From assembly GCF_029265375.1 (NCBI RefSeq), contig NZ_JAJUJJ010000013.1, positions 1-64,000 of the forward strand: a stretch of 64,000 nucleotides of DNA. Reading direction: 5' to 3'. The first letter of the stretch is position 1. Every line of letters starts with the position of its first letter. A program made the position numbers and the translations under genes. Of this stretch, positions 1-64,000 are shown piece by piece. The notes under the pieces are model-generated. The model made no database searches. It was not told the origin of the DNA and was given only the letters and a program-made list of their open reading frames with translations. This stretch comes from Nesterenkonia sp. Lineage in GTDB: Bacteria > Actinomycetota > Actinomycetes > Actinomycetales > Micrococcaceae.

Positions 1-50
1 GCCGTCGCAGCTCTCCCGGCGGCCCCGGCGCGACGGGTACGCTCATGCTC

Positions 51-731
51 ATGTCCGTTGCTCTGCACGTAGTGCTCGACCAGCCGGAGATCCCCGGCAA
101 CACCGGCAATATCATCCGCCTGGCGGCCGTCGCCGGCTTCCGGCTGCACATCGCCGGCCCCACGCTCTTCGAGTTCTCGGACACCAGGCTGAAGCGGGCC
201 GGCCTGGACTACCACGATCTGGCCGTGATGACCGAGCATGCACACCTGGAGGACGCCTACACCGCTCTGGGCCTTCCCGACGGCGATGCCGGTGGACCTG
301 CGACCCCCACACAGCACACATCCGGCGCACCACAGGGCGATGCTGGGTCCGCGATCCCCACACAGCACGCAGCCGGCGCCCCCGACCGCAATGCCGGCGA
401 GCCTGCGATCCCCACACAGGCACCCCGCGCCTCGTCCGGTTCCGTCGCCGAGGCGAACGGCACCCGGCGCTCCTCCAGCACGCCCCGAGTCTTCGCGTTC
501 ACCGGCGATGGGGAGATCCATCACACCGAGGTCGACTATCGCCCCGGTGATGTGCTGCTCTTCGGCCGGGAGTCCACCGGACTGGACGAGCACGTCAAGC
601 AGGACCCGCGGGTCACCGCGCGCGTCCGGATTCCCATGCTGCCGGGACGGCGCAGCCTGAACCTGGCCAATTCGGTCTCCGTGGCGGTCTACGAGGCGTG
701 GCGGCAGGCCGGCTTCCGCGGCGGAGTCTGA
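51..731 (+). CDS. trmL: tRNA (cytidine/uridine-2'-O-)-methyltransferase TrmL, SPOUT family
   Basis: TrmL-type SPOUT enzymes 2'-O-methylate the wobble nucleotide of certain tRNA-Leu species using S-adenosylmethionine. The N-terminal hallmark PEIPGNTGNIIRL and the C-terminal knot motifs LLFGRESTGL, IPMLPGRRSLNLANSVSVAVYEAWR are intact, so the cofactor knot should fold. The protein (226 aa) is clearly longer than the roughly 155-aa E. coli TrmL, because about 70 residues are inserted between TALG and RVFAF, where the family has a short link. Two in-frame ATGs exist (45 and 51). The second is chosen because a TACGCT -10-like box at 38-43 lies 7 nt upstream, as in other apparently leaderless genes here. 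Family call is secure; function of the insertion is unknown. Confidence 0.9.
   Translation: MSVALHVVLDQPEIPGNTGNIIRLAAVAGFRLHIAGPTLFEFSDTRLKRAGLDYHDLAVMTEHAHLEDAYTALGLPDGDAGGPATPTQHTSGAPQGDAGSAIPTQHAAGAPDRNAGEPAIPTQAPRASSGSVAEANGTRRSSSTPRVFAFTGDGEIHHTEVDYRPGDVLLFGRESTGLDEHVKQDPRVTARVRIPMLPGRRSLNLANSVSVAVYEAWRQAGFRGGV
282..419 (+). repeat. In-frame degenerate 54-bp tandem repeat inside trmL
   Basis: Two full and one partial copies of an 18-codon unit encode GDAGGPATPTQHTSGAPQ, GDAGSAIPTQHAAGAPDR and NAGEPAIPTQ. The shared DNA core is a CCCCACACAG run in each copy. The repeat stays in frame, is rich in Ala, Gly, Pro and Thr, and is probably a disordered surface loop generated by minisatellite expansion. 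Confidence 0.8.
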
Positions 732-860
732 TCCCGCACAGATCCCAGCCGCCGCACGGGTGTTGGTCACCTCCGCGTCCAGCCGGCCTGGCTAGACTCG
801 CCAGCAGAGCCAGCAGGCATCCACACCAGCCCGAGTAACGGGGCGGGAAGCGAGTGAACA

Positions 861-2765
861 GTGAGCGACCAGTCAGGCCGTGACTCCGACCACCCCCTGA
901 CGCCTGCCCAGAAAGAGCCGCCGGAGCAGCTGCCCGCGGAGGGACCCGACCGCGAGCGCCCCACGCCGGAGGCGCCCGATCCTGCCGAGCAGCACGAACA
1001 CGCTCTGCGCGCCGCCGAACCCCACGCGACCCAGGCACCGGGAAACGACGACGAGTTCGACCGCTCCGGAGTCCACCCGCACGACGGCGACGACGAGTTC
1101 TCCGACTCCCCGGCCCAACTCCACAACGACGACGGCGACGACGACGAGTCGCAGGCCCTGGGGACTGCCGGAGGCTCTGAGCCCGACCAGGACGCCCTCC
1201 CCCAGCTGGGAGACCCTGATGAGGCGGGAGAACCGGTCGCCGCCCAGGATTCGGACGGGGTGGAGGACCCCGAGGCCTCCGACGAGCCAGAGGATCCCAG
1301 CCTGGCTGAGCTGCTGGCCGGAACCGCCCGGGGCGAGACGGCGTCGTTCTCCGCATTCTTCGAGTCCACCGCCGATGTGGTCTACGGCATGGCGCTGCTG
1401 ATGCACGCTGAGGCCGAGGGCGCGCATGCCTCCACTGTGGCGGTGTACCAGCATCTGTGGGATCAGGCCGACGTCCGAGCCCGGGACCTGCGGCTGCAGA
1501 CCCAGGCTTCGGAGACGCTGACGGACGAGTACGCCGGGTTCTACGGTGCGGACCAGCTCAGTGACCAGCCGGCCTCTGACGAGGACCCGGAGACCTACCG
1601 CCCCAATGAGTATGAGCTGGTGCTGGAGTGGCTGGTGCCGCTGGCCCACCGGATCTTCGTGGAGCGCTTCCGCGAAGGGGCCGCGGCCCCGATTCCGCTC
1701 TCACCGGTGCCGCAGAGCGAAGGCGGGGGTGTTGCCGGGCTGCCCGAGGAGGTCCTCGACGATATGCTCGCGCTCTCCGATTCCCAGGCCCAGGCCCTGG
1801 CACTGACCTATCTGGCCGGCCTGACCCACCAGCAGGTGGCGCAGACGGTGGAGGCGGCCATCCCCAGCGTGAAGTCCCGGCTGCGGGACGCGATGACCAG
1901 GCTGCACAATCAGCGCACTGAACGGGCTGCCGAGACTGACCCGATCCTGCGGGCGGCTGTGACCCGGCGGGATGTGGAACGCTCCGGCGGGGTCAACCGC
2001 AACTTCAGCAATGAGATCTCCGCCGATCTGGACAAGGGTCTGCTGGTGGAGCTGGCGGAGCTCTATGCGCTGGACGCGGTCGATGACCGCGAACGGGCCC
2101 TGCTGGATGAGAAGGCGCTGACCGCCGATGCCCAGGAGGCCCAGCAGTGGGAGACCCGCGTGCTGGCAGCACGGCGGACGCTGGCGGAGGTCTTCGCCTC
2201 CGACCCGGTGGCCCCGCCGAGCAGTCTGCTGGAGGGGGTGCTGCACAGCGTCGGCGACCAAGAGGTGGGAGTCGGCCTGGTGGAGGACATCTCCAACCAC
2301 ACCGGGGAGGAGGTTCGCCGCACCCCTGTGCTGAAGCGGTGGATGTTCATCGCCGGGTTCCTGGCGATCCTGCTCATCGGCGGGATTGTGATCTGGCAGG
2401 TCTCCGCCCCGCAGGACGTTCAGGGGCTGGCCGCTTCCGATCCGGAGGCCGCTGTGGTGGAGGACTATGAGATGGCTCAGGGAGGTCAGCTCAACGCGGT
2501 CTTCTCCGAGGCCGAGGATGTCGGCCACATCGAGTTCTCCGACGTCCCGGAGCTTGAGGGAGACGCCACCTACCAGCTGTGGCTGATGCCCGCTGATGCG
2601 GCCGAGCCTTCCTCACTGGGCAATTTCACCGCTGAGGAGCTGGAGGCCGACGGCGTGGACATCCACACCTTTGCGGCCTACCGCTCCCTGCTGATCACTG
2701 TGGAGGATCGCCGCGGCGAGGAACGGCCGCAGGGCGAGACAGTGGCGGAGATCCCGCTGCGCTGA
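861..2765 (+). CDS. Fused ECF sigma factor (SigK-like) and RskA-type anti-sigma factor
   Basis: This 634-aa protein joins what are normally two neighbouring genes. Residues 1-150 are acidic and disordered. Residues 160-202 (SFSAFFESTADVVYGMALL...VYQHLW) and 253-272 (LEWLVPLAHRIFVERF) resemble sigma region 2 and the linker of SigK-type ECF factors, with an acidic insertion between. Residues 297-350 are a sigma-4 helix-turn-helix (LSDSQAQALALTYLAGLTHQQVA). Residues 392-466 (LLVELAELYALDAVDDRERALL) match the RskA N-terminal domain, 493-513 is a membrane segment, and 534-633 (AVFSEAEDVGHIEFSDVPEL...YQLWLMP) is the RskA C-terminal domain. GTG start with GGGCGGGAAG at 841-850. Inferred topology: sigma part cytoplasmic, RskA tail outside. 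Release by regulated proteolysis is inference; the protein may also have lost sigma activity. Confidence 0.82.
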   Translation: MSDQSGRDSDHPLTPAQKEPPEQLPAEGPDRERPTPEAPDPAEQHEHALRAAEPHATQAPGNDDEFDRSGVHPHDGDDEFSDSPAQLHNDDGDDDESQALGTAGGSEPDQDALPQLGDPDEAGEPVAAQDSDGVEDPEASDEPEDPSLAELLAGTARGETASFSAFFESTADVVYGMALLMHAEAEGAHASTVAVYQHLWDQADVRARDLRLQTQASETLTDEYAGFYGADQLSDQPASDEDPETYRPNEYELVLEWLVPLAHRIFVERFREGAAAPIPLSPVPQSEGGGVAGLPEEVLDDMLALSDSQAQALALTYLAGLTHQQVAQTVEAAIPSVKSRLRDAMTRLHNQRTERAAETDPILRAAVTRRDVERSGGVNRNFSNEISADLDKGLLVELAELYALDAVDDRERALLDEKALTADAQEAQQWETRVLAARRTLAEVFASDPVAPPSSLLEGVLHSVGDQEVGVGLVEDISNHTGEEVRRTPVLKRWMFIAGFLAILLIGGIVIWQVSAPQDVQGLAASDPEAAVVEDYEMAQGGQLNAVFSEAEDVGHIEFSDVPELEGDATYQLWLMPADAAEPSSLGNFTAEELEADGVDIHTFAAYRSLLITVEDRRGEERPQGETVAEIPLR

Positions 2766-2774
2766 GCCGGCAGC

Positions 2775-3563
2775 TCAGAATCCGGAGATAGTCTCCGGGC
2801 TGTTGACCACCACATGGTGGAAGTCTTCGGCGAATCCGCCCTCTGCGTGGATCTGCCGCATCTGCTCGGTGACGAACCCGACCATCTTCTCCGCATCGCG
2901 GTGCTGGCTGAAGTGCCGCCCCAGGGCTTCGATCTTCCGCTGCTGATATCCGGTGACGTCCACCCGGGTCTGCGCCAGGTGGCGGGGGGCTCCCATCAGC
3001 AGCAGATGCCGGATCTTGAACGGCTCCAGGCCCTCGGCAGCCAGCTCCGGATAGGCGAAAGGGTTCTCCACCGCCGGGTAGCAGGCCCTCACCACAGCCT
3101 CCCCGCACGCCAGGTGGTCAGGGTGAGATTTCTGCAGCCGGTCCCAGGCGCGCTCCGGATGGAAGCTGAGCACCGCGTCGGGCCGGACCCGCCGCATCTG
3201 GCGAACGATGCTGCCGATCAGCTCGTAGCTGGGCTCAACGAACCCGTCGCGCTCGTCCAGCAGGGTGACCTCGGAGATGCCCACCACGGCAGCGGCCTCC
3301 TCCTGCTCACGACGGCGCAGCTCAGCGGTCTGCTCAGCAGTGCGCCCGGGATCGAAGCCGCCGGCGTCCCCGGCGGTGAGCAGGCACAGCGTCACCTCGA
3401 CGCCGCGCTCGCTCAAGGCGGCGATAGTGGCCGAGGCGCCGAAGTCGATGTCATCGGGATGAGCGGCGAAGGCCAGCACAGTGGACAGCCCCAGACGGTG
3501 CTGCAGCTCATCAGGGCTGACCAGCCCGATCAGCTCGGTGGAGGGCTGCGGTGCAGTCGACAT
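2775..3563 (-). CDS. PIG-L / LmbE family N-acetylglucosamine deacetylase-like protein
   Basis: PIG-L family enzymes are zinc-dependent de-N-acetylases or amidases; in actinobacteria members act in mycothiol synthesis (MshB) or mycothiol conjugate detoxification (Mca). The metal-binding motif AHPDDID is at about residues 34-40, and the second conserved histidine block is SHPDHLACG. At 262 aa the length fits the family. The gene starts 9 bp after the stop of the HtrA-type protease gene on the same strand, so the two are probably co-transcribed. The sequence alone does not distinguish MshB, Mca or another deacetylase, so no symbol is given. Confidence 0.82.
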   Translation of the reverse strand: MSTAPQPSTELIGLVSPDELQHRLGLSTVLAFAAHPDDIDFGASATIAALSERGVEVTLCLLTAGDAGGFDPGRTAEQTAELRRREQEEAAAVVGISEVTLLDERDGFVEPSYELIGSIVRQMRRVRPDAVLSFHPERAWDRLQKSHPDHLACGEAVVRACYPAVENPFAYPELAAEGLEPFKIRHLLLMGAPRHLAQTRVDVTGYQQRKIEALGRHFSQHRDAEKMVGFVTEQMRQIHAEGGFAEDFHHVVVNSPETISGF

Positions 3564-3572
3564 CGTAGTGCC

Positions 3573-5309
3573 CTACATCGACGCCAGGGTCACGTCAATC
3601 TCCTGACGCTCCCCGTCGCGCACCACGGTCATGGTGACGGTCTCCCCGGCCGCGTACTCCCGCACCACAGCGGTGAGGTCGATGCTGTCCTCAATCTGGC
3701 GGCCTTCGACCTCCTCGATGACGTCACCGGCCTGCAGCCCGGCTTCCTCCGCGGGGGATCCGGGGGCCACACTGGCGACCAGTCCGCCGGCGGAGAAGGG
3801 CCCCATACCCTCGACCGGCTGCGGATTCGAGGAGTTGAACTGCTCCAGGATCTGCGCGTTGACCTGCGGATCCTGGCTGGCCTGGGTGACCTGGACGCCG
3901 AGCAGGCCGTGGGAGGCTTCGCCGTTCTCGATGAGTTCGGAGGCCACCCGCTGGGCGTAGTCGATCGGGATGGAGAAGCCCACCCCGATGCTGCCGGCGG
4001 TGCCTTCGCCCATCATCCCGCCTCCGGTGGAGGCGATAGCCACATTGACGCCGATGACCCGCCCCTGGGAGTCCACCAGGGCGCCTCCGGAATTGCCCTG
4101 GTTGATGGCGGCGTCGGTCTGGATGACGTTGAGGTAGATGCTGCCCTGCGTAGGGGTTTCCTCCTGATCGGGGAAGAAGAACTCGAACCCTTCCTCGTCC
4201 TCGGGCTGCTCCTGCTCGCCCTCTGTGTCTTCGAACATGTCCGTGTCCGGCTCGATGTCCTCGGGCTCCACTGCCGCTGAGGCCACCTGGATAGTGCGGT
4301 CCAGGGTGGAGACGATGCCGGTGGTCACGGTTCCGGCAAGACTCAGCGGAGCGCCGATGGCGATGGTCTGGTCCCCTACATTCAGGTCGCCGGAGGACCC
4401 GAGCTCGGCGGGGGTCAGGTTCTCCGTCTCCGCCAGCTGGATCACCGCCAGGTCACTGAGCGGATCCGTGCCGACGATCTCTGCGGTGGTGACCCGCCCG
4501 TCGCTGAGCTGCACCTGAATCTCCGGTTCGGCCTCCGCCCCGCCGAGGGTGACCACGTGCGTGTTAGTAAGCACATGGCCCTGCTCGTCCAGGATGATCC
4601 CGGAGCCGGAGCCGGCGCCGCCCTGACCTGCGACCGAGAGCGTCACCACCGACGGCGCGGCCTTGTCCGCAGCGGCGGTGATGGCGGTGGCATCCTCCGG
4701 AGTGTTGATCTCCACCCCGGGTCCGGTCTGGCCAAGCTCGGGGCTGGAGTCATCCAGCAGTGCGTGGCCGCCCAGGGCCGCACCGCCGCCGAGCAGTCCG
4801 GCCAGGAGCACGCCGACGGCGAAAGCGCCGCAGCCAACTCCTCTGCGGTCCTTCTTCGGCTGCTCTGCCGGCTGGGTCCACGGGTTCGGCTGCGCCGGCT
4901 GGCCCGCGGGCTGCCCGGCTCCCCACCCGGGGGTTGCGGGCCCCGGCTGCGGCTGGGCGCCCTGCCCGGTCTGGGAGTTCGCCTGCTGGGACGGGGCGGG
5001 GTGGCTGTGCGGAGGCTGAGCGCCGGGGGCCTGCCCCTCGCCGCCGGGGTGGTGGCCTGCGGCGGACTGGCCGGGCTGGGTGTAGTTGGGCGGGGTGTAG
5101 CCGGGCTGGGTGTAGGGCGGCTGCTCGTGCTGAGGCATGGGCCTGGTGTGATCCGGGTTCACTGGGAGCCGGTGGGTGGGGCTCTCTCCGCCGGGCGGCT
5201 GCTCCTGCGGCGCTTCCTGCGGGGAGGAGCCGTGCGGGGGTGCCTGCTCCGGGCTTTCCGGGCGGTCCTGGTTCTCCGGCCGGTCAGTCTCTTCTGGATC
5301 GTGTGCCAT
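3573..5309 (-). CDS. HtrA/DegP-type membrane-anchored serine protease with PDZ domain
   Basis: A trypsin-like protease of envelope quality control. Residues 1-155 form a Pro/Gln/Gly-rich cytoplasmic tail, about 158-183 is a membrane anchor, and the protease domain follows with the triad His251 (TNTHVV), Asp286 (DPLSDLAVI) and Ser407 (NQGNSGGAL). A PDZ domain spans about 465-578 (GLLGVQVTQ, SPAEEAGLQAGDVI). An unusual strongly acidic insertion (about 348-388) lies between LDRTIQVAS and SIYLNVIQT, a position where the family usually has only a short loop before the active-site serine. Closest architecture is the actinobacterial HtrA/PepD group. The PIG-L gene follows directly downstream. Confidence 0.92.
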   Translation of the reverse strand: MAHDPEETDRPENQDRPESPEQAPPHGSSPQEAPQEQPPGGESPTHRLPVNPDHTRPMPQHEQPPYTQPGYTPPNYTQPGQSAAGHHPGGEGQAPGAQPPHSHPAPSQQANSQTGQGAQPQPGPATPGWGAGQPAGQPAQPNPWTQPAEQPKKDRRGVGCGAFAVGVLLAGLLGGGAALGGHALLDDSSPELGQTGPGVEINTPEDATAITAAADKAAPSVVTLSVAGQGGAGSGSGIILDEQGHVLTNTHVVTLGGAEAEPEIQVQLSDGRVTTAEIVGTDPLSDLAVIQLAETENLTPAELGSSGDLNVGDQTIAIGAPLSLAGTVTTGIVSTLDRTIQVASAAVEPEDIEPDTDMFEDTEGEQEQPEDEEGFEFFFPDQEETPTQGSIYLNVIQTDAAINQGNSGGALVDSQGRVIGVNVAIASTGGGMMGEGTAGSIGVGFSIPIDYAQRVASELIENGEASHGLLGVQVTQASQDPQVNAQILEQFNSSNPQPVEGMGPFSAGGLVASVAPGSPAEEAGLQAGDVIEEVEGRQIEDSIDLTAVVREYAAGETVTMTVVRDGERQEIDVTLASM

Positions 5310-5396
5310 GCGCTGTTGGTGCTCCTACTCTGCAGTCAGATGGTCCTGACAGTCCGGTCGTAGACCCTGCCATAGGCGCCTTATAGACTCCTTGAC

Positions 5397-6989
5397 ATGG
5401 TGCCAGAGACTCTTCTCACGCTCCCGACGGCGACCGGCGCGATGATCGTGGGGCCGCTGATCATCGGCGCAGCGATCCTCGCTCTGATCGGTGTGGGAGC
5501 AGTCTATCTCTCCTCCGGGAGCAAACAGTCACGCCGGCTCATCGCCGGTTCGCAGGGCCAGCAGCGGCCGCAGGAGCAGCCGGACCCGCTGGACTCGGCG
5601 TCCACCCAGGAGCTGCAGCTGCAGGCCGGGGAGATGCTGGTGGCCGCTGACAACGCCGTGCAGTCCAGCGAGCAGGAGCTGCTGTTCGCCTCGGCCTCCT
5701 ACGGAGAGGCGAAGGTGGAGCCTTTCCAGAAGGATCTGGCCGAGGCGAAGGAGCATCTGCGCGAGTCCTTCCGGCTGCAGCAGCAGGTGGACGCCACCGA
5801 ACCCGGTGGTGAGGCTGAGGCCCGTGAGCTGTACAAGCGGATCATCCGCTCCTGCCAGAAGGTCAGCGACACTCTCCAGGCGCATAAGGAGGAGTTTGAC
5901 GGGCTGCGCGACCTGGAGCGGAACCCGGCACCGGCCCTGGAGCAGCTGCAGCAGCAGGTGTCGCGGCTGCAGCCGCGCCGCTCAGAGGCGGCAGAGGCGC
6001 TGGAGCAGCTGCGCAGCAAGTACGACGACGCCGCACTGGATCAGTACCGCGACAATCTGGACCAGACGGATCAGGCCTTGCAGGCTTCCGAGCAGGCGAT
6101 TCAGCAGGCGGATGAGGCGATCCGCGGCGGGGACACCGCCGCAGCGGTGCTGGCCATCCACTCCGGCGAGCAGGCCGCCGCCGACGCCCGGCAGCTCATC
6201 GACTCCATGGAGCAGACCGAGCAGCGGATGGAAACCGCCCGGCGGAATCTGGACATCGGCATCGCCCAGACCGAGCAGGACATCGCCCAGGCCCGCGCCA
6301 CCCTCGAAGCCGGGCAGGCCCCGGAGCTTGCCGGACCGGTAGCCGCAGCCGAGACTGCAGTGCGCCGGGCCAAGCAGGAGCTGGACTCGGGCAGACGGAT
6401 CGACCCGCTGGAGCTGCTGCAGTCTCTGGAGCTTGCCCACCGCGAGCTGGACGAGCCGCTCAACGCTGTGCGCGACCGTCAGGCGCAGGACCGCCGGGCG
6501 CGGGAGATGCTGCAGCATGAGCTGCTCACCGCCCGCACCCAGGTCCAGTCCTCGGTGGACTATCTGCGCTCGCGCCGCTACCGGGTCTCCTCCACCGCCC
6601 GGACTCGAATGGCGGAGGCAGAGCGCTGCCTGACCGAGGCTGAGGCGACCGGCGAGAGCCAGCCCTCCCGTGCCGTGGAATTGGCGCAGCAGGCTAAGAC
6701 ACTGGCCGTCCAGGCCGCGCAGATCGCCCAGCGGGAGGCCGCCACGCAGAACATGCAGACCATGGGCGGCGGTGCCGCCGGCCGCGGCACCCTAGGCGGC
6801 GGATACGGGACCGGCGGGGGCTTCGGCGGCTTCGGCGGCTTGGGCTACGGCGGGCACGGTCACCGTCGCGGCGGCTTCGGCTATCGGCGCGGCTACGGAC
6901 GCCGCAGCGGCATGGGTGCTGCCCTGAGCATCGGCCTGCGGATGGCTTCCCGGGCTGCTCGCTCCTCGGGCCGCCGTCGTCGATGGTGA
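5397..6989 (+). CDS. TPM-family-like coiled-coil membrane protein lacking the TPM domain
   Basis: The 530-aa product has an N-terminal membrane segment (about residues 15-38), a long Gln/Glu/Ala-rich coiled coil (about 65-450) and a glycine-rich basic tail (about 455-530, GGGYGTGGGFGGFGG). The segment around SSEQELLFASASYGEA...LRDLERNPAPALEQL resembles the part following the TPM domain in actinobacterial TPM-domain proteins, but no TPM domain precedes it. The divergent protease gene leaves only 87 bp upstream, so the domain is absent rather than missed. A TAGACT box at 5384-5389 lies 7 nt before the ATG, with no Shine-Dalgarno, suggesting a leaderless mRNA. It lies beside pspA, so a membrane-integrity role is possible but inferred. 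Confidence 0.7.
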   Translation: MVPETLLTLPTATGAMIVGPLIIGAAILALIGVGAVYLSSGSKQSRRLIAGSQGQQRPQEQPDPLDSASTQELQLQAGEMLVAADNAVQSSEQELLFASASYGEAKVEPFQKDLAEAKEHLRESFRLQQQVDATEPGGEAEARELYKRIIRSCQKVSDTLQAHKEEFDGLRDLERNPAPALEQLQQQVSRLQPRRSEAAEALEQLRSKYDDAALDQYRDNLDQTDQALQASEQAIQQADEAIRGGDTAAAVLAIHSGEQAAADARQLIDSMEQTEQRMETARRNLDIGIAQTEQDIAQARATLEAGQAPELAGPVAAAETAVRRAKQELDSGRRIDPLELLQSLELAHRELDEPLNAVRDRQAQDRRAREMLQHELLTARTQVQSSVDYLRSRRYRVSSTARTRMAEAERCLTEAEATGESQPSRAVELAQQAKTLAVQAAQIAQREAATQNMQTMGGGAAGRGTLGGGYGTGGGFGGFGGLGYGGHGHRRGGFGYRRGYGRRSGMGAALSIGLRMASRAARSSGRRRRW

Positions 6990-7105
6990 GCCCCGGTCAG
7001 AGGAAATTCTTCCCCAGGGGCTGATGAAGCCCCGCCGGTGAGGGTTAGTATCGGTAGCGTGATCCACACAGCAGGCCAGATGCCCCTTAAGGAAAGGTGA
7101 TCACA

Positions 7106-7912
7106 GTGACGAAGCAGTCCATTTTCGGCCGGATGTCTCAACTGGTCCGCGCCAACGTCAACGCGATGCTGGACCGGGCCGAAGATCCGGAGAAGATGCT
7201 GGACCAGATGGTGCGAGACTTCACCAACAACATCCGTGAGGCCGAGGAGGCGGTGGCCCAGACCATCGGCAATCTGCGGATGATGGAGGACGACTACAAG
7301 GAAGACCTGGATACTGCGCGCTCCTGGGGGCAGAAGGCGCTGGCGGCCTCCCGCAAGGCCGATGAGTTCCGGGCCGAGGGCAATCAGGAGAACGCCGCCA
7401 AATTCGACAACCTGGCCAAAGTGGCGATTCAGCGCCAGATCGACGCCGAGAACTCCGCCAAGGGTGCCGAGCCGACCATCCAGTCCCAGCGTGAGATTGT
7501 GGAGCGGCTGCGCACCGGCCTGGAGCAGATGAAGACGAAGCGTCAGCAGCTGATCTCCAAGCGCGATGAGCTGGTGGCCCGCTCCAAGGCGGCCCACGCC
7601 CAGTCTCAGGTCCACGACGCCGTCAAGGCCATCGACATTATGGATCCCACCTCCGAGGTGGGCCGCTTCGAGGAGAAGATCCGCCGCGAGGAGGCCCGGG
7701 TGCGGGGCCAGAACGAGCTGGCGGCCTCCAGCCTGGATGCTCAGTTCGAGCAGCTCGAAGACCTCGGCGAGCAGGCAGAGATCGAGGCGCGCCTGGCCGC
7801 CCTGAAGGGCGGGGCCGCCTCCCCGGCGGAGATCGGCAGCGGCAGCGCCTCCGGCACCGGCGTGACCGAAGAGGATTTCGCCGCATTGGACGCCGAGCGC
7901 GACAAGGCCTGA
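7106..7912 (+). CDS. pspA: PspA/IM30 family membrane-stress protein
   Basis: PspA/Vipp1 proteins are ESCRT-III-like coiled-coil proteins that bind the inner leaflet and protect membrane integrity under envelope stress. The N-terminus TKQSIFGRMSQLVRANVNAMLDRAEDPEKMLDQM is diagnostic and is followed by continuous helical heptads; length 268 aa is typical. An in-frame GTG at 7097 is rejected in favour of GTG 7106, because AAGGAAAGG at 7089-7097 gives ideal spacing only to the latter. It lies about 115 bp downstream of the glycine-tailed coiled-coil membrane protein and has its own possible -10 (TAGTAT near 7046). Confidence 0.93.
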   Translation: MTKQSIFGRMSQLVRANVNAMLDRAEDPEKMLDQMVRDFTNNIREAEEAVAQTIGNLRMMEDDYKEDLDTARSWGQKALAASRKADEFRAEGNQENAAKFDNLAKVAIQRQIDAENSAKGAEPTIQSQREIVERLRTGLEQMKTKRQQLISKRDELVARSKAAHAQSQVHDAVKAIDIMDPTSEVGRFEEKIRREEARVRGQNELAASSLDAQFEQLEDLGEQAEIEARLAALKGGAASPAEIGSGSASGTGVTEEDFAALDAERDKA

Positions 7913-7979
7913 CCGCGCGCGTATTCCCAGGGCGAACCCGGCGCCCCCGATGGCGTCAAACCGGGTGAACTCTGGTGTA

Positions 7980-8011
7980 ATGGGGAGTGAATGCACCGAT
8001 TCACTCCCCAT
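7980..8011. promoter_or_regulatory. Perfect 13-bp inverted repeat upstream of pdxS
   Basis: ATGGGGAGTGAAT and ATTCACTCCCCAT flank a 6-nt spacer. The element ends 23 nt before the pdxS start and overlaps the expected transcription start behind a TGTAAT -10-like hexamer at 7976-7981. It could be an operator or a 5'-UTR hairpin. PdxR-type regulators control pdxST in other actinobacteria, but no regulator gene is present here. Confidence 0.6.
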
Positions 8012-8034
8012 CTGCACGTCTGTAGGAGATTCTC

Positions 8035-8946
8035 GTGACCGCTGAGACCAGCAACGGCAACGGCGCCCAGACCGGCGCCACCACTGTGAACACCGGCCTG
8101 GCCCACATGCTCAAGGGCGGGGTCATCATGGACGTGGTCACCCCTGAGCAGGCGAAGATCGCCGAGGAGGCCGGTGCGGTGGCAGTCATGGCCCTGGAGC
8201 GGGTGCCGGCCGACATCCGCGCCACCGGAGGGGTGGCCCGCATGTCGGACCCGGACCTGATCAGCGGCATCATCGACGCCGTCTCCATCCCGGTGATGGC
8301 CAAGGCCCGCATCGGTCATTTTGTGGAGGCCCAGGTCCTGGAGCACCTGAAGGTGGACTACATCGACGAGTCCGAGGTGCTCTCCCCCGCTGACTACACC
8401 CACCACATCGACAAGTCCAAGTTCAAGGTGCCCTTCGTCTGCGGCGCCACCAACCTGGGCGAGGCGCTGCGCCGGATCACCGAGGGCGCCTCGATGATCC
8501 GCTCCAAGGGCGAGGCCGGCACCGGGGACGTCTCCGAGGCGATGAAGCACCTGCGGACCATCAACGCCGAGATCGCGAAGCTGACCTCCATGAGCGAGGA
8601 CGAGCTGTATGTGGCCGCGAAGGAGCTGCAGGCTCCGTTCCAGCTGGTCAAGCAGGTCGCCTCCGACGGGCGGCTGCCGGTGGTGCTGTTCGTCGCCGGC
8701 GGGGTGGCCACCCCGGCCGACGCCGCCATGATGATGCAGATGGGCGCCGACGGCGTCTTCGTCGGCTCTGGCATCTTCAAGTCCGGCAACCCGGAGGCGC
8801 GGGCGGCGGCAATTGTGAAGGCCACCACCTACTACGACGACCCAGCCGTGATCGCCGACGTTTCCAAGGGACTGGGCGAGGCGATGGTCGGGCTGAACGT
8901 CTCCGACCTGCCGGCTCCGCACCGCCTGGCCGAGCGCGGGTGGTGA
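8035..8946 (+). CDS. pdxS: Pyridoxal 5'-phosphate synthase lyase subunit PdxS
   Basis: PdxS condenses ribose 5-phosphate, glyceraldehyde 3-phosphate and ammonia supplied by PdxT to form PLP directly (deoxyxylulose-independent route). The 303-aa TIM barrel is very well conserved: [39 protein letters not shown] (catalytic lysine region), [11 protein letters not shown] (phosphate and second lysine region) and [19 protein letters not shown] start with TAGGAG at 8023-8028. It overlaps pdxT by 4 bp (GTGA), indicating translational coupling of the two subunits. Confidence 0.98.
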
Positions 8947-9536
8947 GCGGCACTCCCCAGATCGGTGTGCTCGCCCTGCAGGGCGCCGTCGCCGAACATG
9001 CCCGGGCTCTGCAGGCCGCCGGCGCTGAGGTGCGCACAGTGCGCCGCCCAGAGGAGCTGGAGGGATTGCAGGGCCTGGTGGTGCCAGGTGGTGAGTCCAC
9101 TGCGATCGCGCGGCTGGCAGCACCAGTGGGCCTGATGCCGGCCATCGCGCAGCGGCATGGCGAGGGCATGGCGCTCTTCGGCACCTGTGCCGGTCTGATC
9201 CTGATGGCCAGCCGGGTCTCCGACGCCGAGGCACTGGAGGGATTCGACCGCATCGGCGGCCTGGACGTGGTGGTGCGCCGCAACGCCTACGGCAGCCAGC
9301 TGGATTCCTTCACCGACCAGCTGGATGTGCAGGGGCTCAACGATCCGCTGCCGGCCGTGTTCATCCGGGCGCCCATTGTGGAGCAGATCCTCCACCCCGA
9401 GGTCGAGGTCCTCGCCGAAGCTCAGGGGAGCCCGGTGGCGGTGCGGCAGGGCAGGATGCTGGCCGCGAGCTTTCATCCGGAGCTCACCGGAGACCACCGG
9501 CTGCACCAGCTGTTCACTGAGATGGCTGGCCAGTAG
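8943..9536 (+). CDS. pdxT: Pyridoxal 5'-phosphate synthase glutaminase subunit PdxT
   Basis: PdxT hydrolyses glutamine and channels ammonia to PdxS. The glutamine amidotransferase motifs are complete: VPGGEST, the nucleophile in FGTCAGLIL, and the His/Glu pair in ASFHPELT. About 197 aa, normal for the family. GTG at 8943 is preferred over the adjacent GTG at 8940 because it forms the GTGA overlap with the pdxS stop. No further gene follows in the operon; the next gene is convergent. Confidence 0.97.
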
Positions 9537-9560
9537 CGGCGTCGGCGACCGGAGGTCGGC

Positions 9561-10028
9561 TCAGCCGAATGCTTCCTCCACATCGCAGTTCTCCTCCACC
9601 CAGTCGCCCCAGCGCTGGCCCTGCTCCTCCATTTCGGCGAATTGCTGCTCCAGGTCTGCGACCTGGGACTCCAGCTCGGCGGCCTCATCCTCGTCCATCT
9701 CCATCAGGGATTCCACGTCCATCAGGGCCGCCATGTCTACATCCTGCAGCCCGGTGAGGGCCTCCTGGACTGCCGCGTGCTCCTCGGCGATTTCCTCCGG
9801 CACATCCGATGCGGAGTCCTCCAGCATGCTGACCACACCGTCCATGGCCTCACCGAACATCGCTGCGGGGTCGCTGTCATCCAGAGCCGCGAGCTGCTCG
9901 GAGTGACTCTCCAGAGTGTCGCAGTATGCCTGGGCGTCATTGCCGCCGCAGGCAGTCAGGCCCAGCAGTGCAGCGGCGGAGGCGGCAGCCGCAAAGGACT
10001 TGGGGGCGGGAAGCTTCGGGGTGGACAT
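9561..10028 (-). CDS. Small acidic putative lipoprotein, function unknown
   Basis: The 155-aa product has a signal peptide ending in a lipobox LTAC (lipidated Cys27), followed by an Asp/Glu/Met/Ala-rich helical domain. Two further cysteines, near the start (AYCDTL) and the end (ENCDVEE) of the mature part, could pair in the oxidising exterior. GAGAGGATCCCC precedes the ATG. It is convergent with pdxT and divergent from the next gene. I do not recognise a family; many small actinobacterial lipoproteins of this build are uncharacterised. Confidence 0.75.
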   Translation of the reverse strand: MSTPKLPAPKSFAAAASAAALLGLTACGGNDAQAYCDTLESHSEQLAALDDSDPAAMFGEAMDGVVSMLEDSASDVPEEIAEEHAAVQEALTGLQDVDMAALMDVESLMEMDEDEAAELESQVADLEQQFAEMEEQGQRWGDWVEENCDVEEAFG

Positions 10029-10214
10029 GGGGATCCTCTCGTCCTGTCATCGGATTCCGCCCCGACATCATTTCCGCGGCAGGGCTTGCTGCTGACTCTA
10101 TGAACACCGGCTGAATGTTTCAAGTGCACGGATGCGCCTGAGGGAGGCCTTTGGCATGATGTCTGTGGTCGGGCAGAGGATGCCCATCATGTTCAGGACA
10201 GATCCAGGAGACCC

Positions 10215-11402
10215 ATGAACCAGGGACCGCAGGACGACGCCGCCCGCGCCGCCGACCCGAGCACTCCCCAGACCGAGCTGCACCGGCTGGCCGGCAGCCG
10301 CCCGGAGCTGCGCGCCCAGATCGCCAGGAACCCGAATGCCTACCCGGAGCTGCTTCAGTGGCTCGGCTCGCTCGGCGACCCCGAGGTGGACGCCGCTCTG
10401 CGCGAGCGCCGAGCCGGCCCGCCAGCCCCTCCCCCAGCCGAGGAGCAGGCTACCCGGCCGCTTCCGGCGGCGGGTCCGGCTCCGTCTGCGGGAACTCCGC
10501 AGCAGCCGACTGAGGTCTTCGGCGCGGTCCAGCACCCCCAGGCCGGCCGCCATGAGGAGGAGGCCTCTGACGTCGACGAGCGGGTCTACGGCTCCGCCGC
10601 CGCGGCAGGAGCCGGGGCCTATCCGTACTGGGAGCAGCAGCCCGCTGAGCCCGCCCCTTACGGATACGCCCCGGCCGGTTACGATCAGGCGTACCCGGCT
10701 GCGGCCTACGCCGAGGAGCACCCCCGGCGCCGCGGTGGTGCCGGTGTTCTGGTGTTTCTGCTGGCCCTGATCACTGCCGGCGCTCTGGCTGCCAGCTTCT
10801 TCCTGCTCTTCGGCAACCCATTCACCCCGGATGAGGAGACCACCCAGGCCCAGCAGCCTGCGCCCCAGGAGCAGCCGGCCGAGGAGGAGCAGCCCACTGA
10901 GGATGCTCAGCCCACCGGGGAGCCCAGCCCGGAGGAGTCCCCCTCGCCCACCGACGAGCCGGATGAGGAGGAATCGCCCTCCCCCACGGAGGATGAGTCG
11001 CCCTCTCCCACCGAGGATGAGGACGAGGAGGAAGAGGACGAGAATCTGGCCCGGCCTGCCCCCGGCAATGCACTGAGTCTGGGAAGCTTCTCGGCACCCA
11101 GCGGCAATATTCACTGCCAGTTGGGCGAGGACGCCGCCCTCTGCAGCATCGACGAGCACCACTTCTCCACGCCCACGGAGTGCGAGAACGGTGCCACTGT
11201 GCGCATCCCCCGGGAGGGCACGGCACAATTCGCGTGCTCGGAGTCGGTCGGCTCATCGGGCGATGTGCTCAACTACGGGCAGGTTTCGGCCAATGATGAC
11301 TTCGCCTGTGTGGCCACCCGGGCAAACTTCGAATGCTGGTCCCAGCAGAGCGGAAACGGTTTCCGGGTGGCCCGGGAGTACTTCGACCCCTACCGCAACT
11401 GA
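10215..11402 (+). CDS. Membrane protein: LRV-like N-terminus, single TM, six-cysteine exodomain
   Basis: Residues 1-65 (AADPSTPQTELHRLAGSRPELRAQIARNPNAYPELLQWLGSLGDPEV) resemble the variant leucine-rich-repeat-like domain found at the N-terminus of many actinobacterial membrane proteins. A Pro/Tyr-rich linker follows, then a transmembrane helix at about 176-200. Outside are an acidic Ser/Pro repeat stalk (ESPSPT units, about 205-275) and a compact domain (about 280-395) with six cysteines (301, 310, 323, 341, 365, 374), suggesting three disulfides. AGGAGA precedes the ATG. The 3' end overlaps the convergent channel gene by 13 bp. Function unknown; surface sensing or binding is only a guess. 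Confidence 0.75.
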   Translation: MNQGPQDDAARAADPSTPQTELHRLAGSRPELRAQIARNPNAYPELLQWLGSLGDPEVDAALRERRAGPPAPPPAEEQATRPLPAAGPAPSAGTPQQPTEVFGAVQHPQAGRHEEEASDVDERVYGSAAAAGAGAYPYWEQQPAEPAPYGYAPAGYDQAYPAAAYAEEHPRRRGGAGVLVFLLALITAGALAASFFLLFGNPFTPDEETTQAQQPAPQEQPAEEEQPTEDAQPTGEPSPEESPSPTDEPDEEESPSPTEDESPSPTEDEDEEEEDENLARPAPGNALSLGSFSAPSGNIHCQLGEDAALCSIDEHHFSTPTECENGATVRIPREGTAQFACSESVGSSGDVLNYGQVSANDDFACVATRANFECWSQQSGNGFRVAREYFDPYRN

Positions 11403-12106
11403 CCGCTTCCTGCTGACTGTCGGTGGTCGGACGTATAGGCGGCCACCACATCAGGGAGCGTCTGGCCGTCGACGAACTCGCGCAGCTGGGCAGTGATCTC
11501 ATCCAGAGCCGCGCCCAGCTCGACGGCGGCTGCGCGCACTCCAGGATCCGGTTGCTCGGCGGCCGCACGGTGCAGATCCAGGGCGACGTGCAGCTGTTCG
11601 GCCAGGGAGAGCGGCCGGGCATCCTCATGGAAGAAGTAGGTCTCCACATAGTGCTTCAGATCAATGCCGATCGTGCCCAGTTCAGCGGCTAGGCCCGCCA
11701 CCGCCTGACTCATCGACCATGCGGGCAGCTCTGCCGCCCGGTCCGCGTAGCCGGCGGCGCGCAGGCCGTGCAGCCGAAGCGCGGCAGCCCTGCGGCGTGA
11801 CAGCGGCGGGTGGATCTGCATGAACCAGGTCAGCGCCGCGGTCAGCAGGGCGAAGCCGGTCAGGCCCTGCAGCGGAGAGAGCACGCGCAGCACCGGATCC
11901 ACGGCGACGACGTCCCCGAAGCCCAATGTGGCCAGGGTGACCAAGGAGATATAGGCCGCTTCCGCCCAGGCCTGGTAGCGGTTCGGATCCACTCCAGGGT
12001 CGTGGCTGAAGCCTTCGGGAACATGCGGCAGCCAGATCATCGCCCAGCCGGCGCCCTGCAGCAGGATCCACATCAGGATCGTCGCCACCATAGCGATGGG
12101 CCCCAC
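11390..12106 (-). CDS. Two-pore-type potassium channel, C-terminal major part of an interrupted gene
   Basis: The protein contains a membrane helix (MVATILMWILLQGAGWAMIWL), the pore loop with selectivity-filter-like sequence SLVTLATLGFGDVV, a second helix (GLTGFALLTAALTWFM) and a cytosolic helical tail. This identifies a small K+ channel of the Ion_trans_2 type. The GTG at 12106 is weak as a natural start: no Shine-Dalgarno precedes it, and the same frame continues upstream through RTGHRFGGS to a TGA at 12134-12136, beyond which the expected first membrane helix continues in frame. The gene is therefore probably disrupted, unless translation reinitiates about 28 nt after that stop. The 3' end overlaps the convergent gene by 13 bp. 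Confidence 0.75.
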   Translation of the reverse strand: MGPIAMVATILMWILLQGAGWAMIWLPHVPEGFSHDPGVDPNRYQAWAEAAYISLVTLATLGFGDVVAVDPVLRVLSPLQGLTGFALLTAALTWFMQIHPPLSRRRAAALRLHGLRAAGYADRAAELPAWSMSQAVAGLAAELGTIGIDLKHYVETYFFHEDARPLSLAEQLHVALDLHRAAAEQPDPGVRAAAVELGAALDEITAQLREFVDGQTLPDVVAAYTSDHRQSAGSGQLR

Positions 12107-12133
12107 CGAACCGCCGAATCTGTGGCCTGTGCG

Positions 12134-12247
12134 TCATGAGAGCCTCCACAGCAGTCCGTGTGCGGGCGGGTGGAGCAGCTGGTGGAACATATCGCGCAGC
12201 CCCCACAGGATCAGCAGCGCGCCTACCACGGTGACGAAGACTCCCAC
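12134..12247 (-). pseudogene. 5' fragment of the channel gene, ended by an in-frame TGA
   Basis: From GTG 12247 the frame encodes 37 residues with a membrane helix (GVFVTVVGALLILWGLRDMF), then HQLLHPPAHGLLWRLS and a TGA at 12134-12136. A good Shine-Dalgarno (GAGGAGGGAGA) stands about 9 nt upstream of this GTG, whereas none precedes the downstream start at 12106. The fragment and the channel ORF are in the same frame, separated only by the TGA and ten codons. Joined, they would give a 285-residue protein. The simplest reading is a single nonsense substitution (or a sequencing error) in one gene. Confidence 0.7.
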
Positions 12248-12331
12248 AGGCGTTCTCCCTCCTCAGCGGCGTCGCCTTCACCCTACCGGCGGAGGCAAGC
12301 ACTCTGTGCAGGGCATCCGGGAGCTGCATAC

Positions 12332-12367
12332 GGCGAAGGCCCCGGTCAGATGACCAGGGCCTTCGCC
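12332..12367 (-). terminator. Hairpin downstream of tRNA-fMet
   Basis: GGCGAAGGCCC and GGGCCTTCGCC form a perfect 11-bp stem with an inner GGTCA/TGACC stem. It lies 6 nt beyond the tRNA 3' end. No clear U-run follows on the minus strand, so it may act as a processing or pausing signal rather than a classic intrinsic terminator. Confidence 0.6.
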
Positions 12368-12373
12368 TTCTCG

Positions 12374-12447
12374 TTGCGGGGGCGAGATTTGAACTCGCGA
12401 CCTCCGGGTTATGAGCCCGGCGAGCTACCGAACTGCTCCACCCCGCG
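12374..12447 (-). tRNA. Initiator tRNA-fMet (CAU anticodon)
   Basis: The minus strand folds into a complete 74-nt cloverleaf with anticodon CAU in the loop CUCAUAA. Three consecutive G:C pairs (GGG/CCC) at the base of the anticodon loop and an unpaired C1/A72 at the acceptor end (5' CGCGGGG, 3' CCCCGCA-A73) are the identity marks of initiator rather than elongator tRNA-Met. CCA is not encoded. It is transcribed in the same direction as the UPF0182 gene upstream but is separated from it by a strong terminator. Confidence 0.96.
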
Positions 12448-12500
12448 TTGGGACTTAACTAGCTTACACCTCCGTGAAGCACAGGCAAAATCGCGGGAAA

Positions 12501-12530
12501 CGGGGCCGGTCAGAACGCTGACCGGCCCCG
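12501..12530 (-). terminator. Intrinsic terminator after the UPF0182 gene
   Basis: A perfect 13-bp stem (CGGGGCCGGTCAG / CTGACCGGCCCCG) with an AACG tetraloop lies 10 bp beyond the stop codon. On the minus strand it is followed by TTTCCCGCGATTTT, giving a moderately U-rich tail. Confidence 0.8.
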
Positions 12531-12540
12531 CCTCACCGGC

Positions 12541-15500
12541 TCAATCCTGCTGCTGCTCGTGGACTTCGATCAGCTGCTCGAGCACCTCGTCCAGTTCCAG
12601 CTCCGCCTCATAGTAGGCGGCTCGATCACCGGACTCCCAGGCCTCGTTCTTCTCATTGAGCAGATCACCGGCGCGGTCCAGCAGCTCCTGGGCGTCGGCG
12701 TCCTCGGAGATCGGGTCCGGGCTGGGCACGCTGGCCTCGGAATCATCCTCCTCCTCGGCCGGTTCGTCCTCCTCCGGAGCGCCGGCTTCCTCCTCATCCA
12801 CCGGCGCGACGTCCACCTCATCCTCAACGGCCTCGGCGTCCACACCGGCTCCCTCGGCGGCCTCCACTCCGGCGTCGCCGTGGAAGATCATGTCCAGGGC
12901 CTCCTGCAGGGTGTCGCCGTAGCCGACCTCCTCGCCGAAGGCCACCAGCACCATCCGCAGGGCCGGATAGGCCGCATCGGTGCCGGCGGACTGCACGTAG
13001 ACCGGCTGGACGTTGAGGATTCCGTCGCCGGCCGGGATGGAGAGCATATTGCCGCGGCGGACGTTCGAACCGCCGATCTCCAGCACGTTCAGCTGCTGCG
13101 CCACAGTGGAGTGGGCGTCGAAGTTCGCCTGGGTCTGGCCCGGCCCGGGGATCGCGGTGTCGCGGGGCAGCTCCAGCAGCCGCAGGGCACCGTATCCTTC
13201 GTTCTTCACTCCGTCCTCACCGGTGCCGGCGTCGCCGGAGGCGGCCAGGAAGCCGTAGAGCACGTTGCGCTGCTGCCCGTCAGCCTCGGTGGCGGGGATG
13301 AATGTGGAGGTCAGTTGGAAGCTGGCCTCCTCCTGGCCGGGCATCCGCATCGTCATGTAGTACGGCGGCTGGGCGACGTCGTCGCCGCTGGTGGGATCCG
13401 AGGGGATGGACCAGGCGTCATTGCCCTCATAGAAGGTGCCCGGGTGGTCCACGTGGTACTCGGTGAGCAGGGTCCGCTGCACCCGGAACATGTCCTCGGG
13501 GTAGCGCACGTGGTCCAGCAGCTCCGCGCTCATCTCCTTATAGGAGTGCAGGGCGGTGGGGAAGATGTTCTGCCAGGACTGCAGAATCGGGTCCTCCTCG
13601 TCCCATGCGTAGAGTGTCACCGAGCCGTCGTAGGCGTCCACTGTGGCTTTCACCGAGTTGCGGATGTAGTTGACCTGCCCGGCCAGCACCGGTCCGCCCT
13701 GGGTCAGGGCGTCGGTGGTGGCCGACTCCAGCTGCTGCTGGGTGGAGTAGGGGAAGGCGTTGGAGGTGGTGTAGCCCTCCACGATCCACTTGATCCGGCC
13801 GTCGACGATGGCAGGGTAGATGTTCTGGTCGACCTCCAGGTAGGGCGCGACCTTCTGCACGCGCTCCCGCGGGTGCCGGTCGTAGAGGATCTGCGACTCC
13901 TCGTTCATGTCCCCGGAGAGCAGGATCTCCGGGGCCTGGAACTGCAGGGCGTAGATCAGCCGGTTGAACAGGTTGCCCACTGAGGGGCCGCCGTCGCCGG
14001 AGAAGGTGTACTGGCTGTCGCGGCCGTCGTCGGCGCCGGCTTCGCCCTCCTCGTCCTCGGTGACCTGGGAGGCGGGGCGGTCCAGCTCCATGGGCGGTTC
14101 GCCCTCCGGAGCTCCGACGATGGAGTACAGCGGTGAGTTCTCGCCGAAGTAGATGCGCGGCTCGTAGTCCTCATCGGAGGCCAGCTCACCGGTGGTGGGG
14201 ATGCCCTGCAGGGTGAACTGCGGGCGCCCTTCCGGGGTGACGGTGTTCGCGTTGGCGGCCACCAGTCCGTAGCCGTGGGTGTAGATCAGGTGCTGATTGA
14301 CCCAGGAGCCCTCGGTGGGGGCGTTGACCTCACGGGCGGCGATGACGGTGTCATGGGTCTCCCCGTCGATGTCATACCGGTCGAAGCTCAGCGTGTCCGG
14401 GAACCGGTAGTAGGGCCGGAACTGCTGAAACTGCCGGTAGGCGGCGGAGACCAGATTCGGGTCCAGCAGGCGGATGTTCTCAATATTTGTCTCGTCCCCG
14501 GCCAGGGCGCCCTCCTCCGCCACCGGGACGGCGGGGTAATGCTCCTTCTGCACGTCCTGCAGACCGTAGGCGAAGCGGGTAAGGTCCATATTCCGCTCGA
14601 TGTAAGGGGTCTCCAGAGTCTGCTCCGAGGGGCGGACCTGGTACTCCTGAACCAGGAAGGGGTAGATGCCGCCGCCGATGATGGCGGTCAGAATCAGCAT
14701 GGCTGTGCCGATGATGGCCAGCCGCCAGCGGGCGGTGATCGCGGTGACGATGAACACCACAGCCACCAGCACCGCAGCCACTGCAAGGATGGTCTGGGCC
14801 GGGATCACCGCATTGACGTCGGTGTACATGGCCCCGGCCCAGTTGCCGCCCTGGTCCTGCAGCGTGGCATAGCGGTTGAGCCACCAGTTCACGCCCTGCA
14901 GCGCCAGGAAGATGGCGCCGGCGACGGCGATGTGCCAGCGGGCGGCGCGCTCCACCACGAACTTGCCGGAGGATTCGATGCGGATGGAGCCGAACAGGTA
15001 ATGGCACAGGATGCCGGCGATACCGGCCACCAGCACGGCAGAGATCAGGAAGCCGTTGACGAAGCCCAGGAAGGGGAGGGTGAAGACGAAGAAGGCGAAG
15101 TCGAGTCCGAATTCCGGGTCGGTCTGCCCGAAGGGCTCCTGGTTGAAGAACAGCAGCACGCCCTCCCAGTTGGCCTGGGCGGCGGTCCCGGCGAACAGGC
15201 CCATCAGCACCGGCAGACCGAACATCAGAAGCCGGCGCATCGAGGTCAGGGTGGACTGGTACCGGGAGACGGAATCGCCCAGCTGGCCCTCTATGCCCAC
15301 CGGCCGGGTGCGGAAGGCCAGGAACAGGCTCAGCCAGACCAGCACTCCCATCATCACGAAGGCAGCGGCGAAGATGCCCGCACGCGCCAGCCGCTCGGTC
15401 CAGAACACCTCTGAGAATCCGAGGTGGGAGTACCACATGACGTCGGCGTAGAAGCCGGCGAAGGCCACAAAGGCGCCCAGCAGCGCGGCGATGATGATGA

Positions 15501-15672
15501 TGGTGATGATCAGCGCCGAGGGCCGGCGTGATCCTCCCCCGCGGCCTGCCGGACCGCCCGGGGAGCCGCCACCGGGTCCCCCTGACCTGGAGCTTTCACC
15601 GTTGCCCGGTCCGGAGCCGAAGATGCCCCCGGAGAAGGGGTTCGAATTGCCGAATCCCTGAGAGAAACTCAC
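12541..15672 (-). CDS. UPF0182 family large integral membrane protein
   Basis: The 1043-aa product matches the actinobacterial UPF0182 family: a glycine-rich N-terminus, about seven membrane helices in the first third (for example ALIITIIIIAALLGAFVAFAGFYADVMWYSHLGFSEVF), a large extracytoplasmic domain (YPEDMFRVQR, YYMTMRMPGQEEASFQLTSTFIP) and an acidic C-terminal tail with a helical end. Function is unknown in all actinobacteria. The GTG start lies 58 bp after the YlbL-type protease gene on the same strand, as in many actinobacteria. The acidic C-terminal stretch (about 950-1010) looks elaborated. Confidence 0.93.
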   Translation of the reverse strand: MSFSQGFGNSNPFSGGIFGSGPGNGESSRSGGPGGGSPGGPAGRGGGSRRPSALIITIIIIAALLGAFVAFAGFYADVMWYSHLGFSEVFWTERLARAGIFAAAFVMMGVLVWLSLFLAFRTRPVGIEGQLGDSVSRYQSTLTSMRRLLMFGLPVLMGLFAGTAAQANWEGVLLFFNQEPFGQTDPEFGLDFAFFVFTLPFLGFVNGFLISAVLVAGIAGILCHYLFGSIRIESSGKFVVERAARWHIAVAGAIFLALQGVNWWLNRYATLQDQGGNWAGAMYTDVNAVIPAQTILAVAAVLVAVVFIVTAITARWRLAIIGTAMLILTAIIGGGIYPFLVQEYQVRPSEQTLETPYIERNMDLTRFAYGLQDVQKEHYPAVPVAEEGALAGDETNIENIRLLDPNLVSAAYRQFQQFRPYYRFPDTLSFDRYDIDGETHDTVIAAREVNAPTEGSWVNQHLIYTHGYGLVAANANTVTPEGRPQFTLQGIPTTGELASDEDYEPRIYFGENSPLYSIVGAPEGEPPMELDRPASQVTEDEEGEAGADDGRDSQYTFSGDGGPSVGNLFNRLIYALQFQAPEILLSGDMNEESQILYDRHPRERVQKVAPYLEVDQNIYPAIVDGRIKWIVEGYTTSNAFPYSTQQQLESATTDALTQGGPVLAGQVNYIRNSVKATVDAYDGSVTLYAWDEEDPILQSWQNIFPTALHSYKEMSAELLDHVRYPEDMFRVQRTLLTEYHVDHPGTFYEGNDAWSIPSDPTSGDDVAQPPYYMTMRMPGQEEASFQLTSTFIPATEADGQQRNVLYGFLAASGDAGTGEDGVKNEGYGALRLLELPRDTAIPGPGQTQANFDAHSTVAQQLNVLEIGGSNVRRGNMLSIPAGDGILNVQPVYVQSAGTDAAYPALRMVLVAFGEEVGYGDTLQEALDMIFHGDAGVEAAEGAGVDAEAVEDEVDVAPVDEEEAGAPEEDEPAEEEDDSEASVPSPDPISEDADAQELLDRAGDLLNEKNEAWESGDRAAYYEAELELDEVLEQLIEVHEQQQD

Positions 15673-15730
15673 CCTGTGTCCTCGTCTCTAGTACTGCTGT
15701 TGTGTGCGTGTGATCCTGCTGACCTCGGCG

Positions 15731-16792
15731 TCAGCGACCGCAAGGTTCGCGTGCTGCCAGGAAGTCCTGGTCGCCGTCGCGGACTGCCTCCACGATCTGG
15801 ACAGCTTCGCTGACGTCTTCGACCCCGTAGACCTCCAGTCCGCTCGGAAGCCTGCCCTCCAGCTCATCACAGTTGTCCCGCGGAGCCAAGAAATGCTCAG
15901 TCCCGGCTTCGGCGGCTCCGACCACCTTCTGGGCGATGCCGCCGATGGGCCCGACGGTGCCGTCAGGATCCACCGTGCCGGTGCCGGCCCACTGCTCGCC
16001 GCCGGTGAGCGAATCCTCAGTCATGGTGTCGATCAGCCCCAGTGCGAACATCAGTCCAGCAGACGGCCCGCCGACGTCCTCAAGGCTGATCTCAGCCTCG
16101 ATGGGGAACTCGAACTGAGTGCCCAGCATGATGCCGACGTAGTACTCTCCGTCTGCATCCTGATAGGTGGGCACCTCTACGTTGACGTTCTCCCCGTCGC
16201 GGATCACCGTCAATTCTATCGGTTGGCCTGCGGCCTCGTTGACCGCACTGCGCAGGCCCTCCAGCCCGGTGACCTCCTCGCCGGCGGCCTTGAGGACCTG
16301 GTCTCCAGGGCTGAGCAGCTGGTGGGTGCCGGCTTCCACCGCCTCAGGGGTGAAGTCCACTACGGAGAGTTCGACCTCGACGTCGACCCCGAGGTGCTCC
16401 AGGGCGGCGGCCAGCGCCAGCTCCTGGGAGGAGGTCATCGCCTGGGTGTTGAGCTGGCGCACCTCTTCGGCGGTGGTGCCCGAGGGGTAGACGAGTTCGT
16501 GGGGGGTCAGGTCGACGGTGGGTGAGAGCCAGCCGCGCACCGCTTGGGCGCCGCGCACGGTCTGGGTGGGAGCACCGGTGACGTAGACGGTGGTCAGTGA
16601 CAGCTCGCCCTCGGTCGGATACGTCTCAGCACCGTCGACGCTGATCACCGGCTGGTCCTCAATCTCGCCGGTGGTGTTGAACAGCGGCCCGGGCGATTCC
16701 AGCAGATAGGGGCTGGGCATCAGCAGGGCGCCGACTCCCAGAAGCAGGGCGGCGGTCCCGGAGGCGTATTGGACCCCGCGCCGGAGCCTCAC
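15731..16792 (-). CDS. YlbL-type PDZ / Lon-like (S16) membrane protease
   Basis: An N-terminal signal anchor (about 9-30) is followed by a PDZ domain (about 115-210, SPGDQVLKAAGEEVTGLEGL) and a Lon-type proteolytic domain with the Ser-Lys dyad Ser244 (DVGGPSAGLMF) and Lys289 (GGIAQKV). This is the YlbL family (353 aa), extracytoplasmic proteases conserved next to UPF0182 and DUF2342 genes in actinobacteria. Its GTG start overlaps the stop of the DUF2342 gene by 4 bp, so expression is coupled. Substrates are unknown. Confidence 0.92.
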   Translation of the reverse strand: MRLRRGVQYASGTAALLLGVGALLMPSPYLLESPGPLFNTTGEIEDQPVISVDGAETYPTEGELSLTTVYVTGAPTQTVRGAQAVRGWLSPTVDLTPHELVYPSGTTAEEVRQLNTQAMTSSQELALAAALEHLGVDVEVELSVVDFTPEAVEAGTHQLLSPGDQVLKAAGEEVTGLEGLRSAVNEAAGQPIELTVIRDGENVNVEVPTYQDADGEYYVGIMLGTQFEFPIEAEISLEDVGGPSAGLMFALGLIDTMTEDSLTGGEQWAGTGTVDPDGTVGPIGGIAQKVVGAAEAGTEHFLAPRDNCDELEGRLPSGLEVYGVEDVSEAVQIVEAVRDGDQDFLAAREPCGR

Positions 16793-18321
16793 CCGCCGGC
16801 TCCCGGAGTCTCTCCGGTGCTGCCGTAGCCGCCGTCGAGCAGCTTCTTCAGCTCCTCGTCGATCTTCGCCGATTCTGCTTCGCGAGCCGACCGCCGCGCA
16901 TGGAAGCCGGCGGGATCGTCAAGGTCCTGCTCGTCAGGCTGCACATCCGGGTGGGTCCAGACCTCGTCGCGCCCGGCGATGCCGTCGGTCTCCCGCAGGT
17001 GGGCCCACAGTGCCGCCGCGTCGCGCAGCCGCCGGGGCCGCAGCTCCAGTCCGACCAGCGCGGCGAAAGCCGCCTCCGCCGGTCCGCCTGTGGCGCGGCG
17101 ACGGTTCATGGTCTCGCGCAGCTTCTCCAACGAGGGCAGGTGGGCTCCGGCCTGGGACACCACATCATCGACCCAGCCCTCCACCAGGGCCAGCGTGGTC
17201 TCGATGCGGCGCAGGGCGGCCTCCTGCATAGGAGTCCGGTCAGTCTGGAACAGCCCGTCGCCGAACAGGTTCTCCAGCTCTTCGGGGTTGCTCGGATCGA
17301 TCTGGCTGGCCGCCTCCTCGATCCGCTCCATATTGATGTGAATGCCGGCGGCGTACTGGGCGACGGCGTTGAACAGGTCATCCTCCAGCCACGGGGCGCG
17401 GACGAACAGTCGCATGCGGGCGGCCTCCCGCAGCGCCAGGTAGAGCATGATCTCCTCATCCTCGACCTGCAGGCCTTCGCCGAAGGCCGCGATATTGGCC
17501 GGCACCAGCGCCATGGTCTCCCCCGCCATAGGCAACCCGATGTCCGAGCCGGAGTGCACCTCACCGGCCAGCTCCCCGATGGCCTGGCCCACCTGGGCGC
17601 CGAAGACTACCCCGCCCATGCGCTCCATCATGCTGGAGACCTGCCCGGCAGCGCCGGGAGGGATCATGCCCTTGAGCTCTTCAGGGATGCCGGCTCCGCC
17701 GTCCTCCTCCAGCTGCTGGCGGACCACCTGCCCCATGGCGCGGCCGACGGACTCGGCCACCGGCTCGGTCAGCCGCTTCCAGCATTCGAAGGTCCGCTCA
17801 ACCCACTGGCGGCGGCTCAGCCCCTGGCCGATCTGGCCCAGCGCCTCGAAGCTGGTGGCCTCATCGATCCACATCTCCGCCAGTCGCAGCGCGTCGTCGA
17901 TGGTCTTGGACTCGGCCGGAGTCACTGCGGCGTCGTCGTTGCCGATGGTGCTCAGCGCGGCGTTCTTGGTCAGCTCCCAGTCCACCGGTGAGTCGGAGTC
18001 CTGGTTCTGCATGGCGGAGAACATCGCCTGCACCTGGCCGAGGATCTGCTGCATCATCTGCGGGTCCGCGCCGAGACCGCCGGGCAGCTGCGAGGGGTCG
18101 AAGCCGGGAGGGAATCCCGGAAAGCCGGATTCGGAGCCGGCCGAGCGCGGGTTTCCGGTGAAGCCGATGGAGGGACCAGAGTCCTCGCCGTCGTCGTTCT
18201 TCTCCGAGTCCTCACCGCTGTGCGACTGGTCACCGAAGGCGTCGCCGAAGAGTTTGCGGAAGAACTCCTCCTCCGGGCCCTGGCCCTCAGAGCCGTGCTC
18301 GCGGTCTTCGCTGTTGCTCAT
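16789..18321 (-). CDS. DUF2342 / putative zinc-dependent metalloprotease-like protein
   Basis: The 510-aa protein belongs to the actinobacterial family often annotated as zinc-dependent metalloprotease or putative hydrolase. Residues 1-75 are acidic and disordered, then FPGFPPGFDPSQLPGG and a helical domain rich in conserved blocks (VDWELTKNAAL, WVERTFECWKRLTEP, GAQVGQAIGELAGEVHSGSDIGLP, MQEAALRRIETTLALVEGWVDDV). GGGAG precedes the ATG. It forms a coupled operon with the YlbL-type protease and then UPF0182. A biochemical activity has not been established for the family as far as I know. Confidence 0.88.
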   Translation of the reverse strand: MSNSEDREHGSEGQGPEEEFFRKLFGDAFGDQSHSGEDSEKNDDGEDSGPSIGFTGNPRSAGSESGFPGFPPGFDPSQLPGGLGADPQMMQQILGQVQAMFSAMQNQDSDSPVDWELTKNAALSTIGNDDAAVTPAESKTIDDALRLAEMWIDEATSFEALGQIGQGLSRRQWVERTFECWKRLTEPVAESVGRAMGQVVRQQLEEDGGAGIPEELKGMIPPGAAGQVSSMMERMGGVVFGAQVGQAIGELAGEVHSGSDIGLPMAGETMALVPANIAAFGEGLQVEDEEIMLYLALREAARMRLFVRAPWLEDDLFNAVAQYAAGIHINMERIEEAASQIDPSNPEELENLFGDGLFQTDRTPMQEAALRRIETTLALVEGWVDDVVSQAGAHLPSLEKLRETMNRRRATGGPAEAAFAALVGLELRPRRLRDAAALWAHLRETDGIAGRDEVWTHPDVQPDEQDLDDPAGFHARRSAREAESAKIDEELKKLLDGGYGSTGETPGAGG

Positions 18322-18451
18322 CGCCGTACGCTCCCTGCTTCGGGTCTGCCTGGTGGTCGTAGAGGTGGATAGGTCTGCAAGGGTATCGCTGGCAGCTGAG
18401 TTTGTCCGTCCCGCAGTGGGTACGTTCGCCGCGGGATGACATGCCGGTGTC

Positions 18452-19285
18452 TCAGCCGGCCAGCGGCTCCACCGCCGTCAGGCAGGCGCACTCTGGGTGC
18501 GGGGAGATGCTGAGGCTGCTCTGGTGTCCGGTGGCCCGGTCGGTGATCAGCTGGGCGGTCTGCACCGCCGCCGGACGCTGCCCCTCGACGAGGACCTGGA
18601 TCTGGTGGACGGCGAGATGAGAGGCGGCCTGCAGCAGCGGGTCGGGCTGCTGCCGGTGGGAGGGGTCGCTGCCCTGGGCGGTCTCAGCAGGGCGCTCTGG
18701 CTCCGGGAGGGGCTCAGCGTCAGCCGGGCGCTCGGCCTCCGGGGCGGGCGCCGCTGCGGCCGCGCCGGAGGTCTCCGGCGGAGCCGGCAGCAGACCGTGG
18801 TGGAGCAGGCAGTCCGGGCAGAGCCCTCCCTGATGGCTGAGCAGCGGACCCAGGCGCCACGCCTGGGCGTCGCCGACCACCGGCAGCACCGCTGCGGAGG
18901 CTCGGCATGCGGCGCGCAGCTGGCTGTGCAGCTGCTGCGGCCGCGGCCTGCTGCGCAGCACCAGGTGCACGTCCACTCCGGAGGCCGTGGCCCCGGCGGG
19001 CACTTCGATGACCACTGTGCTGCCGTCTCCGGGATCCAGCAGCCGGGAGGCGGCGTGGGAGCGGTGCATGCCGCGGGCGGTGCGGGGGAAATCGGTGTCG
19101 GAGGCGGTGACCGGGCGGTCATCGCAGAGCATGAGGGTGCCGATCCCCCACTGGATGAGCTGTTTGGCTGCCTGAAGGCCTGCGGGGTCCAGACCGTCGA
19201 TGAGCACTGTGGCCAGCCGGCGTCGGGCGCTGCACAGCGCCTGGGTCTGCGGGTCGGGCCGCGTGGAGGTGGTCATGAGTCTCAC
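18452..19285 (-). CDS. ThiF/MoeB-like Rossmann-fold protein with low-complexity linker
   Basis: The N-terminal half (RRLATVLIDGLDPAGLQAAKQLIQWGIGTLMLCDDRPVTASD) matches the nucleotide-binding core of ThiF/MoeB E1-like adenylyltransferases. It lacks the classic arginine-finger and catalytic-cysteine region, so adenylation activity is doubtful. A CPDC pair and a C-terminal ECAC may form a zinc site, separated by an Ala/Pro/Glu-rich linker (about 175-210). AGGAGG lies 8 nt before GTG 19285. Similar genes occur near uvrD2 in actinobacteria. Role unknown. Confidence 0.65.
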   Translation of the reverse strand: MRLMTTSTRPDPQTQALCSARRRLATVLIDGLDPAGLQAAKQLIQWGIGTLMLCDDRPVTASDTDFPRTARGMHRSHAASRLLDPGDGSTVVIEVPAGATASGVDVHLVLRSRPRPQQLHSQLRAACRASAAVLPVVGDAQAWRLGPLLSHQGGLCPDCLLHHGLLPAPPETSGAAAAAPAPEAERPADAEPLPEPERPAETAQGSDPSHRQQPDPLLQAASHLAVHQIQVLVEGQRPAAVQTAQLITDRATGHQSSLSISPHPECACLTAVEPLAG

Positions 19286-19439
19286 CGGTCCTTCCTCCTG
19301 CCTGGGGTGCGTTCTTTCATTCTTGCTCAGCCCAGCAGGCCTCCCGCAGGTTATCCACAGGCGGCTTCCCCCGGGGCGCGCTGTCCCCAGGGCGGGTGCG
19401 GCGCCTTCCGGCGTCGGCGGCTCTCAGTAGAGTGGAGGC

Positions 19440-19982
19440 GTGACTCAGCGTGAACAGCGGATGGCGGTGGACGGCCAGGAAGTGATTGTGGTGCGCTCTT
19501 CCCGCCGCACCCGCACGGTGACGGCCGATATGGTCGGCGGGCAGCTGAGGCTGCGAGTGCCGATGCGGCTCTCCCGCAGGGAGATCGCAGGGCATGCCCG
19601 TGCCTTCCAGAAGCGGCTCCACAGCCGGCGCTCCCGCGCCGGGGGCAGCGATGAGGCGCTGCTGCGGCGGGCCCGGGAGCTGGCCGCAGAGTATTTTGAG
19701 TCTTCGGTGGAGCCGACGTCGGTGAGCTGGTCCTCCCAGCAGCTGAAGCGGTGGGGCTCCACCACGCCGACCACCGGAACTATCCGGCTCTCGGCACGGC
19801 TGCGCACTATGCCGGGGTGGGTGGTGGATTCTGTCCTGGTCCACGAGCTGGCGCATCTGATCGAACCCGGCCATGGGCCGGCGTTCCGCCGCCTGGTGGC
19901 CCGGTATCCGCGCACTGCAGAGGCTGAGGCCTTCCTGGAGGGGGTCAGCTGGGCGGAGCAGAATCTCCCCGCGGAAGGCTGA
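19440..19982 (+). CDS. M48/DUF45-type (YgjP-like) metallopeptidase
   Basis: The 180-aa protein contains VHELAHLIEPGHGPAFRRL, a HExxH zinc motif with the third ligand in the following HGPAF, as in YgjP/WLM-like metallopeptidases, preceded by the WGSTTPTTGTIRLSARL strand block typical of the family. Function in bacteria is not established. A TAGAGT box at 19428-19433 stands 6 nt before GTG 19440 and no separate Shine-Dalgarno fits, so the mRNA is probably leaderless. Convergent with uvrD2, 12 bp apart. Confidence 0.86.
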   Translation: MTQREQRMAVDGQEVIVVRSSRRTRTVTADMVGGQLRLRVPMRLSRREIAGHARAFQKRLHSRRSRAGGSDEALLRRARELAAEYFESSVEPTSVSWSSQQLKRWGSTTPTTGTIRLSARLRTMPGWVVDSVLVHELAHLIEPGHGPAFRRLVARYPRTAEAEAFLEGVSWAEQNLPAEG

Positions 19983-19994
19983 GGTCTGGGCTCG

Positions 19995-22166
19995 TCAGTT
20001 CTGGGATGCGTGCTGGTGACTCAGGTGGCTGAGGATGGCGGACTTGAGGGCCTCGCCGTGCTGGGCCAGTTTGCGCTCACCGATACCGGGGATCTGAAGC
20101 AGCGCCTCATCAGTGGTGGGCTTATGCTCGGCGATCAGCTCCAGGGTGGCGTCGCCGAAGATCATGAACGCTTTGACGTTGAGCTCCTTGGCGTAGTCCC
20201 GCCGCCAGGCGCGCAGCTGCTCGAAGAGCTGCTCGTCGTAGCGGGCGGGACACTCCTCGCAGCGCCGCCGTTTGATCTGGGTGCCGACGGTCAGCACTTT
20301 CCCGCAGGTCGCGCAGGTGGCGGCCTTCTTCCTCCGGGCGCTGGCGTTGGGGCTGAGCCCGCCGGACCCCGGAGCGATCTTGCGCACCGCAGGCTCCATG
20401 CCGAGGCTGCGCCGCAGCGGCTCGAGGAACCGCGAGGGCTTGCGCCGACCGCGCCCGCCGGGGTGCCGAGCCGCGGCGGAGCTGAGTGAGAGGTGCTTGC
20501 GCGCCCGGGTGATGCCCACATAGAGCAGACGCCGCTCCTCGTCGATCTCCGCCTGAGTCTGGGCGAAGGTGATGGGCATCAGACCTTCGTTGAGACCGGC
20601 GAGGAAGACCGCATCCCACTCCAAGCCTTTGGCCGAGTGGAGGGATGCCAAGGTGACACCCTCCACGGTGGGCGCGTGCTGGGCGGCGGACCGCTCCTCC
20701 AGCTCCGCGATGAACTCCCGCAGGGTGAACTCCTCGCGCTCGGCGTCCAGGTGATCGGCCAGCGCCACCAGGGCGGCCAGCGACTCCCACCGTTCGCGGA
20801 CCGCACCGGCGGACGAGGGCGCCTCCCGGGTCCAGCCGTGCGAGCTCAGGACCGCCCGGACCTGCTCAGGGGTGCTGCGCGGCTGGTCGGTCTCGGCAAC
20901 CAGCGAGGATGTGCGCAGGGCCGCCAGCGCCTCGCGCACCTCAGGCCGGGAGAAGAACCGCTCTGATCCGCGCAGCTGATAGGACAGGCCCGCCGAGGCC
21001 AGAGCCTGCTCGAATGCCGCGGACTGCCCGTTGGTGCGGTAGAGCACTGCGATCTCACTCAGCGGGGTGCCCTGGTCCCGCAGGGCGGTGATCTGCTCTG
21101 CGATCCAGGCCGCTTCGGCGTCGTCATCGGCATGCTCGGTGATCTGCGGCTGGGGGCCGGAGTCCCGCTGGGAGATCAGCTGCAGCGGTTCGGCCCAGGC
21201 AGCAGGCTGCTGGCCGCTGAACCGGGCGCGGCGCTCGATCCGCTCCTGCTCCCGGCTGCGGTCGGCCAGCAGCGCATTGGCCAGACTCACCACCTCAGGG
21301 GTGGAGCGGTAGTCGCGCACCAGCTTGACCACCTGAGCCTGCGGGTGACGGCGGCGGAAGCCGAGCAGGTAGTCGGGAGTCGCCCCGGTGAACGAGTAGA
21401 TGGTCTGGGCGGCGTCGCCGACCACGCAGATCTCCTCACGCCCGCCCAGCCAGAGATCCAGCAGACGGTGCTGCAGAGGGGAGACATCCTGGTACTCATC
21501 CACCACGAAGTGCCGGTACTGCTGGCGGACCTGGGCGGCGATGGCCTCCTCATTCTCCAGCATCCCCGCGGTGAACAGCAGCACGTCCTCGAAGTCCATC
21601 AGCTGCCGGTCTGCCTTGATGTCCTCATAGGCCTGGTAGAGCTTGGCGAAGCTGGCGTGATCCGCTCCGGCGGGCTCGGGCCGGGTCTCAGCCTTGGCCA
21701 GGTAGCCCTCCGGTGTGAGGGTGGAGACTTTGGCCCATTCCACCTCGGAGGCGAAGTCGCGCAGCGCCGCGCGGTCGGTAGTCATGCGCAGCCGTTTGGC
21801 GGCCTCCGCCAGCAGCCGGACCTTATGGTCCAGAATCTGGGGCAGCGGCCCCCCGACGGCCACCGGCCAGAAGTACTGCAGCTGCCGCAGTGCGGCGGCG
21901 TGGAAAGTGCGGGCCTGGACGCCGGGGGCGCCCAGGCTGGTCAGCCGTGAACGCATCTCTGCGGCAGCCCGGGCGGTGAAGGTCACCGCCAGCACGCGGT
22001 GGGGGTCGTAGATTCCGGAGCGCACTCCGTATGCGATCCGGTGGGTGATGGCCCGGGTCTTTCCGGTGCCGGCGCCGGCCAGGATGCACAGCGGGCCGGT
22101 GAGAGTGGCTGCGGCCTCGCGCTGTTCGTCGTCGAGTCCGTTGAGGACCTCCTCGGCGTCGGTCAT
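19995..22166 (-). CDS. uvrD2: ATP-dependent DNA helicase UvrD2 (SF1, with HRDC domain)
   Basis: A 3'-5' superfamily-1A DNA helicase of the mycobacterial UvrD2 type. Walker A is at 31-37 (AGAGTGKTRAI), motif II is VDEYQDV, and motifs IV-VI follow (VKLVRDYRSTP, ATLHSAKGLEW-type VTLASLHSAKGLEW, LYVGITRARKHLSLS). A zinc tetracysteine (CATCGKVLTVGT...CEEC) and a C-terminal HRDC domain (about 650-720, DEALLQIPGIGERKLAQHG) are diagnostic. The start is set at ATG 22166 because the domain begins there and a TACCGT box lies 7 nt upstream (leaderless pattern), although the frame stays open further upstream. About 723 aa. Confidence 0.95.
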   Translation of the reverse strand: MTDAEEVLNGLDDEQREAAATLTGPLCILAGAGTGKTRAITHRIAYGVRSGIYDPHRVLAVTFTARAAAEMRSRLTSLGAPGVQARTFHAAALRQLQYFWPVAVGGPLPQILDHKVRLLAEAAKRLRMTTDRAALRDFASEVEWAKVSTLTPEGYLAKAETRPEPAGADHASFAKLYQAYEDIKADRQLMDFEDVLLFTAGMLENEEAIAAQVRQQYRHFVVDEYQDVSPLQHRLLDLWLGGREEICVVGDAAQTIYSFTGATPDYLLGFRRRHPQAQVVKLVRDYRSTPEVVSLANALLADRSREQERIERRARFSGQQPAAWAEPLQLISQRDSGPQPQITEHADDDAEAAWIAEQITALRDQGTPLSEIAVLYRTNGQSAAFEQALASAGLSYQLRGSERFFSRPEVREALAALRTSSLVAETDQPRSTPEQVRAVLSSHGWTREAPSSAGAVRERWESLAALVALADHLDAEREEFTLREFIAELEERSAAQHAPTVEGVTLASLHSAKGLEWDAVFLAGLNEGLMPITFAQTQAEIDEERRLLYVGITRARKHLSLSSAAARHPGGRGRRKPSRFLEPLRRSLGMEPAVRKIAPGSGGLSPNASARRKKAATCATCGKVLTVGTQIKRRRCEECPARYDEQLFEQLRAWRRDYAKELNVKAFMIFGDATLELIAEHKPTTDEALLQIPGIGERKLAQHGEALKSAILSHLSHQHASQN

Positions 22167-22268
22167 GGTCTCTACGGTATCGCCCGCACCAGCACCTCCC
22201 GGACCGAATTCCACAGTCCTGCGCGTTGCATGCGTGCAGGACCGGCTGGCGTGGCTAGGCTGAGGTGC

Positions 22269-23900
22269 GTGCGATGGACTTCGATGGAACTGGCCGCTCT
22301 GGCCACGCGGGCCGTGCCGGGGCTCTCCCCCACGGGCGTGGCGGATGCGCCCGATGATGCGCGGGACTTCATGGCCGCCGTCGTCGTCGATGCCTCGGGC
22401 AACCGGTGGCGAGTTCGCGGTCCCCAGCACTCCCAGGCCGCGATGCGCCTGGAGACGGAGGTGCAGGTCCTGCGGGGCTTCTCCACGGCGATCCGCGCGG
22501 AGCTTCCCTTCCGCGTGCCGTCGGTGGCAGGGGCCACGCGGGTGGACGATATGCGCGTCTTCGTCTACAACCATTTGCCCGGCGCCTCTGTGGAGCTGCC
22601 GGCGCTGACCGGCGCCTCGGCCGAATTGGTGGATGACATCGGCCGTACCATCGCCGCAGTGCACGGGCTCAGCGAAACGGTGGTCGATCACGCGGACCTG
22701 CCCCGCTACTCGGCGGAGCGGCTGCGCCAGCGGCGGCTCAACGAGCTGGATGCCGCAGCGGCTACCGGCCTGGTGCCGGCCCTGCTGCTGCGCCGCTGGG
22801 AGCACGCCATGGAGGACAAGGAGCTCTGGGGCTTCGCACCCACCGTGGTGCACGGGGATATGCATGAGGACAATCTGCTCATCGAAGGTGAGCGGGTGGT
22901 GGCTGTCACCGGGTGGACCGACCTGCATATCGGGGATCCGGCCGATGACTTAGCCTGGCTGATCGCCTCCCCCGATCAGGGCTTCACCGATGCCGTGCTG
23001 GAGGCCTACCGCCGGCACCGCGGCCAGGCCGAGTCCGCCCCGCAGCCCGACGATCATATTCTGAGCCGTGCCGCGCTGGCTGCGGAGTTCGCGCTGGCGC
23101 AGTGGCTGGTGCGCGGCAAGTCCGCGGACAACCAGCAGATGGCCGAGGAGGCGCTGACCCTGCTGAAGCAGCTGGCCTCCGATATTGAGACCTACGGCGG
23201 ACGGCCGATCGCGCTGACTCCTATGGAGGGCGAGCCGGCCCGGGAGCCGGCCGATGTCCAGGACTCCAAGCCGGTGATGCGCGCCGGGGCCGCTGCCACC
23301 GTGGCGGGGGCAGGCGCCTGGACCGATGAGGACGATGACGAGCCGGCAGTGATCACCGACGCTGACGCGGCCGACGACGACGCCACCGGACGGGTCACCC
23401 CGCTGCGGCCGCGCAGCAGCGAGCCGGGGCCGGACGAGGATCCTCCCACCGATCAGATCCCCGCCTATGTGGAGGACCACTTCGAGGAGGATGACTCCCC
23501 CACGGACGTCTTCGCCCCGGTGAGCGACTCCCAGACGGGAACAGGTCTGCCGATCCGGCCCGATGCCGCGTCTGAGCAGCGGGCGAAGCGGAAGAATTTC
23601 TTCCCCGCCTCGGCGGCCTCTGCCGCGTCTGCTCGGTCTGCCCAGTCAGCGCGTTCAGCACAGTCGGCGCAGTCGGCCGGGTCAGCTTCCAGCTCCTCCG
23701 CTGCGTCGGCAGAGTCCGCCGGTTCGGGCACCTCGGCTGCCTCTGCCGGTTCGGCGGATTCGGGCGGTTCTGCTGCCTCCGCCGGATCTGCCGGGTCGGC
23801 CTCATCAGCGGACTCGGCCCCGAGCGCTGACGAGGCGGCGACGCAGGCCGCCTCCAGCGTCTACGAACGCCATCCGGGGCTCCGCCCGCCCAGCTCCTGA
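22269..23900 (+). CDS. APH-fold phosphotransferase with long low-complexity tail
   Basis: The first 300 residues form an aminoglycoside/macrolide-phosphotransferase-type kinase: catalytic loop VVHGDMHEDNLL (Asp197, Asn202) and metal motif TDLHIGDPADDLAWL (Asp223). The substrate is unknown; similar genes sit beside uvrD2/adnB in related genomes, so a housekeeping small-molecule kinase is likelier than drug resistance. After about residue 320 the chain is acidic and disordered, ending in a run of SAxSA/SAQSA-type pentads (about 437-523). GTG 22269 follows TAGGCT (22256-22261) by 7 nt, the leaderless pattern; ATG 22284 is the alternative start. Confidence 0.82.
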   Translation: MRWTSMELAALATRAVPGLSPTGVADAPDDARDFMAAVVVDASGNRWRVRGPQHSQAAMRLETEVQVLRGFSTAIRAELPFRVPSVAGATRVDDMRVFVYNHLPGASVELPALTGASAELVDDIGRTIAAVHGLSETVVDHADLPRYSAERLRQRRLNELDAAAATGLVPALLLRRWEHAMEDKELWGFAPTVVHGDMHEDNLLIEGERVVAVTGWTDLHIGDPADDLAWLIASPDQGFTDAVLEAYRRHRGQAESAPQPDDHILSRAALAAEFALAQWLVRGKSADNQQMAEEALTLLKQLASDIETYGGRPIALTPMEGEPAREPADVQDSKPVMRAGAAATVAGAGAWTDEDDDEPAVITDADAADDDATGRVTPLRPRSSEPGPDEDPPTDQIPAYVEDHFEEDDSPTDVFAPVSDSQTGTGLPIRPDAASEQRAKRKNFFPASAASAASARSAQSARSAQSAQSAGSASSSSAASAESAGSGTSAASAGSADSGGSAASAGSAGSASSADSAPSADEAATQAASSVYERHPGLRPPSS

Positions 23901-23928
23901 GCTCGTCGCTGCGGGCCCCGGTGCCCGC

Positions 23929-25656
23929 TCAGTTCCCGGGGGAGCTCAGTGCTTCCCGGCGGCTCCGCTGCTCGGCGGGGTCCGGCACTGGAACCGAGGC
24001 CAGCAGGCGCTGGGTGTAGGGATCCTGCGGGGCGGAGAGCACATCATCGACAGGGCCATGCTCCACCAGCTGGCCGGAGCGCAGCACCGCCACCTGGTCT
24101 GAGACCAAATCCACCACCGCGAGGTCGTGGGTGATGAAGATCGCGGCGAAGCCGAACTCCCGCTGCAGGGACTGGAACAGCTCCAGGACTGCCGCCTGCA
24201 CGGAGACGTCCAGCGCGCTGGTGGGCTCATCGGCGATCACCAGCTTCGGCCGCAGGGCCAGCGCCCGGGCCAGTGAGGCGCGCTGCCGCTGCCCTCCGGA
24301 GAGCTCATGCGGGAAGCGGTCGGCGAAGGCCGCCGGCAGCTGTACGGCGTCCAGCAGCTCAGCGACCCGGGGCCGGGCCGCATTGGCGCTGCCGGCCTCC
24401 CCGGAGACCACCAGCGGCTCCGCCAGGCACTGTCCGATGGTCAGCAGCGGATTGAAGCTGGATGCCGGGTCCTGGAAGACGAAGCCAAGATCTCTGCGCA
24501 GCTTCTTCAGCTGCCGCTCCTTCGCTCCGACGACGCTGCGGCCCAGTACTCTCAGCGCTCCGCCGGCCACCGGGGTCAGGCCTGCTACGGCTCGGCCGAT
24601 AGTGGACTTGCCGGACCCTGATTCGCCCACCAGGCCCAGCACCCTGCCGGCGGGCACGGTCAGGCTGACCCCCTGAACGGCGGTGAAGTCGGGTCTGCCC
24701 AGTCCTCCGGGATAGGTGATCCGCAGATCTTCGGCTTCCACTGCCGGCCCCGGCTCGGTGGCCTGATCGTCGCCGTGGCCTTCGGCACCGGCTTCAGCGA
24801 TCTGAGTGGTGCTGCGGCGTCGTTCTTTTCCTTCGCCCAGGCGCAGCACGGCACCGAGCAGCCGGCGGGTGTAGTCATGCTCCGGTTCGGCGAAGATCTT
24901 CTCCACCGGCGCCTGCTCGACCAGATCGCCCCGATACATCACCGCCACAGTGTCGGCGAGGTCTGCGACCACGCCCATGTTGTGGGTGATCAGCACGATC
25001 GCCGCGCCGAGCTTGTCACGGCAGCGGCGCAGCAGGTCCAGGATCTCCGCCTGGACCGTGACGTCGAGCGCGGTGGTGGGCTCATCGGCGATGATCACCG
25101 AAGGTCGCAGCACCAGAGCCATCGCGATCACCACGCGCTGCTTCTGGCCGCCGGAGAACTGGTGCGGATAGTGGCCCACCCGCTTCTCCGGCTCGGGGAT
25201 GCCGACTTGGCGAAGGATCTCCACGGCTTCGGCTCGGGCCTCTTTGCGGGAGATCCTGCGGTGGGCACGCAGCCCCTCGGCGATCTGCCAGCCCACCGGG
25301 TAGACCGGGTTCAGTGCGGTGGAGGGCTCCTGGAACACCATGGCCGCGTTCCTGCCGCGCAGGGCGCGCAGCTGCGCTTTGCTCAGGGCGGTGACCTCGT
25401 GTCCGTCCACCACCACCGCCCCGTCGGTGCGGGCATTGTCCGGCAGCAGACCCAACAGGCTGCGCGCGGTGACCGTCTTGCCAGAACCGGATTCGCCCAC
25501 GATGGCGGTGATCTCGCCGGGCTGCACAGTCAGGCTGATGCCGTTGACCGCGGAGACCTCGCCGCCGTCGGTGTCGAAGCGAATGTTCAGCTGCCGCAGC
25601 TCAACGGCATTGGTCTCGGTGCTCTGGGTCTGGTGGGCAGAAGACTGGGGGGTCAT
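23929..25656 (-). CDS. Peptide/nickel-type ABC importer, fused double ATPase (DppD-DppF-like)
   Basis: A 575-aa protein with two complete ABC ATPase domains in tandem, each with Walker A (GESGSGKT), signature (SGGQKQRV and SGGQRQRA) and Walker B (IIADEPTTALDV, VIADEPTSALDV). It powers uptake through the two permeases encoded upstream. The linker carries a polar stretch (about 265-300). ATG 25656 overlaps the permease stop by ATGA, showing a coupled operon: binding protein, permease B, permease C, ATPase. The substrate (di-/oligopeptide, nickel or other) cannot be told from sequence. Confidence 0.93.
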   Translation of the reverse strand: MTPQSSAHQTQSTETNAVELRQLNIRFDTDGGEVSAVNGISLTVQPGEITAIVGESGSGKTVTARSLLGLLPDNARTDGAVVVDGHEVTALSKAQLRALRGRNAAMVFQEPSTALNPVYPVGWQIAEGLRAHRRISRKEARAEAVEILRQVGIPEPEKRVGHYPHQFSGGQKQRVVIAMALVLRPSVIIADEPTTALDVTVQAEILDLLRRCRDKLGAAIVLITHNMGVVADLADTVAVMYRGDLVEQAPVEKIFAEPEHDYTRRLLGAVLRLGEGKERRRSTTQIAEAGAEGHGDDQATEPGPAVEAEDLRITYPGGLGRPDFTAVQGVSLTVPAGRVLGLVGESGSGKSTIGRAVAGLTPVAGGALRVLGRSVVGAKERQLKKLRRDLGFVFQDPASSFNPLLTIGQCLAEPLVVSGEAGSANAARPRVAELLDAVQLPAAFADRFPHELSGGQRQRASLARALALRPKLVIADEPTSALDVSVQAAVLELFQSLQREFGFAAIFITHDLAVVDLVSDQVAVLRSGQLVEHGPVDDVLSAPQDPYTQRLLASVPVPDPAEQRSRREALSSPGN

Positions 25657-26738
25657 CAGTTCGGTCCTATCTCGCTGGGGCCGGTGCCCTTGGGCGCTCC
25701 AGCGGCCGCTCCGCCGCCGGAGGCCGGAGCGGAGGCGGTGGCCTGCGGGGCTTCGGAATCTGTGCGACGGCGGGTCCGCAGCCTGGGGTCTGCCAGGTCC
25801 TGCAGGCTCTCTCCCACCAGGGTCACGCCCAGCACCATCAGCACGATCGCGGCCCCGGGGAACAGGGAGGTCCACCAGATGCCGGTGGAGACGTCGCTGA
25901 CGGAGCGGTTGAGGTCGTAGCCCCACTCAGCTGCGGCCGACGGTTCGATGCCGAAGCCGAGGAAGCCCAGGGCGGCCAGGGTGAGGATGGCCTCTGCGGC
26001 ATTGAGAGTCACCAGCAGCGGCAGGCTCCGGGTGGCGTTGCGCAGCACGTGCCGAGCCATAATGCGCACGGTGGGTGTGCCGATCACGCGGGCGGCCTCC
26101 ACATAGGCCTCGGTCTTGATCCGCAGGGTCTCAGCCCGGATCACCCGGAAGTATTGGGGCACGAAGACCACGGTGATGGCCACTGAGGTCGCCAGGATTC
26201 CGCCCCAGAGGCTGGAGCTTCCCCCGGAGATGACAATGGCGGTGACGATGGCCAGCAGCAGCGTGGGGAAGGCGTAGATGGCGTCGGCGATCACCACCAG
26301 CACTCGGTCGATCCAGCCTCCGTAGTAGCCGGAGAGCAGACCCAGAGCCACCCCGATGAACAGGGAGAATGCCACCGCCACCACAATGACCAGAAGGGCG
26401 GTCTGGGTGCCGTAGATGGTGCGGGTGAACACGTCATAGCCGCCGGCGGTGGTGCCCAGCCAGTGCTCGGCGGAGGGGGCCTGCCGAGCACCGAAGAGAT
26501 CCGTCTCCCCACGCAGCTGGGACGGCCCGTAGGGGGTGATCAGCGGGGCGAGCAATGCTGCGGCCACCATCAGGCCGACGATCACCAGTCCGGTGATCAG
26601 CATGCCGCGCTGGACTCCTACGGACTGGCGCAGCTGGCGGATCACCGGCAGCCGGCGCCAGGAGTATCGGGCGGACGCGGTGCCGGGCACCTCAGACGGG
26701 GTGTGTGAGGGCTTCTCCGAGGGCGTCGTCGTGCTCAT
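25656..26738 (-). CDS. ABC importer permease (DppC-like)
   Basis: The 360-aa permease has a cytoplasmic N-terminal helix, about six membrane segments and the EAA-type loop (EAARVIGTPTVRIMARHVLRNA) that contacts the ATPase, as in DppC/OppC. The C-terminal tail is Ala/Gly-rich. ATG 26738 is chosen because it lies 2 bp after the stop of the DppB-like gene and starts MSTTTPSEKP; a longer in-frame reading would overlap that gene extensively. Confidence 0.92.
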   Translation of the reverse strand: MSTTTPSEKPSHTPSEVPGTASARYSWRRLPVIRQLRQSVGVQRGMLITGLVIVGLMVAAALLAPLITPYGPSQLRGETDLFGARQAPSAEHWLGTTAGGYDVFTRTIYGTQTALLVIVVAVAFSLFIGVALGLLSGYYGGWIDRVLVVIADAIYAFPTLLLAIVTAIVISGGSSSLWGGILATSVAITVVFVPQYFRVIRAETLRIKTEAYVEAARVIGTPTVRIMARHVLRNATRSLPLLVTLNAAEAILTLAALGFLGFGIEPSAAAEWGYDLNRSVSDVSTGIWWTSLFPGAAIVLMVLGVTLVGESLQDLADPRLRTRRRTDSEAPQATASAPASGGGAAAGAPKGTGPSEIGPN

Positions 26739-26740
26739 TG

Positions 26741-27817
26741 CTAATACCTCACGCGGGGGTCGATCAGGGCCACGATGATGTCCACCAGGAAGTTGGTCAC
26801 TGCCACGATGACCGCCAGCAGCGCAACGATGCCCTGGACGGCGATGAAATCGCGGGCTGAAAGGTAGTGGGTCAGCTGGAAGCCCAGCCCGCGCCATTCG
26901 AAGGTGGTCTCGGTGAGCACCGCCCCGCCCAGCAGCATCGCGGTCTGCATACCGATCACGGTGACGATCGGGATCAGTGCTGGCCGGTAGGCGTGCTTGC
27001 GCACCAGCCGGTATTCGCTCACGCCCCGTGACCGGGCGGTGTCGATGTAGTCCATGGCCAGGGTGCCGATCATATTGGTGCGCACCAGGCGCAGGAACAC
27101 CCCTGCGGTGAGCAGGCCCAGCGCGGTGGCGGGCAGCACCGCGTGCTGGAGCACATCGGCCACGTCACTCAGATCACCGACGCGGATCGCGTCGATGAGA
27201 TAGATCCCGGTGGGGTCCTCCATCCGGGAGAGTTCGATCCGGGTGCGTGAAGAGGCCCGGCCTGAGGTGGGCAGGATGCCCAGCCAGACGGAGAAGACCA
27301 GCTTCAGCAGCAGGCCCAGGAAGAACACCGGTGTGGCGTAGGCCAGGATGGCGAAGAGCCGCAGGCCTGCGTCGGGCCATCTGTCCCGTTTGGCTGCGGC
27401 GATCATGCCCAGGGGGATGCCGATCAGGAAGGCCACGATCAGCCCGTAGAAGACCAGCTCCACAGTGGCGCTGCCGTAGGTGACCAGCACTTCGGTGACC
27501 GGCCGGTTGTCTGACAGCGTGGTGCCGAAGTCCCCGCGCAGGATCTGGCCGAGGTATTCGAAGTACTGGACCACAAGGGGCCGGTTGTACCCGGCGGCTT
27601 CGCGCATCTGGTCCAGCTGGGCCGCGGAGAGCCGGCCGCCCTGGGCCGCGGTGATCGGGTCCCCGATGATCCGCATGAAGACGAACACCATGGTGACCAG
27701 GATGAACACCGTGGGGATGATCAGCAGGAAGCGGACAATGATGTAGCGCACCAGCGGACTGGCGATCAGTTGACCGCCAGTCCGCTTGGTCGGCGCTGCA
27801 GGAGGTGCTGCGCTCAC
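26741..27817 (-). CDS. ABC importer permease (DppB-like)
   Basis: The 358-aa protein has the classical DppB/OppB N-terminus (YIIVRFLLIIPTVFILVTMVFVFMRIIGDP), six membrane segments and the EAA-like loop DTARSRGVSEYRLVRKHAYRPALIP. A roughly 30-residue polar stretch (GRASSRTRIELSRMEDPTGIYL) lies in the extracellular loop region. It begins 9 bp after the binding-protein gene and is translated as part of the same operon. Confidence 0.92.
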   Translation of the reverse strand: MSAAPPAAPTKRTGGQLIASPLVRYIIVRFLLIIPTVFILVTMVFVFMRIIGDPITAAQGGRLSAAQLDQMREAAGYNRPLVVQYFEYLGQILRGDFGTTLSDNRPVTEVLVTYGSATVELVFYGLIVAFLIGIPLGMIAAAKRDRWPDAGLRLFAILAYATPVFFLGLLLKLVFSVWLGILPTSGRASSRTRIELSRMEDPTGIYLIDAIRVGDLSDVADVLQHAVLPATALGLLTAGVFLRLVRTNMIGTLAMDYIDTARSRGVSEYRLVRKHAYRPALIPIVTVIGMQTAMLLGGAVLTETTFEWRGLGFQLTHYLSARDFIAVQGIVALLAVIVAVTNFLVDIIVALIDPRVRY

Positions 27818-27826
27818 TCGTCCGGG

Positions 27827-29467
27827 TCACTCCGCGGTGATGGAGCCGAACCGGAGCTTGAAGGAGGCATCCAGCACCACACCGTCGATGTAGTCGGCGG
27901 TCACCGCGATCTGCGATCCCTGCTGCATGGGCAGGGTGGGCAGATGCTCGCCCACCATGTACTGCAGCTCCTCGATCTTGGCCTCCCGCTCCTCGGGATC
28001 CTCCTCGGTGACCTGCTCGATGAGGGCCTCATCGACCTCCTCATCGGAGAAGTGGTTGGCCAAGAAGTTCTCCGAGTGGAAGAACGGGGAGAGGTAGTTG
28101 TCCGCATCCGGGTAGTCGGGGAACCAGCCCAGCTGGTGCACCGGGTAGATGTCCTGGGTGCGCTCCTCGGTGAACTGGGTCCATTCGGTGGACTGGATGG
28201 TCACGTCGAACAGGCCGGTGTCGTTGAGCTGGTCGCGGATCATGGCGTACTCATCGGCTGAGGCCTCACCGTAGCGGTCGGTGCCGTATTCGATGTGCAG
28301 CTCCACAGGGGTCTCCACTCCGGCCTCCTCCAGCCGGTCTGCGGCGCGGTCGGGGTCGGGACCGCCGTTGCCGTCGCCGTAGAGCTCCATCAGCGCCTGG
28401 TTGGCTCCGGGGAGTCCCTCCGGCACGAAGGAGTACAGCGGGGTGTAGGTGTCCAGGAACGCCTGTTCGGAGATCTCCTCGCGATCCAGGATGTCGGCCA
28501 CGGCCTGGCGGATGGCCAGCGCCGCCTCTGGGTCAGCCTCCTCGGTTTCGGAGCCGTACGGCATGATGGCGAGGTTGAAGACCAGGTAGCGGATCTCGCC
28601 GCCGGGTCCTTCGACGATGTTCAGACCCTCCGCGTCACGCAGGTCGTCGATATCGGTGGCCAGCAGGGTGCGGTAGGCGATGTCCACATCGCCCTGCTCC
28701 ACGGCCATCCGCAGGTTGGAGGACTCGGAGAAGTACTCAATGGTGATGGAGTCGTTCTCCGGCGCGCCCAGCAGGCCGTCGTAGGCCTCATTGGGTGAGA
28801 GCGTCACGATGTCGTTGAAGCTGTAGTCGTCGATCACGTAAGGGCCGGCGAAGGCCTGCTCGGCCACGATGTCGTCGTCGGGCAGCAGCTCGTCGGCGGG
28901 GAAGACCTCCTCGTCCACGATGGGGGCGACTGGGCTGGAGAGCACCTGGGGGAAGGTCTGATCAGGTTCGGCCAGGTGGAAGACCACAGTCTGCTCGTCC
29001 GGGGTCTCCACGGACTCCAGGTTGCCCAGCAGGTAGGCTGGCCCGTTCTCGTGCATGATCTCGGTCTGCCGGTCGAAGCTGAACTTCACGTCCGAAGAGG
29101 TCAGCTCGTTGCCGTTGGCGAACGTCAGACCCTCCTTGAGGGTGACGGTGAACTCGGTCTCTCCGGTGAACTCAGCGGTCTCGGCGATGTCCGGCTCCAC
29201 CTCGGACTCCCCGGGCCGGCTGTTCAGCAGGAACGGGTAGACCTGGTTCATGATCAGAAAGCTGGCGTTGTCATAGGACCCGGCAGGGTCGATGGCCACT
29301 TTGACGTCGGTGGTGCCGATCAGAATGTCACCGCCGCCGCCACCTTCTGCCCCGCCGTTGCCGCCGTCATCTCCGTTGCCGCCGCCGCAGGCGGAGAGCA
29401 GCAGTGCTGCGGCCAGTGCTGTGCCGGCTAGGGCGCGACTGCGCCGGTGAGTGGTGGTGTGCCTCAT
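27827..29467 (-). CDS. Family 5 extracellular solute-binding lipoprotein (DppA/OppA type)
   Basis: A signal peptide with lipobox LLLSAC (lipidated Cys27), a Gly/Asn/Asp linker, then a family-5 binding domain (FLIMNQVYPFL, FTVTLKEGLTFANGNELTSSDVKFSFDR, VFHLAEPDQTFPQVL). It captures the substrate outside the membrane for the downstream permeases. ATG 29467 is preferred over ATG 29485 because GAGAAAGG stands at proper distance only from the former. A 16-bp palindrome lies 30 bp upstream. The protein is highly acidic. Confidence 0.93.
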   Translation of the reverse strand: MRHTTTHRRSRALAGTALAAALLLSACGGGNGDDGGNGGAEGGGGGDILIGTTDVKVAIDPAGSYDNASFLIMNQVYPFLLNSRPGESEVEPDIAETAEFTGETEFTVTLKEGLTFANGNELTSSDVKFSFDRQTEIMHENGPAYLLGNLESVETPDEQTVVFHLAEPDQTFPQVLSSPVAPIVDEEVFPADELLPDDDIVAEQAFAGPYVIDDYSFNDIVTLSPNEAYDGLLGAPENDSITIEYFSESSNLRMAVEQGDVDIAYRTLLATDIDDLRDAEGLNIVEGPGGEIRYLVFNLAIMPYGSETEEADPEAALAIRQAVADILDREEISEQAFLDTYTPLYSFVPEGLPGANQALMELYGDGNGGPDPDRAADRLEEAGVETPVELHIEYGTDRYGEASADEYAMIRDQLNDTGLFDVTIQSTEWTQFTEERTQDIYPVHQLGWFPDYPDADNYLSPFFHSENFLANHFSDEEVDEALIEQVTEEDPEEREAKIEELQYMVGEHLPTLPMQQGSQIAVTADYIDGVVLDASFKLRFGSITAE

Positions 29468-29496
29468 CAATGGGGCCTTTCTCATCAGGTGTGAGT

Positions 29497-29512
29497 GCCG
29501 TCATATGACGGC
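29497..29512. promoter_or_regulatory. Palindrome GCCGTCATATGACGGC upstream of the ABC importer operon
   Basis: A perfect 16-bp palindrome, 30 bp upstream of the binding-protein start and in the divergent intergenic region shared with the MFS gene. A partial copy (GCGTCATAT) recurs at 29571-29579, overlapping the -10 of the leader ORF. Likely an operator; the regulator is unknown. Confidence 0.5.
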
Positions 29513-29588
29513 GTGTGTCCCATTGTTACCACAGTTTCACGGGGCAATTATCTGCGGCGTGCGCTCGCAGGCGTCATATTGTGTCTGC

Positions 29589-29672
29589 ATGGATTCCTCG
29601 GCAGCTGCGGGCGTCTCGGAATTCGGACGTGCGGGAATGAGCGGCCGACGGCGGCGGTTTGGGCAGGGGTGA
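29589..29672 (+). CDS. Putative 27-aa leader peptide upstream of the MFS exporter
   Basis: ATG 29589 follows a TATTGT -10 box (29577-29582) by 6 nt, the leaderless arrangement seen elsewhere here. The ORF (MDSSAAAGVSEFGRAG then an arginine run RRRR) ends in TGA at 29670-29672, overlapping by GTGA an in-frame alternative GTG start (29669) of the MFS gene. A translated leader could set exporter expression by coupling or attenuation. No homologue is recognised; the ORF may be chance. Confidence 0.4.
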   Translation: MDSSAAAGVSEFGRAGMSGRRRRFGQG

Positions 29673-29746
29673 GCAGCACGACGACGCCCGGGAACGACCC
29701 GTCTGCCACTGGCCCGGTCCCGGTGGTGGAGCCTGGAGGGCCGAGG

Positions 29747-30919
29747 ATGACGCGCACCCAGCTCGCCCTGGCGATTCTTGCGCTGTCCATCGGCGGGTTC
29801 GCCATCGGTGTCACCGAGTTCGCGATCATGGGCCTGCAGCGGGAGGCCGTGGCGGATCTGGAGGTCTCCATCGCTCAGGGCGGCCACCTGGTGGCCGCCT
29901 ATGCCATCGGGGTGGTGGTCGGGGCTCCGGTGCTCTCGCTGCTGGGCGCCAAGCGGGAGCGGAAGTCCTATGCTGTGGCGCTGCTGGTGCTGTTCATCGC
30001 GGCCCATATCTTCAGCTTCTTCGCTCCCAGCTATGAGGCGATGCTGGTCGGCCGGTTCGCCTCCGGGCTGCCGCACGGAGCATACTTCGCCACCGCCGCA
30101 CTGATGGCGGCCCAGATGGCCGGCCCGGCTAAGCGGGCGCGGGCCATCTCGGTGGTGCTGGGCGGAATCTCGGTTGCCAATGTGGCTGGGGTTCCTGCGG
30201 TGACCTGGGTGGGCCAGATGTTCGGCTGGCGGTGGATGTATATGGTGGTGGCTCTGCTGGCGCTGATCACCATCGCCGCGGTGGCCGCCTGGGCTCCGCG
30301 GCAGAGGACCCCGGCCGGCGCCTCGATGCGCGCCGAACTGGCCGGACTGGCCAATCAGAGGCTGTGGGTCGGCATTGTGCTGGCGGTGATCGGTTTCTCC
30401 GGGATGTTCGCTCTCTACGCGTATATCGCCCACGTCAGCGCGGAGGTCACCGGCTTTCCGGATGCGGTGCTGCCCTGGGTGGTGCTGCTGTTCGGATTCG
30501 GCGGGGTGATCGGCAATTTTGTGGGCGGCTATTTCACCGACAAGTCGGTGCTGGGCACGGTGCTGGTGGCGATGACGCTGGTGGCCGTGCTGCTGACCTG
30601 CTTCGCCGCCACGGCGCATATGCCGGTGCCCATGCTGATCTTCCTGTTCCTGGTGGGCCTTGCCGCCAGCGCTTTGGGCCCTTCGATGCAGACTCACCTG
30701 ATCGATACGGCTCCGAAGGCTCCGCAGCTGGCGGCCAGCTTCCACCATTCGGCGTTCAACGCTGCCAATGCGTTGGGCGCGGTGGTCGGCGGAGCAGTGA
30801 TCGACGCCGGGTTCGGGCTGCGGGCCCCCAGTTTCGCGGGGGCGGCCGCAGCTGGTGTCGGCGCGCTGCTGTGCCTGTATTCGATATGGCTGACCCGTCG
30901 GGCGGGTCAGAAGGTCTGA
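29747..30919 (+). CDS. MFS drug/metabolite exporter (AraJ/Cmx-like, DHA1 type)
   Basis: The 390-aa protein has 12 predicted membrane helices. The N-terminus (LALAILALSIGGFAIGVTEFAIMGL) and the motif-C-like region resemble the AraJ/YdhP and chloramphenicol-exporter (Cmx/Cmr) group of proton-driven efflux pumps. The substrate is not predictable. ATG 29747 has GGAGGG 6 nt upstream; GTG 29669, overlapping the stop of a small upstream ORF, is an in-frame alternative adding a 26-residue polar N-terminus. The gene abuts the convergent adnB stop with no gap. Confidence 0.9.
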   Translation: MTRTQLALAILALSIGGFAIGVTEFAIMGLQREAVADLEVSIAQGGHLVAAYAIGVVVGAPVLSLLGAKRERKSYAVALLVLFIAAHIFSFFAPSYEAMLVGRFASGLPHGAYFATAALMAAQMAGPAKRARAISVVLGGISVANVAGVPAVTWVGQMFGWRWMYMVVALLALITIAAVAAWAPRQRTPAGASMRAELAGLANQRLWVGIVLAVIGFSGMFALYAYIAHVSAEVTGFPDAVLPWVVLLFGFGGVIGNFVGGYFTDKSVLGTVLVAMTLVAVLLTCFAATAHMPVPMLIFLFLVGLAASALGPSMQTHLIDTAPKAPQLAASFHHSAFNAANALGAVVGGAVIDAGFGLRAPSFAGAAAAGVGALLCLYSIWLTRRAGQKV

Positions 30920-33900
30920 CTACGACGACGCCGGCCCAGCGTGGGCTGCCGGCTTCTCACCTCGGATGCGGGCGGCCAGTGCCGCTGCGTCGTCGAGCTG
31001 CTCGGGCGAGTGGGTGACCCCTTGGTCCAGGTAGAGGAAGTGGCAGGTGATGCTGTCTTCGCAGACGCCGTAGAGGCGGCTGAAGGCAACGCGGTAGACG
31101 GCCAGCTGCAGCTCCTTGTCCCGCATGTCCTCACCGGTGGGCACGGCGCCGGTCTTCCAGTCGACCAGTTCGAAGGTGCAGCGGCTCATCAGCTCGTCGC
31201 GGGCGGCCTTCGGCCGGCTCATCCATCGGTGGTAGGTCTCGTTGCTCAGCGGCTCTCCGTCTGCGTCCTTGGCGAAGACTGCGTCGATGCGTCCGCGCAG
31301 GGTGACCCCGGCCAGGGTGGTCTCCAGCGGAATCTCAACGGCGAAGGCCGGCCACTGGGCCCACCGGCTGGACCGGTAGGTCTCCCGCACGGTTTCGAGG
31401 TCCAGGTCGCCGGCCTCATCCTCGGCGATCCGGGCGGCGAAGAGCTCGTCGATCTCCGGCAGCGAGCCTTGGACCTCCAGGACCTGCTCGATGATGTTGT
31501 GGATGGCTGTGCCGCGGCGGGCCGCCGAGGAGGGCCGCTGCGGGATGGGCCGGCGTGCCTGCTGCAGCACCTGCTCACGACTCTGCGCCAGGGCCACCAC
31601 GGAGGAGGCGGCCAGCTGTCCGGGCAGCTCGGGCTCGCTGTGCAGGGTGCTGCGCGCTGCCGCCCTGCGGGTGACCAGCCGGGCCTCTTCGAGCCGCTGG
31701 TTGCTCTCCGCGGCGGTGAGATCCACTCCGTGGTCAAGGTGCTGGGCCACCAGCGCGGCGGCCGCCTCCAGAGCAGGCCGGCGGGAGGCGCGCACAGGCT
31801 CGGGCGCGGGGGGCGGCTCCGGGTCGGTGAAGGTGTCGATGGAGGTATGGTCCTCCAGGTCGGCCTTCTGCAGAACCTTGTAGGTGATCTCACGAGCGGC
31901 CAGCGGATCGTAGGGCCAGGCGGAGATCAGCGTGTAGTCGCTGCGCGGGTTCTGCTCATCGTCGTCGTACTCGTGCCAGGCCAGCTCCTCGAAGCCCTCG
32001 GGGTGGGGGCTGGACTGGGCGAGCTGGCGGATCTCCTTGAGGAAGACCGAAGCGTCTTGCCCGCCGCTGGCCCCGTAGAAGCAGGCCCCGGTGACCAGCA
32101 GCCGAGTCTTGGCTCGGGTGAACGCCACATAGGCCAGTCGGCGCTCCTCCTCCTCGGCGAATTCTATGCAGTCCTCCTTATAGATCGTGCCCTCATAGTC
32201 CTTCGGGGAGGTCGTCGCGCCGGCGGAGCGGGCCCAGATCTGCGCCCGTCGCTTGGGCGAATCGTCGTCGTACTGGGGGGTCCACTGGGGCAGGGATGCG
32301 CAGTCGCCGCGCAGCGGCCAGGGCAGGTCGCCGTCGTTCTTCGTCCACCGGGAGACCATGCGGGAGGATTTGGGGAACTTGCCGGTCCGCAGCCCGGCGA
32401 CGGCGACTACGTCCCATTCCAGCCCTTTGGAGGCGTGGACGGTCAGCAGCTGGACTGCTCCGGGGGTGGGGTCGGCAGGGGCCTGCTCAAGGCCGCGCTC
32501 CTGGTCCTCGGCGGCTTTCAGCCAGTCGAGGAACGCGGTGATGTCCTGGCTGGATGAGCTGGTGGCGAAGGCGTGGGCGTATTCGATCAGGGCGTCGATC
32601 TGCCGGGTGGGCTGGGTGCTGGCCTCCCAGGGTCGGGCGGCGATCTCAGTGCCCAGTCCGGTCTCCTGGGTGATCCGGTGGATCAGTGAGCCCAGGTCCA
32701 GGTGCAGCAGTGTGCGCAGGGTGCGGAGGTGGTCGCGGGCCTGCCCGAGCCGACGGGCGCCCTCGGGGCTGAATCCGTACCGGTCCTCCTCCGCGGCCTC
32801 CGGGTCGACGTGAAAGTTCTCCAGGGCTTCGACGAGGGAGGCCATCTCGTCGAGCTCCGGTTCGAGGGATTCCACCTCGTCCTCGTCGGTGTCTCTGCCG
32901 GTGCCTGCCGTGCGGCTGCCTGCGAGTCCGGCTGCGCTGCGGCCGAGCTGGTAGAGGTCTTTGGGGCCGATCCGGTACCGGGCGCCGGCCAGGATGCGCA
33001 GCAGCTCATCGGAGCGTTTGGGGTCGGCGAGCACGCGAAGGTAGGAGATGACTTCGACGACCTCCGGGGTGTGCAGCAGTCCGGAGGTGCTGGCCAGCTC
33101 ATAGGGAACGGAGGCGTGGCGCAGCCCCTCTGCGATGGCGGCGAGCTGGCCGTGGGTGGTGGCCAGTACAGCGCACTTCGGGGGCTCTGCGTACTGGCCC
33201 GAGCTGAGCTGGTGCTTCATCTCGGCCACGATGGCCTCGGTCTCCTCGGCCTCGGTGGTGAAGAATCCGTAGGCTACGGAGCCGTCGGCGATCTTCTCCG
33301 GTGGGACGATCCGCTGCTGCTCAGGCACCGGGTCCGCGGCGGGATCCTCCACCGGGCGGCCTGTTTCAGTGAGCAGCCCGCCGTCTGTGGTCATCCGGTC
33401 TGCGGTGATGAGGGTGTGCAGCTTGCTCCGCAGGTGGGCAGTGGGGGCGTGCCAGTATTTGCCGGTGTCCCGGGTGAAGGGGTCCACCAGGGTGTTGGCG
33501 ACGTCCAGGATGCGCCGGCCGTTGCGCCAGGCGATGGTCAGCTGCTTCAGCCCCGGGGTCCCGTGGCCTCGGCTCCGGGCCGCCTGCTCCGGGGTGAGGG
33601 CGAATTTCTGGGGGAATTGGAAGAGCTGGCCGGCGGAGGCTCCCCGGAATCCGTAGATGGACTGGTTGGGGTCGCCGACGGCGGTGACGGCGTGGCCGGT
33701 GCCCGTCCCGTAGAGGTGGGCGAAGAGCTCCAGCTGGGCGTGGGAGGTGTCTTGGAATTCGTCGAGCAGCACGATCTTGTACTTCTGCCGCTCGCGGATG
33801 CGAACCTGTTCGACCTCGGAGGCCAGCTGGGCCGCGTAGCGCAGCAGGTCGCCGTAGTCCATGAGCCCCTGCTCGGTCTTGACGTCCTGGTACGCCTGGG

Positions 33901-34708
33901 TGAGCTTGGCGGTCTCGCGGCGCAGCCGCAGCATTCGCAGCAGGCCTGTGGCTTCCTTATTGGGCAGCGGCCCGAAGGATTCGGCCTGGTCGATCTGCCC
34001 GTCCAGCCAGGCGATGACGCTCTGCGGGGTCTGCAGATGCTCGGCCATGTCCTGGGAGAGCTTGAGCACCTGCTCGGCCAGGGTGGAGGTGTTGGCCTCG
34101 GCCTCGATGAGCGCCTCGCCGTCGGGATAGCTCTCGATCAGGGGGATGATCAGCTGCCAGGCGGCTGCCCCTCCGACCAGTTCGGCCTCCGGCTCGATGC
34201 CGATGTGCATCCCGTACTCGCTGACCAGGGAGTGCGCATAGGAGTGGTAGGTGGAGATGGTCGGCTCCAGCAGGCTGGTCAGGTAGTTCTGCAGCTGCGC
34301 GGCGGTTTCGGTGACGACGGCGTCGTCCTCGGTGCTGTCAGTGGGCAGGGCGGCGGCGAGTTCGGGGGGAATGATGTCCTCGGCGCGGATCAGCTGCTTC
34401 TGGACCAGGAGGGTGAGTTTTCCGGTGACGCGTTCGGCGAGTTCGCCTGCGGCCTTGCGGGTGAAGGTGACCCCGAGGATCTCGTGGGGTTTGACCAGCC
34501 CGTTGGCGACCAGATAGACGACCCGGTCGGCCATCGTCTTGGTCTTGCCTGAGCCGGCGCCGGCGGTGACCAGCATCGGCTCCAGCGGCGCTTCGATCAC
34601 GGCGCGCTGCTGGGGGGTGGGTGCGAACTTCTCCTCCAGCAGGGCGGAGAGCTCATCGGCGGTGTAGCGGGGCGCTGTGTGGTGGGGCACTGCGTGGTGG
34701 GAGCTCAT
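30920..34708 (-). CDS. adnB: AdnB-type ATP-dependent helicase-nuclease subunit
   Basis: AdnAB is the actinobacterial counterpart of RecBCD/AddAB for resecting double-strand breaks; each subunit carries an SF1 motor and a RecB-type nuclease. Here Walker A is TAGAGSGKT near residue 50, motif II is LLDEFQDTSHAQ, motif V/VI regions are VQLLTVHASKGLEW and YVAFTRAKTRLLV, and the nuclease motif near the C-terminus is FELVDWKTG, preceded by GRIDAVF. At 1262 aa it is longer than mycobacterial AdnB (about 1100). ATG 34708 overlaps the adnA stop by ATGA. A/B assignment follows the mycobacterial gene order. Confidence 0.9.
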   Translation of the reverse strand: MSSHHAVPHHTAPRYTADELSALLEEKFAPTPQQRAVIEAPLEPMLVTAGAGSGKTKTMADRVVYLVANGLVKPHEILGVTFTRKAAGELAERVTGKLTLLVQKQLIRAEDIIPPELAAALPTDSTEDDAVVTETAAQLQNYLTSLLEPTISTYHSYAHSLVSEYGMHIGIEPEAELVGGAAAWQLIIPLIESYPDGEALIEAEANTSTLAEQVLKLSQDMAEHLQTPQSVIAWLDGQIDQAESFGPLPNKEATGLLRMLRLRRETAKLTQAYQDVKTEQGLMDYGDLLRYAAQLASEVEQVRIRERQKYKIVLLDEFQDTSHAQLELFAHLYGTGTGHAVTAVGDPNQSIYGFRGASAGQLFQFPQKFALTPEQAARSRGHGTPGLKQLTIAWRNGRRILDVANTLVDPFTRDTGKYWHAPTAHLRSKLHTLITADRMTTDGGLLTETGRPVEDPAADPVPEQQRIVPPEKIADGSVAYGFFTTEAEETEAIVAEMKHQLSSGQYAEPPKCAVLATTHGQLAAIAEGLRHASVPYELASTSGLLHTPEVVEVISYLRVLADPKRSDELLRILAGARYRIGPKDLYQLGRSAAGLAGSRTAGTGRDTDEDEVESLEPELDEMASLVEALENFHVDPEAAEEDRYGFSPEGARRLGQARDHLRTLRTLLHLDLGSLIHRITQETGLGTEIAARPWEASTQPTRQIDALIEYAHAFATSSSSQDITAFLDWLKAAEDQERGLEQAPADPTPGAVQLLTVHASKGLEWDVVAVAGLRTGKFPKSSRMVSRWTKNDGDLPWPLRGDCASLPQWTPQYDDDSPKRRAQIWARSAGATTSPKDYEGTIYKEDCIEFAEEEERRLAYVAFTRAKTRLLVTGACFYGASGGQDASVFLKEIRQLAQSSPHPEGFEELAWHEYDDDEQNPRSDYTLISAWPYDPLAAREITYKVLQKADLEDHTSIDTFTDPEPPPAPEPVRASRRPALEAAAALVAQHLDHGVDLTAAESNQRLEEARLVTRRAAARSTLHSEPELPGQLAASSVVALAQSREQVLQQARRPIPQRPSSAARRGTAIHNIIEQVLEVQGSLPEIDELFAARIAEDEAGDLDLETVRETYRSSRWAQWPAFAVEIPLETTLAGVTLRGRIDAVFAKDADGEPLSNETYHRWMSRPKAARDELMSRCTFELVDWKTGAVPTGEDMRDKELQLAVYRVAFSRLYGVCEDSITCHFLYLDQGVTHSPEQLDDAAALAARIRGEKPAAHAGPASS

Positions 34709-37700
34709 GGTTGGGTCACCTGCTTGGTGTCGTCGCACAGGGGGCACAGCGGGCCGACCCGGCATGGGGTGAATCGTCCGGCCTGGCCGGACGCCTCATG
34801 GCGGGCCTCGAAGGTCGGGCTGGTCATCACTTCTGCTGCGAGGCGCAGCTGCTGGTAGACCCAGGCCTGATCGTCGTCGACGGGGACCGGCTCCTGGCTG
34901 CGCAGAGCAGCGCTCTTGTTCTTGCGGATGTTCAGCAGCGCGGCGGTCTCCACCTCGCCGAGCTGGCGCAGCTGCGCGTCGTGCGCTGCCAGGACTTGGT
35001 ATATGCCCAGCTGCGGGTGGCGCTGCGTCTCATCCTGAGAGGGAATGTGCTTGCCGGTCTTCAGGTCGATGATCCGCAGGGCGCCCTCGTGGCGTTCGAT
35101 CCGGTCCATGCTGCCGCTGATGCGCAGCTGGTAGTCGCGCCCCTGGTGGGCCACGGTGAGCTCCGCGGCGCCCTGGGCCTCCGTGGCGACCACCTCCCGG
35201 TGGGATTCCTTCTGGTGGTATTTGACCAGTTTGGTGAGCATCTCTTTGGCCAGCAGCTTCTGCGCCTCAGCCTCCCAGCCCTCCAGTCGCAGGGTGTGCC
35301 ATCTGTCCTCGAGCACCTGGTGCAGGGCCGCGACCTCGAGCTCGGTGGGGTGCTCCTCGGCGATCTGGTGAATCATGGTGCCGAGCATGCGGTGGAACTC
35401 CGCCGGCTCGGTGCCGCCGGCTCGGCTGGTGAACCACTGCAGCGGCTGGGTGATGGCGGCCTCCACTGCCGAGGGGGAGATCCGCAGCGGGGCCTCCGGG
35501 GAGGTGAGGGGCTCCTCGGTGGTCAGCAGGGGCAGCCCCCACCACGTGTTCGGGTGCGCTGCTCGCACTCCGTGCTCGGCCAGGTGCGCCAAGGCTTGGG
35601 CGGCCTGGTGGGCCGCCGCGGTGGGCGAGTCGGGGTCTGCGCTCAGCTCGGTCTCCAGGGTGCGGCGAAGTTCGGCGACCAGTGCTGCTTCGGTGAGCAG
35701 CCGCACCCTGCGCTCGGCGGGCGCCGGGCGGTCCTCGGCCGGGGTGATGAGTTCCAGCAGCGGACTGGGCCGCTCCTCGGCGGAGTCCACGGCCACGGCG
35801 AAGAGCCGGCTGGTGGCGCGGGAGACGGCGGCGGCGAAGAGCCGGTATTCGTCCTGCAGCGTCTGTACACGCTGGACCATGAGGCTCTGGCTTCCCGGGT
35901 AGGCGGCGCCCTCTGCCCATTGGGCCAGTTCCCGGCTGCGCAGCAGCGCCCCGCGGGGCCTCAGGTTGGGCCAGATGCCCTGCTGGAGGTCGACGAGTAT
36001 GACGGTGTTGAACTGGCGGCCGGCGGCGGTGGTCGGGGTGAGGATCTCCACCGCGTCGTGCTCGGAATGGGTCTCCGCCAGGGTGTCCATCGGCAGCTCC
36101 AGCCGCTGCATATGCTCAGCGAAGGCTGCCGCGTCGGCTCCGGGATTCTGGGTCTCGAACCGGTCGGCGGCGTGGAACAGGGCCAGCGCGGCGTCGAGGT
36201 CGGCATCCGCCTGTTCGGCCTCCCATCCGGTGCCGAAGCTGGCCTGCCGCCAGCGCTCGGCCAGATCCGCGGCGGCCCAGATCTCCCACAGCAGCTCGCC
36301 GGGCAGCACCCGGCCCTCCTGAACCCCGGTGCGGGCCGCGTGCAGCATCATCGCTATCCGCTTCAGCCCGTAGGCGGTGGTCTCCTCCTGCTCTTGGGTG
36401 GCAGGCTTCGCCCAGACGGCGAGCAGCGGGTCCTGCGGGTCAGCCGCGGCGGCGAGGATCAGCTCATCGGAGCTGCGAGGCTCGCGGCCCTCAGCTGCAG
36501 CCTGCTGCCGCTCCGTGCGGCGCAGCTGCTGGCGCAGGGTCCGCAGGGCGAAGGCGTCGGCACCCCCGTACCGCGAGCTGAGCAGACTGAGCAGCGCCGG
36601 CAGTTCGATCTCACCGGCTGCGGGATCGGTGGCCCATTCGATGATGCTCAGCAGCGGCACCACAGCCGGTTCCTGGTTGAGCACCACGTCCCGCATGGAC
36701 TGGCGGACCGGGATGCCGTGGGCGGTGAGCATCCGGGCGGTGCGCCGGGCCGAGGCTCCGCTGCGGGCGATGACTGCGATCTGGCTGAACGGCACCTGGT
36801 GCTGGTCGTGCCGGTGCAGGATTTCGGCAAGTACGGCGCGCTCTGCGGCGTGCTCGCTGACGGCGGTGACCGCCTCAGCTTCTGGTGGGCCAGCCTGATC
36901 GGCCTTCTGGTCCTGGTCGCTGGGTGTGTGCAGGTCAGCTGCGAGCGCCTCACGCAGCCCTGCCCGGAGAGCGGGGATGAACTGGACGGTGCGGGCGTAG
37001 ACGCCGGCTACCCCAGGGCTCATCCGGTGGTGAGGGTTGAGCATCGCCACTGTGGTCAGCGGCTCATCCTCCCCCAGCTCGGCCTGCAGCTGACGCTGCG
37101 CCTGCACAGTCTGCGGGGTCATGAGGCGGTCCCAGTCCTTCAGCTTCTCCGGGGCCGCTCCGCGGAACCCCTGGGTCACCGCGTCCGGGTTGGCCAGGGC
37201 CAGTACGGGCTTGCCGGAGCCGATCAGGCTCAGCAGCGTCAGGACGCTGGGGCTGACCTCCTGCGCGTCGTCGATGATGATCCGCCGCAGTCGGCTGCGC
37301 TCGCTGTCCAGCAGCTCGGGGTGGGACTTCAGGAGCCGGACGGCCTCGCTGATCAGCCCGGCGGGGTCGAAGGCGTCCTCGAACTCCGGGGAGGAGAAGC
37401 GCTCCAGATATCTGGAGTAGATCTCGGCGGCGGGCCTCCACTCCTCCACGCCCTGCTGGTCAGCGGCAGTGAGCAGGTCCTCCGGGCTCAGACCGTGCTC
37501 CCGGGCACGGTCGAACAGTTCGCGGACCTCGCGGCGGAACGCCTCTGTGCCGGCGGCGCCGCGCACTGAGTCAGGCCACTGCTGGGTGGCGCCCTCGGCG
37601 GACAGCTCAGTGAGGATCTGGCTGATGATGCGGTCCTGCTCCGCGCCGGTGAGCAGCCGGGGCGTGCGGGCGCGGAAGCTGAGCGCGCCGAGCTGCCGGG

Positions 37701-37980
37701 CCCGGCCCAGGACCCAGAAGGCGTAGGCGGCGAAGGATTTTGAGGGCTGCTCGCTGAAGGCCCCCTCGGGATTGACTCTTCCCCAGGCAGCCTCGATGGC
37801 GTCGCGCAGCCCGGCGGCGGAGTCCCTGGTGGGTGAGACCACCAGCAGCCGGGAGGAGTCCTCCCCCGCGGCCAGAAACTCTACGGCCGAGTCCACGGCC
37901 GCAGCGGTCTTCCCGGCCCCGGGTGCTCCCAGCAGCAGCGTGGGCCGGTCAGGGGCAAGCGCAGTGGTCACCTTGTCCAC
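34705..37980 (-). CDS. adnA: AdnA-type ATP-dependent helicase-nuclease subunit
   Basis: The partner of AdnB (1091 aa). It has an N-terminal Walker A (LLLGAPGAGKTAAAV), a motif II variant (IIIDDAQEVSP), a UvrD-like C-terminal motor half and a RecB-family nuclease motif (LRIIDLKTGKH) near residue 950. A four-cysteine cluster near the C-terminus (CRVGPLCPLCDDT) fits the iron-sulfur or zinc-binding end known in AddB/AdnA-like nucleases, but only three cysteines are close together. GTG 37980 is preferred over longer reading because AGAGGGGAG stands about 8 nt upstream and the conserved region begins there. Confidence 0.9.
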   Translation of the reverse strand: MDKVTTALAPDRPTLLLGAPGAGKTAAAVDSAVEFLAAGEDSSRLLVVSPTRDSAAGLRDAIEAAWGRVNPEGAFSEQPSKSFAAYAFWVLGRARQLGALSFRARTPRLLTGAEQDRIISQILTELSAEGATQQWPDSVRGAAGTEAFRREVRELFDRAREHGLSPEDLLTAADQQGVEEWRPAAEIYSRYLERFSSPEFEDAFDPAGLISEAVRLLKSHPELLDSERSRLRRIIIDDAQEVSPSVLTLLSLIGSGKPVLALANPDAVTQGFRGAAPEKLKDWDRLMTPQTVQAQRQLQAELGEDEPLTTVAMLNPHHRMSPGVAGVYARTVQFIPALRAGLREALAADLHTPSDQDQKADQAGPPEAEAVTAVSEHAAERAVLAEILHRHDQHQVPFSQIAVIARSGASARRTARMLTAHGIPVRQSMRDVVLNQEPAVVPLLSIIEWATDPAAGEIELPALLSLLSSRYGGADAFALRTLRQQLRRTERQQAAAEGREPRSSDELILAAAADPQDPLLAVWAKPATQEQEETTAYGLKRIAMMLHAARTGVQEGRVLPGELLWEIWAAADLAERWRQASFGTGWEAEQADADLDAALALFHAADRFETQNPGADAAAFAEHMQRLELPMDTLAETHSEHDAVEILTPTTAAGRQFNTVILVDLQQGIWPNLRPRGALLRSRELAQWAEGAAYPGSQSLMVQRVQTLQDEYRLFAAAVSRATSRLFAVAVDSAEERPSPLLELITPAEDRPAPAERRVRLLTEAALVAELRRTLETELSADPDSPTAAAHQAAQALAHLAEHGVRAAHPNTWWGLPLLTTEEPLTSPEAPLRISPSAVEAAITQPLQWFTSRAGGTEPAEFHRMLGTMIHQIAEEHPTELEVAALHQVLEDRWHTLRLEGWEAEAQKLLAKEMLTKLVKYHQKESHREVVATEAQGAAELTVAHQGRDYQLRISGSMDRIERHEGALRIIDLKTGKHIPSQDETQRHPQLGIYQVLAAHDAQLRQLGEVETAALLNIRKNKSAALRSQEPVPVDDDQAWVYQQLRLAAEVMTSPTFEARHEASGQAGRFTPCRVGPLCPLCDDTKQVTQP

Positions 37981-38202
37981 GGTACAGGTCTCCCCTCTCT
38001 GCCGGGCGGCTCTACGGAGTGCCGCTGACGGTGCTCCGGGTCTTCGTCGGCTGCCGGTGTCTCGGCTGCTGCTGGGTCTGATGCATCGATCAGCTGCGGC
38101 GGCTTTCGGTGCGGCCGTGATTCCACGGTAGCGCCGGGCTGCGACATCGATTCGTGGCAGGCGGATCGCAGCGGTCTCCGGGCCGGGCGGTAGTCTTGCT
38201 GC

Positions 38203-38919
38203 ATGCAGAACGAGGCGCTGTTCGACCTGCCGACCGCGGCCGATTCCTGGCATCTTGGCCGCCGGGTGGGCTTCGACCTGGAGACCACCTCACGGTTTCC
38301 GGCGGAGGCCCGGATCGTCTCCGCCGCCCTGGTGGCCTTTGATCCCGCCGATGCGGCCGGACCCCGGGTGCAGGAGTGGCTGGTGGATCCGGGTGTGGAG
38401 ATCCCGGTGGAGACCACCGCCATTCACGGGATCTCTACTGAGCAGGCTCGTGCGGAGGGCCAGCCGGCCGCCGAGGCGGTGGGGCAGATTGTGGTGCAGC
38501 TGACCAAGGAGTTCGAGTCCGGCGCCGCGGTGGTGGTGATGAACGCTCCCTATGACCTGGCGGTGCTGCGCGCCGAGGCCGCTCGCTACGGAGTCGGGTT
38601 CCCGGATCCCAAACCGGTGATCGACCCCCTGGTGCTGGACAAGCAGCTGGATAAGTACCGCCGCGGCAAGCGCCGGCTGGGTGATCTGTGCAATGTCTAC
38701 GGGGTGATGCTCAGCGAGGCGCATTCTGCGGCCCCGGACGCCCTGGCTGCGGTGGAGGTGGCCGACTGCTTGGCGGAAAAGTATCCCCAGCTGCAGGTTC
38801 CGGCCGAGCAGCTGCACGATCTTCAGGTGGGGTGGAAGGCTGAGCAGGCGGCTGACTTTCAGGCGTTCCTGCGCCGGACCAAGCCGGATGCGGTCATCGA
38901 CGGCGCCTGGCCGCTGTAG
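38203..38919 (+). CDS. DnaQ-like 3'-5' exonuclease (DEDDh)
   Basis: A 238-aa DEDDh exonuclease with Exo I FDLETTS, Exo II NAPYDLAVL and Exo III HSAAPDALAA. This type occurs as a stand-alone DNA polymerase III epsilon-like nuclease in actinobacteria, acting in repair or nucleic-acid trimming. TAGTCT at 38191-38196 ends 6 nt before the ATG and there is no Shine-Dalgarno, so translation is probably leaderless. Divergent from adnA across a 222-bp region with no other recognisable gene. Confidence 0.9.
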   Translation: MQNEALFDLPTAADSWHLGRRVGFDLETTSRFPAEARIVSAALVAFDPADAAGPRVQEWLVDPGVEIPVETTAIHGISTEQARAEGQPAAEAVGQIVVQLTKEFESGAAVVVMNAPYDLAVLRAEAARYGVGFPDPKPVIDPLVLDKQLDKYRRGKRRLGDLCNVYGVMLSEAHSAAPDALAAVEVADCLAEKYPQLQVPAEQLHDLQVGWKAEQAADFQAFLRRTKPDAVIDGAWPL

Positions 38920-38951
38920 GCTCCGCGCCGCCGGTGGGAGATAATCGGACT

Positions 38952-39224
38952 ATGACCGCACCGCAGAATGACCCGCACGAGTCGGGCGAGCCCGACGGGC
39001 AGGGCCCCGAGTCCGGGTCTGACCGGCGATGCGATCGCGACCACGCCGCTGACGTTCCGCGCACCGCCCGCGGAGCGCTGCCCCCGGCGGTGATCATCAT
39101 TGCGATCATCATCTTCGCCCTGGGCTTCTTCCTCTTCCGCCAGTGGCGGCGCCAGTATGTGGACTACGGTGTCGGCTCGGTCGGGGAGCTTCCTGCAGTG
39201 CTGGGCGTGCTGGGCCTCGGCTGA
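38952..39224 (+). CDS. Small single-pass membrane protein, function unknown
   Basis: The 90-aa product has a polar N-terminus (PQNDPHESGEPDGQGPESGSD), one membrane helix (VIIIAIIIFALGFFLF) and a short C-terminal tail. A GATAAT -10-like box (38940-38945) lies 6 nt before ATG 38952, again the leaderless pattern. Not recognised as a named family. It begins 32 bp after the exonuclease gene. Confidence 0.6.
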   Translation: MTAPQNDPHESGEPDGQGPESGSDRRCDRDHAADVPRTARGALPPAVIIIAIIIFALGFFLFRQWRRQYVDYGVGSVGELPAVLGVLGLG

Positions 39225-39354
39225 GACCCGCGCCGGGTAGTGCGGCCTGAGGTCAATCCGGTCTCAGGCGCTCCGGATGCCTGATGGCCTCTCTCATCGG
39301 GTCCGGTGTGAGCTCAGCTGGCGCGGATGCTAGGTGCTGGTGTAGAGGTTGACC

Positions 39355-40110
39355 ATGGCTGAATCTGTCGAGTTTCCCAGCTCCTCCGGGCCGCTGCTGG
39401 CGGGCCTGATCGACCAGCCCCTCGGCGAGGTCCGTGGGTGGGGAGTCTTCGTCCACGGCTTTACGCTCGGTAAGGACAGCCCCGCCGCCTCGCGGATCTG
39501 CAAGCAGCTCGCCAGTGAGGGCATCGGCATGCTCCGCTTCGACGCCCTAGGTCTGCGTGACTCTGAAGGGGACTGGGGCGACGGGTCCTTCACCCGCAAG
39601 GTGGAGGACACCGTGCAGGCATGCCAGTTCATGGCTGAGCGAGGCACCCCGGCGGACCTCCTGGTGGGGCATTCCTGGGGTGGTGCTGCGGTGATCGCAG
39701 CGGCAGGCCGGGCTCCCGGTGTCCGCGCTGTGGTCAGCATCGGCGCGCCGGCCGATCCGAGCCACGTCGAGCATCACTACGATGCGGTCGCCGATCGCGC
39801 GGTGACCGATGGTGAAGCCCAGTGGCTCGTCGGCGGCCGGGCGCTGACTCTGAAGCGGGACTTCGTCGAGGATGTGCGCCGTGCCGACATCGACGACAAG
39901 ATCCGTGCCTTATCGGTGCCGTTCATGGTGATGCACTCCCCCACCGACAACACCGTCAGCATCGAGAACGCCAGCACGCTCTTCTGGGCCACCAAGCACC
40001 CCCGCAGCTTTGTGGCCCTCGAAGGCTCCGACCACCTGCTCACCGCCGATAGGCAGGCAGCCCGAGCAGGCAAGATCATCAGCGCGTGGGCTGACCAGTA
40101 CTTGGACTGA
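39355..40110 (+). CDS. Alpha/beta hydrolase
   Basis: A 251-aa alpha/beta hydrolase with oxyanion motif VFVHGFT, nucleophile elbow GHSWGG (Ser), acid in MHSPTDNTV and catalytic His in EGSDHLL. It resembles OsmC-associated/YbaC-type small hydrolases that often stand alone; substrate unknown. ATG 39355 has AGAGG 5 nt upstream. The 130-bp gap upstream holds only a weak CCTGAG/CTCAGG inverted repeat. Convergent with hemL. Confidence 0.85.
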   Translation: MAESVEFPSSSGPLLAGLIDQPLGEVRGWGVFVHGFTLGKDSPAASRICKQLASEGIGMLRFDALGLRDSEGDWGDGSFTRKVEDTVQACQFMAERGTPADLLVGHSWGGAAVIAAAGRAPGVRAVVSIGAPADPSHVEHHYDAVADRAVTDGEAQWLVGGRALTLKRDFVEDVRRADIDDKIRALSVPFMVMHSPTDNTVSIENASTLFWATKHPRSFVALEGSDHLLTADRQAARAGKIISAWADQYLD

Positions 40111-40139
40111 TCTGCTGGGGTCTCAGACGCATGGCCGGG

Positions 40140-41441
40140 CTACGCCTCGGCAGCCGCGCGGGCCGCGGCCGGCAGGGCCGCCACAATGCGTTCCACTGCG
40201 GCGTCGTCGTGCGCGGCTGAGAGGAACCATGCCTCGAAGACGCTCGGGGGAAGATAGACCCCGGCCTGCAGCATCGCGTGGAAGAACGGCCCGTACCGGT
40301 AGGACTCCTGGCCCTGGGCCTGGGTGTAGTTGTGCACCCCGGTGGTGGAGGTGCCGAAGGCCACCGAGAACAGGGAGCCGACCTTCTGGATCGTGTGGTC
40401 GACCCCGGCGTCGTCCAATGCGGCGGCCAGCGCATCGGCCACCACCTGCGCATTCTGGTCGATCCGTGAGTACACCTCGGCAGTGGCGAGCTCCAGAGTG
40501 GCAACACCCGCGGCCATAGCCACCGGGTTCCCCGACAGCGTGCCGGCGTGGTACACCGGGCCGGTGGGTGCCAGATGCTCCATCACCTCTGCGCGGCCGG
40601 CCACCGCAGCGGTGGGCAGTCCTCCGCCGATGACCTTCCCGAAGGTGAACAGGTCCGGAGTCCAGCCCTCCTGGCGGCCTTCTGCGCCCCAATAGCCCGC
40701 CTCGGTGATGCGGAAGCCGGTCATCACCTCATCGAAGATCATCAGCGCCCCGTAGTCTGCGGTGAGCTTCCGGATGTGCTGGTTGAAGCCCGGCTCAGGG
40801 GGCACCACGCCCATATTGGCAGGGGTCGCCTCGGTGATCACGGCCGCGATCCGATCCCTGTGCTCGGCGAACACTGCGTCCAGCGCCGCGTAGTCGTTGT
40901 ACTCGATCACGATCGTCTCCGACGCCTGGGCTTCGGTGACGCCGGCGGAGCCGGGCAGCCCCAGGGTGGCCACCCCGGAGCCGGCGGCGGCCAGCAGACC
41001 GTCGGAGTGACCGTGGTAGCAGCCGGCGAACTTCACCACCAGATTGCGGCCGGTGGCCCCGCGTGCCAGCCGGATGGCCGTCATCGTGGCTTCGGTTCCG
41101 GTGGAGACCATCCGGATCATCTCTGCCCCGGGCACCCGGGACCGGACCAGCTCAGCCAGCCGCGTCTCCGCTGGGTGTGAGGTGCCGAAGCCCAGTCCGG
41201 CGTCCACGGCGCGGTGCACCGCCTGGATCACCTCCGGGTGGCTGTGTCCCAGCAGCGCGGGTCCCCAGGAGCCCACCAGATCCACGTACTCTCTGCCCTC
41301 GGCATCGGTCAGATACGGTCCGGATCCCTTCACCATTGAGACCGGTGTCCCGCCCACCGAGCCGAAGGCCCGCACCGGGGAGTTCACGCCCCCGGGCATC
41401 AGGGCGCGGGCGGTGTCGAACAGTTCCTGGTTGGTGGTCAC
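40140..41441 (-). CDS. hemL: Glutamate-1-semialdehyde 2,1-aminomutase
   Basis: A PLP-dependent aminomutase converting glutamate-1-semialdehyde to 5-aminolevulinate, second step of the C5 heme pathway. The 433-aa sequence is complete with [46 protein letters not shown] and the PLP lysine in [12 protein letters not shown]. It is the last gene of the minus-strand hem cluster, 69 bp after hemB. Confidence 0.97.
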
Positions 41442-41510
41442 GGTGTGGTCCTTCGTCGGGGTACAGGGTCAGAGTCAGGCGTCCGGCAGGGTGCGGGCTC
41501 GGGTGAGACC

Positions 41511-42596
41511 TCAGCTGACCGGTGGGAAGCCGGAGTCGTCAGCCCGGTCCGCAGTGCGCGGGTACTCCGGCTGCTCCACGGAGGAGCGGTGCTGCACCGG
41601 CGGCTCGGGCGCTAGGTCCTCCCGGAGCCAGCGCGCCGCCTCGGCCGCATAGTAGGTGAGCACGGAGGTGGCCCCTGCGCGCCGGATGGCGGTGAGGGTC
41701 TCCAGCACCACCGCCCGCCGGTCCACCCATCCCTGGGCAGCGGCGGCTTCGATCATCGCGTACTCCCCGGAGACCTGATAGGCAGCCACCGGCACGTCAG
41801 CGATCTCGGCGACGTCGGAGAGGATGTCCAGGTAGGCGGTGGCCGGTTTGACCATCACCATGTCTGCGCCTTCGGCCAGGTCCAGCTCCACCTCTTTGAC
41901 GGCCTCGGCCCGGTTGGGCGCGTCCATCTGGTACTGGCGGCGGTCGCCGGTGAGCTGGGAGTCCACGGCCTCCCGGAAGGGCCCGTAGAAGGCGGAGGCG
42001 TATTTGGCGGCGTAGGCGAGGATCGGCACCTGGTGGTGGCCCGCCTCGTCCAGGGCCTGCCGGATCACTGCGACTTGGCCGTCCATCATTCCGGAGGGGG
42101 CGACGACGTCGGCTCCGGAGGCTGCCTGGACCACCGCCATCTGCGCGTAGAGCTCCAGGGTGCGGTCGTTGTCGACCTCTCCGGCGTCGTCGAGCACGCC
42201 GCAGTGGCCGTGGTCGGTGAATTCGTCCAGGCAGAGGTCGCTCATCACCGGCAGCGACTGGCCCACAGTGTCCTTCACGGCGCGGATGCTGCGGTTGAGG
42301 ATGCCCTCGGGGTCCAGCCCGGCCGAGCCGGTCGCGTCGCGCTGGGCGGGAATTCCGAAGAGCATCAGCCCGCCCAGGCCGAGGGCGGCGGCCTCCTCGG
42401 CGGCCTGCAGCAGGGTCTGCTCGGTGTGCTGCACCACTGACGGCATCGAGCTGATCGGGGCTGGCTCGGTGAGTCCTTCGCGGACGAAGACCGGCAGGAT
42501 CAGGTCTGCGGGGTGGAGCCGGGTTTCGGCCACCAGCCGGCGCAGCGCGGGGGTGCGGCGCAGCCGGCGCGGCCGCTGGGCTGGGAAATGCGCCAC
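41511..42596 (-). CDS. hemB: Porphobilinogen synthase (delta-aminolevulinate dehydratase)
   Basis: HemB condenses two 5-aminolevulinate molecules to porphobilinogen. Conserved blocks include RPRRLRRTPALRRL, the active-site lysines in YAAKYASAFYGPFREA and MVMVKPATAYLDIL. The metal-site segment DLCLDEFTDHGHCG has two of the three zinc cysteines with Asp at the middle position. The N-terminus matches the family; a C-terminal extension of about 30 residues is polar. GTG 42596. Located between hemD and hemL with about 200 bp to hemD. Confidence 0.96.
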   Translation of the reverse strand: MAHFPAQRPRRLRRTPALRRLVAETRLHPADLILPVFVREGLTEPAPISSMPSVVQHTEQTLLQAAEEAAALGLGGLMLFGIPAQRDATGSAGLDPEGILNRSIRAVKDTVGQSLPVMSDLCLDEFTDHGHCGVLDDAGEVDNDRTLELYAQMAVVQAASGADVVAPSGMMDGQVAVIRQALDEAGHHQVPILAYAAKYASAFYGPFREAVDSQLTGDRRQYQMDAPNRAEAVKEVELDLAEGADMVMVKPATAYLDILSDVAEIADVPVAAYQVSGEYAMIEAAAAQGWVDRRAVVLETLTAIRRAGATSVLTYYAAEAARWLREDLAPEPPVQHRSSVEQPEYPRTADRADDSGFPPVS

Positions 42597-42797
42597 GTCA
42601 ACTCCTGGTCGGGTCGGAATCTCGGCCCCAGTCTACTGTTCCGCCGGCCGGCTGAGTCCGGCTCGGCTGTCAGTGAACGCCCAGCAGTTGGATGCCGCAG
42701 ACACCGGCAGACAGCCGGCGCGCGGAGTCTCGGCGGCGCTGCGGCCCGGCGCGCTCCTGCGCATCACCGTCGGGCCCGCGTCACAGTCGGCTTCGCA

Positions 42798-43601
42798 TCA
42801 CAGACGGCTCAGCGCCTGCTGCACCCCAGCGGCGGTGGGCTGGCTGAGCACGGCGTCGGCGGGGCGGCCGAGTTGGGCGAGTGCGGCGGCTGTGGGTTTC
42901 CCGATGGCCAGCAGCACCAGCTCGGCAGGCAGCGGAAGCCGCAGCAGCGCATCGGCGGCGGAGGAGCTGGTGACCAGTACGACGTCGGCTTCGCGGAGAT
43001 CCGCCGCGGTGAAGGACTTATGCGCCCCGGGACTCGAGGGCTCCCCTCCCGTCGGGTGCATCAGCCGCCTGTGGTGCCCCTCCGGCAGCCTGTCCAGCGC
43101 AGCGGTCTGGTAGGCGATGACGTGGTGCAGGTCCCAGCCGCGGCTGCGCAGGCCCTCGGCCAGTTCGGGCCGGGCTTGGGCCGACTGCGGCAGCAGCATG
43201 TGGTGCCCCGCCTGCGGCGCCGGCAGTTCGGCAAGTATTCCGGCGGCACTGTGGTCGGCGGGCATCCATGGCGACGGCGCAGGCGCCAGGTCTTTCAGGG
43301 CAGCGGCCGTTCCGGGTCCCACCACGCCCACATGTGTGGCGGCCGGGATTTCGCCGTTCCATCCTGCGGCCCGCAGGGCCCGGACCGTAGTGGCGCTGGT
43401 CAGCAGCAGCCAGTCATAGCACCCGGCCGCCAGCTCCTTCACCGCCCGCTCCAGGGGGGAGATGTCCTCGGGCAGCAGCTGGGCGGTGACCGGCAGATGC
43501 GCCACCTGAAATCCGCTGTCCCGCAGCGCGTGCTCCAGCGCACTGCCCTGGCCCGGATGGCGGGTCAGCACTATGCGCAGCGGCGGTTCCGGGGATGTCA
43601 C
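42798..43601 (-). CDS. hemD: Uroporphyrinogen-III synthase
   Basis: HemD cyclises hydroxymethylbilane with inversion of ring D. The family is divergent; the call rests on the two-lobed HemD pattern (LRIVLTRHPGQGSALEHAL, DWLLLTSATTVRAL, VGVVGPGTAAAL, ADVVLVTSSSAADALL, AIGKPTAAAL) and its place in the hem cluster. 267 aa. A TACCCT -10 box (43614-43609 on the minus strand) ends 7 nt before GTG 43601, and the GGGAAG present is too close to serve as Shine-Dalgarno, so leaderless translation from a local promoter is likely. A CRP-type site is centred about 61 bp upstream. Confidence 0.85.
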   Translation of the reverse strand: MTSPEPPLRIVLTRHPGQGSALEHALRDSGFQVAHLPVTAQLLPEDISPLERAVKELAAGCYDWLLLTSATTVRALRAAGWNGEIPAATHVGVVGPGTAAALKDLAPAPSPWMPADHSAAGILAELPAPQAGHHMLLPQSAQARPELAEGLRSRGWDLHHVIAYQTAALDRLPEGHHRRLMHPTGGEPSSPGAHKSFTAADLREADVVLVTSSSAADALLRLPLPAELVLLAIGKPTAAALAQLGRPADAVLSQPTAAGVQQALSRL

Positions 43602-43654
43602 CTTCCCAAGGGTACTCAGGCCGCAGCGGCAACCCGGCACTTCACCAGGATGCC

Positions 43655-43670
43655 TGTGATTCAGATCACT
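43655..43670. promoter_or_regulatory. CRP/GlxR-type site TGTGA-N6-TCACT
   Basis: TGTGATTCAGATCACT matches the CRP-family consensus TGTGA-N6-TCACA with one mismatch. Its centre is about 61.5 bp upstream of the inferred leaderless hemD start point, the spacing of a class I activator site, and about 48 bp upstream of the divergent small ORF. Binding protein not encoded in the window. Confidence 0.5.
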
Positions 43671-43710
43671 GCAGAATGGTGCCCCGCACCGCAGAACCCA
43701 CAAAGGAGTG

Positions 43711-43887
43711 ATGCCCGTGCAGGGCGTTCTTGCCTCATCCTGGTCCGACCGAGCATTTGAGGCCAGACGACTGACGAGCCTGATCCCGGTGGCCGCCACG
43801 GAGGCAGCAGCACTGCTGCTGGCGGCCGAGAAGGGGACTCACGACTCGCAGGACGACGACGGGCGGGAACACGAGAGCCGCCGGTGA
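43711..43887 (+). CDS. Small ORF (58 aa) inside the hem cluster, function unknown
   Basis: ATG 43711 is preceded by AAAGGAG with 5-nt spacing. The product (MPVQGVLASSWSDRAFEARR then an Ala/Leu-rich helix and an acidic/basic tail) has no recognised relatives. It runs opposite to the hem genes in the 348-bp space between hemD and hemC and shares the region with a CRP-type site. A strong ribosome site argues for translation; coding status is unproven. Confidence 0.45.
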   Translation: MPVQGVLASSWSDRAFEARRLTSLIPVAATEAAALLLAAEKGTHDSQDDDGREHESRR

Positions 43888-43949
43888 GCTTCAGGTGCCC
43901 GCAGCCACCACGGGGCACATCACACCTCGGAAGGGGACGTGCGGCAGCC

Positions 43950-44969
43950 TCAGCTGTCGACGACGTGGGCCAGCAGGCCCTGATCCTCGGCCAGCAGGGT
44001 CTCGGCCACCTCCACCCCGAGCGCGGCAGCACGGTCGATGGCGGCTTCGCGGTCCGAACCCATCTCCAGGTGCACTTCTGTCCCGGCCCGCTGGGCATCC
44101 GAGCCGTCAGGGGCGCAGACCACAGTGTCCAGCAGCAGGCGCACGCCGCCGTCGGGCTCCTCTGCGCATCTGGCCAGCCCTCCGATGGGGGCCGCGCAGC
44201 CGGCATTGAGCCGGGCCAGCAGGGCGCGTTCTGCCGTGGTCTCCAGTCGGGTCTCCAGGTCATCGACCTGCGCCAGGCCGATGCCCATCGGCTGTGAGGC
44301 GGCAGCGTCCTCGCTGCGGACCTCGATGGCCACCGCGCCCTGTCCGGGAGCCGGGAGCATAACCTCAGGGTCCAGCAGTTCGCTGATGTGCTCTTCGAGC
44401 CCGAGTCTGGCCAGTCCGGCGCCGGCCAGCACCACCGCGTCCAGGTCACCCCGGGCGGCATCCGGCGCCTGACTGGAGGTCTCCGCGGCATCTTCACGGC
44501 CCCTGACCCGTGCCAGCCGGGTGCCCACATTGCCGCGGATGTCCACGATCTCCAGGTCTGGCCGGGCCGCCAGCAGCTGGGCGCCCCGCCGCGGCGAGCC
44601 GGTGCCCACCTTGGCGCCTTCGGGCAGCTCCTCGAGGGTGAGGTCATCGGTTGCGCAGAGCGCGTCGCGGACCTCGGCGCGGACCGGGATGGCGGCGATG
44701 CTCAGGCCCTCGAGGTCCTTGGCCGGCAGGTCCTTCAGCGAGTGGACGGCCATATCGCAGCGCTGATCGAACAGTGCCTGACGCAGCGCAGTGGCGAAGA
44801 CGCCGGTGCCGCCGAGCTGACTGAGCGGCCCGGTGAGCACATCGCCTTCGGATTTGATGGTCACCAGCTCGAACTCCAGCCCGGCGGCTTCGGCCACTGC
44901 CTCGGCGGCAGCGGTGGTCTGGGTCAGCGCGAGCCTGCTGCCGCGGGTGCCTACTCGGATTCTCTCCAT
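43950..44969 (-). CDS. hemC: Hydroxymethylbilane synthase (porphobilinogen deaminase)
   Basis: HemC polymerises four porphobilinogens on a dipyrromethane cofactor. The 339-aa sequence shows RVGTRGSRLALTQ, the substrate loop VHSLKDLPAKD, GSPRRGAQLLAARPDL and the cofactor cysteine in LNAGCAAPIGGLA. ATG 44969 is chosen over GTG 44978 because GAGAGGG is 8 nt upstream of the former. Located 59 bp after hemH. Confidence 0.96.
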   Translation of the reverse strand: MERIRVGTRGSRLALTQTTAAAEAVAEAAGLEFELVTIKSEGDVLTGPLSQLGGTGVFATALRQALFDQRCDMAVHSLKDLPAKDLEGLSIAAIPVRAEVRDALCATDDLTLEELPEGAKVGTGSPRRGAQLLAARPDLEIVDIRGNVGTRLARVRGREDAAETSSQAPDAARGDLDAVVLAGAGLARLGLEEHISELLDPEVMLPAPGQGAVAIEVRSEDAAASQPMGIGLAQVDDLETRLETTAERALLARLNAGCAAPIGGLARCAEEPDGGVRLLLDTVVCAPDGSDAQRAGTEVHLEMGSDREAAIDRAAALGVEVAETLLAEDQGLLAHVVDS

Positions 44970-45028
44970 GGTGCTCACCCTCTCGGTCGGTTCGGCTGCG
45001 GGTCCGCAGTCGGGTCTGCGTACCGATC

Positions 45029-46195
45029 TCAGGCGTCCTGGTGCAGCGGAGTGCCCCAGCCGCCATCGCCGGTGAGGTCGGACCAGTCGCCCGGCACCGT
45101 CTGCTCACCTGAGGCCAGCGGCTGGTCCCCGGCGCCGGTGAGGTACTCACCCATAATGTCCACCAGCCCGGAGACGAACTGCGGATGCGTCCCGGTGGTG
45201 GGCGCCCGGTGGAAGGCCAGGCTGTGCTCTTCGGCGGTCTCCTTCGCCTCGGTGTCCAGGTCCCAGATGACCTCCATATGGTCGGAGACGAAGCCGAAGG
45301 GCATCACCACCACGCCCGCATAGCCGGCGGCAGCGTCCTCGGCCATCTGGTCGTTGATATCCGGCTCCAGCCAGGGGGTCGAGGGGCTGCCGGAGCGCGA
45401 TTGGAAGACCACCTGGTAGTCCAGGCCGTCAGCCTCTGGGACTGCGCCCATCAGGTAGTCGGCCAGCGCCTGGTGCTGGGCGGTGTAGACATCGGTGCCG
45501 CAGAGCTCCCGGATCCGGGCAGGGCCCTGCCGTTCGGCCACTGCGGTGGGGATGGAGTGGGTGACGAACAGGATCTTGATGCGCCCCTCCGGGTTGCCGG
45601 CCTCGGCCAGCTGGGCGCGCACCTGGCGGATTCCGTGGGCCAGGAACTCTTCGTTCGGGCGGGTGAAGGCTTTGTCGTAGAAGAACTGCCGGATCTTGAC
45701 CAGCTCGAGCTCACCGCGCAGTCCTGTCTCGTCCAGGGTGCGTTCGAAGTCTTCCAGGTACTGGTCATTGCTGGAGTACCCGGCGTAGGCGGAGGTGACC
45801 AGCACCAGGATGCGCCGGTGGCCGTCGGCGTGCATCTGGGTGAAGGCGTCGGCGAAGTAGGGGTCCCAGTTGCGGTTTCCCCAGTAGACCGGCAGGTCGA
45901 TCTCGCGTCCGGCAAGCTCAGACTCCAGGGCGGCTTTGAGCTGCCGGTTCTGCTCGTTGATGGGGCTGACCCCGCCGTTGGCGCGGTAGTGGGTGGCGAC
46001 CTCTTCCAGCCGCTCGTCCGGGATGCCTTTGCCGCGGGTGACGTTGCGCAGGAATGGGATCACGTCATCCTGGCCCTCGGGGCCTCCGAAGCTGGCCAGC
46101 AGCAGGGCGTCGAAGCGGCCGCGCTCTGCGTCCGTGGGCTGCTGGGCGTTGTACTCCTCCGGCATGGGGGCCGGCACAGTGGACTGTGTGGTCAT
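45029..46195 (-). CDS. hemH: Coproporphyrin ferrochelatase (HemH/CpfC)
   Basis: In actinobacteria this enzyme inserts iron into coproporphyrin III, yielding coproheme for HemQ. Motifs: LLLASFGGPEGQDDVIPFL, YWGNRNWDPYFADAF, the catalytic histidine in ILFVTHSIPTAVAE, and VVVMPFGFVSDHMEVIWDLD. The 388-aa length includes a short polar N-terminus and a C-terminal tail. ATG 46195 is almost immediately after the hemQ stop, consistent with an operon. Confidence 0.95.
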   Translation of the reverse strand: MTTQSTVPAPMPEEYNAQQPTDAERGRFDALLLASFGGPEGQDDVIPFLRNVTRGKGIPDERLEEVATHYRANGGVSPINEQNRQLKAALESELAGREIDLPVYWGNRNWDPYFADAFTQMHADGHRRILVLVTSAYAGYSSNDQYLEDFERTLDETGLRGELELVKIRQFFYDKAFTRPNEEFLAHGIRQVRAQLAEAGNPEGRIKILFVTHSIPTAVAERQGPARIRELCGTDVYTAQHQALADYLMGAVPEADGLDYQVVFQSRSGSPSTPWLEPDINDQMAEDAAAGYAGVVVMPFGFVSDHMEVIWDLDTEAKETAEEHSLAFHRAPTTGTHPQFVSGLVDIMGEYLTGAGDQPLASGEQTVPGDWSDLTGDGGWGTPLHQDA

Positions 46196-46196
46196 A

Positions 46197-47057
46197 TCAG
46201 GCAAGGACCTCAAGAATGTCGGCGGTTCGGGGCAGGCGGCGTCCGGTGTAGAACGGGGTTTCGTCCCGGACGTGATAGCGGGTCTCAGATTCGCGCAGGG
46301 CGCGCATCATGTCCACCAGGTCGGTCAGCTGCGGCGATTCCAGCGCCAGCAGCCATTCCCAGTCGTTGAGCGCGAAGGCGGAGGTGGTGTTGGCCAGCAC
46401 GGAGGGGAACTGCTGGCCGAGCATGCCGTGTTCGCGCAGCATCTTTCCCCGCTTGGCCGGGTCCATCAGGTACCAGTCGTAGCTGCGATTGAAGGGGTAG
46501 ACCACCAGCCAGTCTTCGGCCTCCACACCGCGGGTGAAGGCCGGCACGTGCGAGCGGGCAAACTCGGCGGTGCGGTGGACACCCATGGCGGAGAAGGCGA
46601 TCTCGGTGGTGTTCAGCAGTGCGGTGCGGTGCAAGGTGCGCAGCCCGGCCTGGAGCTTCTCCGCCCGGTGGCCGGTGAGCCAGAGCATGATGTCTGCATC
46701 GGCCCGCATGCCGGAGACGTCATAGACCCCGCGCAGTTCGACGGCGTCGTCGTCGACCCCCAGTCCCCCGCCGCGCAGCGCGGTCACCGCGGTGTCGAAC
46801 TCCTCGGCGGTGGTCTCGGCGTCGTTGAAGAAGTCGGTGACGGTGCGGGCGATCCGGTTGCCGCCGGCCAGCGGCAGACCTCCGGCGGGGTTGAACCGCT
46901 TGATGGAGGATCCGGCCCGGGAGAAGACGGTGAACAGGGTGTACCAGTCTTTGCCGGAGGCGTTGACCTCTTCGGGGGTGCGCTGCGGGTTGCGTCCGTA
47001 GCGCGGCCCGTCCGGCTTCCCGGCGGGCTGCTCCGGCCGGCTCTCGTGCTCGCTCAC
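46197..47057 (-). CDS. hemQ: Coproheme decarboxylase HemQ (ChdC)
   Basis: HemQ, a chlorite-dismutase-fold protein, oxidatively decarboxylates coproheme to heme b using peroxide. Recognised by WYTLFTVFSRAGS, DIMLWLTGHRAEKLQ, the conserved tyrosine block VVYPFNRSYDWYLM and LNDWEWLLALESPQLTDLVDMMR. 286 aa with a polar N-terminal extension. Its presence fixes the cluster as the coproporphyrin-dependent branch. A 241-bp space upstream contains a TTCTAC-N5-GTAGAA repeat (47187-47203). Confidence 0.95.
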   Translation of the reverse strand: MSEHESRPEQPAGKPDGPRYGRNPQRTPEEVNASGKDWYTLFTVFSRAGSSIKRFNPAGGLPLAGGNRIARTVTDFFNDAETTAEEFDTAVTALRGGGLGVDDDAVELRGVYDVSGMRADADIMLWLTGHRAEKLQAGLRTLHRTALLNTTEIAFSAMGVHRTAEFARSHVPAFTRGVEAEDWLVVYPFNRSYDWYLMDPAKRGKMLREHGMLGQQFPSVLANTTSAFALNDWEWLLALESPQLTDLVDMMRALRESETRYHVRDETPFYTGRRLPRTADILEVLA

Positions 47058-47238
47058 GGGGCTGCTCCTTGGTGGTGAGTGCTGGTGGTGTCTGCGCCGG
47101 TGGTGACCTGCGCTGCCCGCAGCCTGCCGGAGGGCTCCGGCGGGTCCGGGGCGTCACCGCTACTCTATCGCGAGCCCGCCAGCCTCTTCTACGCCGTGTA
47201 GAAAACTGGGTGGGTCTGAAGGCAGCACGGCACGACGA

Positions 47239-47280
47239 CCACGCCGGCTCAGGTGCCTTTGTCATCCGGGGCCGGCGTGG
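47239..47280 (-). terminator. Hairpin downstream of hemY
   Basis: CCACGCCGGC and GCCGGCGTGG form a 10-bp perfect stem with a 22-nt loop, 18 bp beyond the hemY stop codon. No U-run is obvious on the minus strand, so this may only attenuate between hemEY and hemQHC. The remainder of this 241-bp gap holds no gene. Confidence 0.4.
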
Positions 47281-47298
47281 GCTGACGGCGACGGCGGC

Positions 47299-48828
47299 TC
47301 AGCTGTTGTTCAGCAGCGCGGCCGCCGCCTGCCGGGCATCGGGAATGATCTGGGCGAAGCCGGTGCCGGCGAACCACGCGCCCGCGGCCGTGACCCGCAT
47401 GCCGGCGGAGCTCTCCGCCTGCTGCAGGCGGCTGCGCAGGCTGCGCGCGGCGTCCATGCGCTGCCGGGCCGCGCCGGGCAGGCCGCGCTGCCAGCGGACC
47501 ACGGCGGCGTCGAGTATCTCGCCGGGGGCGATCGGCACACCCATCAGGGCACCGATGTCCTGGCCGGCTGCCTCGAGCAGCTGCTCGTCGGTGGAGTGGG
47601 CACCCAGCCCGTGGGCCTGCCCGATGCGGCCGTAGGAGAGCCGCACCAGGTGATGGCTGTCCCCCAGCTCTGCGGTGAGCCGGTGGCGCACCCACTCCCA
47701 TTTCGCTGAGATGTGGGTCAGCGCTTTGGCTCCTATGCCTTCCACTGTGGGGGCCACCAGCATGCCGGTGCCGCGCGGATGCTCATCCAGGGCTGGTGAT
47801 CTGATCAGCAGCGTCACCAGGGCCACTCCCCCGCCGGGCTGCCGCTCCTCGGCGCTCTCGGCTGCTGTGCTCTCGGCGGCGGCATCGTTCTGCACCTGCC
47901 GGGACGTGCCGGGGCTGTCGGCTTCGGCTAGCAGCGGTGCTGCCAGCGCCTGCGCAGTGGGGGCATCCACGGCCAGCACTAGGTGGTCGGCCTCAAGCTG
48001 GTGGAGGTCGGTGACTGGGCTGCGCAGGTGAATATTCAAGCCCATCTGGTCCAGGTGGCGCCGCAGGGCGGTGATGAGCGTGTGCATGCCCCCGTGCAGC
48101 GAGGCTACGGCGGAGCCGGCCGGCGCCTGGGCTCGCAGCGAGGCCACCGCCCGGGCCAGTGAGCCGTGCTCCACCACGGCCGGCAGCAGCCGCGGGTGGG
48201 CTGTGGAGGCGGGCAGCTGGTCCGGGTCTGCGGAGTGCACTCCGGAGGTGATCGGTGCCACCAGCTTCTGCAGCACCTGCTCGCCCATGCGGCTGCGCAC
48301 CAGCTCGCCCAGGCTGGGCGAGTCCTCAGCGGTGAGGCTCGGCGGTGCGGTGAGGTCCTCTGCGGCGCGGCGGGCAGCCTGCGGCCCCAGGATGCGCACC
48401 ACATCCTCGGCCAGCGGGTCGGCGGGGATCCCCAGCAGGCCGGTCGCCGGCAGCGGAGCGGCCTGCTGGGGCAGCTGCAGCCACGCACCGGCCGGATTAG
48501 GGTGGACGATCGCGTCCGCCAGACCCAGTTCGGCGAGGAACTCGGGCACCGCTGGGCTGCGTGTGGCGAAGGCTTCGGCGCCGGCGTCGAGTGTCACCGG
48601 CCCGAGGTGCAGGGGCGCGACTGCTCCGCCGAGCCGGTCAGCGGCCTCATAGAGGTCCACCTGCGCTCCGGCGCGGGCCAGCTCCCAGGCTGCGGTCAGT
48701 CCTGCAATGCCGCCTCCCACGACGGCGGCGCGGATCAGCCGGCCTGCCGCCGGGCCGGCGCGGTGCCGGTTACAGGGCGGGGCGCTGTCCCCGGCACTGT
48801 TCCGGGCGCTGTCCCGAGCCTGGGTCAC
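47299..48828 (-). CDS. hemY: Coproporphyrinogen III oxidase (HemY/CgoX), FAD-dependent
   Basis: The 509-aa FAD enzyme oxidises coproporphyrinogen III to coproporphyrin III in actinobacteria. The dinucleotide-binding motif is AAVVGGGIAGLTAAWELARAGAQVDLYEAADRLGG, preceded by a 32-residue polar N-terminal extension. Later blocks include GAEAFATRSPAVPEFLAELGL, LRAQAPAGSAVASLHGGMHTL and the C-terminal WFAGTGFAQIIPDARQAA. An acidic Ser/Ala segment near residue 310-330 is inserted in the substrate domain. Its start overlaps the hemE stop by 4 bp. Confidence 0.92.
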   Translation of the reverse strand: MTQARDSARNSAGDSAPPCNRHRAGPAAGRLIRAAVVGGGIAGLTAAWELARAGAQVDLYEAADRLGGAVAPLHLGPVTLDAGAEAFATRSPAVPEFLAELGLADAIVHPNPAGAWLQLPQQAAPLPATGLLGIPADPLAEDVVRILGPQAARRAAEDLTAPPSLTAEDSPSLGELVRSRMGEQVLQKLVAPITSGVHSADPDQLPASTAHPRLLPAVVEHGSLARAVASLRAQAPAGSAVASLHGGMHTLITALRRHLDQMGLNIHLRSPVTDLHQLEADHLVLAVDAPTAQALAAPLLAEADSPGTSRQVQNDAAAESTAAESAEERQPGGGVALVTLLIRSPALDEHPRGTGMLVAPTVEGIGAKALTHISAKWEWVRHRLTAELGDSHHLVRLSYGRIGQAHGLGAHSTDEQLLEAAGQDIGALMGVPIAPGEILDAAVVRWQRGLPGAARQRMDAARSLRSRLQQAESSAGMRVTAAGAWFAGTGFAQIIPDARQAAAALLNNS

Positions 48829-50018
48829 GCGCCCTCCGCAGCGGACGGCCCGGCTCCTGCCTGCCCGGTTCCCGCCCCACCGGCTCCTGGCTGCCCGGCT
48901 GCTGCCTCCGCCGCGGGCGCGGGGTCGATGGAGTGGATCAGCTCAACCACGCGGGTGAGCACCTGCGGGTCGGTCTCCGGGGGGACGCCGTGGCCGAGGT
49001 TGAGCACATGTCCGGCCGCCTGTGCGCCGTCGTCGATCACCTTCCGCACATGGCGTTCCAGCACCGGCCAGTCGGCGGTCAGGTAGGCCGGGTCGATATT
49101 GCCCTGCAGGGGGGTCTGCGGTCCCAGCCGGCGGGTGGCCTCCTGCAGGCTGAGCCGGTAGTCGATGCCGACCACATCTGCCCCGGCGGTGCGCATCAGG
49201 TCCAGGATCTCGCTGGTGCCGGTGCCGAAGTGCACCAGGGGGGCTCCGAGGCCGGCCACATGGTCCAGGGCGGCAGCCGAGTGCGGGAGCACATGGGCCT
49301 GGTAGTCCTCCCGCCCCAGGGAGCCGGCCCAGGAGTCGAACAGCTGGGCTGCGGAGGCGCCGGCCTGCAGCTGGGCGCGCATGAACGCCCCGGAGGCGCG
49401 TGCCGCCCAGCCGGCCAGCGCGTTCCAGGTCTCGGGGTCCGCGTGCATCATGGTCCGCGGCCCCAGGTGGTCCCGGGAGGGCCGACCTTCGACCATATAG
49501 GCCGCCAGGGTGAAGGGGGCTCCGGCGAAGCCGATCAGCGGAGTGGAGCCCAGCTGCTCCACAGTGCGCTGGACCGCCTCGGTGATCGGGGCGAACGCCA
49601 CCTCGTCGATCTCCGGCAGCGCGGCGACGTCTGCGGCGGTGCGCACCGGCGAGCGGAGCACCGGGCCCACACCGGGCTGGATCTCCACCTCCACGCCGGC
49701 CAGGCGCAGCGGGATGACGATGTCGGAGAAGAAGATGGCGGCGTCCACGTCATGCCGGCGCACCGGCTGGCAGGTGATCTCTGCTGCCATCTCCGGGTTG
49801 AGGCAGGCATCGAGCATAGTGGTGCCCTCGCGCAGCCTGCGGTACTCCGGCAGGGAGCGCCCGGCCTGCCGCATGAACCAGACCGGGCGACGCCTTGGGG
49901 CGGCGGGTTCGCCCGAGGCGCTGCGTCCGCCCCGGTACTGGTTCAGCAGGGGCGCCTCGGCGGTCAAGCCGCTGACCAGAGGATGGTTCTGGGGCAGAGA
50001 GGGAGCCGTCGTCGTCAT
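48825..50018 (-). CDS. hemE: Uroporphyrinogen decarboxylase
   Basis: HemE decarboxylates the four acetate side chains of uroporphyrinogen III to give coproporphyrinogen III. RRPVWFMRQAGRSLPEYRRLRE is the active-site loop with the catalytic arginines, followed by FFSDIVIPLRLAGVEVEIQPGVGP and FAGAPFTLAAYMVEG. 397 aa, with an N-terminal polar extension and a Gly/Ala-rich C-terminal tail. First gene of the minus-strand cluster, divergent from hemA; the ATG has AGGGGACC upstream. Confidence 0.96.
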   Translation of the reverse strand: MTTTAPSLPQNHPLVSGLTAEAPLLNQYRGGRSASGEPAAPRRRPVWFMRQAGRSLPEYRRLREGTTMLDACLNPEMAAEITCQPVRRHDVDAAIFFSDIVIPLRLAGVEVEIQPGVGPVLRSPVRTAADVAALPEIDEVAFAPITEAVQRTVEQLGSTPLIGFAGAPFTLAAYMVEGRPSRDHLGPRTMMHADPETWNALAGWAARASGAFMRAQLQAGASAAQLFDSWAGSLGREDYQAHVLPHSAAALDHVAGLGAPLVHFGTGTSEILDLMRTAGADVVGIDYRLSLQEATRRLGPQTPLQGNIDPAYLTADWPVLERHVRKVIDDGAQAAGHVLNLGHGVPPETDPQVLTRVVELIHSIDPAPAAEAAAGQPGAGGAGTGQAGAGPSAAEGA

Positions 50019-50146
50019 GGTCCCCTATTCTGCCAGTGATGAGCAGGCTGCCGCGGGCGGGTCCAGTCCTCCGCGCATCCACAGGTACGTCATAACTCGG
50101 ACCGCAGCACAAGACGCCGTTCGACAACCTGTAGAATTGAGCCGCT

Positions 50147-51616
50147 GTGGTTCTCTTCTCGCTAGTCGCATCTCACTCCGACCTCGATCTGGAGACGGTC
50201 GGAACCCTCTCCTCAGGAGCGGCCGACGTCGCCGCTTCTGTCGATCTGCCTGCCGTGACGCTGGCGACCTGCAACCGCCTGGAGATCTACGCGGAGACCG
50301 CCTCCGACTCGCCCGAGGAGCTTGAGCGCGGCCGGCAGAAGCTGCTGGATGCGGTGGCCGAATCCAGCGAGCTGGACCGCGAAACTGTTGCCCGCTCCTT
50401 CCGCACTCTGGTGGAGGACGAAGCCGTCACCCATCTGTTCGAGGTCGGGGCCGGGCTGGACTCCGCAGTGATCGGCGAGCGCGAGATCGCCGGACAGGTG
50501 CGCCGCTCCCTGGCCGAGGCGCAGGCCGCCGGCACCACGTCCGGCAACCTCACCAAACTCTTCGAATCCGCTACGCGCACCGCCAAGGAAGTCGGCGCCA
50601 AGACTGCCCTGGGGTCCCGGGGCCGGTCGATCGTCTCTGTGGCGCTGGACATCGCCGGGGACATGCGCGGCGACGGCGCTGCGTTCTTCCGCGGCGCGAA
50701 GGTGGTGCTCATCGGCACCGGCGCCTATGCCGGGACCTCTCTGGCCCAGCTCAGTGAGCGCGGGGTTCCGGAGATCGCGGTGTTCTCCGGGTCCGGCCGG
50801 GCCGAGCAGTTCCTGGCTGAGCGGCAGCAGAGCGCAGCGGCGCACGGCAGCCGGGTGCGCGCACTGCGCATGGAGGAGCTCACCGAAGCCTTCAGCGAAG
50901 CCGACCTGATCATCGGATGCTCCGGCGGCAGCCGGCAGATCACCGCTGCGGAGATCGAGTCACTGGGCGGCCTCGCCGAGCGCAGCCAGCCGCTGACCAT
51001 CATCGACTTAGCCCTCTCCCACGACTTCTCCCCCGAGGTCGCCGAACTCCCCGGGGTGGAGCTGATCACCCTGGAATCGGTGAAGGTCGCCGCCCCTGAG
51101 GAGACCTCCGCCTCCGTGGAGCAGGCCCGCGCAGTGGTGGGCGAGTCGGTCAAGCAGTACCTGGCCCAGCGGCGCGAACGCACCGCCGATGAGGCGATCG
51201 TGGCGCTGCGGCGTCATACCCAGCAGCTGCTGGATGCGGAGATGGAGAAGGTCCGCCGGCAGCACGGCTGCACTGCGGCGGCCGAAGAGGTGGAGTTCGC
51301 GGTGCGCCGGATCGTGCGGAAGCTGCTGCACACTCCCACGGTGCGAGCCCGCGAACTGGCCGCCGAAGGCCGCAGTGATGAGTACATCCGCGCCCTGGAG
51401 GTGCTCTACGGCATCGAGCTCTCCGACCGGGAAGAGTCCCGGCGGGAGGGGCCGCCGCGCCGCCGCCGTGCCGAGGAGTTCTCGGCCGCCGAGCTGGCTC
51501 AGATGGCCGCCTATCTGCAGCAGGTTCCCGACGGCGGCTTCTGCCGCCACCACCGTCCGGGAGAATTCAGCGTGGAGCGGCTGCCTCAGGTCAGCCAGCT
51601 GCGTCGGGCCAGCTGA
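50147..51616 (+). CDS. hemA: Glutamyl-tRNA reductase
   Basis: HemA reduces glutamyl-tRNA to glutamate-1-semialdehyde, the committed C5-pathway step. The nucleophilic cysteine is Cys42 in VTLATCNRLEIYAE; other hallmarks are VGAGLDSAVIGEREIAGQVRRS and the NADPH domain (VVLIGTGAYAGTSLAQL, IIGCSGGSRQITAAEI). 489 aa with an extra C-terminal tail (PRRRRAEEFSAAELAQ). GTG start with no Shine-Dalgarno; TAGAAT at 50132-50137 lies 9 nt upstream, suggesting a leaderless mRNA. Divergent from hemE across 128 bp. Confidence 0.96.
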   Translation: MVLFSLVASHSDLDLETVGTLSSGAADVAASVDLPAVTLATCNRLEIYAETASDSPEELERGRQKLLDAVAESSELDRETVARSFRTLVEDEAVTHLFEVGAGLDSAVIGEREIAGQVRRSLAEAQAAGTTSGNLTKLFESATRTAKEVGAKTALGSRGRSIVSVALDIAGDMRGDGAAFFRGAKVVLIGTGAYAGTSLAQLSERGVPEIAVFSGSGRAEQFLAERQQSAAAHGSRVRALRMEELTEAFSEADLIIGCSGGSRQITAAEIESLGGLAERSQPLTIIDLALSHDFSPEVAELPGVELITLESVKVAAPEETSASVEQARAVVGESVKQYLAQRRERTADEAIVALRRHTQQLLDAEMEKVRRQHGCTAAAEEVEFAVRRIVRKLLHTPTVRARELAAEGRSDEYIRALEVLYGIELSDREESRREGPPRRRRAEEFSAAELAQMAAYLQQVPDGGFCRHHRPGEFSVERLPQVSQLRRAS

Positions 51617-51626
51617 GTCCTCCGCT

Positions 51627-51652
51627 CTCGGCTGAAGCCTCCGTGCCGAGCG
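51627..51652 (+). terminator. Weak hairpin after hemA
   Basis: CTCGGC and GCCGAG form a 6-bp stem with a 12-nt loop starting 11 bp beyond the stop codon, followed by CGCTTGACTTT. A second GC-rich partial inverted repeat follows. The rest of the 242-bp space up to 51858 holds no gene but presumably the promoter of the next one. Confidence 0.4.
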
Positions 51653-51858
51653 CTTGACTTTCACGTCCGGGCCTCCGGCCCCCGGGCTGACACTGCCAGC
51701 GGCCTCACGCGGTGCACGCACCGGTGCGCCGCGGCCCCCGCGCAATCTCCAAGGGAGTGTCCAGCCGGCTTCTAGGTTGCGCTGACGTGGTGTTCCTGGC
51801 GTTGGGGGCGTTGGTCGAGCAGATCAATAGTCGACCCTTCGTAAGGAAGGTGATGATC

Positions 51859-52983
51859 ATGCAGCTCGCCGCACTTCGTCCCATCTACCAGGCCCAGGGA
51901 CCGGTGGCTACCGTGTACCTGCAGTCCCAGACGGCTGGCGCCAATGCCGAGCAGCAGGTCCGGCTGCGCTGGGATGCGCTGCGCACCCAGCTCACCGACG
52001 CCGGCGCCGACGAGCAGACCGTCTCCGCGCTGGATGACGCGGTGCTGGGAGCCGAGAACGTCGGCACCATCCGGACGGAGGGCCGCGTGCTGGTGGCGGG
52101 CCCCTCAGGCCTGCTGCTGGAGGAGGACTTTGATGCCACCGGCGCCGGGGGCGACCGGGCTGTGCTGGGAGAGACCGCGCAGCTGGGTGACTATCTGCGC
52201 CAGCGGCTTCGCTCGGTGCGGGCCCTGGTGGCGCTGGTGGACCAGGAGCGCGCCGCACTGCGCCGGCTGGTGCTCTCCTCCCAAGAGGTGCCCAGCACGG
52301 GCCCGGAATCCTCAGTGGAGGGCAGCGCGGTGGAGTCGGTGCACAAGCCCCGCGGCGGGGCGCTGAAGCATCGGAAGATCCAGGGCACCGCAGATGAGGC
52401 TGCCAAGCAGAATATCCGCGACGTCGTGGAGCACATCCGCAGGGCTGACGCGCGCTGGAACCCCGATGTGCTGGTGATCGCCGGAGAGGTGCAGGGCCGC
52501 AGTCTGCTCTATGAGCAGCTGCCCTCGGACCTGCAGCAGATCGCCCACCAGGTGGAGGCCGGCGGCGGAATCGCCGGCGATTCTGCCGATGAGGGCGCAG
52601 AGGAGTCGCTGGCCGAGGAGCTCAGCGGACTGGTGCGCCAGCTGACGGTGGACCGGGTGGCTGAGCTGACCGAACAGTTTGGTGACGCACGCGGCAACGG
52701 TCTGGCCCTCGAGGGCGCCGAGAACGTACGCCGGGCGCTGCAGCTTGGGGCGGTGGACACCCTGCTGCTGCGCTACGGCCAGTCCGCCGAGGACGATTCC
52801 CGCAGCGGCGGCGACCCCGATGACCCGCAGGACCCTGCCCACCACGTGGTGGAGGATCAGCTGCTGCGCGATGCCGCCGAAGTGGACGCCTCCGTGGCTC
52901 TGGTCGGAGCCGCGGTGAAGGAGAATGTGGCCGCCCTGCTGCGCTATGACGCGCCGGTGGACCAGATGGACTCCGCTCCCTGA
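51859..52983 (+). CDS. baeRF family 2 protein (bacterial eRF1-like / Vms1-like)
   Basis: The 374-aa protein resembles Rv2629 and the bacterial archaeo-eukaryotic release-factor-like (baeRF) family, related to Vms1 peptidyl-tRNA hydrolases. Supporting blocks are LRPIYQAQGPVATVYLQSQTAGANAEQQVRLRWDALR at the start and the C-terminal domain with LGAVDTLLLRY and AALLRYDAPV. Members are proposed to act on stalled ribosomes or under stress and dormancy; role here is inferred. ATG 51859 has AAGGAAGG 8 nt upstream; in-frame starts at 51850 and 51853 are too close to it. Confidence 0.82.
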   Translation: MQLAALRPIYQAQGPVATVYLQSQTAGANAEQQVRLRWDALRTQLTDAGADEQTVSALDDAVLGAENVGTIRTEGRVLVAGPSGLLLEEDFDATGAGGDRAVLGETAQLGDYLRQRLRSVRALVALVDQERAALRRLVLSSQEVPSTGPESSVEGSAVESVHKPRGGALKHRKIQGTADEAAKQNIRDVVEHIRRADARWNPDVLVIAGEVQGRSLLYEQLPSDLQQIAHQVEAGGGIAGDSADEGAEESLAEELSGLVRQLTVDRVAELTEQFGDARGNGLALEGAENVRRALQLGAVDTLLLRYGQSAEDDSRSGGDPDDPQDPAHHVVEDQLLRDAAEVDASVALVGAAVKENVAALLRYDAPVDQMDSAP

Positions 52984-52991
52984 CAGGGCTG

Positions 52992-53774
52992 CTAGAGCTG
53001 CAGCGTCTGCTCCGCTGCGGTCAGGGCCGCTGATCGGTAACCCTGCCCGAAGAGCAGCCAATGGACCGCCAAGTAGAACAGCTGGTGCACGCAGATGCGG
53101 TCCTGCCATCCCGGCCGCAGCGGCGCGGTGCGCTGATAGCCGGCCAGCAGCCGGTCATGATGCGGAAACCCGAAGAGCTGAAGCATCGCCAGGTCGCTTT
53201 CCCGGTGTCCGGCGTGAGCGGCGGGATCGATCAGCACTGCCCCGTCGCGACTGAAGAGCACATTGCCGCTCCAGAGGTCTCCGTGGATCAGTGACGGCGG
53301 CTCGTCGTCGTCGAAGGCTCCAGCGGCGATCTTCTCCTGGGCGGCTGCCAGCACCGCCATATCGTCCTCTGGTGCGTGGACCCTCAGCTGGTCCAGCACC
53401 GGCTGCAGCCGCTGCCGGGCATAGAAGCTTCCCCAGCTGCTGGAGGTTCCCGAGCCCATCTCCAGCAGCGCATCCGCCGGGCCGAACAGCGGCGGCTGGC
53501 CTGGGGGATGGTCCGGCGGCAGTGCGCCGAAAGGCGTCTGATCCGGCAGGCTGCGGTGCATGCGTGCCAACGCCTCGCCGAAGTCTTCCACCGCCTGCGG
53601 ATCAGCGGCGGCGGTGCGGATCCTCTCCAGCACCAGGGTGCCCGGCTCGGCGCTGATCATCTGTGCCGCGGCAGGCCCTCCGTGGTCATGGGCCTGGGCC
53701 AGCCACCTCAGACCGGCGGCTTCGACCAGCACTGCCTGCGGATGTGCGGGGTCGGTGCGCTTGGTCCAGGTCAT
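52992..53774 (-). CDS. Fructosamine-kinase family protein
   Basis: This 260-aa kinase-fold protein belongs to the fructosamine-3-kinase/YniA family that phosphorylates glycated amines to reverse protein glycation. Catalytic motif LIHGDLWSGNVLF (His, Asp, Asn), metal motif LIDPAAHAGHRESDLAMLQLFGFP and C-terminal LFYLAVHWLLFG are typical. ATG 53774 is chosen because the family homology begins at WTKRTDPAHPQAVLVEAAGLRWL; no strong Shine-Dalgarno is visible. It lies 23 bp after the inositol-monophosphatase-family gene on the same strand. Confidence 0.9.
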   Translation of the reverse strand: MTWTKRTDPAHPQAVLVEAAGLRWLAQAHDHGGPAAAQMISAEPGTLVLERIRTAAADPQAVEDFGEALARMHRSLPDQTPFGALPPDHPPGQPPLFGPADALLEMGSGTSSSWGSFYARQRLQPVLDQLRVHAPEDDMAVLAAAQEKIAAGAFDDDEPPSLIHGDLWSGNVLFSRDGAVLIDPAAHAGHRESDLAMLQLFGFPHHDRLLAGYQRTAPLRPGWQDRICVHQLFYLAVHWLLFGQGYRSAALTAAEQTLQL

Positions 53775-53797
53775 CGCCAACGGCTCGGGAAAGCTGC

Positions 53798-56931
<3,134 letters not shown>

Positions 56932-57058
56932 CTAAAGCGGAGGGAGAAACCCGGCGGGCCCCGCGCCATCGCAGCGACGACGACGGCTGAGAAAAATTCA
57001 TGGGAAAAATTCAGGTTCTATGGGGTGTTCCGTCAAGGTTGGTCCTTACATTAGATAG

Positions 57059-57147
57059 TGCCTCTTCAAGGTGCGAGTGATTCACAGCCCCCGGGCCAGC
57101 GATTCAAGCGTCCCCCCCTCACGCAGCTGGTCCGGGGGCTTTCTCGT
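57059..57147 (+). ncRNA. Putative small RNA, copy 1, with C7 loop and intrinsic terminator
   Basis: A region from 57021 is homologous to one at 57721. A -10-like TACATT (57047-57052) predicts a start near 57059. The transcript would contain AAGGTGCGAGTGATTCA, then a 15-bp stem (57086-57100 with 57126-57140, one G-U pair), enclosing an inner GCGT/ACGC hairpin (57108-57124) whose loop is CCCCCCCTC, ending in TTTCTCG. Comparison with copy 2 shows one fully compensatory pair change (C-G to U-A), supporting RNA structure. C-rich loops recall the actinobacterial 6C small-RNA class, which pairs with G-rich Shine-Dalgarno regions; identity is inferred. Confidence 0.75.
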
Positions 57148-57170
57148 GCCCGCGGCCTAGACTGGGAGGC

Positions 57171-57569
57171 ATGACAGAGGGTCCGACGTCTCCGGTGCGA
57201 GCCGATGCCTGGCTGTGGTCGGTGCGGATGTTCAAGACTCGCTCGGCAGCCACTGAGGCATGCCGGGCGGGGAAGATCAAGATCGACGGCGAACCGGTCA
57301 AGCCCGCCACGAAGGTCAGCCCGGGCACGCGCATCCAGATCAGCCGGCCCGGATATGTGGTGATCCTGGAGGTGGTGCACACCCACGCCAAACGGGTGGG
57401 CGCCCCAGTGGCGCAGAAGGCCTACCGGGATCACTCCCCCGAACAGATCAGGCCCCGGGATGTGGGGCTGCCCCGCCGCGAGCGCGGAACCGGCCGCCCC
57501 ACCAAACGCGAACGCCGCCAGCTGGAGCTGCTGCGCGGCTACACCAAAGACCGGGGCGCCCACGGCTGA
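57171..57569 (+). CDS. S4-domain RNA-binding protein (HslR/Hsp15-like)
   Basis: The 132-aa protein begins with an S4 RNA-binding domain (VRADAWLWSVRMFKTRSAATEACRAGKIKIDGEPVKPATKVSPGTRI), followed by a basic tail (RRERGTGRPTKRERRQLELL). HslR-type proteins bind free 50S subunits carrying nascent chains. TAGACT at 57158-57163 ends 7 nt before ATG 57171; GGGAGG is also present, though a transcript starting that close could not use it fully. The gene is flanked by two homologous small-RNA loci. Confidence 0.9.
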   Translation: MTEGPTSPVRADAWLWSVRMFKTRSAATEACRAGKIKIDGEPVKPATKVSPGTRIQISRPGYVVILEVVHTHAKRVGAPVAQKAYRDHSPEQIRPRDVGLPRRERGTGRPTKRERRQLELLRGYTKDRGAHG

Positions 57570-57758
57570 GCCGCCGGCCAGCGGCCGGCGCCGGGGCGCC
57601 TCCAGCTCGGCAGATCCAGCGCATTTCGGCTCGCTGTCGGCTGCCGGTCACCGGGCGTTCACCCTGCAGTCACTCATTCAGAAGATTCGCGAGAAACTCA
57701 CAGGGAACTCCCAGTTGATGTGGGGTGTTCCGTCAAGGTGGGTGCGTACATTAGTAAA

Positions 57759-57845
57759 TACCTCATCAAGGTGCGAGTGATTCAAGCTCCCGGGTCAGCA
57801 TTTCTGGCGTCCCCCTCACGCTGCTGGCCCGGGAGCTTTCTCGTG
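57759..57845 (+). ncRNA. Putative small RNA, copy 2, with C5 loop and intrinsic terminator
   Basis: Homologue of the RNA at 57059-57147, offset by exactly 700 bp at its conserved promoter segment (57721-57784, about 57 of 64 positions identical). A stem pairs 57784-57799 with 57823-57838; the inner GCGT/ACGC hairpin (57807-57821) has loop CCCCCTC, followed by TTTCTCG. Relative to copy 1, C-G becomes U-A at one pair and G-U pairs are swapped at two others. The terminator also faces the end of the convergent permease gene. The 57570-57720 space contains no gene. Confidence 0.75.
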
Positions 57846-57848
57846 CGC

Positions 57849-58610
57849 TCAGGGGGTGGGAACCGCCTTGCGGATCACCACGTAGTTGAGCACCGCCAGG
57901 ATGGCCGTCCACAGCGCGGTCCAGCCGGCCAGGGACAGTGTGGTCTGCCGGGAGAACCACTCCCAGATGCTCCCCCAGCCGTCGGCTTGGTTGATCAGCG
58001 TCGCTCCGGCGAGAGTCACCACCGCCAGGACCAGGATGATCGTCCACAGCATCGGGACGCTGACCCGGCGGTAGAGGATGGACCAGAAGAATCCGATCAT
58101 CATCAGCATCAGGTTCACCACCGCGGCCAGCAGGCCGGCCCCCAGGATCCCTCCCTCGCCTTGGACCAGGAAAGGCAGGTCGAAGGTATAGGCGTGCATG
58201 CCGAAACCGTCGGTGATCCGCTCCACCCAGATGCCGAACATGAAGGCGATGCCGTAGGCGGCGGACACTACGGCGAAGGCCAGGAAGGCACCGATGACGA
58301 AGACGCGGCGGCTGTAGCTCAGCGCCATGGAGAACGGGAAAGTGTGGCTGGCGGTATAGGCCGCCATGAACAGCAGACACCACATAGCCGCCTGCGAGGC
58401 ACCCGCGTAGAAGGGCTCCGCTGCGGTGAAGGTCGCCTCGGTCTGGAAGGTCAGCCACGCGGCGATGCCGGTGGCAATAGCCCAGGCCCCGGCGAAGACC
58501 ATCAGCGGGACCCACACCAACGACGACGGGACGGCGAACTGGAGCCGGAAGGCGGCGGGAATTCTGGCGTAGCTGGACTGTGTGCTGCTCTGGGCTGCTG
58601 CGACACTCAT
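57849..58610 (-). CDS. ABC transporter permease-like membrane protein of the GntR/ABC operon
   Basis: The 253-aa protein has about six membrane helices (for example VWVPLMVFAGAWAIATGIAAWL, AVVNLMLMMIGFFWSILY, AGWTALWTAILAVLNYVVI). It is the likely membrane partner of the ATPase encoded just upstream, with ATGA overlap (58607-58610). Such YtrA-GntR / ATPase / permease operons respond to envelope stress or cell-wall-active compounds in Firmicutes and actinobacteria; substrate unknown. No conserved EAA loop is evident, as usual for exporters. Confidence 0.8.
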   Translation of the reverse strand: MSVAAAQSSTQSSYARIPAAFRLQFAVPSSLVWVPLMVFAGAWAIATGIAAWLTFQTEATFTAAEPFYAGASQAAMWCLLFMAAYTASHTFPFSMALSYSRRVFVIGAFLAFAVVSAAYGIAFMFGIWVERITDGFGMHAYTFDLPFLVQGEGGILGAGLLAAVVNLMLMMIGFFWSILYRRVSVPMLWTIILVLAVVTLAGATLINQADGWGSIWEWFSRQTTLSLAGWTALWTAILAVLNYVVIRKAVPTP

Positions 58611-59557
58611 CGGGTGACCTCCTGGGGATCGGTGTGGGTGCCGGCCGTTGCGGCGTCGGGGTCTCCGGAGGCGGCCTGGCGGGTGGTCAGCCGCACGATC
58701 AGCTGCTGCAGGGAGACCGGAACCAGGTCCAGGTCCAGCTCGCGGACCCGCTGAACCTCAGCTTGGGTCAGAGCCCCCAGCACAGTGGTGCGGGTGATTC
58801 GGCCCATCTGCTCCTGGTGCAGCACCTCGCGGGATCCGGCGATCTCGGCGACGGCCTCCTGCCGTCCCACCAGGGTGACCGCGCGGTCACGCAGTTGCTC
58901 CACCGGCTCGTGGAGCAGGATCTTTCCGCGGTCGATGACCACGACGTTCTCGACCAGATGGGCGATCTCATCGATGAGGTGGGAGGAGAGCACAATGGTG
59001 CGCGGATGCTCCGCATAGTCCTCCAGCAGGCGGTCATAGAACAGCTGGCGCGCCACGGCGTCCAGCCCCGTATAGGGCTCGTCGAAGAATGTGATCTCGG
59101 TCCGGGATGCCAGCCCGATGATCACGCCCACTGCCGACCGCTGGCCGCGGGACATCTTCTTGATCCGTGTCTTCTTCGGAACGCGGAAGTCTTCGGTGAG
59201 CCGGTCTGCCAGGTCCCAGTCCCAGTTCGGGAAGGCTCGGGAGGCGGCGGCGAATGCGTGCTTGGGCAGCGAGTCGTCGATATAGCGCTGCTCCTCCCGC
59301 ACAAAGCAGATCCGCGGCAGAATCTGCTCATTCTCATGCGGGCGCTGCCCGAAGATGCGTACCTCGCCCTCGGTGGGCCAGTCCTGGCCGGTGATCACCG
59401 ACATCAGTGACGTCTTGCCCGCCCCGTTGCGGCCCAGCAGGCCGTGAATCATGTTCTCCGCAAAGTCCACGGTCACGCCGTCGAGCGCAGTGGTGCTGCG
59501 GTAGCGGCGTGTCACCCCGCGGACCTCAATCGCGGTGCCAGGGGCTGTCTGGCTCAT
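58607..59557 (-). CDS. ABC transporter ATP-binding protein
   Basis: A 316-aa ATPase with Walker A LLGRNGAGKTSLMSVI, signature region MSRGQRSAVGVIIGLASR (SRGQ instead of SGGQ), Walker B EITFFDEPYTGLD and H-loop VLSSHLIDEI. The C-terminal extension (about 215-316) is regulatory or accessory. ATG 59557 has GAGGAAAG 5 nt upstream; it is 13 bp after the GntR gene. An exporter ATPase of the CcmA/YtrB type, working with the downstream permease. Confidence 0.92.
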   Translation of the reverse strand: MSQTAPGTAIEVRGVTRRYRSTTALDGVTVDFAENMIHGLLGRNGAGKTSLMSVITGQDWPTEGEVRIFGQRPHENEQILPRICFVREEQRYIDDSLPKHAFAAASRAFPNWDWDLADRLTEDFRVPKKTRIKKMSRGQRSAVGVIIGLASRTEITFFDEPYTGLDAVARQLFYDRLLEDYAEHPRTIVLSSHLIDEIAHLVENVVVIDRGKILLHEPVEQLRDRAVTLVGRQEAVAEIAGSREVLHQEQMGRITRTTVLGALTQAEVQRVRELDLDLVPVSLQQLIVRLTTRQAASGDPDAATAGTHTDPQEVTR

Positions 59558-59570
59558 CGGCACTTTCCTC

Positions 59571-59933
59571 TCACGTGTTCTGCTCTGCGCGCTCGCGCAG
59601 CAGCTGGATGACTGTCTCAACCTCGAGCCCGATGTGGCGGGCCTCGGCAAGCAGGGGTGTGAGGTAGTGGTCGGCGAACTGCCGACGGCGCTCAGCACGC
59701 AGCTGCTCGCGGGCTCCTTCGGCGACGAACATTCCCAGTCCGCGGCGCTTGACCAGGATTCCCCGGTCCACCAGCAGATTGATGCCTTTGGCGGCAGTGG
59801 CAGGGTTGATCCGGTGGAACGCGGCGAGCTCATTGGTTGACGGCGCACGCTCCTGCTCCGCGAGGGTTCCCTCCAACACTTGGGACTCAATCTCCTCGGC
59901 GATCTGCAGAAACAGCGGGCGGCCCTCTTCCAC
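59571..59933 (-). CDS. GntR-family transcriptional regulator, YtrA subfamily
   Basis: A 120-aa regulator: a winged helix-turn-helix (PLFLQIAEEIESQVLEGTLAEQERAPSTNELAAFHRINPATAAKGINLLVDRGILVKRRGLGMFV) plus a short C-terminal dimerisation helix pair, the YtrA build lacking a large ligand domain. GTG 59933 has GGAGG 7 nt upstream, better than GTG 59966, and starts just before the conserved region. It heads a three-gene operon with the ABC ATPase and permease; the operator upstream suggests autorepression. Confidence 0.92.
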   Translation of the reverse strand: MEEGRPLFLQIAEEIESQVLEGTLAEQERAPSTNELAAFHRINPATAAKGINLLVDRGILVKRRGLGMFVAEGAREQLRAERRRQFADHYLTPLLAEARHIGLEVETVIQLLRERAEQNT

Positions 59934-59991
59934 GAGCTCACCTCCATTCTTCCGGGACTCTGCCACAGCTTACTCCGGTCCACTACTCATG

Positions 59992-60033
59992 TGGTTCATT
60001 ACTTGACTAATGAACCATGTATCTAATGAACCA
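59992..60033. promoter_or_regulatory. Three-half-site operator for the GntR/ABC operon
   Basis: TGGTTCATTA (59992-60001) and TAATGAACCA (60008-60017) form a perfect inverted repeat with a 6-bp spacer; a third direct copy TAATGAACCA lies at 60024-60033, 16 bp from the second. The left half-site covers the expected -35 of a minus-strand promoter with -10 TAAGCT at 59972-59967, consistent with repression by the YtrA-type regulator encoded next to it. Confidence 0.75.
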
Positions 60034-60089
60034 CAGGAGTCCTCCGGGCGTCAACCCGCCGCGGCCCCGGGAGGTCAGTGGTGCCCCCT

Positions 60090-60158
60090 GGCGCCGAAGG
60101 GACGTGGAGCAAGGGGCCGAGGGGACGTGGAGCATGGTGCCGAGGGGATGTGGAGCAC
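60090..60158. repeat. Three tandem 23-bp repeats upstream of the HAD gene
   Basis: Three consecutive copies of GGNGCCGAGGGGACGTGGAGCA plus one variable base (60090-60112, 60113-60135, 60136-60158) differ at a few positions. They end 7 bp before the TAAGAT -10 box of the HAD phosphatase gene, so they occupy its -35 and upstream region. Could be a minisatellite or reiterated protein-binding sites. Confidence 0.85.
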
Positions 60159-60177
60159 GGCCTCCTAAGATGGGGGT

Positions 60178-61002
60178 ATGAGCGGCGAAAACATCGAATG
60201 TTGGCTGACGGATATGGACGGCGTGCTCGTTCGTGAGCATGAGCCGCTGCCCGGCGCGGCTGAGCTGCTGGAGCAGTGGCGGCGCAAGGATCTGCCCTAT
60301 CTGGTGCTGACGAACAACTCGATCTTCACCGCGCGGGATCTGTCCGCCCGGCTGCGCAATTCCGGCCTGGTGGTGCCGGAGGAGCGGATCTGGACCTCGG
60401 CACTGGCCACGGCCACCTTTCTGGCCAACCAGGTGGACCGCGAAAAGGGCGCCGGCTCCTGCTATGTGGTCGGCGAGGCGGGGCTGACCACTGCGCTGCA
60501 TGAGGCCGGGTTCATCATGACCGAGACCAATCCCGACTATGTGGTGGTCGGCGAGACCCGCAACTACAGCTTTGAGGCGATCACCAAGGCAGTCCGGCTG
60601 ATTCTTGAGGGTGCTCGCTTCATTGTGACCAACCCAGATGCCACCGGCCCCAGCCCCGAGGGGGTGCTGCCGGCCACCGGGGCGATCGCCTCGCTGATCT
60701 CCAAGGCAACCGGGTCGGCGCCATATGTGGTGGGCAAGCCGAATCCGATGATGTTCCGCTCGGCCCTGAACCATCTGGGCGCCCATTCCATGCAGACGGC
60801 GATGATCGGTGATCGTATGGACACCGACATTGTGGCCGGAATGGAAGCGGGGATGCACACGATCCTTGTGCTCTCGGGAGTCTCGGCGGCCTCGGACATC
60901 TCTCAGTACCCGTTCCGACCCAACCGGATCATCGACGGCGTCTACGAGCTGCTGGACGAACCGCTGGACGCCAATGGCGCCGATATCCGCGGCTCAGCCT
61001 GA
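60178..61002 (+). CDS. HAD-IIA family sugar-phosphatase-like hydrolase (NagD-like)
   Basis: A 274-aa HAD phosphatase with motif I TDMDGVL (Asp12 and Asp14), motif II LTNNS, and C-terminal motif III/IV (VGKPNPMMF, MIGDRMDTDIVAGMEAGM). The NagD/PGP subgroup dephosphorylates nucleotide or sugar monophosphates. TAAGAT (60166-60171) lies 6 nt before the ATG, so a leaderless transcript is likely. The gene is divergent from the GntR operon; three 23-bp repeats sit just upstream. Confidence 0.92.
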   Translation: MSGENIECWLTDMDGVLVREHEPLPGAAELLEQWRRKDLPYLVLTNNSIFTARDLSARLRNSGLVVPEERIWTSALATATFLANQVDREKGAGSCYVVGEAGLTTALHEAGFIMTETNPDYVVVGETRNYSFEAITKAVRLILEGARFIVTNPDATGPSPEGVLPATGAIASLISKATGSAPYVVGKPNPMMFRSALNHLGAHSMQTAMIGDRMDTDIVAGMEAGMHTILVLSGVSAASDISQYPFRPNRIIDGVYELLDEPLDANGADIRGSA

Positions 61003-61078
61003 CGCTGCGGTGAGACCGGGCCGTGCGGACCCACTCCGGTCCGGCTCGTCTGCACCGCGGCCGGCTGGCCCGCCGACC

Positions 61079-63973
61079 TCAACCGGAGGCCAGCAGCTCC
61101 GCAAGGTGGACTGCCGGCACCTGCGCCAGATCCTGCAGCTGGATGCGGCAGGACATGCCGTCGGCAAGCACCACCGTGCGGCGTCCGTCCTGGGCTCGTT
61201 CACGCTGCTGGTCCACTGCCGGCAGCAGGTAGGTCTGCGCCACCGCCACTGAGACCTCGTAGTGGCCGCGCTCCACCCCGAAGTTTCCGGCCAGCCCGCA
61301 GCAGCCGGCCACCGAGGTGACCGTGGCCCCGGCCATCTCCAGCAGGCTCCGGTCGGCATCCCATCCGATGATTGAGCTCTGGTGACAGTGCGGCTGGGCG
61401 ACGACGTCGACTCCGGTGAGGTCCGGCAGCTCCACGCGGCCTTCGCCCACCAGCCGGTTGACCAGTTCGGCGAAGCTGAGCACCCCGTCGGCGACGTCGG
61501 CGGCCTCGGCAGCTGCCGAGAGCTGGCCGGCGTCGCTGCGCAGCGTGGCCAGGCAGGAGGGCTCCAGGGCGATCACCGGCACTGAGGAGCTGACATAGGG
61601 GTGCAGCTGCTCAATGGTGTCTGCGATCAGCCGGCGCGCCTGATCCAGCTGTCCGGTGGTGATCCAGGGCAGACCGCAGCAGCCTGAGCGCGGGATGACC
61701 CGGACATCCAGGCCTTGGCTGCGCAGAAACTCCAGGGCGGCCATTCCTGACTGGGGGAAGAAATGCTCGGTGAAGGAGTCGGCCCAGACCCACACATCCG
61801 GTGCCGCAGCTGAGCCGCCGCGCGCAGGTTCCGCTGTGGTGCGGCGGGCCTGCCGGGTGAAGGTGCGGGTGGCGAACTGGGGCACCCCGCGGCGCGGGTC
61901 GATGCCGGCCACCCACTTCGCAGCCGCAGCCAGCGGGGGAACTCTCATACTGAGGTTCATCAGCGGCGCGAGAGGTGCCGCGATCTTGGCCCAGAACGGC
62001 AGGCGCCCCAGGGTGTAGTGGCTGCGCGGGCGCAGCCGGCGCTTCGGCCGGCCGGATTCGTCCCGGTCATAGGTCTGGTGCAGGGTCTCCGCCTTATAGG
62101 TGGCCATATCCACACCCGCCGGGCAGTCACTGGCGCAGCCCTTGCAGGACAGGCACAGGTCCAGTGCCTCGTGGACGGCCGGGTCGGAGAGGCCCCGCAC
62201 CAGTGTGCCGTCCATGGCTTCCTGCAGGATACGGCCCCGGCCGCGGGTGGAGTCCTTCTCCTCGCCGGTGGCCAAATAGGACGGGCACATCACCCCGTTG
62301 GTGCGCGGGGCGACGCAGCGCCCCACGCCGGAGCACCGGTGCACCGCGGCACCGAAGTCGCCGTCGTCCTCCGGAAGCAGCATGCCCGGCCAGGGCAGCT
62401 GCTGCTTGGGCTGGGTGGGTCTGATGTCAGCCGTGTGCTGCGCCGGGGGCACCTCGGGCTGGGGAGTGGTGATGATGCCGGGGTTCAGCAGGTTCTGCGG
62501 ATCGCAGATCTGCTTGGCGGCGGCGAAGAGTCGCATGGATTCGGCGCTGTACATCGTGGGCAGCAGCTGCGAGCGCACCCTGCCGTCGCCGTGCTCGCCG
62601 GAGAGCGAGCCTCCGTAGCCGGCCAGCGCCTCCGCGCAGGCCTGCATGAACTCTGCGAACACGGACGTGCTGGAGGGGTCCCCGTGCTGGAAGGGGAAGT
62701 CGATCCGGCAGTGGATGCATCCGTCGCCGAAGTGCCCGTAGGGGTAGCCCTGCAGTCCGTACTCGGCCATCAGCTGCTCGAACTGACGCATCCAGGCTCC
62801 CAGGTGCTCCGGCGGGACTGCGGCGTCCTCCCACCCGGAGTGGGCGGGGGTGGGCAGGCTGATCCCAGCCAGTCCGGCCCCGTCCTCGCGGATCTTCCAC
62901 AGGGCGGCGGCCTCGGCGGCGTCGTCGACCAGCCGGTCCCCGACGGCGCCGGAGGCGGCTTTGACCTGCTCCAGCACGGTGAGCGCATCCTCGCCGGCGG
63001 TCTCCACGAACAGCCATGACTCGCCCTTGGGCAGGGCGGGCACCCGCTTGCCGGCCCCGCGCACCAGCGCGACCAGCCGGGAGTCCATTCCCTCGCAGGC
63101 GATCAGCCGCCCTCGCCCGGCTGCCAGCAGGTGCGGGACGGCGTCGGCGGCCTCGGCGACGCTGGGGTATCCCAGGACCATCAGCCGCCGGCCGGGCTCG
63201 TCGCGCACCAGGTGCACTGTGGCTTCCAGCACGGTGCCGAGGGTGCCTTCGGTGCCGGCGAGGAAGCGTTCCACCCGTCTGCGGTTCTCCGGCAGCAGGT
63301 GTTCGAAGCTGTAGCCGGAGACCTGGCGGCTGAACTGCCCGAAGCTGGTGCGGATGTGGCCCAGATGATTGCCGGCCAGGTCGATGAGCTGCGCGGCGGT
63401 GGACCCCGGAGCTGGGGTGTGCTCGGGGCTGAGCTGGGCGGACTCTCCGTTGCCGAAGAGCACGCTGACCGCTTCCAGATTGTCCACAGTGCGCCCGTAT
63501 CCCAGCGCCCGGGAGCCGCAGGCGTTATTGCCGATCATGCCGCCGATGGTGCAGCGCGAATGGGTCGAGGGGTCGGGGCCGTAGCGCAGCCCGTGCGGCG
63601 CGGCGGCCCGCTGCAGATCCGCGTGGATGACGCCGGGCTGGACCCTGGCGGTCTGCGCCTCTGGGTCAATGTGCAGGATCTGGTTGAGGTCTCGGGTGTC
63701 GACGACGATCCCCTCGCCTACGGCGTTTCCGGCGATGGAGGTGCCGGCGCCGCGCATGGTCAGCGGGATCTGCAGCTCGCGGGAGACCTCGCAGACCGCG
63801 TGGAGCTCATCGGTATGGGCCGGGCGGGCCACCACCTGGGGGACCACCCGGTAAAGGCTGGCGTCGGCGGAGTACATGCCGCGGGTGAGCACCGAGTCGT
63901 CGACGCCGCAGACGCCGGCGCGGCGCAGCGCGGCGGCAGCATCCTGGGTGCGTGCATCGGCAGTGACGGTCAC
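61079..63973 (-). CDS. FAD-binding and 4Fe-4S D-lactate dehydrogenase-type oxidoreductase
   Basis: A 964-aa fusion typical of quinone-linked D-2-hydroxyacid dehydrogenases. The N-terminal half is an FAD_binding_4/GlcD-like domain (LTMRGAGTSIAGNAVGEGIVVD, PDPSTHSRCTIGGMIGNNACGSRALGYGRT) and FAD-oxidase C domain (GHFGDGCIHCRIDF, GSLSGEHGDGRVRSQLL). The C-terminal half is GlcF-like: Fe-S motifs CSGVGRC...MCPSYLAT and CLSCKGCASDCP, then two CCG motifs (GCCGLPW, GCCGLAGNFG). Likely feeds electrons from D-lactate or a similar acid to menaquinone. GTG 63973 is preferred to GTG 63982 for Shine-Dalgarno (GGAGGG) spacing. Confidence 0.92.
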   Translation of the reverse strand: MTVTADARTQDAAAALRRAGVCGVDDSVLTRGMYSADASLYRVVPQVVARPAHTDELHAVCEVSRELQIPLTMRGAGTSIAGNAVGEGIVVDTRDLNQILHIDPEAQTARVQPGVIHADLQRAAAPHGLRYGPDPSTHSRCTIGGMIGNNACGSRALGYGRTVDNLEAVSVLFGNGESAQLSPEHTPAPGSTAAQLIDLAGNHLGHIRTSFGQFSRQVSGYSFEHLLPENRRRVERFLAGTEGTLGTVLEATVHLVRDEPGRRLMVLGYPSVAEAADAVPHLLAAGRGRLIACEGMDSRLVALVRGAGKRVPALPKGESWLFVETAGEDALTVLEQVKAASGAVGDRLVDDAAEAAALWKIREDGAGLAGISLPTPAHSGWEDAAVPPEHLGAWMRQFEQLMAEYGLQGYPYGHFGDGCIHCRIDFPFQHGDPSSTSVFAEFMQACAEALAGYGGSLSGEHGDGRVRSQLLPTMYSAESMRLFAAAKQICDPQNLLNPGIITTPQPEVPPAQHTADIRPTQPKQQLPWPGMLLPEDDGDFGAAVHRCSGVGRCVAPRTNGVMCPSYLATGEEKDSTRGRGRILQEAMDGTLVRGLSDPAVHEALDLCLSCKGCASDCPAGVDMATYKAETLHQTYDRDESGRPKRRLRPRSHYTLGRLPFWAKIAAPLAPLMNLSMRVPPLAAAAKWVAGIDPRRGVPQFATRTFTRQARRTTAEPARGGSAAAPDVWVWADSFTEHFFPQSGMAALEFLRSQGLDVRVIPRSGCCGLPWITTGQLDQARRLIADTIEQLHPYVSSSVPVIALEPSCLATLRSDAGQLSAAAEAADVADGVLSFAELVNRLVGEGRVELPDLTGVDVVAQPHCHQSSIIGWDADRSLLEMAGATVTSVAGCCGLAGNFGVERGHYEVSVAVAQTYLLPAVDQQRERAQDGRRTVVLADGMSCRIQLQDLAQVPAVHLAELLASG

Positions 63974-64000
63974 CTGAGCCACCCTCCGGCATTGTCAACA

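Follow-up and report, generated by a model that had tools for sequence, protein, structure and literature searches.

The locus raises the question of what two similar intergenic segments on either side of a gene for an RNA-binding protein encode, what switches them on and what they act upon. The window (the whole 64,000-nt stretch of Nesterenkonia sp. DNA that was analysed) belongs to the Nesterenkonia/Garicola group of the Micrococcaceae and contains two intergenic RNA genes at 57060-57145 and 57760-57843, where the first-pass annotation had placed them, and both fold as it had claimed. We consider it fairly probable that they belong to a PhoP-activated, multicopy family of trans-acting Micrococcaceae sRNAs of ~85 nt, whose C/CU-rich loops would block ribosome-binding sites. 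Fold and promoter array were established by comparison of copies; from the sequences we infer transcription, PhoP dependence and targets. Two covariance models were used throughout: R1, built on Nesterenkonia copies with the terminator hairpin included, and R2, which is 39 nt long and spans the -10 region and 5' module. The features of the locus are as follows.

57012-57037 (+): predicted activator region of copy 1, CAG at 57012-57014 and CAAG at 57034-57037, 22 bp apart (column conservation, 11-bp periodicity)
57047-57052 (+): -10 element of copy 1, TACATT (column counts)
57060-57145 (+): sRNA gene, copy 1, predicted +1 at G57060 (R1 match 57060-57150, E 9.8e-16; fold)
57060-57082 (+): invariant 5' module of copy 1, a GCCU/AGGU mini-hairpin followed by single-stranded GCGAGUGAUUC
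57086-57140 (+): terminator-type hairpin of copy 1, inner GCGU-CCCCCCCUC-ACGC at 57108-57124 (fold; covariation in relatives)
57171-57569 (+): gene for an S4-domain RNA-binding protein between the copies (Pfam S4, 44.3 bits; synteny)
57701-57737 (+): predicted PhoP-type array of copy 2, CAG at 57701-57703, CAG at 57712-57714 (TCACAGGGAACTCCCAG) and CAAG at 57734-57737
57747-57752 (+): -10 element of copy 2, TACATT (column counts)
57760-57843 (+): sRNA gene, copy 2, predicted +1 at A57760 (R1 match 57760-57847, E 9.8e-16; fold)
57760-57782 (+): invariant 5' module of copy 2, an ACCU/AGGU mini-hairpin followed by GCGAGUGAUUC
57784-57838 (+): terminator-type hairpin of copy 2, inner GCGU-CCCCCUC-ACGC at 57807-57821 (fold; covariation in relatives)

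The two segments are 84% identical across 129 nt, and their own genome carries exactly two copies according to both models. The module of both reads RCCUC(A/U)UCAAGGUGCGAGUGAUUC, also written RCCUC..AGGUGCGAGUGAU. The GCGT/ACGC mini-hairpin described earlier was folded within the terminator-type hairpin of each copy, its loop reading CCCCCCCTC in copy 1 and CCCCCTC in copy 2 (DNA letters); the loop of the 5' hairpin is UCUUC/UCAUC-like, and the C-rich loop occurs only in the terminator hairpin. Taken alone, the hairpins of copies 1 and 2 gave z scores of -5.8 and -7.3, with none of 200 shuffles equally stable, and on aligning the two copies we saw the compensatory C-G to U-A change and the G-U exchanges that had been reported. 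A simple scan for sigma-70 promoters and terminators returned neither a strong promoter nor a terminator at the locus, because TTGACA is absent and the U-tract is short. A small ORF in place of an RNA was rejected, since the distance from module to hairpin varies by single bases (inspection); in L111-L113, reading from the AUG of GUGAUG meets a stop after two codons.

The structure was then compared across 79 distinct Nesterenkonia copies and 61 copies of other genera, counted after removal of identical RNAs and of copies too close to a locus end; a CCT filter on the other-genera copies removed none. Twelve consecutive module positions, AGGTGCGAGTGA, were unchanged in 79/79 Nesterenkonia copies, the search having tolerated 3 mismatches. 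Because copies of other genera were selected for a module with no more than one mismatch in 12, the invariance seen outside Nesterenkonia is in part a product of that choice. The 5' module, not the C-rich loop, defines the family. When each copy was folded singly, the best fold contained the RCCU/AGGU hairpin in 61/79 Nesterenkonia and 21/61 other-genera copies; among the latter, a UCAUCA/UGAUGA hairpin around the module was favoured in 11/61 and neither hairpin appeared in 29/61. With its little covariation, this 5' hairpin is less certain than the terminator hairpin.

The terminator hairpin provided the evidence for selection on RNA structure that the first-pass annotation had asserted. A 5' arm paired with its own 3' arm at a mean of -28.9 kcal/mol, compared with -17.5 for swapped arms; the own arm was the best or tied-best partner in only 30/79 copies because related copies have arms in common. 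Among 31 Nesterenkonia copies of equal loop length, 16/20 pairs had changes on both sides, and the both-side-change cells numbered 70 against a shuffled mean of 24.7, a value that 0/500 shuffles reached. Pairing cells in the same 31 copies amounted to 83.2%, against 73.1% when shuffled and at most 58.7% when slid. (A5 comprised 31 distinct copies out of the 34 whose loop is 7 nt long, A2 59/79 copies, and A4 68 of the 97 listed references.) Some copies depart from the common plan. In genus g4 (L098, L100, L102, L123), some have a tandem duplication of the 15-nt module AAGGTGCGAGTGATG. L127 (1483-2052, minus strand) has four tandem copies ~160 nt apart with a common 5' module and four different terminator hairpins. 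The divergent copies of L196 and L198 (genus g10) and L197 (g31) have altered 5' stems, such as CCUC/GAGG, and an additional hairpin ahead of a distal C-rich stretch.

We next turn to the loops, which had been proposed to pair with G-rich ribosome-binding sites, a capacity that their complementarity is consistent with. CCCC or CCCUC lay inside a hairpin loop in 78/79 Nesterenkonia copies and 39/61 copies of other genera, counting any hairpin of the 80-nt stretch and including three flanking bases. A paralogue group with a ACCUUCUC start (exact pattern) had CCUCC in the apical region in 6/6 copies; in 5 the sequence is CCUCCUU, complementary to the Shine-Dalgarno AAGGAGG. Neither loop element was present as folded in 18/61 other-genera copies, 3 of which belong to the ACCUUCUC-start group and have CCUCC just beyond the computed loop. 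These data indicate that the C-rich loop is a frequent, exchangeable part, strongly kept in Nesterenkonia and absent from a minority of copies elsewhere.

The distribution of the RNA was sampled in its family, identified as the Micrococcaceae because Nesterenkonia belongs there. R2 (E<=0.001) matched 241/295 genomes in 30/32 genera, with 1-9 copies each; R1 (E<=0.01) matched 128/295 genomes in 24/32 genera. Among 396 genomes sampled from the order, R1 matched six, all Micrococcaceae. Of 394 genomes sampled across the class, R2 matched four from the family; its five further matches, outside the family, were marginal and partial (E 0.002-0.005). The RNA thus looks old and restricted to one family. 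A nucleotide search recovered copies in 29/30 genomes of the genus, and an exact 19-mer search of named genomes gave 22 stretches, 19 from Nesterenkonia, 1 from Garicola and 2 of Acidobacteria MAG origin; the last two (L039, L051) had 19 exact bases without promoter or hairpin and were excluded. One genome of the genus that is 99% complete (G017) has no detectable copy, yet phoP and its upstream array are present. A search of plasmid and phage collections with one other-genus copy (L114) yielded no match. Several Nesterenkonia genomes have extra TGAAGG-type copies at other sites with 3' flanks in common (L053-L062), and an integrase/transposase-like ORF lies near one of them (L056, by eye); this suggests that the extra copies are mobile. 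The family-wide spread, the invariant 5' module and the PhoP-type promoter presented below go beyond what the first-pass annotation described.

As for action, the sRNAs would target mRNAs in trans and mask their Shine-Dalgarno sequences with the C/CU-rich loop. The 5' module, in many copies a small hairpin followed by GCGAGUGAU, would give a second contact, either as an mRNA seed or as a dock for a protein, and several gene copies would raise the dose or split the targets. A search of 19 genomes for perfect complements of the 12-mer ATCACTCGCACC found none that recurs at one gene. The 45 hits all lay in 13 genomes of the genus, and 36 were sRNA copies, two of which (L244, L245) were recognised from their fetched loci; the remaining 9 were scattered, a mild excess over the 1 hit of the reversed control. 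By eye, L237-L243 among these 9 have no common gene; L246 lies inside an ABC ATPase ORF and L247 is in the own genome. With no recurring perfect complement, the module would therefore pair in shorter pieces or bind a protein.

The latter option leads to an alternative in which the RNA is a sponge: the invariant AGGUGCGAGUGAU would be the site of an RNA-binding protein titrated by many copies, and the hairpin merely a terminator. Several observations agree with it, namely a near-invariant module beside a variable loop and stem, tandem duplication of the module in the 15-nt units of genus g4, the lack of a conserved 12-mer complement among the genomes searched, and the 1-9 copies per genome. However, a pure sponge would have no need of the C/CU-rich loop that is kept in most copies examined, nor of the near-perfect anti-Shine-Dalgarno loop of the ACCUUCUC-start paralogues, and we regard this explanation as unlikely.

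The regulator of the favoured trans-acting sRNAs was sought in their promoters. The conserved promoter-like block noted earlier is genuine, its -10 columns being near-invariant across the 79 Nesterenkonia copies (T in 77, A in 76, last T in 76), and no standard -35 accompanies it. Numbered from the U of UCAAGG, column counts in Nesterenkonia showed CAG at -65 and -54 and CAAG at -32; in other genera, CAG starts formed an 11-bp ladder with peaks at -65/-64, -54/-53, -43 and -32, besides a small additional count at -73. A CAG pair of period 11 occurred in 63/79 Nesterenkonia and 35/61 other-genera promoters, any other period in at most 6. In copy 1 of the window, the outer -65 site is degenerate, leaving one clean CAG half-site and the CAAG. 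In M. tuberculosis, PhoP is described as binding direct repeats of TCACAGC whose spacer is strictly 4 bp, and as doing so more tightly when three or four motifs follow one another (PMC4832192), and the CAG half-sites of the sRNA promoters, 11 bp apart, resemble its box.

Seven matches to OmpR-type regulators were found in the own genome. The best solved match of the PhoP candidate was M. tuberculosis PhoP (285.7 bits vs 175.7 for PrrA), and a sensor-kinase-like ORF follows the gene (by eye). A CAG array was found just upstream of phoP in 28/30 loci returned from 48 genomes, with ~1.1 expected from the flanks; other periods reached at most 3, and with the pattern reversed, period 11 gave 1 and the highest count was 7, at period 9. 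Within the own genome, phoP alone of the 7 regulator genes has the array, judged in approximate upstream windows. The half-site closest to the -10 lay 18 nt from the last base of this element in 78/139 sRNA promoters and 18/28 phoP promoters; for the latter a -10 pattern less strict than TAnnnT was required, and 8/28 had no match to it. PhoP is called the activator mainly because phoP promoters have the same array and -10 spacing, and the sRNA is probably an RNA arm of PhoP, which would bind the CAG array in its 11-bp steps and switch the sRNAs on. Possession of PhoP was rejected as a predictor of the sRNA: orthologues were found in 48/48 genomes tested, among them 20 in which R2 has no match and four from other families, and therefore do not discriminate sRNA carriers. 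The array also stands ahead of phoP in some sRNA-less genomes. The phoP promoters of L206 (~3070-3110, minus strand) and L207-L236 have an 11-bp CAG array and a predicted -10 so near the start codon that the phoP mRNA may be leaderless and autoregulated.

Several OmpR-type regulators bind repeats with 11-bp spacing, and the same RNA genes might be activated by another of them, such as MtrA. The own genome, with its seven such regulators, does encode an MtrA (NF040689, 383.7 bits, cut-off 300). Against this, the half-site is similar to the PhoP motif, and the array precedes phoP in nearly all loci returned while marking no other regulator gene here. Activation by a different regulator is, in our judgement, rather improbable. 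Searched genome-wide with at most 1 mismatch, TCNCAG-N5-TCNCAG gave 113+102 sites against 64+78 for the reversed pattern, a mild enrichment. Nine exact sites are in the own genome, and ORFs were listed around three. Two other exact TCACAG-type 11-bp repeats in this genome (L148 1501-1517; L149 1501-1517, minus strand), the former ~60 nt from the start of an ORF resembling a secreted serine hydrolase (by eye), are possibly further PhoP or MtrA targets.

We also examined the neighbourhood of the S4 gene. Its Pfam match upholds the earlier description of the middle gene as encoding an RNA-binding protein; a weak Hsp15 NCBIfam match fell under its cut-off. ligA lies upstream of the sRNA/S4 region and an ABC-transporter operon downstream. 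Thirty distinct S4 loci were compared; all but L094, which is from genus g4, belong to the Nesterenkonia group. Among these 29 loci, a GCCTCTT start was found in 20/22 copies upstream of S4 and an ACCTCAT start in 22/25 first downstream copies. Such position-specific starts across species mean that the twin arrangement predates the split of these species; the two window copies are old paralogues by this sequence evidence, not the recent duplicates that the first-pass annotation had considered. Some genomes have a third tandem copy and others extra copies elsewhere. In another genus, the S4 gene and sRNA region are preceded by a SAM-IV riboswitch (L111 853-976, L113 909-1032).

Copy 1 ends ~26 nt ahead of the S4 start codon and this arrangement is common in Nesterenkonia, so that the RNA could be imagined as a cis-acting leader or attenuator of the S4 gene, not a free sRNA. 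But copy 2 is built alike, and with its 3' end meeting a convergent ORF it has no leader role there; nor would such a leader account for the four tandem copies of L127 with their differing terminators. We consider a leader very unlikely. For many other copies the fetched stretch contains no S4 gene, and the S4 gene is treated here as a neighbour whose protein may or may not have a special tie to the sRNAs. The ORF at 57849-58610 (minus strand) adjoins an ABC ATPase gene and probably encodes the membrane partner of that ATPase; Pfam and NCBIfam gave nothing for it at E<=0.001.

In Rfam 15, a tRNA was the sole match in the window, the sRNA genes staying below the gathering score of every family, and 18 loci in other genera gave two SAM-IV riboswitches and nothing else, both lying apart from the sRNA genes. 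Among the matches listed from open-access PMC there was no work on Nesterenkonia sRNAs and, near the top, nothing pertinent on Arthrobacter or Micrococcaceae sRNAs; the module letters appeared there only in one unrelated human-genetics paper. The family is apparently absent from catalogues. 6C RNA has two hairpins, each with a C-rich loop. The Micrococcaceae sRNA is like it a small actinobacterial RNA with C-rich loops, as far as 6C is described in PMC9569102. The kinship suggested by the first-pass annotation failed in covariance-model searches of the own genome, the locus and the order sample: RF01066 had no match in the own genome and none at E<=10 at the locus, and of the 43/248 order-sample genomes that it matched, one (G131, under the cut-off) was of Micrococcaceae. 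The sole R2 match in G131 was weak (E 6.9e-5). The window copies have only one C-rich-loop hairpin, in the terminator, and distribution and architecture differ as well, which leaves membership in or descent from 6C with next to no likelihood.

To our knowledge, few actinobacterial sRNAs are conserved beyond one genus, and how sRNAs find their targets in Hfq-less bacteria is, as far as we know, still an open question. The present family is short, spans most sampled Micrococcaceae genera and has a clear predicted regulator, and it could become a tractable model of a PhoPR-sRNA circuit. More speculatively, and with considerable doubt on our side, it might be a core PhoPR output, in which multicopy sRNAs bear exchangeable anti-Shine-Dalgarno loops, the module docks an actinobacterial RNA-binding protein, and loop diversification tunes sets of mRNAs under one sensor.

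Three known systems invite comparison. The streptococcal csRNAs are described as CiaR-dependent, homologous, multicopy RNAs under one two-component system, with a CiaR direct repeat (TTTAAG-N5-TTTAAG, 11-bp period) at their promoters and a conserved unpaired region plus terminator hairpin, and pairing with translation starts has been proposed for them (PMC3091779). The Micrococcaceae RNAs share the multicopy state (2 homologous copies here, 1-9 per genome in the family), the unpaired region and terminator hairpin, and an 11-bp direct repeat at the promoter, which would be a response-regulator site to judge by the array it has in common with phoP promoters. They differ in phylum, repeat (CAG instead of TTTAAG) and RNA sequence, and also in having the anti-Shine-Dalgarno-like element in the terminator apical loop and an invariant 5' module. 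LhrC1-5 of Listeria are likewise multicopy, are reported to need the LisRK two-component system, and block a ribosome-binding site through UCCC motifs, rich in C, that lie in loops and in a single-stranded stretch (PMC4132741). The likeness lies in copy number and C-rich loop motifs, two-component control and ribosome-site blocking being predicted here; LhrC, controlled by LisR, is an Hfq-binding RNA with three redundant motifs, and no kinship in sequence was seen between the two, which were likened by description. Mcr7 of M. tuberculosis is described as a PhoP-dependent ncRNA of ~350 nt at the strongest PhoP binding site, with expression restricted to this species, reported repression of tatC translation and predicted pairing over the tatC ribosome-binding site (PMC4038636). 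Compared by description, the Micrococcaceae sRNA is ~85 nt, present in 1-9 copies and family-wide, with PhoP control predicted from its promoter array. This suggests that the PhoP-to-sRNA link of Mcr7 has a counterpart elsewhere in the phylum. We assign the family to none of the three; by analogy, csRNAs, LhrC and Mcr7 appear to be its closest counterparts in way of working.
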